Shown here: piece after piece, positions 1 through 43,732 of the stretch
How the letters are laid out: every line of letters starts with the position of its first letter
Numbering within the stretch: the stretch's first letter is position 1
Virus record (IMG/VR): IMGVR_UViG_3300009788_000161
Coordinates: 1-43,732 of that record
DNA from: a virus
Direction: 5' to 3' (one strand)
DNA: 43,732 bases
Program-made: the position numbers and the translations under genes
Notes under the pieces: model-generated
What the model was told of the DNA's origin: nothing
Databases searched by the model: none
What the model saw: the letters and a program-made list of their open reading frames with translations, nothing else

Positions 1-88
1 AAACATCTCCTCGAACTCAGCCAACCGGCCGTGCACATACCCGCCAGGTTTCTTCTCGGTGCCCTGGTGATGCCCTCCGCACAGCCCG
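1..88. repeat. Terminal direct repeat, left copy
   Basis: These 88 bases are identical to the last 88 bases of the window (43645-43732). A minus-strand reading frame continues in phase across the join, so the two copies are most simply one locus of a circular or terminally redundant genome. A natural short direct terminal repeat is less likely because the repeat lies inside a gene and the phage has a P22-like virion gene set, which usually goes with headful packaging. Confidence 0.9.
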
Positions 89-264
89 AGTATCTGCTTA
101 TGCGGTTCAGGGTTGCTCAGAGTACGCACGGAGCCCCTTACATGGTGTATGGCTGCCGGTGTGCCCTGTTGCCCTGAGAGCAAGTAGCAGGCAATACATC
201 CAAACTCAGCAACCCTGGCCATGTATTCCCGCTCGCTCGCATTTGGTTTGCTCGATCTCTTCAT
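1..264 (-). CDS. Ref-like RecA-dependent nuclease (5' part; gene crosses the circular join)
   Basis: The gene starts at the ATG at 264 and reads off the left edge into the right end of the window, stopping at 43600 (102 aa once the duplicated 88 bases are collapsed). The protein has C-I-A-C near residue 23, an I-H-H-V-R-G motif near residue 42, and L-C-G-G-H-H-Q-G near residue 68. This is the Cys/His pattern of the P1 Ref family (recombination enhancement, RecA-dependent nuclease), which cuts DNA at RecA-made displacement loops. It is followed with a TGATG overlap by the RusA-like gene, so the two probably act together in recombination or branch processing. The family assignment rests on the visible motifs only. 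Confidence 0.7.
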   Translation of the reverse strand, partial: MKRSSKPNASEREYMARVAEFGCIACYLLSGQQGTPAAIHHVRGSVRTLSNPEPHKQILGLCGGHHQGTEKKPGGYVHGRLAEFEEMF

Positions 265-305
265 CCTTCCCCCATCAATAACAGATCAGCGGTGTGTTTG
301 GTGTG

Positions 306-515
306 TTATGTTCGTTCAACTCTATACCGATCGTCGCTATCGTTATCAATCCAATGAGTAAACTGGTTGTAGCAATCACACGTTACCACGCCAACTATCC
401 CACGCCTGTCAAAAACAATATACTCGACATCGCTGTCATCAATCTCCTGCTCGGTCAAGTCGCTGCCTGTTTCTTCGCAGTAGAAATTACCCTTTTTAAA
501 AACTTTTATGTCCAT
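306..515 (-). CDS. Small hypothetical protein
   Basis: A 69-aa acidic protein of unknown function. I start it at the ATG at 515, about seven bases after a GGGGAAGGG ribosome-binding site; an in-frame GTG lies just upstream. It contains a C-D-C pair in the C-terminal half and an acidic middle (E-Q-E-I-D-D-S-D). It lies in the leftward operon between the Ref-like gene and a cysteine-rich small protein, 41 bases from the former. No family was recognised. Confidence 0.6.
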   Translation of the reverse strand: MDIKVFKKGNFYCEETGSDLTEQEIDDSDVEYIVFDRRGIVGVVTCDCYNQFTHWIDNDSDDRYRVERT

Positions 516-538
516 CACCCTTCCCCAAACCAGTCGCG

Positions 539-733
539 CTATATATCTTCAACATACCTTTTCAGGCTCCCGCACTTCTTACAAGTAAAGACCTGTATAT
601 GCTTCCTTCTCGCGCAAGACATCTGATGCGGAATCGTTCCTTCTCCACACGCACCTATAGCAGACATCGCGCATTCAAATTTACTTTTTGTTACGGTCTC
701 TGACAGAACAGTCCATTCGTGTTTACAAAACAT
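539..733 (-). CDS. Small cysteine-rich, probably zinc-binding protein
   Basis: A 64-aa protein started at the ATG at 733, which follows AAGGAG. It has four or more cysteines, including a C-terminal C-x2-C (C-K-K-C-G), and an N-terminal C-K-H, so it may form a small zinc ribbon. A longer frame to 802 is possible but would overlap the upstream gene and lacks a ribosome-binding site. Function unknown. Confidence 0.6.
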   Translation of the reverse strand: MFCKHEWTVLSETVTKSKFECAMSAIGACGEGTIPHQMSCARRKHIQVFTCKKCGSLKRYVEDI

Positions 734-746
734 GATGCTCTCCTTG

Positions 747-968
747 TTATTCGCCAAACCAAGAATCTGCTTTCTCTGCTCGGCGTTCCTGATGGTCTTC
801 AATTGTGTGTCGGCGCTCTACTACTTCTCGATCCGCGCCGATCCCCTTGTCTGTCCTGGGGGAGCATCTTACGCACTTGTCGTCTTGGCTTCTGTGATTC
901 GACGGCCCATGTACAGGGCAGTCAGCGATGTAATAGGAATTGTTGATGGTAAAGCTTCTGCTGCTCAT
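747..968 (-). CDS. Small zinc-finger-like phage protein
   Basis: A 73-aa protein with C-P-V-H-G-P-S-N-H near residue 17 and C-V-R-C near residue 32, a Cys/His arrangement that could bind zinc. The C-terminal half is strongly charged (R-E-V-V-E-R-R-H, H-Q-E-R-R-A-E-K). It starts at an ATG just after an AAGG-containing site and its start abuts the stop of the HNH gene upstream. Small zinc proteins of this kind are common in phage early operons; I do not recognise a specific function. Confidence 0.6.
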   Translation of the reverse strand: MSSRSFTINNSYYIADCPVHGPSNHRSQDDKCVRCSPRTDKGIGADREVVERRHTIEDHQERRAEKADSWFGE

Positions 969-970
969 TA

Positions 971-1465
971 CTATGACCTTCCATGATTGTCGTTAAACCC
1001 ATGCTCTTTCTCTGCTTTCTTTCTCGCAATGACCGCATCCTCTAACTCTTCGAAAACGCCTAGATGTATCTGCTTTAGGTCCACGGTCACGTAGGATCGC
1101 CATTTGCCAAGTCTTGCGCACCAGCTTACTCCCATCGTTCCGCTTGTGTTGTTGGATGAAATCCTGCGATTCTTATTATTTTCTTGACGGATCACATCCC
1201 TGAGATTCTTAATTCTGTTGTTTATTCTTACCCCGTCTATATGATCGATTTCATGAGTAGGGAATTTACCGTGCACATACAACCATGCCAATCTGTGTGC
1301 TCTATAGTTCTGTTGATCTACGCGGATAACTATGTATCCGTTCCCATCAACGCATCCAGCTACTGAGCCCTTAGAAGTTTGTCCCCCTCTGTTTTGGTTC
1401 CACGTAAAAGTCCCTGTGGCGGGATCATAAATAAGCAGAGATTTGAGTCTAGCGTGGGTAATCAT
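971..1465 (-). CDS. HNH homing endonuclease with AP2-like domain (copy 1)
   Basis: A 164-aa free-standing HNH endonuclease. The N-terminal H-A-R-L-K module is followed by the HNH core R-A-H-R-L-A-W-L-Y-V-H-G near residue 58 and H-E-I-D-H-I-D-G with R-I-N-N-R near residue 75. A C-terminal AP2-like DNA-binding segment (S-G-T-M-G-V-S-W, ending H-L-G-V-F) begins near residue 110. The ATG at 1465 follows AGGA; a TTG two codons upstream is in frame but less likely. It is clearly paralogous to the rightward gene at 12805-13317. Such genes spread themselves by cutting alleles that lack them, and this one interrupts a run of small early genes. Confidence 0.85.
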   Translation of the reverse strand: MITHARLKSLLIYDPATGTFTWNQNRGGQTSKGSVAGCVDGNGYIVIRVDQQNYRAHRLAWLYVHGKFPTHEIDHIDGVRINNRIKNLRDVIRQENNKNRRISSNNTSGTMGVSWCARLGKWRSYVTVDLKQIHLGVFEELEDAVIARKKAEKEHGFNDNHGRS

Positions 1466-1499
1466 ATGCAATTCCTGTAAATTGCCCTGATTGAGGATC

Positions 1500-1545
1500 G
1501 CGGAAGGTAGTCAGGTACTACCGTTCGGATGGCCGTCCTATCCGC
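1500..1545 (-). other. Predicted three-way RNA/DNA junction upstream of the HNH gene
   Basis: In the 96-base gap between the HNH gene and the gene upstream of it, GCGGA (1500-1504) pairs with TCCGC (1541-1545). This encloses a perfect 6-bp hairpin (GGTAGT 1506-1511 with ACTACC 1517-1522) and a smaller hairpin (GGAT 1527-1530 with GTCC 1535-1538). There is no T-run, so it is not a clear terminator. It may be a 5' leader structure for the homing endonuclease. Confidence 0.4.
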
Positions 1546-1561
1546 TAAGGCAACTATAGCA

Positions 1562-2032
1562 TCAATAATTCTGCTCTGTTTCTAAATTGTCGTACTCGCT
1601 ACCCCTTGGCTTGAACAGAATCACGCCCTTTTCTGTGCACCAGTCTTCGTGGCAACGTAGAGCATTAAACCGCTCCCCCTTGGTGGCCGGCCGCATGCCA
1701 TCCCGACCCTTGCGTGACCAGCTCAGCCTGGTTCCATCGGCATCAACACCGAGCCATCTGGCGGTGAAAAGGTCGTGACAATCATTTGAGTTGAACGGCC
1801 GGGTTCCGTAGATGACACCCTCGGCATTGATCATCAGCGGCATGGTCACCCCGTTCTTTGCCATGAATTCAGCGGTGGTGGCCATCCACATTCTCCAAAG
1901 TTTGGCCATCCCCCACTTACCTGTGTTCTCCGGCTGGATGCTGATGACCAATATCGGATCAGCTTCAAGCGCGTCCTGAAGATTTGACATCAGCTGCGGC
2001 AGGCTATGTGCTGACAGCCTGAAGTCATCCAT
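1562..2032 (-). CDS. Conserved phage protein of unknown function
   Basis: A 156-aa protein. The start ATG at 2032 overlaps the stop of the upstream membrane-protein gene (TGATG), which implies translational coupling. It has a central W-R-M-W-M segment near residue 46, an R-P-F-N-S-N-D-C-H-D-L-F block near residue 79, and a short Y-D-N-L-E-T-E-Q-N-Y tail. The position among replication and recombination genes would suit a NinB-like or similar recombination role, but I cannot support that from motifs. Confidence 0.65.
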   Translation of the reverse strand: MDDFRLSAHSLPQLMSNLQDALEADPILVISIQPENTGKWGMAKLWRMWMATTAEFMAKNGVTMPLMINAEGVIYGTRPFNSNDCHDLFTARWLGVDADGTRLSWSRKGRDGMRPATKGERFNALRCHEDWCTEKGVILFKPRGSEYDNLETEQNY

Positions 2033-2256
2033 CAATATGACCCTTCGTCATCGTCGTCGTAATCGTGCCGAACTGGATTCACGATATCCATCCCAGCCGA
2101 CCACAACACCAATACTGGGACACTCGTTAAGCCTACCGTGAGCAGAGCCAGAGCTATCCGGTCTGCAGTGCTTGTCATCAATGGCGACACTATGGCAACC
2201 ATACAGACGATACCCATTAACGCCAGTATCGCGATGGCTGGGGCGTACTTTCTCAT
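2032..2256 (-). CDS. Small two-helix membrane protein
   Basis: A 74-aa protein started at the ATG at 2256, which follows AGGAGG and overlaps the upstream stop by four bases. It has two hydrophobic segments (about residues 5-25 and 35-56) and an acidic tail with four consecutive aspartates. It is probably an inner-membrane protein with the tail in the cytoplasm. Function unknown; small early membrane proteins of phages often modify host envelope functions, but nothing specific is visible here. Confidence 0.65.
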   Translation of the reverse strand: MRKYAPAIAILALMGIVCMVAIVSPLMTSTADRIALALLTVGLTSVPVLVLWSAGMDIVNPVRHDYDDDDEGSY

Positions 2257-2579
2257 TGCGTACCTCCTGTTTTGACGCATCCCTCACAGTGAAGGCAATC
2301 TACGTCGCATTGCTTCCAAAGATCCGACTTGTGACCTACAACAACCGGCGACCCAGCCCGCTTAGTTGCCTCTGCCAGGCTACGCGCCTGCAATACGACC
2401 CGTCCAAGTTTTCCGTTGGGCTGGCGGATGGTCAGCGTATATTCCCGCAACGCCATATCATCGCGATGGATGCACTTATGGTCATCAGGCGCCGTGCATT
2501 CATCGCTGAGGCATTTGATATGGCTGCAGGTGGCGCCCTTAACCGGAACGCCTTTTACTCTACAGGTGGCCATCGGCAT
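2253..2579 (-). CDS. Cysteine-rich hypothetical protein
   Basis: About 108 aa with nine cysteines: an N-terminal group (C-R-V, C-S-H-I-K-C, C-T-A-P, H-K-C-I-H) and a C-terminal group (Q-C-D-V-D-C-L-H-C-E-G-C). This suggests two zinc sites around a central segment. The exact start is uncertain: I chose the ATG at 2579, which follows AAAGGA, over in-frame ATGs at 2603 and 2573. It overlaps genes on both sides, as expected inside a tight operon. Function unknown. Confidence 0.6.
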   Translation of the reverse strand: MPMATCRVKGVPVKGATCSHIKCLSDECTAPDDHKCIHRDDMALREYTLTIRQPNGKLGRVVLQARSLAEATKRAGSPVVVGHKSDLWKQCDVDCLHCEGCVKTGGTQ

Positions 2580-2826
2580 CAATCCTTTTGATGATGAATT
2601 CAAACTCAGCCTTTACACTGACGAGTTGAAGTTCAGCAGGGGTCATCGACTCGTCAACCTTTCGTAGCAACGCGGGAAGCTGGGACACGTTCCGGACCTT
2701 GCCAACCATGTTGTCGGTCAAGTCCTGGGGCCGGAAGAATTCAATCTCCAACCCCCGGCCGCCTCGGGTCTGCTTGATGCTGAAATATTCGGCCCGGTCA
2801 GGTATCCAGCCGATGCGATCACCCAT
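2560..2826 (-). CDS. Hypothetical protein
   Basis: An 88-aa protein started at the ATG at 2826, which overlaps the 3' end of the upstream gene and follows a GAGG inside that gene. It contains W-I-P-D-R-A-E-Y-F-S-I near residue 6 and a basic-acidic C-terminal helix. It forms a coupled block with its neighbours. No domain recognised. Confidence 0.55.
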   Translation of the reverse strand: MGDRIGWIPDRAEYFSIKQTRGGRGLEIEFFRPQDLTDNMVGKVRNVSQLPALLRKVDESMTPAELQLVSVKAEFEFIIKRIDADGHL

Positions 2827-3226
2827 TGTTAAGAACCTCATACAGCGCGTCCGAAACATCGGTCCCTTTTGTGAAGTCCTGGCCCAACTCCTGCAACCGA
2901 TCTAACTCAGCGTTCAGCTGGTCTAAAGCTGTCGATGATGCAGCCCGAAGCTTTTCATGCTGAAGTGACAGCCGGTTGAACCGAACCTCAGACTCCTTGA
3001 TCAGCTCCAGGAAATAGGCATCGCCGGTTATCGACTTGACTGCTTCGTCGTGCTCAATGTGGCTGGCTATTGTCCCGGTTTCAACGCCGATGCTGTTAGA
3101 TGCATCGCGGAATGCTTTTAGCATTTTCGCCTGGCTATCCCGTTTCAACACAAGCATCCGCAAGTCTGATGGGACAATGCGGTCTAGGCAGTCATCCCGC
3201 GTTGCAAATTCAAAAGTGATATTCAT
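2819..3226 (-). CDS. Hypothetical coiled-coil protein
   Basis: A 135-aa mostly helical protein. I use the ATG at 3226 (M-N-I-T-F-E-F), seven bases after GAGGG; an ATG two codons upstream would be too close to that site. Residues 45-125 look like one or more amphipathic helices rich in Glu, Lys and Leu (for example L-N-A-E-L-D-R-L-Q-E-L), so a coiled coil is likely. Function unknown. Confidence 0.6.
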   Translation of the reverse strand: MNITFEFATRDDCLDRIVPSDLRMLVLKRDSQAKMLKAFRDASNSIGVETGTIASHIEHDEAVKSITGDAYFLELIKESEVRFNRLSLQHEKLRAASSTALDQLNAELDRLQELGQDFTKGTDVSDALYEVLNNG

Positions 3227-3280
3227 TGTCATTCCCTCGTTAAGCCCCACTTACTGTATGCCCTTTGTGGCTCAATTTCC

Positions 3281-3297
3281 ATAGGAAAAATTCCTAT
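3281..3297. promoter_or_regulatory. 17-bp palindrome, possible operator
   Basis: ATAGGAA (3281-3287), three A residues, then TTCCTAT (3291-3297) form a perfect dyad in the gap between the zinc-ribbon gene and the coiled-coil gene. It could be an operator or a small intercistronic hairpin in the leftward transcript. Confidence 0.4.
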
Positions 3298-3298
3298 T

Positions 3299-3427
3299 TT
3301 AGTGTTGATTCCCCATCCTGATCGATCGCTTCTTGCCACTCCCTAGGCACTTCCCGCAGAACATACCCCCATCACCGAATCGCGTGATAGTCGTGGTTGA
3401 GCTGCCGCATTCGTCGCAAGTTTTCAT
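3299..3427 (-). CDS. 42-aa zinc-ribbon microprotein
   Basis: A very short gene (42 aa) that starts at the ATG at 3427 just downstream of the DnaB gene and stops at 3299. It has two C-x2-C knuckles, C-D-E-C-G near residue 4 and C-G-K-C near residue 24, with a basic tail (K-K-R-S-I-R). Four well-placed cysteines in 42 residues argue that it is a real zinc ribbon. It follows a purine-rich but weak ribosome-binding site. Function unknown. Confidence 0.65.
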   Translation of the reverse strand: MKTCDECGSSTTTITRFGDGGMFCGKCLGSGKKRSIRMGNQH

Positions 3428-3442
3428 CTCTCTATCCCTTTG

Positions 3443-4792
3443 TTAATATTGAAATCTCTCTGGCTTCTCTTGGTCTTCAGCGATTTTCTTATAGTCGCAA
3501 TCAACGAAACGATTGTACTGGCCCTGGAAATCAACGTGATCAGTCCCGGGTTGTCCATCACGGAATTTGGAAGTGATGATCTCTGTGATATTGCCCATCG
3601 TTGAGTCTTCATCGTAATAGCTGTCACGATAGAGGAATTGGATAATATCGGCATCTTGCTCCACTGATCCTGATTCACGCAGATCTGAGTTAATCGGACG
3701 GTTGTCGCCCGTCCGGGTTTCCACTGCCCGGCTGAGTTGTGAGATAGCTATCACCACACAATCCAATTCTTTGGCCAGATTCTTCAGGCCTTGCGTGATC
3801 TTGGTAACCTCCTGGACCCTGTTTTCTGATTTTCCTGCATTCAAGAGCTGTATGAAGTCGATCATTATTGCCTTAATCGGCGCCTTTCGATGTTCGCGCC
3901 TGGCTCTTGAGCTCAGCTCCGATACGCTCAATCCCCCTTGGTCGTCAATGACCAGCGGCTTCCCTTTCATGCCGATCACTCCAGCGCTAACCCCTGACCA
4001 CTCGTCGCGCTGTTTGTCTGGGTTCCGGATGAAATCCATGGGAACAGATCCAACCGCAGAGATCATGCGATTAGAGAGTTCCCTGTGTGGCATCTCTAGG
4101 CTAAAAATCATTGCCTTGCCGTGGTGCTGAACACAGTGGCGAATGATCTGCAGCCCCCAGGTTGTTTTGCCCATGCCTGGACGGGCGCCGATGACAACCA
4201 GGTTGCCCGGCCGGAACCCCATAATTCTGTTGTCGACCTTCAAAAGTCCAGTTCTGATGTGATTAGGGTCAGCCCCAAGCTCAAGAGCGTGTTCCATGGC
4301 CTCCAGGGCTGCCGTCATGGACTGTTCTATCGAAACCTGTGTGTTGGGTTGCTTTTCGCTCGAAAGAGCCGTGAACGCGATTTGAGCCTGTTCTAGCCTT
4401 TCCTGTGTTGTTAGCCCTGGCTCGTTGATTAATCCCTCTGTCTGCTTGACGAATGCCAGTAGCTCGCGCTCCTTGTGCTTGTCGATGACAGCCTTTTCGT
4501 AATTCTTCACGTTGGCAGTTGATGGCGTGCTCTGCTGGATGTCGACAAGGAGCGACAGATCAAGGTTCTCGTTGGCCTCCGCGAGCGTGATCACATCAAC
4601 CGGTTGATTAGAAGACAACATGCTGGCGATCGTTTCATAAGCCTCTTTGTGCTGAGGGAAGTAGAACGCATCTGCCGGTATCGTCAGTTCGTCAAAAACC
4701 TTGTTGTCGATCAGTACGGCGCCGAGGATGCTTTGCTCCGCTTCCTGGCTGTATAGCTTTCGGTATTTCTCTTGCTGGTCTGCCTTGATCAT
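3443..4792 (-). CDS. Replicative DNA helicase, DnaB family
   Basis: A 449-aa hexameric replicative helicase that unwinds DNA ahead of the fork. The N-terminal DnaB domain (about residues 12-110, beginning E-A-E-Q-S-I-L-G-A) is followed by the RecA-like ATPase. The ATPase has Walker A G-A-R-P-G-M-G-K-T at 202-210, Walker B I-M-I-D-F-I-Q-L-L at about 309-317, and S-Q-L-S-R-A-V-E-T-R near 350. The length is typical of the family. It overlaps the 3' end of the upstream gene by four bases and lies next to the putative initiator (4978-5697), so the phage probably directs its own helicase loading and uses host polymerase, since no polymerase gene is present. Confidence 0.95.
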   Translation of the reverse strand: MIKADQQEKYRKLYSQEAEQSILGAVLIDNKVFDELTIPADAFYFPQHKEAYETIASMLSSNQPVDVITLAEANENLDLSLLVDIQQSTPSTANVKNYEKAVIDKHKERELLAFVKQTEGLINEPGLTTQERLEQAQIAFTALSSEKQPNTQVSIEQSMTAALEAMEHALELGADPNHIRTGLLKVDNRIMGFRPGNLVVIGARPGMGKTTWGLQIIRHCVQHHGKAMIFSLEMPHRELSNRMISAVGSVPMDFIRNPDKQRDEWSGVSAGVIGMKGKPLVIDDQGGLSVSELSSRARREHRKAPIKAIMIDFIQLLNAGKSENRVQEVTKITQGLKNLAKELDCVVIAISQLSRAVETRTGDNRPINSDLRESGSVEQDADIIQFLYRDSYYDEDSTMGNITEIITSKFRDGQPGTDHVDFQGQYNRFVDCDYKKIAEDQEKPERFQY

Positions 4793-4974
4793 GATCCCTC
4801 CTCGAATTGGCGCGTCTTGATCATAATATCTCCTTCAGGGCCGTGAGCAGGTAGATTGAAGTCAACATCTACTCCCCACGAGCTGTCCTCTGTCCAGTGC
4901 CGCAGAGCATAGCTTTCAAGCTCGGTTTCTGCGGTGACTAACAATGTTCCGTCTGCTCTGATTTCTGCTTTCAT
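4789..4974 (-). CDS. Small hypothetical protein between initiator and helicase
   Basis: A 61-aa acidic protein starting at an ATG after AAGGGG and overlapping the DnaB start. It is rich in beta-forming residues (T-L-L-V-T-A-E-T-E-L-E-S-Y) and has no recognised domain. Its position between the initiator-like and helicase genes would suit a replication accessory role, but that is only inference from context. Confidence 0.6.
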   Translation of the reverse strand: MKAEIRADGTLLVTAETELESYALRHWTEDSSWGVDVDFNLPAHGPEGDIMIKTRQFEEGS

Positions 4975-4977
4975 GTT

Positions 4978-5697
4978 TTACCCCTTGAGAGCTACCAGCT
5001 CTTCTATGGTTCGCTCAAAAACTTCTTGCCTAGCAATAAGGTCGATGCCGTGCTTGTTACCTCCATCAACACCAGACCAGAACTCCACGCGTTTAGTCAG
5101 CTTTGGAACGGCTGCAAAATATCTATCCCAAAACTCAAAGCTCTGGTGACGTTTGTCAGCATTCCATGACTTCCTGATAGTGTTTCGAACCTTGTCAGTC
5201 ACCTTGATGCAGCGGCGAAGCGCCGGCAGGTTCTCGTTATACGAATCGACAATCTTTTGATAAGGGATAGGGTCAGCCTTCGTAGAAGATGACAAAGGTT
5301 GTTTCTTTCCATTCTCCCCTTCTTTACATTCTTGTTTGTGGTTACTTGCTGGTTGCTTGCTGGTTGCTTGCTGGTTCGGTTGCTGGTTATCAAGCTGGTG
5401 CGAAGGCCAGGAAGTTATTGTTATTACCGAGAATTTACTATAAATCTTGCTGGTTATTTCGCCGGTTGATTTTAGCTTCTTTATTGCTGTGCGAATCTGT
5501 TGCTCTGTAAGCCCAGTTTCGTCAGACAAGCTATGTCTACCTGTGACTAATTGACCAGCTTTCACGTCAACTCCTTTCCATCGATTGTCTTTGTGGTTGG
5601 CCTTGAGGAGTAAATGAGTCCACAGACGGCAGACATTGATATCGTCATACCACTCCCATTCAAGCATTTTTCTGTGGAGCTTGATCCATCCAGACAC
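4978..5697 (-). CDS. Replication initiator/helicase-loader-like protein with winged-helix N-terminus
   Basis: A 239-aa protein starting at GTG (V/M-S-G-W-I-K-L-H-R) three bases after the upstream stop. The first ~95 residues look like the winged-helix domain common to phage O-type and DnaD-like replication proteins, with T-G-L-T-E-Q-Q-I-R-T-A as the recognition helix region. A Gln/Asn/Ser/Lys-rich linker (about 100-140) follows, containing a short tandem motif (Q-Q-A-T-S-K-Q-P-A). The C-terminal helical domain has F-W-D-R-Y-F-A-A-V near residue 185. The immediately downstream DnaB gene supports a role in origin recognition or helicase loading. Confidence 0.7.
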   Translation of the reverse strand: MSGWIKLHRKMLEWEWYDDINVCRLWTHLLLKANHKDNRWKGVDVKAGQLVTGRHSLSDETGLTEQQIRTAIKKLKSTGEITSKIYSKFSVITITSWPSHQLDNQQPNQQATSKQPASNHKQECKEGENGKKQPLSSSTKADPIPYQKIVDSYNENLPALRRCIKVTDKVRNTIRKSWNADKRHQSFEFWDRYFAAVPKLTKRVEFWSGVDGGNKHGIDLIARQEVFERTIEELVALKG

Positions 5698-5699
5698 GC

Positions 5700-5903
5700 C
5701 TACGCATTCTCTGTGATTTCTTTTATCTCCATCGCTTTACCATGCAGCTCCTGAAGCTTGTTAACGATGATCTGGCGCGGCTTCCCTTTTTCCATATTGA
5801 TGTTGTAGAGCGTCTGAACGTGGCAAGGAACCATCATCGCAATATCGCCTAGATCGCCTGGCATGTACTTGCTGATATCGGTAAGCATCTCTTTAGGGGT
5901 CAT
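5700..5903 (-). CDS. Small helix-turn-helix-like regulator (Cro/CII position)
   Basis: A 67-aa protein, the first gene of the leftward unit. I use the ATG at 5903 (M-T-P-K-E-M-L), eight bases after AGGAG; a longer frame to 5930 would run into the promoter. Residues 22-45 (I-A-M-M-V-P-C-H-V-Q-T-L-Y-N-I) could form a helix-turn-helix. Its position directly behind a divergent promoter region with dyads suggests it controls one or both promoters, as Cro or CII does in lambdoid phages. The assignment is positional and weak on sequence. Confidence 0.55.
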   Translation of the reverse strand: MTPKEMLTDISKYMPGDLGDIAMMVPCHVQTLYNINMEKGKPRQIIVNKLQELHGKAMEIKEITENA

Positions 5904-5929
5904 GCGTGTTCTCCTATTGATTTCTGCCA

Positions 5930-5958
5930 AGTATAGATGTGTCTTTTACACAAAACAA
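5930..5958 (-). promoter_or_regulatory. Leftward early promoter
   Basis: On the minus strand TTGTTT (5958-5953) is followed after exactly 17 bases by TATACT (5935-5930), a good sigma-70 match. Transcription would start about 20 bases upstream of the regulator gene at 5903 and run through DnaB and across the join. Confidence 0.7.
5938..5952. promoter_or_regulatory. Operator-like dyad in the leftward promoter spacer
   Basis: TGTGT (5938-5942), five bases, then ACACA (5948-5952) form a dyad exactly between the -35 and -10 boxes of the leftward promoter. A second dyad, TCAAT (5961-5965) with ATTGA (5970-5974), overlaps the -35 of the rightward promoter. Both are good candidates for repressor sites. 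Confidence 0.5.
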
Positions 5959-5970
5959 CATCAATTTTTA

Positions 5971-5999
5971 TTGACACAGCAATACAGCCGCGCTAAAGT
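5971..5999 (+). promoter_or_regulatory. Rightward early promoter
   Basis: A consensus -35 TTGACA (5971-5976) is separated by 17 bases from TAAAGT (5994-5999), a 4/6 match to the -10. It points at the small gene at 6032 and the SPFH gene. It lies back to back with the leftward promoter. Confidence 0.65.
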
Positions 6000-6031
6000 C
6001 CCAACACACAACGAAACAACGGAGCAGAGAG

Positions 6032-6202
6032 ATGAACGAAGAGCTGCAAAAGAAGATGCAAAAGCTGATGTACTTTCTGACAAAAAACTCAGCCAGAGGG
6101 AGTTACAGAGAGTTCTTGGAAGATTTGGATATATCGGAAGAAGACTATCAAGAAATCAAGCGTGTTTGGAAAGACCAGCTTGGCATCACGCCTTACGTTT
6201 AA
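6032..6202 (+). CDS. 56-aa hypothetical protein, first rightward gene
   Basis: A short gene (56 aa) that starts M-N-E-E-L-Q-K-K-M after GGAG and ends G-I-T-P-Y-V. It is helical and highly charged, with acidic E-D-L-D-I-S-E-E-D-Y in the middle and basic flanks. Its stop lies six bases before a strong stem-loop. First genes of early phage operons often encode host-takeover or anti-defence peptides, but nothing in this sequence identifies a target. Confidence 0.7.
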   Translation: MNEELQKKMQKLMYFLTKNSARGSYREFLEDLDISEEDYQEIKRVWKDQLGITPYV

Positions 6203-6208
6203 TCAACC

Positions 6209-6232
6209 CTTACCCGCTTAACTGCGGGTAAG
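6209..6232 (+). promoter_or_regulatory. Intercistronic stem-loop 1
   Basis: CTTACCCGC (6209-6217) and GCGGGTAAG (6224-6232) form a perfect 9-bp stem with a TTAACT loop. No U-tract follows, so it is more likely an mRNA-processing or stability element than a terminator. Similar hairpins follow the next genes. Confidence 0.6.
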
Positions 6233-6265
6233 CAAACAACCAACGGGAATTGAGGGGAAAGAAAC

Positions 6266-7177
6266 ATGAAACGGTATTTTTCAGAAGATGATTTCAACGT
6301 TAAGAACATGATCATTGATATCATCGCGGGAGTGTTAGGTATCACCCTATTTTTTGGCACCGTCTATACGGTAGAAGAGGGACATATCGGCATAAAGAAA
6401 CGATTCAGCGAAGCAGTGGAGCAAGTCAACCCTGGCTTGCACTTCAAGATGCCTTTTATTGAAAGTATTGAGCCAATTGAAGTTCGTACACGAAAGAACG
6501 CAGAGAAGATGCCTTCTTCAACTTCCGAGCAAATGCCAGTCACCGTCGAAGTTTCTGTGAACTGGACGGTTGATAAAACTGCAGCTTTAGACCTGTATCG
6601 GAAGTATGGGGGCTTGGCTCAATTTGAGGCTCGAATATTGGACCCTCGTTTCCGTTCTGCAGCAAAGGATGTAATCCCTCATTTTACTGCAGAGAAACTA
6701 ATTCAAGACCGGGCGGCAGCTATAAACGGCATCGAGTTAAAGCTGATCGAAGAGATGAAAGGATTCCCGGTATCAATGGACAATGTACAGATCGAAAACA
6801 TCGTTTTGCCCGTAAAGTATATTCGATCAATTGAAACCAAGCAGACAGAGAAAAACCTAGCGGCTGCAGAAGAGCACAAGCTGGCACGTCAAGCATTAAC
6901 AGCGGAACAAGCTGTCAACACGGCTAAGGCTGAACGGGACGCCAGGAAAGCCACAGCAGACGGCCAAGCCTATGCAGTGCGAGAGGCGGCTAAAGCGGAG
7001 GCAGAAGCTATCACGGTTAAAGGTGAAGCGGAAGCCAAGGCGATCAAGGCCAAATCTAATGCTCTGAAAGCGAATGCGCTTATCGTCAAGTTGACGGAAG
7101 CACAGCAGTGGGATGGCAAACTACCACAAACAATCCTTGGAAGCGGAGTTATGCCAATTTTGGATATGAGAAAGTAA
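6266..7177 (+). CDS. SPFH/band 7 (stomatin/prohibitin-like) membrane protein
   Basis: A 303-aa protein with a short N-terminal cytoplasmic stretch, one transmembrane helix (about residues 14-36), an SPFH/band-7 domain from Y-T-V-E-E-G-H-I-G-I (about 35) to about 200, and a long Ala/Glu/Lys-rich coiled coil (about 200-275) before a hydrophobic C-terminal tail. This is the architecture of HflK/HflC, stomatins and prohibitins, which form ring-like membrane scaffolds and can regulate FtsH-type proteases. It is the first large gene of the rightward early unit. In a phage it might protect a phage protein from proteolysis or alter the host membrane; that is inference. The start follows GAGGGGAAAG. 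Confidence 0.85.
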   Translation: MKRYFSEDDFNVKNMIIDIIAGVLGITLFFGTVYTVEEGHIGIKKRFSEAVEQVNPGLHFKMPFIESIEPIEVRTRKNAEKMPSSTSEQMPVTVEVSVNWTVDKTAALDLYRKYGGLAQFEARILDPRFRSAAKDVIPHFTAEKLIQDRAAAINGIELKLIEEMKGFPVSMDNVQIENIVLPVKYIRSIETKQTEKNLAAAEEHKLARQALTAEQAVNTAKAERDARKATADGQAYAVREAAKAEAEAITVKGEAEAKAIKAKSNALKANALIVKLTEAQQWDGKLPQTILGSGVMPILDMRK

Positions 7178-7186
7178 ATAACAAAT

Positions 7187-7213
7187 CCTACTTACCCACT
7201 GCGGGTAAGTAGG
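7187..7213 (+). promoter_or_regulatory. Intercistronic stem-loop 2
   Basis: CCTACTTACCC (7187-7197) and GGGTAAGTAGG (7203-7213) form a perfect 11-bp stem with a 5-base loop, just after the SPFH stop codon. As with stem-loop 1, no U-tract follows. The stem shares the CTTACCC/GGGTAAG core with stem-loop 1. Confidence 0.6.
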
Positions 7214-7248
7214 TGAAGACACAACGAAACAACAACGAGGGGAAAGAG

Positions 7249-7488
7249 ATGAGTGATAGAGAATATTGGATTAAGTTTTGGAAATACGCAGCTATTGTTT
7301 TCTGCATTTTTGTTACAAGCATGATCGGGAGCTGCCAGTCTAGCAAGTACCAGATCAGGAAAATGGTAGAAGCAGGGTCTTCAGCAACTGAGGCGGCGTG
7401 CGCTTATGAGATTCACGGAGCAGAGCTAACAGGCGAAGTGGCTGTTTTGTGCTTTCAGGTTATTAACGATCTGGGTTCTGATAAATAA
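7249..7488 (+). CDS. Small single-span membrane or lipoprotein-like protein
   Basis: A 79-aa protein started at the ATG at 7249 after GAGGGGAAAGAG; the frame extends 12 codons upstream but that part overlaps the stem-loop and leader. Residues 9-28 form a hydrophobic helix ending G-S-C-Q-S-S, which might be an atypical lipobox or just a membrane anchor. The C-terminal half has two more cysteines. Sitting right behind the SPFH gene, it may be a partner of that protein; that is inference. Confidence 0.6.
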   Translation: MSDREYWIKFWKYAAIVFCIFVTSMIGSCQSSKYQIRKMVEAGSSATEAACAYEIHGAELTGEVAVLCFQVINDLGSDK

Positions 7489-7526
7489 CCACCCAGCCTA
7501 ACCAAAACAACAACGAGGGGAAAGAG

Positions 7527-7730
7527 ATGAGTGTGAATTATATTGATCGAAGCAATGATGAAGAGATTATAGACATCGTTAGATCGGTAATGGATAACGG
7601 GACTGGCAATGCTGAGACTGCGAACGAGCATATCTTAATCAAGCTAATGCAACTCAGAGGTACGCCAATGACCAGCTTTGAGTTTGACCAAGAGCGGGTC
7701 GATTTTCACTTCAACCAATGGAAAATTTAA
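7527..7730 (+). CDS. Small hypothetical protein
   Basis: A 67-aa acidic protein starting after the same A-rich leader and GAGGGGAAAGAG site as its upstream neighbour. It contains E-E-I-I-D-I-V-R-S-V near residue 12 and ends F-H-F-N-Q-W-K-I. No domain recognised. It is followed at once by stem-loop 3. Confidence 0.6.
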   Translation: MSVNYIDRSNDEEIIDIVRSVMDNGTGNAETANEHILIKLMQLRGTPMTSFEFDQERVDFHFNQWKI

Positions 7731-7747
7731 GCCCCTTAACCGGGGCT
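7730..7747 (+). promoter_or_regulatory. Intercistronic stem-loop 3
   Basis: AGCCCC (7730-7735) pairs with GGGGCT (7742-7747) around a TTAACC loop, immediately after a stop codon. The loop resembles the TTAACT loop of stem-loop 1. Confidence 0.55.
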
Positions 7748-7763
7748 ACACAACGAGGCCGGC

Positions 7764-8138
7764 ATGAGGCAGATCCAAATCGCAGTAGCAATCCTGATAG
7801 TCCTGCTGGTGCTGGCCTTCTCCGGCGATGGCGACTACGCAGCAGCCCAGGCTGAGCAGGAAAATTATTGCGATCGGGTGGGTCTTGGGATTCACACGCA
7901 CTGGAACAAAAGAATCGACTGCAACGATGCAAACGAAGGGAATAAGGCGATGATTGATAATCGAAGCGATAGGGTAAAAGAGATCTGCTCTTCTTATGTT
8001 GAGACGGGTTGCTTCAATTGCCCCCTGGGGAAGCCATGCTCAACCCAGCCAGGCGACACGAAGGAAATCTTCGATAAGCGAATGAATGCGGCGGCTGACG
8101 TTCTATCGGTACGGACGGAGGCTGTTGGCAATGGTTGA
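7764..8138 (+). CDS. Small exported or membrane-anchored cysteine protein, possibly a two-gene fusion
   Basis: A 124-aa protein. Residues 1-20 form a strong signal-anchor or signal peptide (I-A-V-A-I-L-I-V-L-L-V-L). Residues 29-55 carry Y-C-D and D-C-N-D. The part from M-I-D-N-R (codon at 7950) onward, with I-C-S-S-Y, G-C-F-N-C-P-L-G-K-P-C-S and I-F-D-K-R-M-N-A-A-A, looks like a separate small cysteine-rich cytoplasmic phage protein. A purine-rich AAGGGAATAAGGCG precedes that internal ATG, so internal initiation is possible. Confidence 0.55.
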   Translation: MRQIQIAVAILIVLLVLAFSGDGDYAAAQAEQENYCDRVGLGIHTHWNKRIDCNDANEGNKAMIDNRSDRVKEICSSYVETGCFNCPLGKPCSTQPGDTKEIFDKRMNAAADVLSVRTEAVGNG

Positions 8139-8292
8139 CCATGACGGGTTGGTGACGCCAGAGGGCGCAGCCTTCAGCGATTACATCGAGTCCAAAGAAG
8201 ACAACCCCTACACCAAGGGCACAGCAGAGCACGGGCGCTATGAATCGACTATGCGCCGTCTGTTGAAGTCTCACCAGGAGGCAGGAGCATGA
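8131..8292 (+). CDS. Small hypothetical protein upstream of the ERF gene
   Basis: A 53-aa protein begun at the ATG at 8131, which follows GGAGG and overlaps the upstream stop. It contains S-D-Y-I-E-S-K-E-D-N-P-Y near residue 16 and a basic C-terminal helix (M-R-R-L-L-K-S-H-Q). It overlaps the ERF start by four bases, so the two are translationally coupled. Function unknown. Confidence 0.55.
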   Translation: MVDHDGLVTPEGAAFSDYIESKEDNPYTKGTAEHGRYESTMRRLLKSHQEAGA

Positions 8293-8825
8293 ACAAGTCA
8301 GAATCGATCAAGGAGCTGGCAACGGCTCTTTGTAAGGCGCAAGAGCAGATGTGCGGCGCTGTGAAGGACAGCAAGAACCCTTTCTTCAAGTCTTCATACG
8401 CTGACCTTGGCTCGATAGTGAAGGCAATTAAAGAGCCTTTTGCGGCCCATGGGTTGAGCTATTCACAGTTCCCTATGTTTGCTGATGGAAAGGTAGGCGT
8501 TGAAACCATCCTGATGCACGAATCTGGTGAGTGGATCAGCAGCGAACTCTATCTACCGATGGTCAAACAAGACCCACAAGCGGCCGGTTCGGCTATCACC
8601 TACGCTCGCCGTTATGCGCTCCAGGCTATCGCGGGTATCCCTTCAGAAGACGATGACGGGAACTATGCAACCAAGTCCACGGCTAAATCCACGGCTAAAC
8701 CTATCGACGGTAAGGCGCTCAATGATATATATCAGTCATGCTCAAGCCAGGAAGCAGCGACAACGATGTGGAACGCTCTCACACCAGCAGAGCAGGAAGC
8801 ACTCAACAGGGAGCTAGGACAATGA
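8289..8825 (+). CDS. erf: ERF-family single-strand annealing recombinase
   Basis: A 178-aa protein of the ERF superfamily (P22 Erf), which anneals complementary single strands in recombination and genome circularisation. The diagnostic features are K-N-P-F-F-K-S-S-Y-A-D-L near residue 28, V-E-T-I-L-M-H-E-S-G-E-W near residue 70, and G-S-A-I-T-Y-A-R-R-Y-A-L near residue 98 followed by acidic D-D-D-G-N. A short repeated linker (T-A-K-S-T-A-K) leads to a helical C-terminal segment. The SSB-like gene downstream and the RusA-like and Ref-like genes of the other arm would complete a phage recombination system. Confidence 0.93.
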   Translation: MNKSESIKELATALCKAQEQMCGAVKDSKNPFFKSSYADLGSIVKAIKEPFAAHGLSYSQFPMFADGKVGVETILMHESGEWISSELYLPMVKQDPQAAGSAITYARRYALQAIAGIPSEDDDGNYATKSTAKSTAKPIDGKALNDIYQSCSSQEAATTMWNALTPAEQEALNRELGQ

Positions 8826-9507
8826 ACGTAGTGCTATTTCAGGACATCACGACAGACACAAATCTTGAGATGTTGGAGAGGGCGGGAAGAAATACGAGGG
8901 ACTCTATGTCGATATGGAGAACAAGGAGGAGCGTAAGTACGTAAAGGACAATGCGCTTTTTATCGGGAACATGATCAAGAAGCTGGACCGGGCTCGCATT
9001 GACAAGGCGCGAGACTACAAGGCCGAAGTCGAGAAAGAGGCCGGAGATATTAAGCAACGGCTGGAGGAAGCAAACAAGCCCTTCACCCTGCTGATTGACG
9101 AGCACAAAGCCAAGCGGGCGAAGATCCTGGCAGAAGAGAAGGCGAAGGTGGAAGCTGCGGCCCTTGTATTGCAGATCGAGCAGGACCACGAAAGCGCGAT
9201 CATGATGGATAAGATTCAGACCATCGAGAAGGCAGAACGTGAACAAGAGCGTGTCGACAACATCGCCCGTATAGAGTCAGAAGCCGCTGAAAGGGCCGTA
9301 CAGCAAGAGCAAGAGCGTGTCGACAAGGAAGCTAACCGTATCAAGCAAGAGGCCAAGAAGCGCGAAGCAGACAAGGTTCACGTAAGCAAAGTGCGCACTC
9401 ATGCAAAGATGGCGCTTATCGGTCTAGGACTAGACGAGCCATTGGCCAAAAAGGTTATTTTGGCTATCAATGCTGGATCAATCGCTAACGTATCAATCAA
9501 CTATTAA
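8822..9507 (+). CDS. Coiled-coil protein of the recombination operon, apparently frameshifted
   Basis: A gene beginning at the ATG at 8822 (ATGA overlap with the ERF stop) reads M-N-V-V-L-F-Q-D-I-T-T-D and then leaves frame near 8872-8890. The same protein seems to resume one frame over as G-E-G-G-K-K-Y-E-G-L-Y-V-D, running into the long frame that ends at 9507. That long part has helical E-E-R-K-Y-V-K and N-K-P-F-T-L-L-I-D-E-H-K-A-K-R blocks and an Arg/Glu-rich coiled coil from about 9120 to 9390. A single inserted base would join the parts. The alternative is a start at the ATG at 8914, which has only a distant ribosome-binding site. A phage protein assisting the annealing recombinase is the likely role, inferred from position. 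Confidence 0.65.
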
Positions 9508-9527
9508 CCATTGAGTAAGGAAAGACG

Positions 9528-9920
9528 ATGAGAATCGGAATTGAATTAAAAGTGGACGTCAGGAAGATTGACAAAACCCGTCTGTATAAAGGGGAGAAGG
9601 GAACGTATCTGACCATGACCGCCTTTGTCGACCTGGATAACCAGGATCAATACGGGAACAACGGCATGATTACTCACGCCAAGCTGGAAGGAGAAGACCG
9701 AGCGCCTATCCTTGGCAACTCGAAGGTGTTCTGGTCTGATGGACAACAGCAGCAACAACAACGCCCAGCGCCGCGACAGCAACCGCAGCATCCACAACAA
9801 CAGCCGCGCCCGATGGTTCCGCCTAACCGGCAGGGGGTTCAGCAGGGGCAACAGATGCAACAGCCTCAAGGCCAGGCTCAGGGCTTTGATGATTTCGATG
9901 ACGACATACCTTTTAATTGA
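9528..9920 (+). CDS. SSB-like single-stranded DNA-binding protein
   Basis: A 130-aa protein. Residues 1-70 look like a small OB-type fold (L-K-V-D-V-R-K-I-D, Y-L-T-M-T-A-F-V-D-L, I-L-G-N-S-K-V-F-W). A Gln/Pro-rich, low-complexity linker (about 72-118) follows. The acidic tip F-D-D-F-D-D-D-I-P-F-N matches the D-D-D-I-P-F tail by which bacterial SSBs recruit partner proteins. It sits just downstream of the ERF operon genes. The OB-fold call is inferred; the tail is plain to see. Confidence 0.8.
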   Translation: MRIGIELKVDVRKIDKTRLYKGEKGTYLTMTAFVDLDNQDQYGNNGMITHAKLEGEDRAPILGNSKVFWSDGQQQQQQRPAPRQQPQHPQQQPRPMVPPNRQGVQQGQQMQQPQGQAQGFDDFDDDIPFN

Positions 9921-9945
9921 CCCCGTTCTAAGCACTGTGTATGCT
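9917..9945 (+). promoter_or_regulatory. Promoter for the zinc/HNH endonuclease gene
   Basis: TTGACC (9917-9922), 17 bases, then TATGCT (9940-9945) lie just after the SSB-like stop codon and 30 bases before the next gene. An internal promoter fits a self-contained homing gene. Confidence 0.5.
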
Positions 9946-9975
9946 GTAGGCTAGGCATCACATAGGGCGGGGAAG

Positions 9976-10470
9976 ATGGACGCAAAAAAGAAGACATGCT
10001 TTAAGTGCGGAGAGGAGAAATACCTCTCCGCATTCTATAAGCACAAGATGATGGCAGATGGCAGAGTCAACAAGTGCATCGAGTGTAACAAGAGAGATAA
10101 TAGAGAGAACAGAGCATCGAATATTGAATATTATAGAGAGTATGACAAAAACAGAGGCATGAAAGAGCATAGGGTAAAGGCGAGAGATGAGTACGCGAAG
10201 ACACCAGAAGGGCATGCCGCATACAAAAGAGCGCATGAAAAATACAGCCGAAATAACCCAATCAAGAAAGGAGCCTCAACTATAGTTGGAAACGCTGTTA
10301 GAGATGGAAAGCTAGAAAAACCTGATAGCTGCGAAAAGTGCGGGTCTAAGCCTAGCAGGCTTCACGGTCATCACGACGATTACGCGTTTCCATTGTCTGT
10401 TCGTTGGCTGTGTCCTGGCTGCCACTCCCAATGGCACAAGAAGAATGGAGAAGGCAAGAACGCACGATAA
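9976..10470 (+). CDS. HNH/zinc-finger endonuclease
   Basis: A 164-aa protein with an N-terminal zinc knuckle C-F-K-C-G ... C-I-E-C-N (residues 8-38) and a Lys/Arg/Tyr-rich middle. The C-terminal HNH-like zinc domain has C-E-K-C-G near residue 117, L-H-G-H-H-D-D-Y near 126, and C-P-G-C-H-S-Q-W-H near 149. The pattern is that of phage HNH endonucleases related to those often annotated as endonuclease VII-like. It appears to have its own promoter and is followed by a structured RNA-like element. It is likely a homing or DNA-processing nuclease. Confidence 0.8.
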   Translation: MDAKKKTCFKCGEEKYLSAFYKHKMMADGRVNKCIECNKRDNRENRASNIEYYREYDKNRGMKEHRVKARDEYAKTPEGHAAYKRAHEKYSRNNPIKKGASTIVGNAVRDGKLEKPDSCEKCGSKPSRLHGHHDDYAFPLSVRWLCPGCHSQWHKKNGEGKNAR

Positions 10471-10483
10471 CCACCAGAGCCTG

Positions 10484-10571
10484 CTAAACGGGTTCTTTGG
10501 AAGACGTCCGGTTACTTTTCAATCGTCTGGACAACGGGTGTTTAGTATCGATGCCGGGCGTCTTACCAAAG
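10484..10571 (+). ncRNA. Structured RNA element, possible pseudoknot
   Basis: In the 120-base gap after the HNH gene, CTTTGG plus an 11-base arm (10495-10511) pairs with 10554-10571: 17 bp with one bulged A and one G-U. In the 42-base loop, GTTTAG (10540-10545) can pair with CTAAAC (10484-10489) upstream of the stem, which would make an H-type pseudoknot. A second copy of the stem strand (CGTCTGG, 10524-10530) could compete with CGTCCGG (10505-10511). The function could be an mRNA leader, a processing site or a small RNA. Confidence 0.5.
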
Positions 10572-10590
10572 ACAATGAGAGGGAATAGAG

Positions 10591-10809
10591 ATGAGCGCAG
10601 AACTACTTGCCGAGAATAAGCGGCTAAGGGTGACAATCAAGCAACTCGAAGCAGATGTTACCCACCACAACCAGGGCTGGAACGCCTGTGTGGTTGAGAA
10701 CAATGGGTTAAGGGAGCAGTTGGGTAGGTTCATGAAATTGGATTACACCGATGGGTCTTGCCGTGATGATCTGCGTGGTCTGCAGATAGCAATAGAGGGA
10801 GAGTCGTGA
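10591..10809 (+). CDS. Small coiled-coil phage protein
   Basis: A 72-aa protein with an N-terminal helix suited to a coiled coil (L-A-E-N-K-R-L-R-V-T-I-K-Q-L-E). It starts after GAGGGAATAGAG and overlaps the next start by four bases. It ends A-I-E-G-E-S, and the next gene ends V-I-E-G-E-S: both end on the same DNA motif, ATAGAGGGAGAGTC, which carries the ribosome-binding site for the following gene. Confidence 0.55.
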   Translation: MSAELLAENKRLRVTIKQLEADVTHHNQGWNACVVENNGLREQLGRFMKLDYTDGSCRDDLRGLQIAIEGES

Positions 10810-11000
10810 AGCCAAGATATAAGGCATGGTATGGGGGAGAGTGCCCGGTTGAGCCTGGCGTTAAATTTCATATCCTGTTCAGAGACGGCGGGGTTAACAA
10901 CGGTGATATAACACAAGATGACAATGATCTTAACTGGTGGAAACACTCTAATGATAGGAATGACATCATAGCCTATCGAGTAATAGAGGGAGAGTCATGA
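10806..11000 (+). CDS. Small phage protein, paralogue of 41146-41328
   Basis: A 64-aa protein starting at GTG: K-P-R-Y-K-A-W-Y-G-G near the start, D-N-D-L-N-W-W-K-H in the middle, and D-I-I-A-Y-R-V-I near the end. The minus-strand gene at 41146-41328 has the same layout (K-P-R-Y-K-A-F-Y-G-D ... N-I-I-C-Y-R-A-L), so the genome carries two diverged copies. Function unknown; the terminal D-I-I-A-Y-R motif occurs in several small proteins of enterobacterial phages. Confidence 0.6.
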   Translation: MKPRYKAWYGGECPVEPGVKFHILFRDGGVNNGDITQDDNDLNWWKHSNDRNDIIAYRVIEGES

Positions 11001-11197
11001 CCAGCAGCGATCTATATGAAAAGGCCGTGAAGGTGATCAGATCCGTCGATGATCCTAAGCAAGTACCGATGATGGTCCGATACTTCAACAGGGCAAAGCA
11101 TAGGATCGGCTTCACATCTCTATACCGGGATATGATCGAGGTTATTTTTGAAGAGAAGATGCAGCAAATGGACTTGGCAGAGCAGGGGGAGGGGTGA
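10997..11197 (+). CDS. Small hypothetical protein
   Basis: A 66-aa helical protein starting at an ATG that overlaps the previous stop and ending in an acidic Q-M-D-L-A-E-Q-G-E-G tail. It contains Q-V-P-M-M-V-R-Y-F-N-R-A-K-H in the middle. No domain recognised. Coupled to both neighbours by 4-base and 1-base overlaps. Confidence 0.55.
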   Translation: MTSSDLYEKAVKVIRSVDDPKQVPMMVRYFNRAKHRIGFTSLYRDMIEVIFEEKMQQMDLAEQGEG

Positions 11198-11349
11198 TGA
11201 ATAATCTAATGTTGTTAATGTGGTGCGTCATCGGTGTTGTCATAGGATATTTCTTCGAAGACTCGCAAGGGATGTTCTTGTCGTGGATAACAGGGCTGCT
11301 GTTCAGTATTAGAAGCTTGATTCTAGAGTTGCCAGCACCACCCAATTAG
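11197..11349 (+). CDS. 50-aa small membrane protein
   Basis: A 50-aa protein starting at the ATG at 11197, sharing its A with the preceding stop, after a strong GGGGGAGGGG site. Residues 3-19 (L-M-L-L-M-W-C-V-I-G-V-V-I-G) and 27-43 are hydrophobic, so it is probably an integral membrane peptide with a Pro-rich end (L-P-A-P-P-N). Function unknown. Confidence 0.55.
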   Translation: MNNLMLLMWCVIGVVIGYFFEDSQGMFLSWITGLLFSIRSLILELPAPPN

Positions 11350-11367
11350 ACTAATAGGAGAGGGACG

Positions 11368-12159
11368 ATGGGATTGATTAAAGAGATCAAGAGTAAAAGC
11401 TTTGCGAACGGCTCTGTCTATTTGTTGCATACAGCTGATGGACTGCCTGTTGAAGTAACCGATACGTTTCTACCTTTTTATACAAAGGATGCGATTGGTA
11501 TAGGACAAAACGCTCTTAAAGATCAGGGGCTGGGAAGTAGGGCTGAGCGCTGGATGATCGGTGTCTCAACTATGTCGGGTTGCCCGGTGCGGTGCAAGTT
11601 CTGTGCGACTGGTAAGCTAAAGAAGTGGCGCAAACTTACTGCTGACGAGATGGTAGATCAGGTCGTATTCATCGTTAATAAGCACAAGGATATATACCCG
11701 ACTGACTCTCAAGAGTTCAAGATCAACTGGACGCGAATGGGGGAGCCTTTCCTTAACGTTGGGGCTGTACGTGATGCAATCCGCGCAATCGATTTGATGT
11801 ATCCAAACGTGCATCACTATGTATCAACGGTCGGCATCAGAAATTCTGACTTCTCATGGATTAAAGACAATATCACTCTGCAGTTAAGTGTTCACAGTTT
11901 TGATGAAGATCAGCGAGACTGGCTTATCCCAATCAAGAAGATGAAATTAGAGGAGATGGGTGCTATTCGCACTACGAGCAACTTGAAAACAACTGTCAAT
12001 TTATCCCTTGTTCGGGAGGAGGATTTTAACATTGAAGAGCTAGTAAGGATTTTTCCTAAGGAGTACTTTTTCGTGAAGCTTAGCCCTATCAACCCCAACG
12101 ATGTCAGCGATGCCAATGACATAAGCTCTGGCGTAATTACCGCCACAAACCTTGTTTAG
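11368..12159 (+). CDS. RlmN/Cfr-like radical SAM enzyme, core subunit lacking the C-terminal cysteine
   Basis: A 263-aa radical S-adenosylmethionine enzyme. The iron-sulphur motif G-C-P-V-R-C-K-F-C-A-T-G places C72, C76 and C79 in a C-x3-C-x2-C pattern followed by A-T-G, and M-G-E-P-F-L-N follows at 124-130. Both are hallmarks of RlmN and Cfr, which methylate C2 or C8 of adenosines in 23S rRNA (RlmN also tRNA). It lacks most of the N-terminal accessory domain of RlmN and stops after L-S-P-I-N-P-N-D, before the region where RlmN/Cfr carry the second catalytic cysteine. That region is encoded by the next ORF, ten bases on. The gene has a good GGAGAGGGACG start site. It may act on host RNA or a different substrate. 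Confidence 0.85.
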   Translation: MGLIKEIKSKSFANGSVYLLHTADGLPVEVTDTFLPFYTKDAIGIGQNALKDQGLGSRAERWMIGVSTMSGCPVRCKFCATGKLKKWRKLTADEMVDQVVFIVNKHKDIYPTDSQEFKINWTRMGEPFLNVGAVRDAIRAIDLMYPNVHHYVSTVGIRNSDFSWIKDNITLQLSVHSFDEDQRDWLIPIKKMKLEEMGAIRTTSNLKTTVNLSLVREEDFNIEELVRIFPKEYFFVKLSPINPNDVSDANDISSGVITATNLV

Positions 12160-12169
12160 GAGATTTACA

Positions 12170-12313
12170 ATGGAAGAGAACATTAAAGCCCAACTAGAAG
12201 AAGCTGGATATGACTATGCAATTGCTATAGCCACCCAAGCTGAAATCGAAGCAGGAGCAGCCTGTGGACAATTGAGTATCATCGAAGAGGAGTTGCCAAC
12301 ACAACCAGAATAG
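12170..12313 (+). CDS. C-terminal cysteine peptide of the split RlmN/Cfr-like enzyme
   Basis: A 47-aa ORF that reads I-E-A-G-A-A-C-G-Q-L-S-I around residue 32, matching the conserved A-C-G-Q-L segment at the C-terminus of RlmN/Cfr, whose cysteine takes part in the methyl-transfer reaction. The preceding helix (I-K-A-Q-L-E-E-A-G-Y) also fits the RlmN C-terminal layout. It is in the +1 frame relative to the core ORF. AGGAG overlaps the core ORF's TAG stop, with the ATG seven bases later, so termination-reinitiation is a natural way to express it. A simple frameshift mutation or +1 frameshifting near 12137-12159 are alternatives. Confidence 0.75.
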   Translation: MEENIKAQLEEAGYDYAIAIATQAEIEAGAACGQLSIIEEELPTQPE

Positions 12314-12327
12314 GCGATACTGAACAC

Positions 12328-12349
12328 GTGCCAGTTAAGTAGTCGGCAC
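12328..12349 (+). other. Short hairpin opening the gene-free region 12314-12804
   Basis: GTGCC (12328-12332) pairs with GGCAC (12345-12349). It is followed by CTCTGT (12352-12357) pairing with ACAGAG (12379-12384). These are the first of a series of inverted repeats in a 491-base stretch with no convincing gene. Confidence 0.4.
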
Positions 12350-12383
12350 CGCTCTGTGGAAGGGGCGAAAGGTGAAAGACAGA

Positions 12384-12475
12384 GGGTTTAAGTTACGATT
12401 TCTGGCATACGGGTACTACTTCCACGTATGTCTTTAATCTCCCACTGTCAGGGGTCGTATCTTAAGCCCTTTTTT
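12384..12475 (+). terminator. Terminator-like long stem with U-tract after the radical-SAM genes
   Basis: GGGTTTAAGTTACGA (12384-12398) pairs with TCGTATCTTAAGCCC (12455-12469) over 15 positions with one mismatch and one G-U. An inner hairpin, CATACG (12406-12411) with CGTATG (12425-12430), lies inside. Six T residues follow directly (12470-12475). The closing stem next to a T-run resembles an intrinsic terminator with an unusually large, structured loop; it may equally be the core of a structured RNA. Confidence 0.5.
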
Positions 12476-12571
12476 GTGTCTGGTCGAAAGACAAAGCCCA
12501 TTTGAGGGCGGCACGATGTAGGTGGAAATCCTACCAGGCGCATCCCTCCTCCCTCCCTCTGAGCGTTGTAG

Positions 12572-12674
12572 TCTGTATATGTGGTGGCATTGCCGAATCA
12601 GGTCAAGATGCCCGCGCCTTCAAGGGTCGCAACCTTGAGATAGTCAGAGGTAGAAATGCCCCTTCATATACAGA
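12572..12674 (+). ncRNA. Compact structured RNA candidate
   Basis: Nested inverted repeats: a 10-bp outer stem (12572-12581 with 12665-12674), then GGCATT (12586-12591) with AATGCC (12655-12660), and inside TCAAGG (12620-12625) with CCTTGA (12633-12638) closing a 7-base loop. In addition CCTCTGA (12556-12562) could pair with TCAGAGG (12644-12650), crossing the outer stem as a pseudoknot. The sequence AGATAGTC after the inner hairpin weakly recalls the S element of group I introns, but I find no partner for it. Confidence 0.45.
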
Positions 12675-12701
12675 TTACCGGGTTCACTTATACAGAAACA
12701 T

Positions 12702-12710
12702 TGCTATACT
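12702..12710 (+). promoter_or_regulatory. Extended -10 promoter for the HNH gene
   Basis: TGCTATACT is an extended -10 (TGnTATACT). A weak -35, TTCACT, lies 16 bases upstream (12683-12688). It would produce a leader of about 85 bases before the HNH start at 12805. Confidence 0.5.
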
Positions 12711-12745
12711 GGTTTAGCGCCTACCCTTAGCGGGGGAAACAGAGA

Positions 12746-12798
12746 CCTCAATCACCTCTTGGCGCGTCTTTTCTGATTGATACCTTATGATTGAGGGG
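12746..12798 (+). promoter_or_regulatory. Ribosome-binding-site sequestering switch of the HNH leader
   Basis: CCTCAATCA (12746-12754) is complementary over 9 bases to TGATTGAGG (12788-12796), which contains most of the GAGGGG ribosome-binding site of the HNH gene. It can instead pair over 7 bases with an upstream copy, TGATTGA (12774-12780). The two pairings exclude each other, so the leader could switch between a closed and an open ribosome-binding site. Confidence 0.5.
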
Positions 12799-12804
12799 TA
12801 CGAC

Positions 12805-13317
12805 ATGATCACCCAAGCAAGACTCAAAGAACTGCTTAAGTATGATCCAGAGACGGGCCGTTTCGTTTGGATAAAATCTACAGCTGCATGCATAGCGATA
12901 GGCGATGTTGCTGGAACTGTTGGCGCCCATGGATGCAAGAAATACATAACCATATGCATAGGCTATAAGATATACCGCGCTCATAGATTGGCTTGGTTGT
13001 ATGTACATGGGTGTTTTCCGAGGCATCAAATAGACCATATAGATGGTGACGGAACAAACAACAAACTTGGAAATCTACGCGCAGTAACCCCAAAGCAAAA
13101 TGGCAGGAATCTTAGGCTTAACATTAGAAACAAGTCAGGCTTTACTGGTGTCACATGGAGGCGGGCAAAGTCGATATGGACGGCACAGATCAAGGTTTCG
13201 GGAAAGAATATGCACTTGGGATGCTTTAAAACAATTGTAGATGCTGTAGCCGCTAGAATCAGGGCAAATAAAAAATATGGATATCATGAAAACCACGGAC
13301 AGAACCGCCCTTTGTGA
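12805..13317 (+). CDS. HNH homing endonuclease with AP2-like domain (copy 2)
   Basis: A 170-aa paralogue of the minus-strand gene at 971-1465. It has I-T-Q-A-R-L-K-E-L-L-K-Y-D-P-E-T-G at the N-terminus, Y-R-A-H-R-L-A-W-L-Y-V-H-G near residue 58, and H-Q-I-D-H-I-D-G with N-N-K-L near 76. The AP2-like segment (G-F-T-G-V-T-W-R-R, then M-H-L-G-C-F) starts near 113. I use the ATG at 12805, six bases after GAGGGG, not the one at 12787. It is preceded by ~490 bases of structured non-coding DNA and its own promoter, a cassette typical of mobile homing genes. Confidence 0.85.
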   Translation: MITQARLKELLKYDPETGRFVWIKSTAACIAIGDVAGTVGAHGCKKYITICIGYKIYRAHRLAWLYVHGCFPRHQIDHIDGDGTNNKLGNLRAVTPKQNGRNLRLNIRNKSGFTGVTWRRAKSIWTAQIKVSGKNMHLGCFKTIVDAVAARIRANKKYGYHENHGQNRPL

Positions 13318-13397
13318 GACTATCGGAGCATAGAGGCAAGGAGATCAAAGGACAATGTGTCCCTAGGGTCTCATTAGACAGACTATTGGAGAATGAT

Positions 13398-13823
13398 ATG
13401 AAGCACGAAGCAAGTTTATCAATTTCAAGAGTTCACAACTCAGGCTGTGAAGATTACATCGCCTTGCGTATTGAAGATGACGACGCCCATATTCAGTTTG
13501 TTGAGTTAGAAATACCCTTTAAAGCTTTTTCAGAGGCGTTAACAGGTCTGTCCTCCCGGCCATGCCTCATGGTGGTGCGAGGACTCGACAAAGTAGGTAA
13601 GAAACAAGAGATGATCCATCCGTTCAATTTCGAGCTGCCTGAGGATGCAGAGTATAGGGATAAGGAATCCGCTAGAACTGCGCTGTCGTCGGCATGTCCG
13701 AAGGGTTGGACTGGGTCTGATTACTTTGGATCACAATCCAGCTTTTTTGAAGAAGATGGCAAGCAGTTTGCCTCAACCACTTTGCGCAGATGGGTTGATA
13801 AGCCAGATTCTGAAGATCAATAA
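13398..13823 (+). CDS. Conserved phage protein of unknown function
   Basis: A 141-aa protein starting at the ATG at 13398 after GGAG; the frame extends upstream but only into the HNH overlap. It begins K-H-E-A-S-L-S-I-S-R-V, then has Y-I-A-L-R-I-E-D-D-D and F-V-E-L-E-I-P near residues 22-48, suggesting a beta-rich domain. The C-terminal half is acidic and polar. It looks like a small conserved protein seen in other phage early regions, but I cannot name a function. The HNH cassette may have inserted just upstream of it. Confidence 0.65.
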   Translation: MKHEASLSISRVHNSGCEDYIALRIEDDDAHIQFVELEIPFKAFSEALTGLSSRPCLMVVRGLDKVGKKQEMIHPFNFELPEDAEYRDKESARTALSSACPKGWTGSDYFGSQSSFFEEDGKQFASTTLRRWVDKPDSEDQ

Positions 13824-13851
13824 TGACAACTATTAACTGAAGGGAAGAGAG

Positions 13852-14040
13852 ATGAGCACAATTGAACAGAAACCAAAGTTTCAGACGATCACAATCGTCT
13901 TAGACAATAAGAGTGACGCGGAAGCCCTGTGGAAGGTTGTAGACACTCAGACGTTTGATGACCATCTGACAAAAGAAGAGGAGAAATTCCTTCGATATCT
14001 TTCAAACTGGTTCAGCAACACAGCTCAACTAGGCGGCTAA
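13852..14040 (+). CDS. Small hypothetical protein
   Basis: A 62-aa acidic protein starting after GAAGGGAAGAGAG. It has F-Q-T-I-T-I-V-L-D-N-K-S-D-A-E-A-L-W near the N-terminus, a beta-strand then helix pattern, and ends N-T-A-Q-L-G-G. No domain recognised. Confidence 0.6.
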   Translation: MSTIEQKPKFQTITIVLDNKSDAEALWKVVDTQTFDDHLTKEEEKFLRYLSNWFSNTAQLGG

Positions 14041-14066
14041 CCAATCAGACCAATAGGGGAAAGAAG

Positions 14067-14261
14067 ATGCCCGAGCTAGACAAAAAAGACTGCTTCATAG
14101 TGGATGGCAGTAATGAGGCAGCAAGAAGCCTGATGACCAAACTATGCAAAAACGCGAGACCTGGCGCTGTGATCCTTGTGACTAACGAAGAGTTTGAGTG
14201 TCTGAAGAACAGTGTGATCAGGATTACGACTGAAGACGATTGGAAAGACCCGGCCAGTTAA
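14067..14261 (+). CDS. Small hypothetical protein
   Basis: A 64-aa protein starting after AGGGGAAAGAAG. It reads C-F-I-V-D-G near the N-terminus, A-V-I-L-V-T-N-E-E-F-E in the middle, and ends D-D-W-K-D-P-A-S. Alternating strands and helices resemble the previous small protein, so the two may be related, but similarity is weak. Confidence 0.55.
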   Translation: MPELDKKDCFIVDGSNEAARSLMTKLCKNARPGAVILVTNEEFECLKNSVIRITTEDDWKDPAS

Positions 14262-14293
14262 CCACCACTAAGCTAGTTATGTAGGAGATTGAT

Positions 14294-14482
14294 ATGATCA
14301 TTGAGGAAGATGCAGTTATGCTGCCTTGTATCAGATGTAATAGCTCAGAGGTGGGCACAGAACTCAGATGCATGGGAAGTTATGTTCAAACCCTGTGCTA
14401 TAACTGCGGCCGTAAAGGGCCGACATCGGAGCTGAGGAATAGAGCTGTATCTAAGTGGAATACAGAAGGCAGAGAGAGCTAG
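14294..14482 (+). CDS. Lar-like zinc-ribbon protein (possible restriction alleviation)
   Basis: A 62-aa protein with C-I-R-C-N-S-S-E-V near residue 12, Y-V-Q-T-L-C-Y-N-C-G-R-K-G-P near 30, and a terminal A-V-S-K-W-N. Paired C-x2-C knuckles ending in W-N are the pattern of the Lar family, named for the Rac protein that relieves EcoKI restriction; many phage members are of unknown activity. It starts after TAGGAG. Confidence 0.65.
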   Translation: MIIEEDAVMLPCIRCNSSEVGTELRCMGSYVQTLCYNCGRKGPTSELRNRAVSKWNTEGRES

Positions 14483-14491
14483 GAGAGGGAT

Positions 14492-14653
14492 ATGATCTAT
14501 GTACAATGGTCTGTATTCGCATTGATCTTGTTGTTTACCACGCTGACCCTCATTATGGCGGTGGAGAGGGGTGACAAAACCTTGATATATTCAAATCTCA
14601 CAACGATAGCGTGTGTTGTGGGCTGGGTTACGGCATTTACACAATGTTTATAG
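14492..14653 (+). CDS. 53-aa small membrane protein
   Basis: A 53-aa protein starting after AGGAGAGGG. Residues 7-24 (V-F-A-L-I-L-L-F-T-T-L-T-L-I-M-A-V) and 36-52 are hydrophobic, giving two membrane segments joined by a short polar loop (E-R-G-D-K-T). It is the last gene before the terminator. Function unknown. Confidence 0.55.
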   Translation: MIYVQWSVFALILLFTTLTLIMAVERGDKTLIYSNLTTIACVVGWVTAFTQCL

Positions 14654-14704
14654 CCAGCTATAATGAACACTCATTCCCTCCTAGCCGGTCCCCTTCCGGC
14701 ATTT

Positions 14705-14730
14705 GCCCGCAATCCATCGCGGGCTTTTTT
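14705..14730 (+). terminator. Rho-independent terminator ending the early rightward unit
   Basis: GCCCGC (14705-14710) pairs with GCGGGC (14719-14724), followed by six T residues. A smaller hairpin (CCGG at 14685-14688 and 14696-14699) lies just upstream. Confidence 0.85.
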
Positions 14731-14731
14731 C

Positions 14732-14740
14732 TGGTATAAT
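14732..14740 (+). promoter_or_regulatory. Extended -10 promoter opening the late region
   Basis: TGGTATAAT is a perfect extended -10, two bases after the terminator's T-run. No good -35 is present, which is usual for extended -10 promoters or for one that needs an activator. It drives the gene at 14771 and probably the packaging and structural genes. Confidence 0.65.
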
Positions 14741-14770
14741 TAAGACTCATCCATTGCACATAGGTGTTTC

Positions 14771-14935
14771 ATGGACCAGATCAAAGAAGACGCTAAGAAC
14801 AGCGTTGTTCACATCCTAGACCAGATCTGCGATAAGATGGCAATTGACCGGGTTACACTCTATGTTCTGATTGAAGAGATCATGGAGGACGAAGGCTTTA
14901 TCGAGACTGAATCCACAAAGGAGAGACTGCATTGA
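14771..14935 (+). CDS. 54-aa acidic helical protein, first late gene
   Basis: A 54-aa protein (M-D-Q-I-K-E-D-A-K-N ... T-K-E-R-L-H). It is acidic and almost wholly helical (H-I-L-D-Q-I-C-D-K-M, L-I-E-E-I-M-E-D-E-G). Only a weak ribosome-binding site (AGGTG) is seen. The next gene starts within its stop codon (TTGA). Confidence 0.55.
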   Translation: MDQIKEDAKNSVVHILDQICDKMAIDRVTLYVLIEEIMEDEGFIETESTKERLH

Positions 14936-15138
14936 AGATTAACTGGCAAAGCCCCGAAGCATGGAACCCTTATGCCACTCCAAGCATGTGGAGCATGGCG
15001 TCTGCTAATCTGTTTATGAACCCTGGTTCCTATGATGTAAACAAATTGGTCCGCATGTGGATGGACCCGGTAGGTTATCTTTATGCCACACAAAGCAAAG
15101 CCAAAGACAAAGCGAGCAAAGAAGCGCAAAGTCGCTAA
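14932..15138 (+). CDS. Small hypothetical protein (TTG start)
   Basis: A 68-aa protein started at a TTG that overlaps the previous stop and follows AAGGAG. It is rich in Met, Trp, Pro and Asn in the N-terminal half (N-W-Q-S-P-E-A-W-N-P-Y, M-W-S-M-A-S-A-N) and ends in a basic K-A-K-D-K-A-S-K-E tail. No domain recognised. It overlaps the next gene by 56 bases in another frame. Confidence 0.5.
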   Translation: MKINWQSPEAWNPYATPSMWSMASANLFMNPGSYDVNKLVRMWMDPVGYLYATQSKAKDKASKEAQSR

Positions 15139-15268
15139 GGTACTGAGAGAAGCCAAAGCCGGTACTCTTCGCACATCGGCGGGCAAGAAGCCAGTAAGCC
15201 GAGAGCAAGAGGTCGCAATTGCCTTGAATGAGGCAGGGGTCAAGAGGAAGGGCCGAAAGTCTAAGTAA
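15083..15268 (+). CDS. Small basic protein, DUF6496-like
   Basis: A 61-aa Lys/Arg-rich protein. V-L-R-E-A-K-A-G-T-L-R-T-S followed by V-S-R-E-Q-E-V-A-I-A-L-N-E-A-G is the pattern of small DUF6496-like proteins found in phages and plasmids. It may bind nucleic acid, given its charge. The overlap with the preceding frame is long but its composition and motif support it. Confidence 0.55.
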   Translation: MPHKAKPKTKRAKKRKVAKVLREAKAGTLRTSAGKKPVSREQEVAIALNEAGVKRKGRKSK

Positions 15269-15292
15269 ACCCACACCGTAGAGGGTATGAAG

Positions 15293-15640
15293 ATGGACGA
15301 ACAGCGATTCGATGATCTAGTAGAAGACCTGAAGAGGCTGCAGAAGAGCTTTAACTGCAGGTATGCAGGCATCAAGCAAGCAGAAGGCAGCTCACCACGA
15401 TACAAGGCAGCCAAGAGAGCAGCCCTTGATCTGAACAAGCTGTGTAAAAAGCACGGGCTTCCAGAAGACAAGCAAAGCCCAACCAAGAATTTAGAAGACA
15501 GAGTCTCTTTGCTTGAGAAGCAGGTTCTGCAGTTGAAAAACCCTCTTCCTAGTCAGTTCGGCCCACACAACGCTTTCGATCAGGGCGCAAGGCGCAGAGA
15601 GTTCACTAATCCACTAGATTGGGTCATGGCTAACAAGTAG
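15293..15640 (+). CDS. Hypothetical protein with coiled-coil segment
   Basis: A 115-aa protein begun at the ATG at 15293, seven bases after GAGGG; an ATG six bases earlier is too close to that site. The N-terminal helix is acidic (F-D-D-L-V-E-D-L-K-R-L). A basic middle leads to a heptad segment (L-E-D-R-V-S-L-L-E-K-Q-V-L-Q-L) near residue 70. Its position before the terminase genes is shared by many phages' small unknown proteins. Confidence 0.55.
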   Translation: MDEQRFDDLVEDLKRLQKSFNCRYAGIKQAEGSSPRYKAAKRAALDLNKLCKKHGLPEDKQSPTKNLEDRVSLLEKQVLQLKNPLPSQFGPHNAFDQGARRREFTNPLDWVMANK

Positions 15641-15648
15641 AGAGTGGC

Positions 15649-15825
15649 ATGAAACTATATCAAAGAAAAGAATTGGCATGGCAATTTCATATGAAAACCA
15701 AACAACTAGCTTGGGTGGAATTAACTCGTTTTAGCAATCTGGATGGCTGGTGCTTGTGGACTCCATTATTCAGCTATCATCGTGTAGAGGGGAGCGGGCT
15801 TTTCTTATGGTTCCCCCAAGCATGA
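15649..15825 (+). CDS. 58-aa Trp-rich hypothetical protein
   Basis: A short gene (58 aa) filling the gap between 15640 and 15848. It starts M-K-L-Y-Q-R-K-E-L-A-W after AGAGTGG and contains six tryptophans (W-C-L-W-T-P-L-F, L-F-L-W-F-P). No family recognised. Confidence 0.45.
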   Translation: MKLYQRKELAWQFHMKTKQLAWVELTRFSNLDGWCLWTPLFSYHRVEGSGLFLWFPQA

Positions 15826-15847
15826 ACATAATTCCGTAGAGGCGGTT

Positions 15848-16075
15848 ATGGCAACTAAACATAAAGAAATCGACGTTAAAAGATACCGAGTCTACTTGGC
15901 ATTAGAGACAGCCTACCATAGTCTTAGTGCTGTATATTTCGAAATGCTCAGAATAGATTCAGACGCGTCCATCAAGGCGCATGATGCTGTAGGAAATGCA
16001 TTAGGACCACTGTACCAAGAGCTAGAAGAGGCAGGCTTTTTTGTCTTAGGCCAGGCAGAATCCGAAGATGAGTGA
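15848..16075 (+). CDS. Small hypothetical protein
   Basis: A 75-aa mostly helical protein starting after AGAGGCGG. It has R-V-Y-L-A-L-E-T-A-Y-H-S-L near residue 11 and an acidic end (Q-A-E-S-E-D-E). It overlaps the next start by eight bases. Function unknown. Confidence 0.6.
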   Translation: MATKHKEIDVKRYRVYLALETAYHSLSAVYFEMLRIDSDASIKAHDAVGNALGPLYQELEEAGFFVLGQAESEDE

Positions 16076-16286
16076 TTGGCTAACAGCACCAGAATTGAAA
16101 CGACTGTACGAAGTCGGCAAGACGTGCTCTCTACTAGGTCAGAAGACAGAAGACATGGACAGAGCAGAGCTAATCGCTTTCATTGGTCATCTGAATGAGA
16201 TTGTCAAGATTCACAAAGCAGGATTTGATGGCATCCGAGACGACTTAATATCGCTTCAAGACAGGATGCGGGAGGACAAGCAGTGA
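16068..16286 (+). CDS. Small hypothetical protein
   Basis: A 72-aa helical protein (S-D-W-L-T-A-P-E-L-K-R-L-Y-E-V-G ... L-Q-D-R-M-R-E-D-K-Q). It starts inside the end of the previous gene and overlaps the GIY-YIG start by four bases, so this whole block is translationally coupled up to the terminase. Function unknown. Confidence 0.6.
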   Translation: MSDWLTAPELKRLYEVGKTCSLLGQKTEDMDRAELIAFIGHLNEIVKIHKAGFDGIRDDLISLQDRMREDKQ

Positions 16287-16885
16287 GTCTTAACAGCAAA
16301 CAACAAGCATTCGTAGAAGCGTATTACGTTTACCATCTTGTTGATCCCAGAGACGGGGCTGTTTTCTACATCGGTAAGGGCAAAGGCAACAGGGTTGACC
16401 AGCACGAGAAAGATGCTATCAATCACATAGGACAGAACGCAGAGAAAGAAGCTAGGATAAGAGAAATTATTGATTCTGGTTATGAAGTAGAAAAGAACAT
16501 AGTAGAGGGCTTTCGCAAAGAGCAGGATGCTTATGATTATGAAGAGGAGCAGATTAGCCTGTATGGCCTGGGTTCTTTAACTAACAAGATGCCAGGAGGA
16601 GGCACAGCCAGAGACAGCTTCAGCCTTATTGTGATGCGTGACCTAGTAGAATGCTTGTGGCGCTTCGATCCACTACCGAACATCACGCATCCTCTCAGGC
16701 ATGAGATAGCATCATGGTTTTGGTATAAAGGGTATGATAAAGAGCAAAACTTAATGATCGCCAAAGACAGGGCGAAGTTTCTTAAAGAGCTAAACACCAT
16801 CATAGAAGAGCAGTATGCAGGATGGTTTCTTGAGGTAGACTCATGGCGCGACCTACGAAATATAAACAAGACTACTGCGGGCTAG
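16283..16885 (+). CDS. GIY-YIG endonuclease with a terminase-like N-terminal leader
   Basis: A 200-aa protein starting at GTG. Residues 15-45 carry the GIY-YIG signature (Y-V-Y-H-L-V-D ... F-Y-I-G-K-G-K-G-N-R-V), in the variant typical of LEM3-like nucleases, with E-E-E-Q-I-S-L-Y-G near residue 88. The first 14 residues, S-L-N-S-K-Q-Q-A-F-V-E-A-Y, instead match the start of Terminase_2-type small terminase subunits. The true small-terminase gene follows directly and overlaps by 43 bases. The gene looks like a homing nuclease that landed at a small-terminase locus and took over its start. Confidence 0.8.
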   Translation: MSLNSKQQAFVEAYYVYHLVDPRDGAVFYIGKGKGNRVDQHEKDAINHIGQNAEKEARIREIIDSGYEVEKNIVEGFRKEQDAYDYEEEQISLYGLGSLTNKMPGGGTARDSFSLIVMRDLVECLWRFDPLPNITHPLRHEIASWFWYKGYDKEQNLMIAKDRAKFLKELNTIIEEQYAGWFLEVDSWRDLRNINKTTAG

Positions 16886-17280
16886 CAACCAACTACTGTT
16901 TGCTAGGAGCTACAGACGAAGAACTAGCGGTGTTCTTGGGCGTTGCTGTCTCTACAGTAAACAAGTGGAAGAAAGAAAAGCCTGAGTTTTCGGAGGCCAT
17001 AAAAGAGGGCAAGTCTGTAGCTGATGCTAAAGTCGCTCAATCACTCTATAACCGAGCTCTCGGTTACACGCATAAAGACACCAAGTTTGCTACACATGAA
17101 GGCAAGATCACTGATACGAAGGAGTACGACAAGCATTATGCTCCTGACCCTACCTCTGCCATCTTCTGGCTAAAGAATCGACAGAAAGACAAGTGGCGTG
17201 ATAAGAACGAACTAGACATTAAGGCAGAAGGCGTGGTTTTCAACATGGCATTCAATGGGGAGAAGGGTGATGAACAGTAA
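16843..17280 (+). CDS. terS: Terminase small subunit
   Basis: A 145-aa DNA-recognition subunit of the packaging motor. Residues 1-60 form a helix-turn-helix (A-T-D-E-E-L-A-V-F-L-G-V-A-V-S-T-V-N-K-W). V-A-Q-S-L-Y-N-R-A-L-G-Y near residue 67 and S-A-I-F-W-L-K-N-R-Q near 105 are conserved in phage small terminases of this kind. It lies just before the large subunit, separated by two small genes. Its start overlaps the GIY-YIG gene, so an effect of that gene on its expression is possible. Confidence 0.85.
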   Translation: MARPTKYKQDYCGLATNYCLLGATDEELAVFLGVAVSTVNKWKKEKPEFSEAIKEGKSVADAKVAQSLYNRALGYTHKDTKFATHEGKITDTKEYDKHYAPDPTSAIFWLKNRQKDKWRDKNELDIKAEGVVFNMAFNGEKGDEQ

Positions 17281-17446
17281 AGAAGTGAGAACGGAAACTC
17301 ATACCAATTCATCACGCACCAAGAAAATGCGTCTAACACACATCCCAACCGGCAAAACTGTTGAAGGTGTAGGGTGGTCTCTTTATAAGTTGCGTTATGA
17401 CCTTATGATTGATCTGGCGGAACTTGTCGGGGGAGAAGGGCGATGA
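17270..17446 (+). CDS. Small hypothetical protein between terminase genes
   Basis: A 58-aa protein started at the ATG at 17270, after GGGAGAAGGG and overlapping the TerS stop. It includes M-R-L-T-H-I-P-T-G-K-T-V-E-G-V-G-W-S, a short beta-rich motif seen in small phage proteins. Function unknown. It overlaps the next gene by four bases. Confidence 0.55.
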   Translation: MNSKEVRTETHTNSSRTKKMRLTHIPTGKTVEGVGWSLYKLRYDLMIDLAELVGGEGR

Positions 17447-17634
17447 GTGACAATCTAATCGATAAGGGATTCGAACGCGTACGCCCAGAGCTAACAGAGA
17501 CTGAGCTGTTCTTTGAGCAATTCAAAGACGTTCGGGTTCTTCATAACGAGGAGTTCCCAGAGCTGAGATACTATCCAACAATCGAACACCTATATCAGAT
17601 GTTCAAAAGCAGGATGGCGTCTGAGAGCAAATGA
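17443..17634 (+). CDS. Small hypothetical protein upstream of TerL
   Basis: A 63-aa acidic protein (T-E-T-E-L-F-F-E-Q-F-K-D ... I-E-H-L-Y-Q-M-F-K-S-R). It overlaps both neighbours by four bases and follows GGGGGAGAAGGG. No domain recognised; likely co-translated with TerL. Confidence 0.6.
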   Translation: MSDNLIDKGFERVRPELTETELFFEQFKDVRVLHNEEFPELRYYPTIEHLYQMFKSRMASESK

Positions 17635-19211
17635 AGACCGTGACTTATGTAGCATCACCCACAGGCGCCCGTTTTCACCAATCCGATAAGGTTGTGCGGG
17701 GCTTCCTTGGTCCCGTTGGGAACGGCAAGAGCGTCTGCTGTATCAACGAGATGCACAGGCTAGCCGTACTCCAAGAGCCTAACAGCGAAGGTATACGCCT
17801 AACCAAGTGGGTCGTAGTCCGCAACACGCATGACCAGCTTGAAACAACCACGCTCGATACATTCAGGCAGTGGATTCCGCACGAGATATGCCCGGTAAAC
17901 CTTAAGCCTATGCGCGGGAACATGGACTACCCGCTATCAGACGGAACCCGGGTAAAGGCCAAGTTTATATTCCTGGCATTGGACCGGCCTGACGATGTGC
18001 GGAAGCTGTTGGGTATTGAGTGCTCCGGCGTCTTTATGAACGAGGCGCGCGAGCTGCCATATGCTGTGCTTAAAGCTGCTCGTGAGCGTATCGGACGCTA
18101 TCCCTCACAAGTAGACGGATATACAGACAAAGGCGAGTATAAGGCCCCTAGAGACTCTGAAGGCAACTACTACCCATGTACGCGTAAAGTCGTATTGATG
18201 GACACAAACCCACCAGATGACGAGCACTGGTGGTATCAGTTGGCAGAGGAAGGATGTCTCAAATCAAACCCAAGCCCTGAAGCAAAGAAGGCAGTAAAGG
18301 AGATGTTTGGTTTCTTTCGCGGTCCATCCCCTTTGGTCAAAGACGGCGGCGATTATAAACCAAATCCAGAGGCTGAGAACGTCTCACATTTGCTCGGCGG
18401 GTATAAGTATTACCTGGACATGATCGCCGGTAACACTGAAGACCACATTAACGTGATGGTTCTCGGTAATTACGGAACCATCAAAGACGGCAAGCCTGTA
18501 TATCCACAGTATAACGACCGCCTACACTGCCCAGAGAAGCCACTGGGGGTGATTGAAGACTTACCCATAGGGTTAGGCTGGGATGGTGGTCTAACGCCCT
18601 CCTGCATCATTGGGCAGATGACAAAGCGCGGCCAGCTTCGGGTTATCGCTGAGCTTGTGTCTGAGGATATGGGAGTCAGGCAGTTTGCCAGGGATGTTGT
18701 GAAGCCGTTTCTTCAGCGTAATTTCTACGGAATCGAGGTGGCATTCTCGTATATCGACCCAGCAGGAAAGGGAAGGGGAGAAGCAGAAGCCAAATCAGCG
18801 ATGGGTATCCTCAATGATGAATATATCGAAGACAATGAGGACGGCGACATTATCCAGCCACTCTCTCTCGGATTTGAAACTGAGCCTGCGCCCACAAACG
18901 ACCCAACTAAACGCATTGATGCGGTCAATTCCTTCATCATTAAGATGGTTGACGGTGAGCCTGGTTATCTAGTAAGCAAGAAGTGCCCTATGATTAGAAA
19001 GGGCAAGATCGGCGGATATCAATACAAGCGAGTACAGGTGTCAGGTGAGGAGCGATATCGGGACAAGCCGGACAAGAACAAATACTCTCATCCTGCAGAC
19101 GCTGAACAGTATATGGCTTTGGGTTTCGCCGGGGGTTACGTGATAGAATCGGCTGACGATTGGAACGATTATGAAGACGACTTCTCAGAAACAACAGTCA
19201 TGGGCTATTAA
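17631..19211 (+). CDS. terL: Terminase large subunit
   Basis: A 526-aa packaging ATPase and nuclease. Walker A is G-P-V-G-N-G-K-S at 27-34, Walker B with its acidic residue is C-S-G-V-F-M-N-E-A at 131-139, and a probable coupling motif M-D-T-N-P-P lies near 189. The C-terminal RNase H-like nuclease begins around G-L-G-W-D-G-G-L-T-P, with Y-I-D-P-A-G-K-G near 375. It overlaps the upstream gene by four bases and is followed two bases on by the portal gene. Confidence 0.93.
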   Translation: MKTVTYVASPTGARFHQSDKVVRGFLGPVGNGKSVCCINEMHRLAVLQEPNSEGIRLTKWVVVRNTHDQLETTTLDTFRQWIPHEICPVNLKPMRGNMDYPLSDGTRVKAKFIFLALDRPDDVRKLLGIECSGVFMNEARELPYAVLKAARERIGRYPSQVDGYTDKGEYKAPRDSEGNYYPCTRKVVLMDTNPPDDEHWWYQLAEEGCLKSNPSPEAKKAVKEMFGFFRGPSPLVKDGGDYKPNPEAENVSHLLGGYKYYLDMIAGNTEDHINVMVLGNYGTIKDGKPVYPQYNDRLHCPEKPLGVIEDLPIGLGWDGGLTPSCIIGQMTKRGQLRVIAELVSEDMGVRQFARDVVKPFLQRNFYGIEVAFSYIDPAGKGRGEAEAKSAMGILNDEYIEDNEDGDIIQPLSLGFETEPAPTNDPTKRIDAVNSFIIKMVDGEPGYLVSKKCPMIRKGKIGGYQYKRVQVSGEERYRDKPDKNKYSHPADAEQYMALGFAGGYVIESADDWNDYEDDFSETTVMGY

Positions 19212-19213
19212 AG

Positions 19214-21358
19214 ATGCCAATTATTCCTATTAACGTAGAAGACCAAGAACTCGATAAAGAAGAAGAGCGCGATATAACCGAGCTTGAGGGCGTTGAGCTC
19301 TTGGCTGATATGTTCCTAGTATCAGAACCAGATCAAGAAGGGCGTATTACCTTCGCGCCTAAGCCTAACATCGCTGATATGTTCTCTGATGACACTCTGC
19401 TTAAGGTAGGGCGCCAGGCTAAGGAAGGACACGAAACAGACCAGGACAGCATGACAGAATGGTCTGAGGTGGTAGACTTCGGCCTTGACCTGGTTAAGCA
19501 GGAGACTCAATCACGTTCTGAACCATGGGATGGGGCGGCTAACTTCAAGTCCCCGGAGCTTATGAAGGCGGCTCTTAAGTTCAGCGATCGGTCATCCACT
19601 GAAATTCTACGTGGTTACAAGATTCTAAAGACCAAAGTAATCGGGAAAGATCCTGACAAACAAAAACTAGAGCGCGGTGAAAGAACGTCAGAGTTTGAAA
19701 ACTGGCAGCTTAATGTAGAGATGCCAGAATGGAGGGACGAACACGAGAAAGTAATATACAAACTTCCCTACGTGGGGACAGAGTTCAAGAAGACGTTCTT
19801 CGATTCTCAGCTGGGGCGCCCAACCTCAAAACTAATTCAGTATCCAAATTTCTCTGTATCTCAAGACGCTACCTCAATGTCCCGCCTTCGCAGGTTCAGC
19901 GAGATTCACGACTTCTCAAAGAATGAAGTAATCGAGAAGCAACGGCAAGGCATTTGGCTGGACGTAGAGCTGAGTCTTGGTGATCGCGACGAGGAGACAG
20001 ACGAAGAGTCAGAAGCTGACCAGTTCACAACCTTCATTGAGCAAGACGGCTTCTTCGATCTAGACAAGGACGGATACGAGGAGCCATATACCTTCGTATT
20101 TCAGGAGTCATCCGGGGTTGTGGTGCGGATCATGCCTAGATTCGAGCCTTCAGGGGTGCTGGTAAAGGATGAAAAAAACCTACGCGCATCCACTCTTGAT
20201 CGACTTATGCAGGGCGGTGAGCTACCTAAGACAAGTGGTGAGCGCGAAGTAGTACGGATCAAGGCAGAAGAGAACATAACCATGTATGGGTTCCTGCATG
20301 ATCCTCAGGGTGGATTCCTCAACGTAGGCTATACCCATCTGCTGAGCGCTATCGTTTCAGGCATCAACACAACCACCAACCAATTGGTTGACGCCGGTAC
20401 TCTCGCCAATGTTCAAGGCGGCTTCCTTGCTCGAGGCTTCCGTAAGAAGATGGGATCAACCACGTTCAAGCCTGGTCAATGGTCACAGACTGGAATCCCA
20501 GCACAAGACCTTCAGAGTGGTATTCTGCCCCTGCCGGTCAAAGAGCCAAGCCCTACCCTATTTGCGCTAATGCAGTTCATGATTGCCAACGCCCAGGAAC
20601 TAGCGGCTTCAGCGGACCTAAAAGGCGCTCTAGGGGCTAATGCTCCAGTTGGGACAACCCTTGCCCTTATTGACGAGCAGATGCAGGGCACGGGCGCTGT
20701 TGTTAAGCGCATCTATCGGTCAATGTCCTCGGAGTTCCGCAAGCTTCACAAGCTAAACGCTAAATTTGTAGACCCTGAACAATACCGGGAGATTCTAGAT
20801 GATCCGCAAGCCGACTTTGAAGCTGACTTCAACTTACGCGGTATGGATATCGTGCCGGTGGCTAATCCTGAGATCGCGACTAAAACGCAGCGCATTATCA
20901 TGGCTAATGCGGAACTATCGCAACTCCAGTTTGTATTGCTCGCGGGCGGTGATGCACGGCCACTCATTAAGAACTTCTTCGAAGCGATAGGTTCTAGTAT
21001 TGGGGATGAAGTATTCCCTGAAGAAACGCCTGAGCAGGTGCTTCAGCGTATCCTGGCAGAGAACCCCCAGCTCCAGGCCCTTATCCTAGAAGAGCAAGAG
21101 CGCCTAGACCTGATCGCAGCGGCACAGGCTGACGCAATCGAACGTAACGAAGCGCGTGAAGATGCCCAGCTAGCAAGCACGCTAGACAAGGAAGATGCAG
21201 AGACGGCGTTGAAAGAAGCGCAGGCGATGAAGGTTGTAGACGATGCGGCGCTAGACCTAACCAAGCTGGAGTTAGAAGCGGGCCGACAGCTTGACGCCGA
21301 AGTACAGAGCAACATGCTGGTATTTGACCCGCAGACCGGAGACTTCGTTAATGGTTGA
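19214..21358 (+). CDS. Portal protein
   Basis: A 714-aa protein, the size of P22-type portals, forming the ring through which DNA enters and leaves the head. It has S-R-S-E-P-W-D-G-A-A-N-F-K-S-P near residue 95, a common portal motif, a long acidic middle, and an Ala/Glu-rich helical barrel-like C-terminus (L-A-S-T-L-D-K-E-D-A-E-T-A-L) from about 610. Its place between TerL and the scaffold and capsid genes supports the call. Confidence 0.88.
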   Translation: MPIIPINVEDQELDKEEERDITELEGVELLADMFLVSEPDQEGRITFAPKPNIADMFSDDTLLKVGRQAKEGHETDQDSMTEWSEVVDFGLDLVKQETQSRSEPWDGAANFKSPELMKAALKFSDRSSTEILRGYKILKTKVIGKDPDKQKLERGERTSEFENWQLNVEMPEWRDEHEKVIYKLPYVGTEFKKTFFDSQLGRPTSKLIQYPNFSVSQDATSMSRLRRFSEIHDFSKNEVIEKQRQGIWLDVELSLGDRDEETDEESEADQFTTFIEQDGFFDLDKDGYEEPYTFVFQESSGVVVRIMPRFEPSGVLVKDEKNLRASTLDRLMQGGELPKTSGEREVVRIKAEENITMYGFLHDPQGGFLNVGYTHLLSAIVSGINTTTNQLVDAGTLANVQGGFLARGFRKKMGSTTFKPGQWSQTGIPAQDLQSGILPLPVKEPSPTLFALMQFMIANAQELAASADLKGALGANAPVGTTLALIDEQMQGTGAVVKRIYRSMSSEFRKLHKLNAKFVDPEQYREILDDPQADFEADFNLRGMDIVPVANPEIATKTQRIIMANAELSQLQFVLLAGGDARPLIKNFFEAIGSSIGDEVFPEETPEQVLQRILAENPQLQALILEEQERLDLIAAAQADAIERNEAREDAQLASTLDKEDAETALKEAQAMKVVDDAALDLTKLELEAGRQLDAEVQSNMLVFDPQTGDFVNG

Positions 21359-22454
21359 TGTGAATATCCTGGGTGTTGGTATGGCTCAATTCCCTGATGA
21401 GATGCCCGTTAATGATATGCGGACGTTTCTTCAACGGAAGTTTCCGCCTATTGCCCAGCCTCAAGGGTTTCAGCCTAGCTTGACCACACAGACAGCAGGC
21501 GGGGCTCCTCTCTCTGCCGTTGATCCTTTCCAGATCGAAGCTATTGAAATGCAACAGCGTCAACAGGCTTTACAAGAAAGGCAAGCATTGCAATTCCCTG
21601 ATCCAACGCAGCAGGAGCCGGGCCTAGGCCAGGTCGTTATTCCAGGCATTGAAGACACGCCTGCTGATATCGCGTTTACTGCTAAAGCCATCCAGGAGGG
21701 CGATATAAAAGCCGCTAGCCTTGGGCTTGCAGGCATTGCCGTTCCTGGTTTAAGCGCTGCGAAACTTGGGGCTGTTATACCTTTGCTGGGGAAGGCTGGC
21801 GCTAAATCGATCAATGACACAGGCGAAAAGGTATTTAAGATCAGATCAGGCGGAGCTAATCATAAAATCGATTCTCAAGGCCGTACATTTAGATTTAACA
21901 AAAGACGGGAAGAATGGATTGATATCAGCGGAACCCCTGGAGAAGCTAACACACTGAAGAGGCTGGACGAGATAAACAACGCAGGAGGCTTAGAAGCATT
22001 TGAGTCGGGCAAATCTCAGCGAGTAGAAGCGATAAGAGAAGAAGCAAATAAGCAGAGAGTTATCTCTGACGAAACGTTCAAGCTACAGCATCAAGCGCCA
22101 ACAGTCACAGGCGGCTCAGGTGTTGCTGGAGTTGATGTGAATAGTACTATGCCCGATATATACGGCCCCAATGGTCTGCAATTCTACGGCACTGGACTTG
22201 ATTACGACCAAAAAGCATTGTCTGTGATAAAATCCATGAAAGGAAAGCCGGGCAAAACGGTGACCATTTACAGGGCTGTTCCAAAAGAAATAGGGACCAT
22301 AAACCCCGGTGATTGGGTGGCGACTACCAGAGAGTATGCTGTCGATCATTTGGGCACAGAAAAAAACTGGCATATTTTGACAAAGAAGGTCAAAGCCAAG
22401 GATATAGCCACAGATGGCAATTCCATTCACGAGTGGGGATATGATCCCAGATGA
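21351..22454 (+). CDS. Putative ADP-ribosyltransferase-domain virion protein (ART-PolyVal-like)
   Basis: A 367-aa protein started at the ATG at 21351, which overlaps the portal stop. The N-terminus (F-P-D-E-M-P-V-N-D-M-R-T-F-L-Q-R-K-F) resembles segments of injected phage polyproteins, followed by a Gln-rich part and a hydrophobic stretch (L-G-L-A-G-I-A-V-P-G-L). The C-terminal ~110 residues read T-I-Y-R-A-V-P, then I-N-P-G-D-W-V-A-T-T-R-E-Y-A, and finally G-N-S-I-H-E-W-G-Y-D-P. The order Arg, STT-like, Glu is that of ADP-ribosyltransferases of the PolyVal type. It may be packaged and injected to modify a host target; location and activity are inferred. Confidence 0.65.
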   Translation: MVDVNILGVGMAQFPDEMPVNDMRTFLQRKFPPIAQPQGFQPSLTTQTAGGAPLSAVDPFQIEAIEMQQRQQALQERQALQFPDPTQQEPGLGQVVIPGIEDTPADIAFTAKAIQEGDIKAASLGLAGIAVPGLSAAKLGAVIPLLGKAGAKSINDTGEKVFKIRSGGANHKIDSQGRTFRFNKRREEWIDISGTPGEANTLKRLDEINNAGGLEAFESGKSQRVEAIREEANKQRVISDETFKLQHQAPTVTGGSGVAGVDVNSTMPDIYGPNGLQFYGTGLDYDQKALSVIKSMKGKPGKTVTIYRAVPKEIGTINPGDWVATTREYAVDHLGTEKNWHILTKKVKAKDIATDGNSIHEWGYDPR

Positions 22455-22499
22455 ATAACCAGGCATTAACCAACCAACGCACAGCCCAGGAGCTGACAA

Positions 22500-22721
22500 A
22501 TGGTATTAACCAAGGCGGACTTACAGGAGTGGAACAGCCACCCCGTAACCAAGGCGGTATTTAAGAAGATCGCACAAGAAGTAAACGATGCTCGAATCTC
22601 CTCAAGCATGATGGAGACAGTGGATCAGACGGCGCTTAGAACAGCGTACAAAGAAGGCTTTATCGATGGGGCTAGTGCATTGACTGAAGCATACGACGAC
22701 GCCTTAGAGGAGGCTGACTAA
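22500..22721 (+). CDS. Small hypothetical structural-region protein
   Basis: A 73-aa helical protein (V-L-T-K-A-D-L-Q-E-W-N-S-H-P-V-T at the start) begun after CAGGAG. A small protein with a similar W-x-x-H-P-V-T start often lies between portal and scaffold genes in podoviruses. The function is unknown. It overlaps the next start (TAATG). Confidence 0.6.
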   Translation: MVLTKADLQEWNSHPVTKAVFKKIAQEVNDARISSSMMETVDQTALRTAYKEGFIDGASALTEAYDDALEEAD

Positions 22722-22939
22722 TGTTTAAACCTATCAAAGATGCGCTTGAGATAGACCCTCGGCTGATTGATGAACCTAAAATCATAGGTGAGGAGCTCAA
22801 GAAAGAACTAGCTCGAATCGAATCGGAGTTGCATCAGCTTTCGGATTACTGCGCAGCCTACGGTGAACTGTCTGCATCATGCGGCCATATTGTTAAAGCT
22901 CTTGAGACTTACGTCTCCCGATATGAGGAGGCTGATTAA
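22721..22939 (+). CDS. Small helical hypothetical protein
   Basis: A 72-aa protein with E-E-L-K-K-E-L-A-R-I-E-S-E-L-H-Q-L in the middle, a probable coiled coil, plus two cysteines in the second half. It shares TAATG overlaps with the genes on both sides. Both it and its upstream neighbour end on GAGGAGGCTGA(C/T)TAATG, a repeated ribosome-binding and stop-start element. Confidence 0.6.
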   Translation: MFKPIKDALEIDPRLIDEPKIIGEELKKELARIESELHQLSDYCAAYGELSASCGHIVKALETYVSRYEEAD

Positions 22940-23325
22940 TGAGTAACGCACCAGTAGATCCAGTTGGTTTTTTGGTCCTAGTCGAGATTATCCCGGTACA
23001 GCTCACTTCGGCACTGGGTATCATCCTAAACTCTGCCGATGAGCAGGAACGAGAGCGTAAAGGGCGCGACCTTGCCCGTATTATTTCGTTCGGTCCTATC
23101 GCATATAAGGGCTATGCGGGTTGTGAATGTCCGCAGGATTGGGGAGTTACAGAGGGCGATATTGTAGAACTCACCACCCGGTATGAGGCAAAGTTTACCA
23201 GGGCGGCTGAATATCATCCTGATTATGCCAATTACCGTTATGTAAATGATGGAGACATTGCGGGCAAAGCGCGTGGTGATTTCTTGGGAATGCTGCAGCG
23301 TCAGTTAGGAGAAAACAATGAGTGA
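22939..23325 (+). CDS. GroES-like co-chaperonin-type protein
   Basis: A 128-aa protein that reads P-V-G-F-L-V-L-V-E-I-I-P-V at the N-terminus, then S-A-L-G-I-I-L-N-S-A-D (GroES-like mobile-loop region), R-I-I-S-F-G-P and V-T-E-G-D-I-V-E-L, and ends with Y-R-Y-V-N-D-G-D-I. This is the order of beta-strand motifs in GroES and phage co-chaperonins such as T4 gp31, which help fold capsid protein. Its place between portal and scaffold genes fits such a role. The similarity is one of pattern, not strong identity. Confidence 0.65.
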   Translation: MSNAPVDPVGFLVLVEIIPVQLTSALGIILNSADEQERERKGRDLARIISFGPIAYKGYAGCECPQDWGVTEGDIVELTTRYEAKFTRAAEYHPDYANYRYVNDGDIAGKARGDFLGMLQRQLGENNE

Positions 23326-24133
23326 AGAACAGATCGCAGAAGCGCTAGGTGCGCAAGAGAACCTAGACCAGGTTGTCGAAGAGACGGTAGAGGACCAGGT
23401 AGAGCTTGACCTTTCCCCCGCTGAACAACGCGCCTATAACGATGGTTGGCGCCCAGAAGACCAGTTCGAAGGCAATCCTGACAACTGGAAGACCGCAGAG
23501 GCTTACAACCTCTATGGCGAGATGCAAGGCGAAGTCCGGGCGGCTAAGGCGGAAACGCGGCGGCTAAAGGAGGATACAGAGGCCCGTATTGCGAACCTCA
23601 ACAAGTATCATGAGGCGCAACAGACTGCGGCCATCAACGATCTGAAGGCAAAGCAACGTCAAGCGGTATCAGAGGCTGATACGGAAGAGTTTGACCGGCT
23701 AGAAACTCAGATCAAACAGCACGAAACGGTGGATCCCGCTCCGGTAACGCAACAGGCAAAAGATCCAGTTATCGCGGCATGGGAAGAGAAGAATCCTTGG
23801 ATTGGTGAGCCAGGCAACGAGAAAGCAGAGCAAGCGCAGGCGTTTTGGGCTGTTGCTGCTGCTAAACCTGGAGCAACTGCACAATCAGCGCTCGACTATG
23901 TTGATCAGCAGATTGCTAAACTCCACCCAGACCAGATCCCAACCAACCCGAGGCGCAATATGCCAACACAAACAGAGCAAAGCAGCCCTCGAAGCCGACA
24001 ACGCGGCAATAAAGACCTCACTATGAACGATTTGACCAGTGACGAGCGTTCTCAATGGACACAGTTCGGATCGATGATGTTCAAAGATGAGAAAGAGTTT
24101 CTGAAAGCGGTTGCAGATGGGAGGAAGTCATAA
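23318..24133 (+). CDS. Scaffold protein
   Basis: A 271-aa strongly acidic, helical protein that overlaps the previous gene by eight bases. Acidic N-terminus (E-E-T-V-E-D-Q-V-E-L-D-L), G-W-R-P-E-D-Q-F near 47, a central coiled coil (R-A-A-K-A-E-T-R-R-L-K-E-D) and a basic Q-R-G-N-K-D-L-T-M segment close to a C-terminal helix with F-K-D-E-K-E-F-L-K-A-V. These features and the place upstream of the capsid genes match podovirus scaffolds, which guide shell assembly and then leave. Confidence 0.8.
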   Translation: MSEEQIAEALGAQENLDQVVEETVEDQVELDLSPAEQRAYNDGWRPEDQFEGNPDNWKTAEAYNLYGEMQGEVRAAKAETRRLKEDTEARIANLNKYHEAQQTAAINDLKAKQRQAVSEADTEEFDRLETQIKQHETVDPAPVTQQAKDPVIAAWEEKNPWIGEPGNEKAEQAQAFWAVAAAKPGATAQSALDYVDQQIAKLHPDQIPTNPRRNMPTQTEQSSPRSRQRGNKDLTMNDLTSDERSQWTQFGSMMFKDEKEFLKAVADGRKS

Positions 24134-24543
24134 TGGAACGGACTACTAAGCGCGGACCTAAGCGCGGTGATGCGGCACAAGTGAATAAAGAGCGCCCTGC
24201 TCGTGTACCAATGGGATCAGGCAATAAACTATCAGCACCGAAACGAGAAGGCTATCAACGCTATTGGTCTATTACCGGGCCCGATCACCCTGGCAAGCTG
24301 GAGGAGATGAAGGCGGCATGGTGGGATATCGTAAAGCGTCAAGACGGTACAGATTGGACGGTAGCCGCAGGCAAGGGGAACACGCATGTCCTTATGGAGA
24401 TTCCCCAAGAGTATTACGACAAGGACATGAAGGCACAACAGGATAGAAACATCGAAACTGATCAGAAGAACCTTCAGCGGTTGGGCGAAGATGAATACGT
24501 GCCGATGGGGCAGAATGCGGTGATCGAGCGCGATATTATCTGA
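24133..24543 (+). CDS. Hypothetical protein between scaffold and capsid
   Basis: A 136-aa basic-N-terminal protein (K-R-G-P-K-R-G-D-A-A) with Y-W-S-I-T-G-P-D-H-P-G-K-L near residue 42 and L-M-E-I-P-Q-E-Y-Y-D-K-D near 90. A small protein with this layout is common between scaffold and capsid genes in related phages. Its role is unknown. It ends the head-assembly block before a 212-base regulatory gap. Confidence 0.6.
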   Translation: MERTTKRGPKRGDAAQVNKERPARVPMGSGNKLSAPKREGYQRYWSITGPDHPGKLEEMKAAWWDIVKRQDGTDWTVAAGKGNTHVLMEIPQEYYDKDMKAQQDRNIETDQKNLQRLGEDEYVPMGQNAVIERDII

Positions 24544-24550
24544 TAGCCTT

Positions 24551-24579
24551 TTGTTTTATATTCAATTCTGATATAGAAT
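24551..24579 (+). promoter_or_regulatory. Promoter upstream of the capsid genes
   Basis: TTGTTT (24551-24556), 17 bases, then TAGAAT (24574-24579). The -35 is the same hexamer as in the leftward early promoter. It lies in the gap before the capsid genes and would give them extra transcripts. Confidence 0.55.
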
Positions 24580-24581
24580 TG
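24563..24581. promoter_or_regulatory. Operator-like inverted repeat over the capsid promoter
   Basis: CAATTCT (24563-24569), five bases, then AGAATTG (24575-24581) form a perfect dyad that covers the -10 box of the promoter at 24551-24579. Confidence 0.5.
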
Positions 24582-24591
24582 TACACATAAC

Positions 24592-24627
24592 GCCCCCAAG
24601 CCTCTTAACAATGCTCACCCTGGGGGC
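24592..24627 (+). other. Leader hairpin upstream of capsid genes
   Basis: GCCCCCA (24592-24598) and TGGGGGC (24621-24627) form a perfect 7-bp stem with a 22-base loop. No T-run follows. It could be a 5' leader structure for stable capsid mRNA. Confidence 0.45.
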
Positions 24628-24668
24628 TATAGCATATTTAGTGGTTGAGATGTAGAAGCATCCAATCC

Positions 24669-24704
24669 CTAATCAACCCCAGGTTAGATGACCTCCTTGA
24701 TTAG
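24669..24704 (+). other. Second leader hairpin upstream of capsid genes
   Basis: CTAATCAA (24669-24676) pairs with TTGATTAG (24697-24704), and AGGT (24681-24684) pairs with ACCT (24691-24694) inside it, giving a two-tier hairpin. Confidence 0.5.
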
Positions 24705-24712
24705 TTAACGTT

Positions 24713-24739
24713 GGCCCGTGTGGGTCTATTTTAATTTTT
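24713..24739 (+). terminator. Weak terminator-like hairpin just before the decoration gene
   Basis: GGCCC (24713-24717) pairs with GGGTC (24722-24726) and is followed by a T-rich stretch. It is short and lies 16 bases before a start codon, so partial termination or simple leader structure are both possible. Confidence 0.35.
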
Positions 24740-24755
24740 CAACGAGGAATTTATC

Positions 24756-25325
24756 ATGGCAGGCGGTTTTCGTCCCATCCAGGATTTGTCAGGTGGTGGT
24801 TATACCGGCAAAATCCAGACGTTCGCGGTTGACGCGACACATGCAACTCTGTTGTCAGTACATGATCTGGTCGTTGAGACCGGTAACTTGGAAGCCGCAA
24901 CAGGTCTTTCTGAAGTTGATGCTATTAGCGCAGGTACTGGTAATCTGATTACCGGAACAATCGTGGCTATCGACACAAACATCTCTGATCTCGAACAACG
25001 CGGCTTGCCTGCTTCAACAGCTGGCACCGTGAAAGTTGCAGTTGATAATAACCTTCTGCTAGAAGCCGAAACCCTTGGTGGTACTTTCGCACTGACTGAC
25101 GTGGGCGGTAACCTGCCTGTGACTGTCACTGCGGCAACTGCAACGGGTGGTCTGGTGAATTCAAACATGGTCGTTAATACAACCGGCGCGGCTGCTTCTT
25201 CTACTGAGCAGGTCCGTATCGTCGGTGTTAAAGACTCTGGGGATATTACTTTCCCCGCTCCCGTAGGTACGACTCTGATCGTTCGTATCAATGAATCCAC
25301 TGTCAACGGCGCCGTAGGCGTATAA
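24756..25325 (+). CDS. Putative head decoration or stabilisation protein
   Basis: A 189-aa protein rich in Thr, Val, Gly and Ala, with alternating strands (T-G-K-I-Q-T-F-A-V-D, T-G-T-I-V-A-I-D-T-N, V-R-I-V-G-V-K-D-S-G). Only beta-structure is visible and there is no Cys. A beta-rich, Thr-rich protein immediately upstream of the major capsid gene is usually a decoration or head-stabilising protein. It starts after AACGAGGAA. Confidence 0.6.
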   Translation: MAGGFRPIQDLSGGGYTGKIQTFAVDATHATLLSVHDLVVETGNLEAATGLSEVDAISAGTGNLITGTIVAIDTNISDLEQRGLPASTAGTVKVAVDNNLLLEAETLGGTFALTDVGGNLPVTVTAATATGGLVNSNMVVNTTGAAASSTEQVRIVGVKDSGDITFPAPVGTTLIVRINESTVNGAVGV

Positions 25326-25335
25326 GGAGGCTATC

Positions 25336-26256
25336 ATGAGTACTGTCACAACTGGCAATATTAGTCGACTCCTACAACCGGGCGTTGCAAGTGTATTCGG
25401 GCAAGCGTACGAAAAGCATCAAACCCAGCGAACCATGCTATTTGATACCGAAAACTCGACTAAATCATTTGAGATAGATCAACAATTTGAGGGGTTTGGT
25501 TTAGCCCCTGTTAAGCAGGAAGGTGCGGGCGTTGCTTATGACTCGCAACAGGAAGGTTTTACCCCGAAGTACCCCAACCTGACATATGCGAAAGGCTTTA
25601 TCGTTACCAAGGAGGCGATGGACGACAACCTGTACAACCTGTTCGTCACTCGCGCTCGTGCGTTGGCTTTCTCCATGCAGCAGACGCGTGAAGTAGTAGC
25701 GGCCAACGTCTACAACCGAGGTTTTAACGCTGCCTTTTTGATGACTGGTGGTGACGGGGTGGAGTTGTTTAGTCAGCTTCACGTAAATGGCCCTAGTGAT
25801 TCAACAACCTTTTCAAACGAACTAACAGTACCGGCTGCGTTTAGTGAGACTGCGCTTGAGAGTTTGCTGATTCAGGTTAACGAATCATTGGACCCGCGTG
25901 GTCTTCGCATCGCTCTACGGGGTGAGCGTCTGATTGGTCCGCCTAAGCTGAACTTCGAAATGGAGCGGGTTCTTAATTCAGTTCTCCAAAATGATTCCGG
26001 CAACAATGCCACGAACGCACTCCGGGCAACCGGTATGCTTCCTGGTGGTCACATGGTCAATAACTATTTGACCTCAGACAGTGCCTGGTTCATCAAGACG
26101 AACTCACCAGACGGGATGAAGCATAAACTTCGTCAAGAGGTGAGCTTCGAGCAGGATAACGACTTCGGTACTTCTAATGCTCGTTTCAAGGCTGACTTCC
26201 GGGAAGCCTACGGGTGGAGTGATCCACGCGGGGCTTTCGCAAGCGCAGGCGTTTAA
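25336..26256 (+). CDS. Major capsid protein
   Basis: A 306-aa shell protein. It opens with I-S-R-L-L-Q-P-G-V-A-S-V-F-G, has Y-P-N-L-T-Y-A-K-G-F-I-V-T-K-E near residue 80, A-N-V-Y-N-R-G-F-N near 123, then G-V-E-L-F-S-Q-L-H near 139 and a Y-G-W-S-D-P-R-G end. These are typical of the HK97-fold capsid proteins of podoviruses with single major coat proteins. It has a strong AAGGAGG site and follows the scaffold and decoration genes in the expected order. Confidence 0.85.
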   Translation: MSTVTTGNISRLLQPGVASVFGQAYEKHQTQRTMLFDTENSTKSFEIDQQFEGFGLAPVKQEGAGVAYDSQQEGFTPKYPNLTYAKGFIVTKEAMDDNLYNLFVTRARALAFSMQQTREVVAANVYNRGFNAAFLMTGGDGVELFSQLHVNGPSDSTTFSNELTVPAAFSETALESLLIQVNESLDPRGLRIALRGERLIGPPKLNFEMERVLNSVLQNDSGNNATNALRATGMLPGGHMVNNYLTSDSAWFIKTNSPDGMKHKLRQEVSFEQDNDFGTSNARFKADFREAYGWSDPRGAFASAGV

Positions 26257-26310
26257 ATACTGGTGGGGGGTTAGTCTCCCCTCACTGCTTCTAAATTTTG
26301 AGGTGGTGTT

Positions 26311-27231
26311 ATGACTCTAACTAATTTCCCTAATGGGGTATCGAGCTTTGGTATTCCGCAAATCTCAAACGGCGAGCGTAGCGGCGGTGGCTCTGTCTTC
26401 GGTAAGACTTACTTTGTCGATCCTACCAACGGTGTAGACGGCAATAAGGGCACTTCCCCAGACAAAGCACTAGCTACATTGACCCGCGCATTCGTCCTGA
26501 TGAAGGATAACGACACCGTTATTTGCGCGCCTGGTGACTATACCGGTAACCATGTAACCCCTTTGAACTCTGTAGCGCCCTTCTGCTCAGTTATCGGTAT
26601 GCAGGCGACTGCGTTGGGCCTCGGTCCGTTCGCTGCTGCTACTGATACCGCTAGTCCTATCCTGTCCATTCGGGCTCGTGGCTGGCGTGTGAGTGGTTTC
26701 GAGTTCGATGGTAATGCGGTTACTGAGTCCGTCCTGGCGACGACTTCAGGCACTTCTAACGCCAACTTCCTGCAGATGGATCATTGTCTGTTTACCGGTG
26801 GTTCTGTTGCTGGTATTGATTACTTTGGCGCGCCTACATTCTCGGCACTGTATCACAACGGCTTTACCCAGATGACAGGTGGATCAAGAATCCTCTGTTC
26901 AGATGCTTCGACTGATACCCCACGTTCCGGCCATATCTATGGCAACCGGTTCTGGGAAAACATCAATCACATTGCGATGAATCCCCGAGGCTTCAAAGAT
27001 ACTGTGATCGAGAAGAACACCTTCATGTTGGATGGCGTTTCTCGTGATGCGCTGGTTATGCTGGATACTCGCGGCGGTGGTGGCAATCAGATCATTGATA
27101 ACTACTTCGACATCACACAAGCGCAGTTCACCGATGACGCTGCTACAGCGTTTATTCGGACTGCTGCAACTGACTACGGTGCAGGAAACCATCTTGCAGA
27201 CGGTGAGCAGAACGCGCTGATCTCAGTGTAA
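26311..27231 (+). CDS. Right-handed beta-helix protein, probably head-associated
   Basis: A 306-aa protein. Residues 1-30 (T-N-F-P-N-G-V-S-S-F-G) look like a capsid-binding N-terminus. From about 32 (T-Y-F-V-D-P-T-N-G-V-D-G-N-K-G-T-S-P-D-K-A-L-A-T-L) the sequence follows the pectate-lyase/beta-helix pattern with repeated G-N-x-F and I-x-x-N coils (I-Y-G-N-R-F, I-E-K-N-T-F, I-I-D-N-Y-F). Genes of this kind directly after the capsid gene may encode decoration or glycan-binding proteins of the head. No catalytic residues could be assigned. Confidence 0.65.
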   Translation: MTLTNFPNGVSSFGIPQISNGERSGGGSVFGKTYFVDPTNGVDGNKGTSPDKALATLTRAFVLMKDNDTVICAPGDYTGNHVTPLNSVAPFCSVIGMQATALGLGPFAAATDTASPILSIRARGWRVSGFEFDGNAVTESVLATTSGTSNANFLQMDHCLFTGGSVAGIDYFGAPTFSALYHNGFTQMTGGSRILCSDASTDTPRSGHIYGNRFWENINHIAMNPRGFKDTVIEKNTFMLDGVSRDALVMLDTRGGGGNQIIDNYFDITQAQFTDDAATAFIRTAATDYGAGNHLADGEQNALISV

Positions 27232-27236
27232 AGGAT

Positions 27237-27252
27237 AGGGGCTTCGGCCCCT
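27237..27252 (+). other. TTCG-loop hairpin after the beta-helix gene
   Basis: AGGGGC (27237-27242), loop TTCG, GCCCCT (27247-27252) directly after the stop. The following bases are only mildly T-rich, so it is a stable mRNA end or weak terminator at best. Confidence 0.5.
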
Positions 27253-27272
27253 CATTTGTTGGGGAACAAATT

Positions 27273-27563
27273 ATGCCGATTTACGAACACCAATGTGTTG
27301 AGTGTGGGGAAGTTGAAGAGAACCTTCTATCCCTCAACCATGACCCACAGATCCATTGTGGCCAGGTTATGAAGAAATTGATTTCTTCCACTGCCCCTCC
27401 GATCTTTAAAGGTTCAGGTTTCTACGCTACTGAATATGGCGATCAGATGGAGAACCTGGGCACTAAGGCTCACAAACATCGTGTAAGCAAAGAGATGAAA
27501 GACCGTGGTTTGTCACCGAATAAGCCGGTGGATCGAGCAGAGAACGCACCAAGACAGATTTAG
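27273..27563 (+). CDS. FmdB-like zinc-ribbon protein
   Basis: A 96-aa protein beginning M-P-I-Y-E-H-Q-C-V-E-C-G-E-V-E-E, the start of the FmdB/CxxC regulatory zinc-ribbon family, followed by I-H-C-G near 30 and P-P-I-F-K-G-S-G-F-Y-A-T-E-Y near 52. The usual second C-x2-C has been reduced to a single Cys. Similar proteins are found among phage head and tail genes; the role is unclear. Confidence 0.7.
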   Translation: MPIYEHQCVECGEVEENLLSLNHDPQIHCGQVMKKLISSTAPPIFKGSGFYATEYGDQMENLGTKAHKHRVSKEMKDRGLSPNKPVDRAENAPRQI

Positions 27564-27601
27564 TTTCCCTTGCCAAGGATGGCCCCTTTGAGGATAGAAC
27601 C

Positions 27602-27895
27602 ATGTCAAGCACGCTAACATTTGCCTCTGAGACGACCAAGAATTTTGCCGCGAATCATCGCCGTGGACCTGAGTATAACGCCACTATTCAGAACCTCACT
27701 GATCAGTCTATTACGATCACAGTAACAAACCAAAGCGTTCAACATACCACATCGCCCACATTTGATACCCCGGCGGCGGGCGCCCTAGTCATTGCAGCAG
27801 GGGTTATCGGCACCATAACCGCTCCATACAAGGGGTGGCTCTTAACTGCAGCCGGGGCAGCAACTGGCACTGTAGAGATTACAGAGGCTGGCTGA
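27602..27895 (+). CDS. Small beta-rich structural-region protein
   Basis: A 97-aa Thr/Ala-rich protein with strand-forming segments (N-A-T-I-Q-N-L-T-D-Q-S-I-T-I-T-V-T). It ends G-T-V-E-I-T-E-A-G. No Cys and no recognised domain. It is likely a minor virion or decoration-like protein by composition and position. Confidence 0.55.
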   Translation: MSSTLTFASETTKNFAANHRRGPEYNATIQNLTDQSITITVTNQSVQHTTSPTFDTPAAGALVIAAGVIGTITAPYKGWLLTAAGAATGTVEITEAG

Positions 27896-27896
27896 T

Positions 27897-28157
27897 ATGC
27901 GCCGTAAAAGCCGCAGGAATACGCTTAGGCTGGGTGATTCTAACGCTATTGACGATATCACTGGCTTTAAGCACAAGCGCTCAGAGATGAAGAAGCTCAG
28001 TGGTGAGCAGAAAGGGCTTCTAACTCATAAGCGCAATTGGAATCCCGCACATCCTCAGCTAAAGATCAAAGGCCGCACCGATAAGATTGCTGTCGATGAT
28101 ACTCGAGTAAGAACCACAGATGAGTTTCCAGATAACCCGACACAGGATGATCTATAG
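27897..28157 (+). CDS. Small basic hypothetical protein
   Basis: An 86-aa basic protein beginning R-R-K-S-R-R-N-T-L-R-L-G-D, with S-G-E-Q-K-G-L-L-T-H-K-R-N-W-N-P near residue 35. It resembles small proteins that lie just before the gp4-like tail adaptor in other podoviruses. Function unknown. The next gene starts on a GTG that shares a base with its TAG stop. Confidence 0.55.
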   Translation: MRRKSRRNTLRLGDSNAIDDITGFKHKRSEMKKLSGEQKGLLTHKRNWNPAHPQLKIKGRTDKIAVDDTRVRTTDEFPDNPTQDDL

Positions 28158-29101
28158 TGGCAACTTCCGGGTCCGTTGACTTCACCCTGACGGCAGAAAA
28201 GGTTATCGAAAAGTCTTTCTCAAAGATCGGCGTCAAGGTCGCTGAGCAGTCGTTGCAGGCTTCAGAGATCCAGGACGGTCTGGACGAGCTAAACGTCATG
28301 CTCAAAGCCTGGCAGGGTCAAGGCTTGCACCTATGGTCTAAGCGCGAAGGCGTCATTTTCCTTGATAAGGGTAAGACTGATTACCTATTGGGCGCCACAG
28401 GTGACGAAGCAACGGATCTAGATGACTTTGTAGGCACCACCACCGACGCCGCAACAATCGCAACCGACGTATTGATACCTGTAACCAGTACAACCGGCAT
28501 GGCCACATCAGATACCGTGGGCGTTGAGCTAGACGATGGTACTCGGCATTGGTCAACCATCAGTTCTATCGATCCAGGCGTATCAGTCACCATTGCGTCT
28601 GGTCTTGCCTCTGCTGCGGCGTCTGGGAACAGTGTGTTTACCTTCACCAGCCTGATTAAACGCCCTCTTCGAGTGATTGGAGCAAGGCGCAAGACATTTG
28701 CCGAAGATTCAGAGATTGAGGTGACCCAATTCAGCCGGTTCGATTACTTCAATCAGCCGAACAAGGAGTCTCAAGGCTCTGTTGTTAAGTATTACTATTC
28801 CCCACAGCTCGACAACGGGCGGTTTTATGTGTGGCAGACGGCATCAAGCATCAATGACTTTGTGCGGATCACTTACGAGCGCCCGATTGAAGACATTGAC
28901 GATAAGACCGACAACCTAGATATGCCGGTCGAGTGGTTACAGGCGATTATCTACAACCTCGCAGCCCGGTTGGCTGATGATTACGATGCCCCAGTCTCTA
29001 AGGTCCAAAGCGTTACAGTAAAGGCGGCTGTTTTCTTGGATGAGATTAAAGGGTGGGACGAAGAGCCATCTTCAATCAATTTTCAGCCGGACTTCAGCTA
29101 A
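28157..29101 (+). CDS. Tail adaptor/head completion protein, P22 gp4-like
   Basis: A 314-aa protein starting at GTG. The helical N-terminus (I-E-K-S-F-S-K-I-G-V-K, L-D-E-L-N-V-M-L-K-A-W) matches head-tail adaptors that dock below the portal. A Thr/Ala/Asp-rich insertion (about 85-165) is unusual for gp4 and may form an extra beta-domain. The C-terminus has P-V-E-W-L-Q-A-I-I-Y-N-L-A near 265. It is followed with a one-base overlap by the gp10-like gene, as in P22-type tail operons. Confidence 0.7.
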   Translation: MATSGSVDFTLTAEKVIEKSFSKIGVKVAEQSLQASEIQDGLDELNVMLKAWQGQGLHLWSKREGVIFLDKGKTDYLLGATGDEATDLDDFVGTTTDAATIATDVLIPVTSTTGMATSDTVGVELDDGTRHWSTISSIDPGVSVTIASGLASAAASGNSVFTFTSLIKRPLRVIGARRKTFAEDSEIEVTQFSRFDYFNQPNKESQGSVVKYYYSPQLDNGRFYVWQTASSINDFVRITYERPIEDIDDKTDNLDMPVEWLQAIIYNLAARLADDYDAPVSKVQSVTVKAAVFLDEIKGWDEEPSSINFQPDFS

Positions 29102-30570
29102 TGCCTAGGCTTCCTCTAGAAATCGGTACAGGCTTCTACGAGAGCGCTTCCTTGCCCCTTAACGCCCAAAGGTGTATCAACCTATACCCTGTGGTTCCTC
29201 AGGCTACCACGAGCTTTAATAAGCGCGCGCTGTTCGGCACTCCTGGCATTAAGACCTTCACCACAACAGGCGCGACCATTACCGGGTTCAATCGCGGCTC
29301 TCAAGTGATGAAAGGGGTTCCATACTTCGTCAACGGTCAGCGCTTATATTCGATGGACTCGGCGGGGTTGGTCACTGACCATGGTGTAGTGGGGGGTGCG
29401 GGGCGAGTTTCGTTGGCTAATAATGGTCAATTTCTAGTGATTGTTATTCCAGGCGCTGACGCTTTCGCATTTGATAACGTCGCGAGTACGCTCACACAAA
29501 TCACAGACCCCGACTTCATTTCGTCAAACACGGTAGTTTTCAAAGATGGATTCTTTGTCTTCTCTGCGTCTGATGGGAGTGTGTTCTTCAATTCAGCATT
29601 AAATGATCCATTCACTTATGACGCTCTCGACTTCGGAACGGCAGAGATCAACCCTGATCGAATCGTTGGACTTCACGTAAACCACAATGAGTTGTTCGTG
29701 GCTGGTGAGGAAACCATAGAGCTATTTCAGAATGTAGGCGGGGCTGGCTTCCCCTTTCAACGCATACCAGGCGCCAATATTCAGAAAGGCGTTTATGCAA
29801 AGTTTTCTCTCCGGGAGTTCGACAACACTTTCGTATTTGTAGGGGGGGGAGAGAATGAAGACCCTGCTATCTGGAAGGTTACGGGCTCGAGTTCGGTTCA
29901 GAAGATCTCGACCTCTGCTATCGATAACGCTATCCAAGAGTTTAACGAAGACGAAATCTCTAACGCTTTCGCCTGGGATTATGCAGAAGGCGGAAACTTC
30001 TTTGTAGGGTTCACGTTTGAGTCTAATCGAATTCCGTCTAAAACCTTTGTCTTTGATGCCACTACAACGGCCCTCTCTGGTGTTTCTACCTGGCACGAGA
30101 GACAGACCGGAGTCACTGATAATCGTTGGCGCGTAAACTCCATGCTTAGGATCTTCGGGAAGCATTTTGTGTTTGATCAGATCGACGGTCGGATCGGTGA
30201 GTTGGACCTAGGTACATTTGATGAATACGGAGAAACACTGTTCTGGTCTAAATCTTCAGCGCCATTCGCTCAGCAAGGCATAGCGTTCTTTTATGGTGAG
30301 ATCGAACTATTCATGGAAGCGGGCGTGGGTTTAACTACCGGCCAAGGGTCTGACCCTGTTGTTCGAATGGACTTCTCTGATAATGGCGGGCGTTCGTTTT
30401 CGGCTGAGTTCCAACGCAATTATGGTAAGATTGGCGAATATAGCGCCAGGACTATTTGGCGCAGACAAGGAAGGATCCCAGTTCAGAGGATTGTAAGGTT
30501 CACCGGGTCCGATCCTGTAAAACGGAATATTCTCAGACTGGAATCTAATGCCGAATTAGGTACACAGTAA
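29101..30570 (+). CDS. Packaged DNA stabilisation protein, P22 gp10-like
   Basis: A 489-aa protein started at the ATG at 29101 (TAATG overlap). The N-terminus is diagnostic: L-P-L-N-A-Q-R-C-I-N-L-Y-P-V near residue 18, then L-F-G-T-P-G-I-K-T-F. Repeating strand segments (A-D-A-F-A-F-D-N-V, I-V-G-L-H-V-N-H-N-E, T-I-E-L-F-Q-N-V-G) fit the beta-propeller or barrel-like Phage_stabilise family. It forms part of the tail machine that closes the portal channel. Confidence 0.8.
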   Translation: MPRLPLEIGTGFYESASLPLNAQRCINLYPVVPQATTSFNKRALFGTPGIKTFTTTGATITGFNRGSQVMKGVPYFVNGQRLYSMDSAGLVTDHGVVGGAGRVSLANNGQFLVIVIPGADAFAFDNVASTLTQITDPDFISSNTVVFKDGFFVFSASDGSVFFNSALNDPFTYDALDFGTAEINPDRIVGLHVNHNELFVAGEETIELFQNVGGAGFPFQRIPGANIQKGVYAKFSLREFDNTFVFVGGGENEDPAIWKVTGSSSVQKISTSAIDNAIQEFNEDEISNAFAWDYAEGGNFFVGFTFESNRIPSKTFVFDATTTALSGVSTWHERQTGVTDNRWRVNSMLRIFGKHFVFDQIDGRIGELDLGTFDEYGETLFWSKSSAPFAQQGIAFFYGEIELFMEAGVGLTTGQGSDPVVRMDFSDNGGRSFSAEFQRNYGKIGEYSARTIWRRQGRIPVQRIVRFTGSDPVKRNILRLESNAELGTQ

Positions 30571-30995
30571 TGGTAGACATTATAGCCCCTAGACGCGGCG
30601 AGATATTAACAGACGGCGGGAAGGGCACAACCCGTTTTATGGAGTATCTTGAACGCACGACTCAGACTGTTAACGAACAGGGTGAGATAGACGACACAGA
30701 GAACACTATAGCCGCCTCTCCTGCTGCATTGTCTGCGGTTATGAAAGAGTTAGACAGCGTACAAATAGAACTAGCAACGGTTGGTGCTACTAGCACGATG
30801 CTTGCCAGGGTGATTAAGCGGTTATCTGACCTTGAAGCAGAGGCAGAAACGGTCGGGGCTAATGGTGCAATGCTAGCCAGGGTGTTTAAACGGTTGGCTG
30901 ACCTTGAGACGGCTTCTATAGGTACGGAAAGCGCGGCTATTGCTGCACTTCAAAGCTCAACATTTGATAGGCGTTATGCCTTACTGGTGGGTTGA
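30570..30995 (+). CDS. Coiled-coil tail protein with an internal duplication
   Basis: A 141-aa protein that opens with R-R-G-E-I-L-T-D-G-G-K-G-T-T-R-F and Y-L-E-R-T-T, similar to starts of small tail proteins. Residues about 72-115 consist of two tandem copies of a ~24-residue unit (V-G-A-T-S-T-M-L-A-R-V-I-K-R-L-S-D-L-E / V-G-A-N-G-A-M-L-A-R-V-F-K-R-L-A-D-L-E). A trimeric coiled coil is likely. It sits where P22 has its tail needle gene, but similarity is positional. Confidence 0.6.
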   Translation: MVDIIAPRRGEILTDGGKGTTRFMEYLERTTQTVNEQGEIDDTENTIAASPAALSAVMKELDSVQIELATVGATSTMLARVIKRLSDLEAEAETVGANGAMLARVFKRLADLETASIGTESAAIAALQSSTFDRRYALLVG

Positions 30996-31330
30996 TGCAA
31001 TTATTCGAGAAACAGCTTGGACAGCTAAGACCGGCCAATACAACGGCAGCGTCTATATACAGTCCTGGGACTAATGTAACGGCGGTTAGGTTGTCATTAG
31101 TTATCTGTAATACTACAGCGACCACCGCTAAATTCAGGGTATTCCATGACGACGATGGTACTACTTATGATGAATCCACGGCTTTGCTGTTTGATGCGGA
31201 TATATTAGGGAATCACACAGTTGAGGTGGATGGATTCAAAGTAATGGATAATCCATCAGGCAATATTGCGGTTAGAACTGATACAGCCGATGCGCTTACA
31301 TTCTCACTTTATGGAGCGGAAGTTGTATGA
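30995..31330 (+). CDS. Small beta-rich tail-region protein
   Basis: A 111-aa protein started at the ATG at 30995, within the previous stop (TGATG). Strand-like segments (V-R-L-S-L-V-I-C-N-T, F-R-V-F-H-D-D-D-G-T-T-Y-D-E, I-A-V-R-T-D) give a beta-sandwich impression. The 32168-32494 gene is similar in length and layout. Function unknown; likely virion-associated. Confidence 0.55.
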   Translation: MQLFEKQLGQLRPANTTAASIYSPGTNVTAVRLSLVICNTTATTAKFRVFHDDDGTTYDESTALLFDADILGNHTVEVDGFKVMDNPSGNIAVRTDTADALTFSLYGAEVV

Positions 31331-32139
31331 TTACTGAATATCCGACACCTATACCAATTGAAACCTCTGACAGAGGTGGAAGGGGTGTTGCTGTATTCGT
31401 ACAGGATCAGACTAGAGGTGTTTTAGATTTGCCGTTTTTGCAGGCTGGGAATTCGATCACGCTAGCAGCTAACACTGTTGTTGATTCAAACAATATCACC
31501 CTAACAGCCGGGCACGGGTTAACCACTGCGACGAACGCGGGCGATGTTATCGAGATTGCCGACGACACTAATGGATCGTTCTTCATTCAAGTCGAAATTG
31601 TAACTGTCACAGGGGATGTCGTGTTGCTGGATAGCCCAGTTAATAGGATATATACAACTGGCGGCTCATCTATATCCCACAGCATAAAAGCAATGAACGT
31701 AAACGGATCTGTAACGCCTCAGATATTCACAATAGCGCCGTTGTCGAATCAATCTGGAGATATGGTCAGGATCATATGCGAGATGAGAGACAACGCCGCT
31801 ATGGATTTCGAAACTTTCGGAGGAGGCGCCGCACTAACTAATGGTTTGGTGGTACGAGTTGACAACGGCGACGGCACTTTCAGACACTTATACAACTTTA
31901 AATCCAATGGAGACATTATTGTTCAGGGATTCGACCATGATTTCGCTGAAAATATCGGTGGCGGAACGCGTGGATTTACTGCACGGATAACGTGGGCAGG
32001 TCAGCCAAAGCATGGTGTAGCAATAAGACTCGATGGAAGCCTGGGGGAAGAGCTACAAATGGTAGTTCAGGATGATTTGACTGGTTTAACCCGGTTGAAT
32101 TGGGTGGCTCAAGGCTCAGAACTGCAGAACAACAACTAA
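31327..32139 (+). CDS. Putative tail fibre or tail-tip protein
   Basis: A 270-aa protein, beta-rich throughout. G-N-S-I-T-L-A-A-N-T-V-V-D-S-N-N-I-T-L-T near residue 42 and I-E-I-A-D-D-T-N-G-S-F-F near 76 are compatible with a receptor-binding or collar fold. It has no Cys-rich or catalytic motif. It overlaps the previous gene by four bases. The assignment to tail is from position between gp10-like and ejection-type genes. Confidence 0.5.
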   Translation: MITEYPTPIPIETSDRGGRGVAVFVQDQTRGVLDLPFLQAGNSITLAANTVVDSNNITLTAGHGLTTATNAGDVIEIADDTNGSFFIQVEIVTVTGDVVLLDSPVNRIYTTGGSSISHSIKAMNVNGSVTPQIFTIAPLSNQSGDMVRIICEMRDNAAMDFETFGGGAALTNGLVVRVDNGDGTFRHLYNFKSNGDIIVQGFDHDFAENIGGGTRGFTARITWAGQPKHGVAIRLDGSLGEELQMVVQDDLTGLTRLNWVAQGSELQNNN

Positions 32140-32167
32140 TTACAGGCTTTTATAAAATAGGTGATGC

Positions 32168-32494
32168 ATGGCAACTAACAAGTCCCTAATCGACGGCATT
32201 CAGAACTCTGTTAATACGGCGGTCAACCTGTATACCTCTCCTGCTAATGGGGGGGGAACTCGTATCACTGCATTCACGGCCAGTTTGGATACAGCTACTG
32301 AGACGTACCGCGTCTTTGTCGGATCCAGCGCGGTGGCTGCGAAGGAGATAATCCAGGCGGTTGCTATCCAAGGGCCTGATCAAAATTCCCCCTTGGAGCT
32401 GATCAATCACTTTGTAACTGCTGGGGATAGCATCTTTGTGCAGGTATCGACCGGTTCAACGATTGTTGTTAGGGCCTCGGGCATCGAGTTTTGA
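32168..32494 (+). CDS. Small beta-rich tail-region protein
   Basis: A 108-aa protein with T-R-I-T-A-F-T-A-S-L-D-T, E-T-Y-R-V-F-V-G-S-S-A and D-S-I-F-V-Q-V-S-T-G-S. The arrangement parallels the 30995-31330 protein, so the two may share an origin. It starts after AGGTG and overlaps the next gene's TTG start. Confidence 0.5.
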   Translation: MATNKSLIDGIQNSVNTAVNLYTSPANGGGTRITAFTASLDTATETYRVFVGSSAVAAKEIIQAVAIQGPDQNSPLELINHFVTAGDSIFVQVSTGSTIVVRASGIEF

Positions 32495-32964
32495 TTCTTG
32501 AGCCGACAACCGATCAGGCTCTGATCAAAGAGGTCATCTCTGATCCCGGTATATGGGATAGGATGGCTGAAGACGGAGTTGATAAAGAAGGTTTTTGGCC
32601 TAGCGTTGACGACAATACGTCTTGGTTGCTCTGTATTGACGATGGAGATATTTGTGGAATTATCTTGGCTCACATTGAAACCGGGTGTTCGATCAGTATT
32701 CACCCTTACCTGAAGCGAGAACATAGGCGGAAAGGTCGAGACATGATGACGGCATTGTTCAAACGGTTCATAGAACATACCCCGGCGGTTTTTGTTAAAC
32801 TTAATGCTGTGGTGCCAGATTGTTACAAATCGACACAGAACTTTGCTAAGCGCGTTGGCTTTAAAGAAGAAGGAATAAGCCGGTGCAGTTACAGGAAGGA
32901 CGGGGAAGTTTTTGATCGCAGGTTTTACGGTATCACCAGAAAAGAAATCGAGGCTAGATTATGA
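32491..32964 (+). CDS. GNAT-like protein, P22 gp14-like position
   Basis: A 157-aa protein starting at TTG inside the previous stop (TTGA). The GNAT layout is visible: I-C-G-I-I-L-A-H (strand), I-H-P-Y-L-K-R-E-H-R-R-K-G-R-D-M-M (acetyl-CoA loop region, R-x-x-x-G-R variant) near residue 70, and N-F-A-K-R-V-G-F-K-E-E-G near 128. P22 gp14 at a similar place is a DUF2824 protein of similar size, thought to aid ejection-protein assembly. Enzyme activity is uncertain. Confidence 0.65.
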   Translation: MILEPTTDQALIKEVISDPGIWDRMAEDGVDKEGFWPSVDDNTSWLLCIDDGDICGIILAHIETGCSISIHPYLKREHRRKGRDMMTALFKRFIEHTPAVFVKLNAVVPDCYKSTQNFAKRVGFKEEGISRCSYRKDGEVFDRRFYGITRKEIEARL

Positions 32965-33950
32965 GTGTCATTAAGGACGTTGTAAGTGGTATCTTCGGTG
33001 GTTCTGGTGCCGCTAAAAAAGCGGGGGACGTTGGAGCTACATCGGCCCTTCAAGCTGGACAGGCCCGCGAAAGGCTAGCAAGGGAAGCTCTCCCGACGCT
33101 TCGAGGTCAACAAGAAGCAGGACTTCGAGCTTTCGAGCGTGGTCGCGCTGGATTACAGCCATTTAGAGAAGCAGGCGCTCGCGCATTAGAACAAGAGCAA
33201 GCGTTCCTAGGTGTGCTTGGTCCTGAACAACAGCAAGCGGCTTTTGCAGGATTCGCGGAATCACCCGGACAACGATTTCTGCAGGAGCGTGGCCAACGTG
33301 CACTACTTAGAAACGCATCAGCAACCGGCGGATTGGGTGGCGGGAATATACGCTCTGCGCTAGTACAGCAAGGTGTTGGTTTTGCCCAGCAGGATCTTCA
33401 AAATCAAATTTCTCGGTTGGGTGGGCTGGCTGGCAGGGGCCAAGAGGCAGCAGGCAGCCTGGCAGGACTAGAGCAGAATCTTGGAGGGCTCCAGCAACAG
33501 TTTGGCGCCAACGTGGGCAACATTCTAACAGGGGTAGGGGCGGCGAGAGGTCAGGCACTCCAGAAAGCTGGACAGGCTAGAGCTTCAGGCATCCTAGGCG
33601 CTCAGCAGGCGCAGGCGGGGCTAGGACAACAAGTCTTGGGAGCGGGCCTAGGCGCTGCTGCTGGAGGTGGCCTCTTAGGGGCTGGTGCTGCTGGGTTGTT
33701 CGGTGGTTCTGCTGGCGGTGGTGCTCTTATTGGGCTTCTTTCTGATATGCGTTTCAAGACTAACATCAAGAAAATTGGGGAACTAGACAGCGGTATCGGC
33801 TGGTATGAATGGCAATGGAAAGAAGACGCCCCTGATTGCAAAGGCGCTTTGTGCGTTGGTGTACTTGCTCAAGAAGTCCAACAAAAGATGCCTGAGGCTG
33901 TGATTGAGGTTGACGGATATCTAAGGGTTAACTATGAGGTGTTGCACTAA
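32961..33950 (+). CDS. Ejection-type internal virion protein with C-terminal S74-like chaperone domain
   Basis: A 329-aa protein. Residues 1-245 are Gly/Ala/Gln-rich (R-E-R-L-A-R-E-A-L-P-T-L-R, G-L-A-G-R-G-Q-E-A-A-G), with a hydrophobic glycine-rich stretch near 225-260. The last ~65 residues match intramolecular chaperones: S-D-M-R-F-K-T-N-I-K-K-I, W-Y-E-W-Q-W, and G-V-L-A-Q-E-V-Q-Q-K-M-P-E-A-V. Serine and lysine of this motif are the auto-cleavage residues of Peptidase_S74. P22 gp7 occupies the same place. It probably is injected with DNA. Confidence 0.7.
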   Translation: MSVIKDVVSGIFGGSGAAKKAGDVGATSALQAGQARERLAREALPTLRGQQEAGLRAFERGRAGLQPFREAGARALEQEQAFLGVLGPEQQQAAFAGFAESPGQRFLQERGQRALLRNASATGGLGGGNIRSALVQQGVGFAQQDLQNQISRLGGLAGRGQEAAGSLAGLEQNLGGLQQQFGANVGNILTGVGAARGQALQKAGQARASGILGAQQAQAGLGQQVLGAGLGAAAGGGLLGAGAAGLFGGSAGGGALIGLLSDMRFKTNIKKIGELDSGIGWYEWQWKEDAPDCKGALCVGVLAQEVQQKMPEAVIEVDGYLRVNYEVLH

Positions 33951-35182
33951 TGGCGAACGGACTAGTACCAGACATCGGTGGGCAGCTTACTCGAGGTATT
34001 GGCGCTTTTGGTCAGTTGCAGTCTCAACAATTGAAACGTCAGCAAGTGCAACAGCAGCTAGCAGCCCAGCAAGCCCAACAGGCTCAACAAGCCGAATTGG
34101 CTAGATTACAACAGCAAGTATTGGGCGGACAGCAGCCGGTACAGCCTCTTGGCGGCCAGGGTGCGAGGTTACCTGTAGAGCAGCAGCAGGCGCAAGGTAC
34201 CCAAGCCCTGGCTCAATTAGCTGTGCAATTTCCCGAACGGTTCGAACAGCTTAATACAAATCTCGGGCTTATTGATCAGACACGAAAAGAAGAAGCTGCA
34301 GACTTTGCTTTCCGTCTTCGGAATACGCCATTCAATCAAAGAGAACCTTTGATCGCACAACGTGAAAGTTCGCTGGGCGCGCAGCCGGGAAGAGACTCCC
34401 GAGACACATCAAGTCTTCGAGGGCTATCAGAAGTGGAGCAAAACCAAGCATTGGACACTGTACAAATTGCAGCTTTAAGCCCAGAGCAGCGGGTTGATAT
34501 AGCCAGAGAAGGACCAGCCGCGCTTCAAAACATTATCGAAGCTGCTGGTGGTGGATTTATTGGTATTGATCCGAGAACCCGTAAATCTGTGTTTGTGCCG
34601 CCTCCTGCTGGAACACGCACAGAAAAACAGGTTCAAGCGGAAGAAAAAGAACAGGTAAAACGTGTCGAACAAGAAGTAAAAGATGAAACAACTCAATTTG
34701 ATCGCGCCCAAAAGCTTCGCTCTGAGATATCAAAAGTTAGCACAGAGTTTGACAAGCTGAACTCAGCGTTTGGCCGCATTGAATCCTCTTCTGCTGACCC
34801 AAGCGCGGCGGGTGATTTGGCGCTTATCTTTAACTTCATGAAGATGCTTGATCCTGGTTCTGTTGTTCGAGAGGGGGAATTTGCGACAGCTCAGAACGCG
34901 GCTGGCATTGATACCAAGATCATCAACCAATACAACCGACTTTTGACTGGTGAACGTTTAGCACCGAAACAGAGAACCGATTTCTTGAATCAGTCACGTA
35001 ACATCTTCGAGCGTGCGCAAAAAGACAACGTGAAGGCTGTAGACAAAATCGTTGATATTGGCAAGCAATTCGGAGTGAGTCGAGGGCAGTTGTTAGGCCG
35101 CAGGCTGGAAGACTTCACACCGGAAGATCTCAGCAACTTAAGTGATGAAGAGTTGCAAGCACTGTCTGCTGGAGACCAATAA
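33950..35182 (+). CDS. Ejection-type internal virion protein, P22 gp20 position
   Basis: A 410-aa protein with a Gln/Ala-rich N-terminal coil (Q-S-Q-Q-L-K-R-Q-Q-V, several Q-Q-A-Q-Q) to about 75, then helices. F-N-F-M-K-M-L-D-P-G-S-V-V-R-E-G-E-F near residue 290 is a motif seen in podovirus DNA-transfer proteins. Its TAATG overlaps with both neighbours couple the three ejection-type genes. It probably forms part of a trans-envelope channel. Confidence 0.65.
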   Translation: MANGLVPDIGGQLTRGIGAFGQLQSQQLKRQQVQQQLAAQQAQQAQQAELARLQQQVLGGQQPVQPLGGQGARLPVEQQQAQGTQALAQLAVQFPERFEQLNTNLGLIDQTRKEEAADFAFRLRNTPFNQREPLIAQRESSLGAQPGRDSRDTSSLRGLSEVEQNQALDTVQIAALSPEQRVDIAREGPAALQNIIEAAGGGFIGIDPRTRKSVFVPPPAGTRTEKQVQAEEKEQVKRVEQEVKDETTQFDRAQKLRSEISKVSTEFDKLNSAFGRIESSSADPSAAGDLALIFNFMKMLDPGSVVREGEFATAQNAAGIDTKIINQYNRLLTGERLAPKQRTDFLNQSRNIFERAQKDNVKAVDKIVDIGKQFGVSRGQLLGRRLEDFTPEDLSNLSDEELQALSAGDQ

Positions 35183-37119
35183 TGGCAACGGTTGCAGAAC
35201 TACAAGCAGAGATTGCTAGGCGGCAACAATCTAAAGGCATTACACAACAGGAAGTGCAGGCAGAAATAGCCCGCAGACAACAAGCTGAGCAGCAGCCTGT
35301 TCAAACTCCTGTCCAGCCTGCCCAACAACCTCAGATTGACCCTAGTATCCTGGCTCAAGCACCAGAATTTCAACGACGGCAGCAGGCAGAAACAGAACGC
35401 AGGCAAAGGCTAGAAACTATCGGTGGCATTGTTGAGCCTGTGGCCGCGCTTGCTACTGGTGCCGTTGCTGAACCGGTCGCCGGGCTTGCTGGGCTTGCTG
35501 TGCTCCCATTCGAAGGGCCTGAAGCAGCGGCTAGAACAGTCGAGGAAACTCGGCAGGCATTGACGTTGCAGCCCGTAACAGAAACCGGCCAGCAAAGACT
35601 TCAGGCTGTAGGTGAAGCGATAGAGCCTGTATCTAAAGCAATAGAAGCAACAGAAGAGTTTACAGGTGATGTAGGCTTTGCGGTTGCTGGTCCTATCGGC
35701 GGGGCGATTGGTAAGGCTTTGCCGACGGCTGCTTTGTCTGCTTTAGGGATTCGTCGCAAGCCTGGCGCTGCTCCTGACATCTCAGAGCAAAGAGGGCGAG
35801 AGATACAATCAGCATTAGAGGCAAGCCAGCGGACTGGCGTTGATGTTCTAACATCGGATATCTTCCAGCCTAAATCAATCCTATCTAGGCTCTCACAGCA
35901 GTTCTCAGAGCGCGTCCCTTTGCTTGGTGTTGGTGGTAAGCGTGGAGCACAACAGCAACAGCGGATCGATGCTTTGGAAGACCTCAACCAGTCAATTCCG
36001 AGAATCGAAGCAGCTGATGTGTTTGACGGACTCCAAGCTAGCGCCAACCGCACACGAGTAGCCGCAGGGAAGCGTTTAAATGACGTTATAGAACAGATGA
36101 ACCCTAACGGCCAGGTTGGAGTAGATAGTACCCTAGAGCGGATTGATGCGGCTTTGGCTAAACAGCAACGAACAGGAAAGCTTGAGAGCCCAGAACTAAT
36201 CGCAGATCTTGAAAACCTGAAACAAACCGCACAGGAGGCTGGCCAGTCTTTTGAGTCTTTGCGGGAGTTCAGAACAGACGCGCGCGCGATTGCTGATAAA
36301 GTTGATCCCTCTGGGCGGTCTCAATTACGGTCTAGCGATAAGGCGTCTATGGATAGCGTCATCGATGGAATAACTGAAGATTTAGATGGTTTTGTGTTGG
36401 CTAATAGCGACGGGCGGACATTGGCGCGGTATAAAAAGGCCGATCAAATTTATGCCCAAGAAGCCGCAACTCTCACAAAGTCTCGACTTAAAACCGTACT
36501 GGATAGAGGTGATGTAAAGCCCGAATTGATAAACAACCTACTATTTAGCTCTGCACCGTCCGAAGTAAAGCTCTTGTTTAAGAGCCTGGATTCAACCGGC
36601 AGGCAGAATGCCAAGATGTCTCTATACCGACGCGCTCTTGATAACGCTACCAGGCAAGGAGAAGTGAGCCCTCAACGGTTCGCATCTGAACTAGACAAGC
36701 TCGGAAGTAATTTCAACACGTTTTTCCGTGGAGAATCGCGTGCTGAGTTGAATGGATTGAAAAAGCTGTTGGAAACTACAAAGAGAGCGGGTGAGACAGG
36801 CGTAGTTACTCCGACTGGTCAAGCATTACAGATTCCAGCTACAACTGCTGTATTGGCGGGGGCGGCGGTAGGGCAGCCCGCAGCAATTGCCACTCTTTTA
36901 GGAGCTTCAACAATTGGGCTTGCTGCTCGTGCTTATGAATCCGCTGGTGTTAGGAATATGCTGATACGGCTAGGAAAAGCGAAAAAACGCAGCACATTAG
37001 AAGCCGACTTACAAAGGTCAATCCCGATCCTTCTGGCAGAAGCAAATCGGGGAATAGAGCGAGAGCAACAAGCAGTGCAAAGTCCATCTGCAGAACCTCA
37101 GTCGAATCAAGTACAATGA
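35182..37119 (+). CDS. Large ejection-type internal virion protein, P22 gp16 position
   Basis: A 645-aa mostly helical protein. It opens with two copies of a short repeat (L-Q-A-E-I-A-R-R-Q-Q / V-Q-A-E-I-A-R-R-Q-Q), then P/Q-rich residues to about 70 and a hydrophobic Gly/Ala segment near 80-110 (G-A-V-A-E-P-V-A-G-L-A-G-L-A-V-L-P). Long amphipathic helices follow, and a second hydrophobic part (T-A-V-L-A-G-A-A-V-G) lies near 555. The order matches the third DNA-transfer protein of P22-like phages. No enzymatic motif is visible. Confidence 0.65.
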   Translation: MATVAELQAEIARRQQSKGITQQEVQAEIARRQQAEQQPVQTPVQPAQQPQIDPSILAQAPEFQRRQQAETERRQRLETIGGIVEPVAALATGAVAEPVAGLAGLAVLPFEGPEAAARTVEETRQALTLQPVTETGQQRLQAVGEAIEPVSKAIEATEEFTGDVGFAVAGPIGGAIGKALPTAALSALGIRRKPGAAPDISEQRGREIQSALEASQRTGVDVLTSDIFQPKSILSRLSQQFSERVPLLGVGGKRGAQQQQRIDALEDLNQSIPRIEAADVFDGLQASANRTRVAAGKRLNDVIEQMNPNGQVGVDSTLERIDAALAKQQRTGKLESPELIADLENLKQTAQEAGQSFESLREFRTDARAIADKVDPSGRSQLRSSDKASMDSVIDGITEDLDGFVLANSDGRTLARYKKADQIYAQEAATLTKSRLKTVLDRGDVKPELINNLLFSSAPSEVKLLFKSLDSTGRQNAKMSLYRRALDNATRQGEVSPQRFASELDKLGSNFNTFFRGESRAELNGLKKLLETTKRAGETGVVTPTGQALQIPATTAVLAGAAVGQPAAIATLLGASTIGLAARAYESAGVRNMLIRLGKAKKRSTLEADLQRSIPILLAEANRGIEREQQAVQSPSAEPQSNQVQ

Positions 37120-37165
37120 TTGATAATTTAAGTATACATGCTGCAGCAGCCACAGAGGAATAACC

Positions 37166-39346
37166 ATGGCTAGTCGTTTTCAAACTCCGTTTTTTGATTC
37201 CGGAAATGGCATTCAGCCCGCCGATGGGAGCCAGTTGTTTTTCTTCTCTACAGGAACCAGCACGCCAAAAAATACCTTTAGCGACGCTGCTGCAACTACG
37301 GCGAACACAAATCCTGTCATCGCTGACGCTAACGGGCTGTTTTCAGATATTTTTATCGAGGGTGAGTACAAGGTACAGCTCAAGGATAAGAACGATGTGC
37401 AAAAATGGGAAGCTGACCCTGTGGTTTCTGTCACCCAAGATGTCACCATTGCCAATGTGAAAGACTTTGGCGCTACCGGTGATGGTACCACTGATGATTC
37501 TGCAGGAGTCCAAGCGGCTTATAATGCAGGCAGGAACATAGTGTATTACCCTGCTGGTACCTATGTATTTAACTCTACAGTTACTGCTAAATCCAATACC
37601 AAATCAATCGGTGACGGAATCGGCGCGTCCATCCTTAAGGCGGGCTCGGGGTTGGCTCTAACTGCTTCCTTGATCGTTAACGAAAACACCCCCGTTGCAC
37701 GTGTGCGACAGGATGTCAATATTAGCTTTGAGGACATGACGATTGACGGCGGCGGCCGGACATATATCAGCTTCCCGACTGCAGGCTTTGACACAACAGG
37801 GGCAATGATCACGCTCAATGGCGTCGATGGCGCGGATGTTATGCGGGTCGAAGGGAAGAACCACCAATCAAACGGGCTGATTCAGGATCTAGGCTGCCGA
37901 AACCTTCGGATTCGTGATTCGATTTTCCACGATTGCGGAAAGGATGACTTTATCTCGAGCCCGGTATTCTCCCAGGCATTCGGGTCTACCCGTAAGATTG
38001 TAAACATTTCGAAAGCGAACCCCGCTGTAGTAACCATAGATGTCGCTCTAGCCTCTCTAGATAACGGAGAGAGCGTGTTTATCGAAGGTGTACAGGGCCT
38101 GGCTAGCATTCCAGACGGCGATTATGTCGTGGGCGGTGTGGCTACAAACACGTTTCAATTAACCGGGATTGATACCACCGGGGATGCAGGATTCGCTGAC
38201 AATCAGTTGGCTTTTGTGGGCACAACTGGAGCAACCACTAACTGGGTCCCAAGCGAGAATACTACAATTGCTGGTTGTCATTTCTATGATAATCTACGTA
38301 GTGCTATATCCTTTATGCCAGCTCATGGCGGGATAGTCTCCGATTGTGCATTCGATAATAACGGCGAATCAACTATCTTCTCGGAGCGTGGCTCAAACAT
38401 CATTATTACTGGGAACAAGTTTAATAAAACCACACTAACAGATATTACTGCTAATGCAATTGAGGTTAACAAGTGTGGCAACTTCCAGGTAGTTGATAAT
38501 ATTATTTCTGATACTGCTGCAGACGCTATCGCTATCCAGGGATGCGTAGGTGGTAGGGTGTCAGGGAATATCCTTAGGGATATTATTACAGATAATACTA
38601 TTGTGTATCCCGAAAAACCCCTTGCTATTGCAGCTGGTATCAATGGAAATACCTTAGACAAGACTCGGGGCATTTTCTTATCTTCTTTGGCAGATTCATC
38701 GCTCTCCAATATCAATATTACAGATAATATTATAATTGATCAGCGAACTACCGCTCAAGCATCAGGAGGCATTGTTATATCCAAGGCAGGAACCGATGAT
38801 ATCGTCTTCGATGTGGATGTTAAGAATAACGATTTTGCTGCATCCGGTCTTACATCTGCAAACATGGTCAAGATTTTCGCTGCTGCGGTAGTTCTCACAC
38901 ACAAAATCAACATAAAAGGAAACAAAGGACATAGTTCAGAAGGGATGGTTGTACAACAAGCTACAGTCAGTTCAACAGGACTTGTTGCATTTAATGTAGG
39001 TTTCGTCCCAAGTATGATTCAAGTTGATGCAATCTTCTTGAATGCTACCAATCAACGTTGGTCTAGTACCTATGTCGTTAGAGATCGTACAAATATCACA
39101 AGCGGTACTTTAGGTATTGGACAGAGAGTTTCAGCAGATGGATTGGAAACTTCATCTACTGTCAATATTGATGCTGATAATTCAATCGTGACTAATGACT
39201 TCTATCGCATAACTAATGGCGCAGGTACAGGTAGGGCAGTCGCTGAGTTTTCTAGCTGGTTATGCGATAACACAGGTATAGGCGTTAATATGAACGTTGT
39301 TACAGCTGATGATGCAATTAGGCTTACTCTGGTATTCTATCCATAA
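37166..39346 (+). CDS. Tailspike with pectate-lyase-type beta-helix
   Basis: A 726-aa receptor-binding protein. Residues 1-95 (F-Q-T-P-F-F-D-S-G-N-G, N-T-F-S-D-A-A-A-T-T-A-N) form a head-binding domain common to podovirus spikes. From about 98 (V-K-D-F-G-A-T-G-D-G-T-T-D-D-S-A-G-V-Q-A-A) begins the Pectate_lyase_3-type beta-helix, with coils such as I-I-T-G-N-K-F and V-V-D-N-I-I through about 560. The C-terminal 150 residues are a separate beta domain, probably trimerising. It is preceded by 46 non-coding bases. Such spikes bind and often cleave host surface polysaccharide, so this gene sets host range. Confidence 0.85.
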   Translation: MASRFQTPFFDSGNGIQPADGSQLFFFSTGTSTPKNTFSDAAATTANTNPVIADANGLFSDIFIEGEYKVQLKDKNDVQKWEADPVVSVTQDVTIANVKDFGATGDGTTDDSAGVQAAYNAGRNIVYYPAGTYVFNSTVTAKSNTKSIGDGIGASILKAGSGLALTASLIVNENTPVARVRQDVNISFEDMTIDGGGRTYISFPTAGFDTTGAMITLNGVDGADVMRVEGKNHQSNGLIQDLGCRNLRIRDSIFHDCGKDDFISSPVFSQAFGSTRKIVNISKANPAVVTIDVALASLDNGESVFIEGVQGLASIPDGDYVVGGVATNTFQLTGIDTTGDAGFADNQLAFVGTTGATTNWVPSENTTIAGCHFYDNLRSAISFMPAHGGIVSDCAFDNNGESTIFSERGSNIIITGNKFNKTTLTDITANAIEVNKCGNFQVVDNIISDTAADAIAIQGCVGGRVSGNILRDIITDNTIVYPEKPLAIAAGINGNTLDKTRGIFLSSLADSSLSNINITDNIIIDQRTTAQASGGIVISKAGTDDIVFDVDVKNNDFAASGLTSANMVKIFAAAVVLTHKINIKGNKGHSSEGMVVQQATVSSTGLVAFNVGFVPSMIQVDAIFLNATNQRWSSTYVVRDRTNITSGTLGIGQRVSADGLETSSTVNIDADNSIVTNDFYRITNGAGTGRAVAEFSSWLCDNTGIGVNMNVVTADDAIRLTLVFYP

Positions 39347-39762
39347 TGGACACATTCAATCTGATAGAGCTCCAGAAGGAACTGGAGCGAGATGAAGGCC
39401 GAAGGAACAAACCCTATCCAGACTCTGAGGGTATTTTGACTATTGGAGTTGGGTATAATCTTGAGAAGGGATTGCCTGATACGATCATTGATCAACTATT
39501 CTGCATCTCGACCAACCAGGCCATAGAGGACGCTGAGAGCTTGTTTAAGGGCTATAAAGGCCTATCCCCGGCAAGACAGCGGGTAGTCGTGAACATGGCC
39601 TTCAACCTCGGTAGAACACGCCTGAGGAAGTTTAAGAAGATGGTCGCAGCCGTTGGGCGCAAAGACTGGGATGATGCAGCAGATGAGATCTTAGATTCTG
39701 ATGCGGCTAGAAAGCTGAAGACGAGATATGGAAGATTAGCCAAGATGATGAGGGAAGGATAA
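39346..39762 (+). CDS. Endolysin, T4-type lysozyme
   Basis: A 138-aa glycoside hydrolase 24-type lysozyme that cuts peptidoglycan. The catalytic triad is exactly spaced: E17, D26 and T32 (E-x8-D-x5-T) within R-D-E-G-R-R ... Y-P-D-S-E-G-I-L-T-I-G-V-G. The N-terminus has no signal sequence, so a holin is needed for release. Shares its start with the tailspike's TAATG and couples to the membrane-protein gene downstream. Confidence 0.9.
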   Translation: MDTFNLIELQKELERDEGRRNKPYPDSEGILTIGVGYNLEKGLPDTIIDQLFCISTNQAIEDAESLFKGYKGLSPARQRVVVNMAFNLGRTRLRKFKKMVAAVGRKDWDDAADEILDSDAARKLKTRYGRLAKMMREG

Positions 39763-40079
39763 TGAGCTTTCTAGACTTCATTAACCCATTTAACAAAGTC
39801 GCGGATATCGTCGACGAACTGGTAGAGGACAAAGACGCCTCGAACCAGATCAAAAAAGCGTTAACCATGGCTGCAGAAGAAACCTATCGAACAGAGCTTG
39901 AGACAAAAACTCTCCCATGGGTTGATGCCTTCCACAAGATGGGGCGCCAAATCACAGGCTATTTAGGGTATGCTTTAGCTTTCTACATGGTTCAAAAAGG
40001 CGGGGTTGACGCGATGGCTGTAATGGCTGCGGTTGCTCCTGGTGGAATTTACGCAGCATTCAAAAACAAGGGTAAGTGA
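39762..40079 (+). CDS. Putative holin, 3TM-holin-like
   Basis: A 105-aa protein. Residues 1-55 are amphipathic and acidic (V-D-E-L-V-E-D-K-D), L-P-W-V-D-A-F-H-K-M-G-R-Q near residue 51 is the kind of motif seen in the 3TM-holin family, and 64-80 plus 85-100 are hydrophobic. It lies directly after the lysozyme with a TAATG overlap. It is one of at least two holin candidates. Confidence 0.65.
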   Translation: MSFLDFINPFNKVADIVDELVEDKDASNQIKKALTMAAEETYRTELETKTLPWVDAFHKMGRQITGYLGYALAFYMVQKGGVDAMAVMAAVAPGGIYAAFKNKGK

Positions 40080-40249
40080 TGCCTAATTCAATGGGCCAGA
40101 ACGCAAAACGAAAGCAGTCGAAGAAGAAGAAGGAAGAGGAAGCGGCTAAACGGCGGGCGGCTTCCCAAGCGGCGCCTAGTGTTCGAAAGAAGCGCAAAAC
40201 GACTTCCCAAGCATCGCCTAGTGTAAGCAAGCGCCGGAATCCTCGGTAA
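40079..40249 (+). CDS. 56-aa very basic protein with a short internal repeat
   Basis: A 56-aa protein in the gap between the holin-like and membrane-protein genes; both its start and stop overlap its neighbours (TGATG and TAATG). It is over a third Lys/Arg (K-R-K-Q-S-K-K-K-K), with two imperfect copies of A-S-Q-A-A-P-S-V-R-K-K-R and T-S-Q-A-S-P-S-V-S-K-R-R. It may bind nucleic acid or acidic lipid. Function unknown. Confidence 0.6.
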   Translation: MPNSMGQNAKRKQSKKKKEEEAAKRRAASQAAPSVRKKRKTTSQASPSVSKRRNPR

Positions 40250-40701
40250 TGTACCAGATAGCGCTCATTGCTATTCTTGCTCTTGGCGTTATGGCCACCC
40301 AGAGAATTGGCAGTGATCGCTTCCACGTTGCTCATTTGTGCCTCTGGTCTTATGTGGCAAACCTGGCTATCGGTTATGAAGGCGGCTATATCTATCAGTC
40401 GCTATGGGAGCTAGGTATTATCGCTGCTCTCTACTTCATACCTGGCAAATTATCTATACTAGTCATGCGCCTATGCCTGGCCGCAATTTTTGTTAATCTC
40501 TTCTCATGGCGACCGGAAGGCTATAGTGATCCGGTCGAATTAAATGAAGCCATAATGCTCGTATTGTTCACGGTGCAAATGATGTTTATCTTCTCTCGCA
40601 GGCTAACGGATGGATCTTTTAGAATGGGTGAAAGGTTTCGCAGCTTTTGTGTCAATTGCCTCTCTGGCTCTGACCATCTACAAAGCGAGGCTGAAAAATG
40701 A
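40249..40701 (+). CDS. Multi-span membrane protein of the lysis region
   Basis: A 150-aa protein with about four hydrophobic segments (I-A-L-I-A-I-L-A-L-G-V-M; A-N-L-A-I-G; L-G-I-I-A-A-L-Y-F-I; L-V-L-F-T-V-Q-M-M-F-I-F) and a polar, Ser/Arg-rich C-terminus. It starts in the previous stop codon. The topology suggests an inner-membrane protein, perhaps an auxiliary holin. The last third overlaps another frame (40610-40750). Confidence 0.6.
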   Translation: MYQIALIAILALGVMATQRIGSDRFHVAHLCLWSYVANLAIGYEGGYIYQSLWELGIIAALYFIPGKLSILVMRLCLAAIFVNLFSWRPEGYSDPVELNEAIMLVLFTVQMMFIFSRRLTDGSFRMGERFRSFCVNCLSGSDHLQSEAEK

Positions 40702-40750
40702 ACGACGTAATAAGCGCAGCCTGGCAGAGCGTGAAGAACGAGTGGATTAA
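40610..40750 (+). CDS. Possible nested gene: 46-aa membrane-basic peptide
   Basis: A 46-aa ORF embedded in an alternative frame across the end of one gene and the start of the next. It has one hydrophobic helix (W-V-K-G-F-A-A-F-V-S-I-A-S-L-A-L-T-I-Y) then a Lys/Arg/Glu tail. Small anchor-plus-coil peptides nested in lysis regions recall Rz/Rz1-type arrangements, but no lipobox or signal is present here. Ribosome-binding site weak. Confidence 0.35.
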   Translation: MDLLEWVKGFAAFVSIASLALTIYKARLKNERRNKRSLAEREERVD

Positions 40751-40955
40751 ACACGGCGTGAATACGGGAGCGGGTGTTACAGGGCAGTTCGTCTTACCTG
40801 ATTGGTTTACTGTTCTCGGTGCTGTGGTGACTCTTTCGGTTAGTTGTATGATAGGGTTCAAGACATACAAGGAAATACAGGTTGTTCGGATCGAAGAGAA
40901 AAGGGCCAGGATTGCCCTAGCCCATGAAAGTAAGCGGTCGTCTGATAAGGTTTAG
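40698..40955 (+). CDS. Putative holin with one central membrane helix
   Basis: An 85-aa protein: amphipathic N-terminus (W-Q-S-V-K-N-E-W-I-K-H-G), one hydrophobic helix (W-F-T-V-L-G-A-V-V-T-L-S-V-S-C-M-I-G-F, about 36-54) and a charged Arg/Glu/Lys tail. This layout is common in class III-like or class II-like holins and in small spanin components. It ends head-on against the leftward gene at 40952 with a 3-4 base overlap of stop codons. Confidence 0.6.
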   Translation: MNDVISAAWQSVKNEWIKHGVNTGAGVTGQFVLPDWFTVLGAVVTLSVSCMIGFKTYKEIQVVRIEEKRARIALAHESKRSSDKV

Positions 40956-41131
40956 ATGATTACAGGATAAAACAGGAAAGTCCCATACCAGCGATCTTGT
41001 TTCTTATCGTTAGTGATTAGATAGCTATTCTCCCCCAACTCCTTCACCCAATAAATCCCTTTCCCTTTTTGTGGGTCATGCGGGGTAAGCTGATCTTCGA
41101 AGGGTCCAGCAGTTTTACAGACGATATGCAT
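40952..41131 (-). CDS. Small hypothetical protein
   Basis: A 59-aa protein started at the ATG at 41131 after GCGGAAAAG; the frame extends to 41164 but that part overlaps the upstream gene. It has D-Q-L-T-P-H-D-P-Q-K-G-K-G-I-Y-W-V-K in the middle and ends F-L-F-Y-P-V-I-I. It is the last gene of the leftward unit and converges on the lysis genes. Function unknown. Confidence 0.55.
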   Translation of the reverse strand: MHIVCKTAGPFEDQLTPHDPQKGKGIYWVKELGENSYLITNDKKQDRWYGTFLFYPVII

Positions 41132-41145
41132 AGCTTTTCCGCTGG

Positions 41146-41328
41146 TTATAAAGCTCGATAGCAAATAATGTTCTCTTTCTCCATATAACCCCAGCTAAAC
41201 TCTTCTGCGATGGTCTTGGTCTTAATCACTCCTTGACCTATCATGCGCCATACAATCTCCACTCTGTCATTAGGCATGCAAGGCATCTTGTCACCATAGA
41301 ACGCCTTGTATCGCGGTTTCTCTTTCAT
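41146..41328 (-). CDS. Small phage protein, paralogue of 10806-11000
   Basis: A 60-aa protein starting after GGAGAG. It has K-P-R-Y-K-A-F-Y-G-D near the start and N-I-I-C-Y-R-A-L at the end, mirroring the rightward gene at 10806-11000, but lacks the doubled Trp of that copy. Function unknown. Confidence 0.6.
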   Translation of the reverse strand: MKEKPRYKAFYGDKMPCMPNDRVEIVWRMIGQGVIKTKTIAEEFSWGYMEKENIICYRAL

Positions 41329-41340
41329 GATTCTCTCCTT

Positions 41341-41364
41341 GCTATCTATTCGACATTAGATGGC
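41341..41364 (-). repeat. Dispersed inverted repeat, copy 1
   Basis: GCTATCT (41341-41347), 10 bases ending CATT, AGATGGC (41358-41364): a 7-bp dyad with one G-U if RNA. It lies between the genes at 41328 and 41375 and is a diverged member of the GTCAACT-N10-AGTTGGC family. Confidence 0.55.
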
Positions 41365-41374
41365 GAAGGGCTGC

Positions 41375-41563
41375 TTACTGCCCCTCGGGCCATTTCAACG
41401 CATCGCACTGACCTGAAAATACAAGCCAAGTTGCTTTGAGTCGGTAGCGCCATGAGCGAAAGCCGAGAGGGCGAGCAGGAACCCACCGGCCATTAATTTC
41501 CGTATGGGTGCTATTTGCCCCTTCGAGCGTTTTCTTTAGGGTTACGATTCCTGGTGCTCTCAT
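41375..41563 (-). CDS. Conserved small phage protein of unknown function
   Basis: A 62-aa basic protein (M-R-A-P-G-I-V-T-L-K-K, H-T-E-I-N-G-R-W-V-P-A-R-P). A protein with the I-N-G-R-W-V-P-A-R-P motif and a W-P-E-G-Q-like end occurs in several phages of gammaproteobacteria, from my recollection. It starts after GGAG and is flanked on both sides by members of the inverted-repeat family. Function unknown. Confidence 0.65.
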   Translation of the reverse strand: MRAPGIVTLKKTLEGANSTHTEINGRWVPARPLGFRSWRYRLKATWLVFSGQCDALKWPEGQ

Positions 41564-41578
41564 ATCTATCTCCAGTTG

Positions 41579-41602
41579 GTCAACTTATCCGTATTAGTTG
41601 GC
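41579..41602 (-). repeat. Dispersed inverted repeat, copy 2
   Basis: GTCAACT (41579-41585), TATCCGTATT, AGTTGGC (41596-41602): 7 pairs with one G-U, spacer 10. Lies just before the ribosome-binding site of the gene at 41563. Confidence 0.65.
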
Positions 41603-41604
41603 GA

Positions 41605-41829
41605 TCAGCCGAAGTTCTTGCGGGCGTCGGCTTCATTGTCAAAGAGCCCGCACCCCCAGAAGCTGAGGCTGCTTTCATCAAAAGCGCCGTACCCTTTGGC
41701 GGCCGGCGTCTTTGAAAAGGCTACACATGCGGCTCTAAAATCGGGCGCTTCGATGCGGGCGATCAGCTTGGCCTGAGATTCTGACCCCTGGGCGCGGTGC
41801 CCTTCTATCCAAATATTAAAAACAGGCAT
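41605..41829 (-). CDS. Conserved small phage protein
   Basis: A 74-aa protein started at the ATG at 41829 after AAGGAGG. It reads P-V-F-N-I-W-I-E-G-H-R-A-Q-G at the N-terminus, D-F-R-A-A-C-V-A-F in the middle, and S-L-S-F-W-G-C-G-L-F-D-N-E near the end; the mixed strand-helix pattern is that of a compact alpha/beta protein. Function unknown. Confidence 0.65.
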   Translation of the reverse strand: MPVFNIWIEGHRAQGSESQAKLIARIEAPDFRAACVAFSKTPAAKGYGAFDESSLSFWGCGLFDNEADARKNFG

Positions 41830-41843
41830 GGTTTCCTCCTTTG

Positions 41844-41868
41844 GCCAACTATTTGCCATTAGTACAAG
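41844..41868 (-). repeat. Dispersed inverted repeat, copy 3 (degenerate)
   Basis: GCCAACT (41844-41850), ATTTGCCATT, then AGTACAAG. The left half and the 10-base spacer match copy 5 exactly, but the second half keeps only AGT. The TAA stop of the gene at 41859 lies in it. Confidence 0.45.
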
Positions 41869-42035
41869 CTATACGCACCCGCACCGCATAGGGTTGCGAC
41901 AGTCACGCCCAGCGCCAGTTGTTGCCATGGGTGTACCATCGCATTCCGGTATTTAAAATCCCCAATGACCGCGAAAACGAAAACGGCGCATAGGCACCCC
42001 AGGACGATAGCCGCCAAAAGTTTCAATGATTCCAT
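41859..42035 (-). CDS. 58-aa two-span membrane protein
   Basis: A short gene (58 aa) starting at the ATG at 42035 after GGAG and ending at a TAA within repeat copy 3. Two hydrophobic helices, L-L-A-A-I-V-L-G-C-L-C-A-V-F-V-F-A-V-I (5-25) and Q-L-A-L-G-V-T-V-A-T-L-C-G-A-G-A (39-55), are joined by a basic loop. Function unknown. Confidence 0.6.
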   Translation of the reverse strand: MESLKLLAAIVLGCLCAVFVFAVIGDFKYRNAMVHPWQQLALGVTVATLCGAGAYSLY

Positions 42036-42049
42036 ATTGCATTCTCCGT

Positions 42050-42057
42050 ATTAGTTG
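42050..42057 (-). repeat. Dispersed repeat, copy 4 (half-site)
   Basis: Only the TATT-AGTTGGC half of the repeat is present, overlapping the stop codon of the gene at 42051. The other arm is absent. Confidence 0.4.
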
Positions 42058-42224
42058 GCGGGCGTTGCTTTGTCTCTCTCCCAGGCCCAACCGTCGAAAA
42101 AATCCTCATAATCGGTGCAGCCTGGGTCAAACGGATTTTCATAGTTTTCGCTTCTGATTCGCCTGCCGTTGTCACCCTGCTTATATATCTTGAAATGTTC
42201 CCTGCCCCGATCAAACGCAGTCAC
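42051..42224 (-). CDS. 57-aa conserved small phage protein (GTG start)
   Basis: A short gene (57 aa) that starts at a GTG overlapping the previous stop (GTGA). It reads A-F-D-R-G-R-E-H-F-K-I-Y-K-Q-G-D-N-G-R-R and D-Y-E-D-F-F-D-G-W-A-W-E-R-D. The acidic-aromatic C-terminal motif is distinctive and makes it a convincing gene. Function unknown. Confidence 0.65.
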   Translation of the reverse strand: MTAFDRGREHFKIYKQGDNGRRIRSENYENPFDPGCTDYEDFFDGWAWERDKATPAN

Positions 42225-42445
42225 TGGTCAGCCTCCTTGGGATGCGTTAGGCACTTCCCGGTCTCTTCGTCGTAGTTGTCGCAACCCTCGGTCAGCAGGT
42301 AGACCCGCCCGCTAGACTTTAGCCGGTCCAGCTCCTTGCGGACCTCTGAGGCGGGCCCGCCAAACCAGTCGACCAGCTTGTGATCGCTCATATCGATAGC
42401 GTTCTGGACGGTCATTTGAACGTGTGCTGTGAATGCCTTTCCCAT
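42221..42445 (-). CDS. Small hypothetical protein
   Basis: A 74-aa protein started after AAAGGAG. It has V-Q-N-A-I-D-M-S-D-H-K-L-V-D-W-F-G-G in the middle and Y-D-E-E-T-G-K-C-L near the end, with C-D-N-Y suggesting a short beta-hairpin. It may relate to DNA or protein binding, but no family was recognised. Confidence 0.6.
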   Translation of the reverse strand: MGKAFTAHVQMTVQNAIDMSDHKLVDWFGGPASEVRKELDRLKSSGRVYLLTEGCDNYDEETGKCLTHPKEADQ

Positions 42446-42461
42446 TGGTCGATCTCCTTTC

Positions 42462-42485
42462 GCTAACTATTTGCCATTAGTTGGC
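42462..42485 (-). repeat. Dispersed inverted repeat, copy 5
   Basis: GCTAACT (42462-42468), ATTTGCCATT, AGTTGGC (42479-42485): 7 pairs with one G-U, spacer 10, between the genes at 42445 and 42494. Confidence 0.65.
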
Positions 42486-42493
42486 GGGTCAAT

Positions 42494-42730
42494 TCATCTA
42501 CAGCCGCAGGGCTGGTAACCATTCCCCTTGGTTCCGTCGTACCCGTCCCGGCAACTGCTGCATTTAGACGGTGGTGGTTTTGGCCATTCCATTGCGGCGC
42601 GCTCCCATCCGCAGTCATGACACTTTGCTGGCCCGCAGATGCCGGCAACTGGGTCGAGGTGTTCGACGCTCCAGTGCATACCGAATCGGCACTGTAAGTG
42701 CTTCCTGAAAAATCGTTCTAAGGCTTTCAT
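42494..42730 (-). CDS. Cysteine-rich zinc-ribbon protein
   Basis: A 78-aa protein. G-I-C-G-P-A-K-C-H-D-C-G-W near residue 31 and K-C-S-S-C-R-D-G-Y near 56, with C-G-C at the end, give about eight cysteines in likely paired zinc sites. It has a basic N-terminus (R-F-F-R-K-H). It starts after GAGGGGGC. A role in nucleic-acid binding is plausible. Confidence 0.6.
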   Translation of the reverse strand: MKALERFFRKHLQCRFGMHWSVEHLDPVAGICGPAKCHDCGWERAAMEWPKPPPSKCSSCRDGYDGTKGNGYQPCGCR

Positions 42731-42748
42731 GCTGCCCCCTCTGGTCTG

Positions 42749-42772
42749 GTCAACTTTCCTTTAATAGTTGGG
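42749..42772 (-). repeat. Dispersed inverted repeat, copy 6
   Basis: GTCAACT (42749-42755), TTCCTTTAAT, AGTTGGG (42766-42772): 6 pairs, spacer 10, just upstream of the zinc-ribbon gene at 42730. Confidence 0.6.
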
Positions 42773-42778
42773 GAGCCT

Positions 42779-42824
42779 TCCGGATCCCTTTCCGGATCCC
42801 TTTCCGGATCCCTTTCCGGATCCT
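42779..42824. repeat. 12-bp tandem repeat, about four copies (iteron-like)
   Basis: The unit TCCGGATCCCTT is repeated exactly three times and a fourth time in part (42779-42824). Each unit holds two overlapping palindromes (TCCGGA and GGATCC). It lies in the 122-base gap between the Rrf2-like gene and the zinc-ribbon gene. Iterons for replication, or binding sites for the neighbouring regulator, are possible. Confidence 0.75.
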
Positions 42825-42829
42825 CTCTC

Positions 42830-42853
42830 GTCAACTTTCTCGCATTAGTAAGT
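42830..42853 (-). repeat. Dispersed inverted repeat, copy 7 (degenerate)
   Basis: GTCAACT (42830-42836), TTCTCGCATT, then AGTAAGTT. The left arm and spacer length are kept; the right arm is partial. It abuts the end of the Rrf2-like gene. Confidence 0.5.
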
Positions 42854-43191
42854 TAAAGCAGCAAATCCTTCAACTTCGTCTGCCGCATAACGTCTCCTAC
42901 CTTCTTGACTACCACGCCCCACCCTTTGTCGCTGCACGGTTGTTTGCCACTGATCGCTTCGACAATGCTGACAACGCTCATGTCAATGTTAGTTATTTGA
43001 TAACCGCCACCAGGGCCGCGCACAACGGCAACCAAGCCCGCCTTTTTCAGCTTCGAGAACATCTGCTCGTAATATGACCCAGATAGATGTTGGCGCCGGG
43101 CCAGGTCGGCTAGTTTGACTGGCCCCTCTTTGCCGTGTTTGGCCAAGTCGATCATCGCGACCACAGCACGTTTGCATCTTTTATCCATCAT
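42853..43191 (-). CDS. Rrf2/IscR-family-like transcription regulator
   Basis: A 112-aa regulator started at the ATG at 43191 (M-M-D-K-R-C-K-R-A-V-V-A-M-I-D-L-A); a longer frame to 43206 is possible. The winged-helix part matches the Rrf2 family: G-P-V-K-L-A-D-L-A-R-R-Q-H-L-S-G-S-Y-Y-E-Q-M-F-S-K-L, then A-G-L-V-A-V-V-R-G-P-G-G-G-Y. IscR binds an iron-sulphur cluster with three cysteines and a histidine; here only one Cys remains in that region, so cluster sensing is doubtful. It is flanked by the tandem repeat and dispersed inverted repeats, which may be its targets. Confidence 0.8.
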   Translation of the reverse strand: MMDKRCKRAVVAMIDLAKHGKEGPVKLADLARRQHLSGSYYEQMFSKLKKAGLVAVVRGPGGGYQITNIDMSVVSIVEAISGKQPCSDKGWGVVVKKVGDVMRQTKLKDLLL

Positions 43192-43246
43192 TTCTGCGTA
43201 CCTCATACAGTTGCTATGGTTATTAAAGCCTACTTTTGGGAAGGTT

Positions 43247-43600
43247 TCAAGACATTAGTTCCAGCATGATTCCGCCGTCATCGGCCCAACGCTTCTCTGC
43301 CCATACGCTCCATACAGCGCAGTCCTGCTTGTGAGTGGCATCGAGCACTGCTTTGAGTAGGTTGTCTACGTCTGGCGTCTGCTGGTGCGGCTGTAGCATC
43401 ATCTCGGCGCGCTTCTTCTTGCTCCAGCTCTTGGGCATCGGGATAAAGAAAGTGATCTTCTGGCCACTATGCTCAATCTCCAGGCCCTTCGCTCTGCATT
43501 CGTCGGCAAAAGCCCGATACCGCATGACGCATGGGCGTTGCTTCCACTTGTCGGCGCGCGTCTGCCGCGGCTTGGTGCAGGGCGTTATGTCGTAGTGCAT
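43247..43600 (-). CDS. rusA: RusA-like Holliday-junction resolvase
   Basis: A 117-aa endonuclease that resolves four-way junctions. The catalytic motif T-P-D-V-D-N-L-L-K-A-V-L-D-A is at about residues 74-87, with a third acidic residue in K-Q-D-C-A-V-W. The N-terminal strand I-T-F-F-I-P-M-P-K-S-W and K-K-K-R-A-E fit RusA. It is translationally coupled to the Ref-like gene (TGATG). A TGA stop lies within the half-site CATT-AGTT context at 43251-43260. Confidence 0.88.
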   Translation of the reverse strand: MHYDITPCTKPRQTRADKWKQRPCVMRYRAFADECRAKGLEIEHSGQKITFFIPMPKSWSKKKRAEMMLQPHQQTPDVDNLLKAVLDATHKQDCAVWSVWAEKRWADDGGIMLELMS

Positions 43601-43732
43601 CAGACCAGTTCCTGTGTCATTTCGATCAATGATTGCTGGCTGCCAAACATCTCCTCGAACTCAGCCAACCGGCCGTGCACATACCCGCCAGGTTTCTTCT
43701 CGGTGCCCTGGTGATGCCCTCCGCACAGCCCG
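43600..43732 (-). CDS. Ref-like RecA-dependent nuclease (3' part; continues at 264..1)
   Basis: The C-terminal end of the gene that starts at 264. Reading leftward from 43732, bases 43732-43645 repeat codons already present at 88-1, and the last 14 codons (G-S-Q-Q-S-L-I-E-M-T-Q-E-L-V) end at a TGA at 43602-43600, which overlaps the RusA start. Confidence 0.7.
   Translation of the reverse strand, partial: GLCGGHHQGTEKKPGGYVHGRLAEFEEMFGSQQSLIEMTQELV
43645..43732. repeat. Terminal direct repeat, right copy
   Basis: Identical to bases 1-88. See the left copy; this is the overlap by which the genome closes into a circle. Confidence 0.9.

Follow-up and report, generated by a model that had tools for sequence, protein, structure and literature searches.

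The phage gene pair described here probably encodes a class A radical SAM methylase made of two polypeptides, in which a small, separately encoded peptide supplies the carrier cysteine in trans to a radical SAM core. The split is real, old and widespread, and within the reach of the searches it is undescribed: a split RlmN or Cfr was found neither in the open literature searched, which mostly leaves subscription journals outside, nor in the family libraries.

Organization of the gene pair in the window

The window, that is, the whole stretch of DNA analyzed, is a 43.7-kb IMG/VR virus record that carries phage genes, including those for a DnaB helicase, an ERF recombinase, a capsid protein and a lysozyme. 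In this window the radical SAM core gene is followed after a 10-nt gap, in the +1 frame, by a gene for a 47-aa peptide, and an AGGAG lies 7 nt ahead of the peptide ATG (Table 1). Because the stop codon of the core gene overlaps this AGGAG, the two genes may be translationally coupled. The first-pass annotation had described the core as an RlmN/Cfr-like ORF lacking the C-terminal region and the next ORF as the carrier of the missing segment. The core ORF does contain SGC-x3-C-x2-C-ATG and TRMGEPFLN and ends at about RlmN residue 328, the 47-aa ORF contains GAACGQL, and the frame, the gap and the overlap of the stop codon with the ribosome-binding site were all as claimed.

Table 1. Positions of the core gene, the peptide gene and their sites in the window
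Feature	Position	Strand	Correspondence or remark
Shine-Dalgarno-like AGGAGAGGG before the core gene	11356..11364	+	Sequence, consensus only
Radical SAM core gene, 263 aa, ATG to TAG	11368..12159	+	RlmN residues ~78-328, without the N-terminal helical domain
Gly65 codon	11560..11562	+	RlmN C118 position
[4Fe-4S] cluster motif C72-x3-C76-x2-C79	11581..11604	+	
MGEP motif, M124-P127	11737..11748	+	
Core stop TAG (12157-12159) overlapping AGGAG (12158-12162)	12157..12162	+	Peptide-gene ribosome-binding site
47-aa peptide gene	12170..12313	+	RlmN residues ~329-362: last helix, strand and Cys loop
Cys32 codon, carrier cysteine	12263..12265	+	RlmN C355 position

Similarity of both products to RlmN and Cfr

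The core of the window matched the radical SAM family of Pfam (PF04055, E 1e-8) and the RlmN model TIGR00048 (E 3e-17); the latter match covered residues 59-196 only and, at 62.6 bits, did not reach the curated cut-off of 290. The best NCBIfam matches of the core were the RlmN/Cfr models. The 47-aa peptide had no family match in Pfam, PHROGs or NCBIfam, and neither core nor peptide had a match in PADLOC.

A joint profile of core and peptide was aligned with the RlmN structures 6fz6 (E 2e-25), 4pl1, 5hr6 and 3rf9 and with the Cfr structure 9p0p, and the alignment ran through the AACGQL loop. When the peptide was used alone in a profile-profile comparison, it coincided exactly with the C-terminus of RlmN (P 1.3e-4, probability 53%). 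The peptide profile alone did not find RlmN in the PDB and gave nothing significant there, which may be expected of only 40 residues.

Conservation of the split across phages

When viral contigs were scanned with the core, 23 loci at 57-100% identity were obtained, and in nearly all of them the core stop codon is followed by an ORF of its own, about 40 aa long (MExIKxQLExxGYDYAVAIATxAEIENGAACGQLAII). Scanning with the peptide profile gave 80 loci, on contigs partly shared with the core scan, and the scan of GTDB genomes gave 28 loci, 26 of which showed the split. When all ORFs were searched with HMMs and a census was taken, 123 core/peptide pairs were counted in viral contigs, phage records and MAGs. 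These correspond to 87 distinct cores and 88 distinct peptides, which are the safer numbers because some contigs carry several loci. Named phages with the pair are the crAss-like Kehishuvirus 'tikkala', Moorella phage MTATph1, Pectobacterium phage Wc4, Yersinia phage P778 and Vibrio phage D479. In D479 the peptide ORF (L028:4803-5081) is duplicated in tandem almost perfectly and contains two AACGQM units.

Core and peptide were always separate ORFs, with no fusion among the 123 pairs. The core was present on the contig for 73 of the 76 peptide loci that do not lie at a contig edge. At L080, L081 and L097, on contigs of 101, 27 and 213 kb, the peptide gene was present and the core was not found. 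The only core loci lacking a peptide were L016 and L127, where the contig ends soon after the core, and at L095 the core is broken.

Taken by itself, the window, with its gap of only 10 nt and its +1 frame, would be consistent with an ordinary RlmN gene that is interrupted by a sequencing error or a recent frameshift or is read by programmed frameshifting. In the relatives, however, the relative frames 0, +1 and +2 all occur, the gap in core-first loci ranges from -17 to +2855 nt, other genes intervene, and the order is reversed at L103, L104, L131 and L141, where the peptide gene lies upstream of the core. Moreover, L030, a contig that shares 99.975% identity with the window along 12.1 kb, has the same split. 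This variation in frame, gap and order, together with the near-identical contig, rules out all three explanations, to which we assign a negligible probability. A frameshift rescued by reinitiation, which the first-pass annotation had offered beside a two-subunit enzyme, is likewise refuted, since frame, spacing and gene order vary among relatives and both ORFs are intact; its two-subunit reading is strongly supported and extends to many phages. A programmed frameshift gene was also rejected as a candidate, as it would be expected to have a constant frame change and a slippery site, in contrast to the three frames, the gaps of up to 2.9 kb and the four reversed loci.

The peptide as a conserved gene

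The pooled dN/dS of the peptide was about 0.18, which indicates purifying selection. Of 85 peptide ATGs, 53 have a Shine-Dalgarno-like site ahead of them, compared with 10% of random ATGs, and such a site was also found in 25 of the 33 loci in which the peptide gene is far from the core or upstream of it. The identities of cores and peptides were correlated (Mantel r 0.82, reached in 0 of 1000 permutations), and such co-divergence is expected of co-inherited partners. The conservation of the peptide spans its whole length, with no division into a leader and a variable core.

The peptide is acidic, with a mean net charge of -4.8, and the basic KTRG stretch that precedes the Cys loop in RlmN is replaced by the neutral or acidic ATxAE in the split family. 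Binding of RNA is uncertain for these reasons.

Structure predictions

An AlphaFold model was computed from 125 sequences for L014, a naturally in-frame pair whose stop codon was read through to give one chain with an 8-residue linker. The model (pLDDT 90.9, pTM 0.91) matched the tRNA-cross-linked RlmN structure 5hr6 with a Z of 27.8 and 2.6 A over 265 residues. Residues 1-307 of the model were aligned with RlmN 80-362, which places the peptide cysteine C300 on C355, and the peptide completes the RlmN fold. As residue 1 of the model corresponds to RlmN residue 80, the N-terminal helical accessory domain of RlmN (residues 1-79) is absent. Other RlmN structures were tied with or close to 5hr6, Cfr 9p0p gave a Z of 18.6, and the best match outside RlmN/Cfr gave 14.2.

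The reversed pair L103 was modelled with an alignment of cores only. This model also folds well, and its match is the core alone on RlmN 74-328, as the sequential aligner cannot place an upstream peptide. The coverage of RlmN 74-328 by this core alone defines the position of the cut, with the core corresponding to about 78-328 and the peptide to about 329-362.

Comparison with known enzymes

The phage enzyme shares with RlmN (E. coli 3rfa and 5hr6; Sphaerobacter thermophilus 6fz6) the radical SAM barrel, the cluster motif, MGEP and the C-terminal AACGQL loop with the carrier cysteine. RlmN, however, is one chain with the N-terminal helical domain and C118, whereas the phage enzyme consists of two chains, lacks this domain and has Gly at the C118 position. 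Cfr (9p0p) also has the class A fold and a carrier cysteine, but it is a single chain with C105 and its structural match is weaker.

Single-chain RlmN-like enzymes were found in Salmonella phage Arash, Stenotrophomonas phages BUCTxx99 and ANB28, Vibrio phages 249E41-1 and 166E36-1, Aeromonas phage Ahp1 and at L115. Their core is RlmN-like, as in the split family, and those of Arash, BUCTxx99, ANB28, 249E41-1 and Ahp1 also lack the N-terminal helical domain. In contrast to the split enzyme, they keep the C118 equivalent (TVMCVSTQxGC) and have GGGCGQL at the C-terminus of the same chain. Two rare single-chain relatives from MAGs, L144 (Bacilli) and L145 (Myxococcales), have a VACGQ segment equivalent to that of the peptide, but on the same chain as the core. 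These two and Bacteroides phage Versailles (phrog_24834) have an RlmN-like core without the C118 cysteine and a cysteine near the C-terminus, and they differ from the split pair in being single chains.

As in class A radical SAM methylases, the split family has the CxxxCxxC cluster motif in a radical SAM barrel (all 87 cores), and the C-terminal carrier cysteine equivalent to RlmN C355 is kept in all 88 distinct peptides, but on a separate polypeptide. The second conserved cysteine (RlmN C118, Cfr C105) is absent. RlmN and Cfr act on A2503 of 23S rRNA or A37 of tRNA; given the missing helical domain and the replaced KTRG stretch, the substrate of the split family may differ from that of RlmN.

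Loss of the second cysteine

RlmN and Cfr need two cysteines: C355 is methylated and converted to a methylene radical, and C118 is probably the base that triggers release (PMC9692996, PMC5130265). An RlmN C118A mutant remains covalently cross-linked to tRNA (PMC9692996; PMC5130265). In the split family, the column matched to C118 in the structures through the joint profile is Gly in all 87 distinct cores. The only invariant cysteines of the cores are the three of the cluster, and 26 of the 87 have a cysteine three residues beyond the C118 position. The core of the window has no cysteines other than the three cluster cysteines and carries Gly65 at the C118 equivalent, a feature that was absent from the first-pass annotation. 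As C118 is missing, plain RlmN/Cfr chemistry cannot be assumed, and release must either rely on a different base or proceed slowly. The single-chain relatives L144 and L145 also have no cysteine at this position and yet are fused, so the loss of C118 may predate the split.

The loss of C118 could mean that the peptide is a consumable carrier. As a co-substrate, it would be methylated on its cysteine, converted to the methylene radical and added to RNA or another target, and without C118 the bond would stay unbroken, leaving one peptide attached per event. The invariant Gly, the cross-linked RlmN C118A mutant, the ranking of the cross-linked structure 5hr6 as the best match of the L014 model, the position of the peptide gene, which is uncoupled from that of the core, and the two-unit peptide of D479 are all consistent with such a role. 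On the other hand, L144 and L145 lack the cysteine as single chains, so its loss need not imply a consumable carrier; the base could be some other group, the tandem peptide was found in one phage only, and the rank of 5hr6 is tied with that of other RlmN structures. We therefore consider a consumable carrier unlikely. If it were true, the loss of the releasing cysteine would enable the phage to tag RNA, its own or that of the host, by linking a peptide to it through a Cys-CH2-adenine bond.

The pair could also be degenerate, with core and peptide lacking methylase activity and serving, for example, as a decoy for RNA or a host factor; the lost C118 and the one broken core at L095 point in this direction. 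This is very unlikely, however, because the cluster, the SAM-site motifs and the carrier cysteine are invariant over very divergent phages and the genes are under purifying selection.

Neighboring genes

A second radical SAM gene, MoaA-like and here called rSAM2, is present in 16 of 110 loci, and it lies between the core and the AACGQ peptide in L032, L036, L043, L051, L058, L059, L063, L068 and L093. It is mostly preceded by an ORF of 95-211 aa with a Gly/Cys-rich tail and a C-terminal cysteine (e.g., DPCGRGGKTSNFSHC and GGSSGGCGCGSGHC), and the two look like a phage-encoded RiPP precursor and its maturase. rSAM2 was also found in unannotated phage records of 635-735 kb, and the PADLOC pVip model matched it with E 3e-11. 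At L032:5131-6120 the AACGQ peptide follows rSAM2 in frame with no stop codon between them, a possible fusion. Near the pair at L062, L069, L086, L118-L130, L134 and L139 there is another radical SAM gene (NCYFCYQ motif, 21 loci) or a gene resembling class I methyltransferases (24 loci), and in several loci these genes lie between core and peptide.

The peptide itself could be the precursor in a RiPP-like system, modified by the core or by a neighboring second radical SAM enzyme to give a signal, toxin or cofactor. It is small and separate with a single invariant cysteine, and some loci have second radical SAM genes and Cys-tailed ORFs resembling RiPP precursors between core and peptide. Most loci, however, contain only the core and the peptide. 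There is also no need for a precursor to match the C-terminus of RlmN and complete its fold, as the peptide does, and the peptide is conserved over its full length without a split into leader and variable core. A RiPP-like role is accordingly quite unlikely, and the two-polypeptide methylase remains our preferred reading.

Genes for NAD salvage, named from their sequences alone, are also frequent near the pair: nicotinamide phosphoribosyltransferase (NAMPT)-like genes in 29 of 110 loci and NMN adenylyltransferase-like genes in 27 of 110 (L033, L048, L053, L060, L102 and others). In Vibrio phage 166E36-1 the single-chain relative adjoins NAMPT. These neighbors may only mark an accessory region of large phages.

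In the window, an SPFH/Band 7 protein (PF01145, E 2e-28) is encoded at 6266-7174 on the + strand, and in phage 'tikkala' a Band 7 gene is likewise near the core/peptide pair. The roughly 470 bp after the pair (12314-12786) contain no long ORF; this stretch is rich in inverted repeats (TCTGTATATG...CATATACAGA) and has a tRNA-like 7-nt loop; ARAGORN detected no tRNA and Rfam gave nothing significant in it. A candidate abiF RNA (RF03085, 48 bits, E 6e-6) was found at 24592-24628 on the + strand, where a short gap between genes lies upstream of head genes.

Proposed mechanism and significance

In the proposed enzyme, the 263-aa core would bind the [4Fe-4S] cluster and SAM, and the 47-aa peptide, as a separately translated subunit, would provide the last helix and strand of the barrel by packing on its open edge, and a mobile loop of the peptide would bring in Cys32. 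If the reaction resembles that of RlmN, Cys32 would be methylated by a first SAM, and a second would be cleaved to the 5'-deoxyadenosyl radical, which would generate the Cys-S-CH2 radical. This radical would add to an sp2 carbon of the substrate; during infection, the likeliest substrate is an adenine in tRNA or rRNA. A physical complex of core and peptide, methyl transfer and a nucleic acid substrate are presumed here from the likeness to RlmN. Methylation of RNA by the pair may in turn affect translation, antibiotic response or defence, as the first-pass annotation had suggested. Core and peptide would be expected to use a known chemistry in a new form. A separate peptide could be overproduced and exchanged, which would suit a catalyst that often uses up its carrier.

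The carrier cysteine of RlmN and Cfr is built into the enzyme chain itself, and their product release depends on a second cysteine; the split family represents a long-lived natural domain-split experiment. The split carrier could be added, omitted, mutated or labelled as a 40-residue peptide. With a separable carrier and no release cysteine in any member, the order of carrier methylation, radical formation, adduct and release becomes directly testable. For the phages themselves, the pair points to an uncharacterized modification made by a wide range of them during infection.
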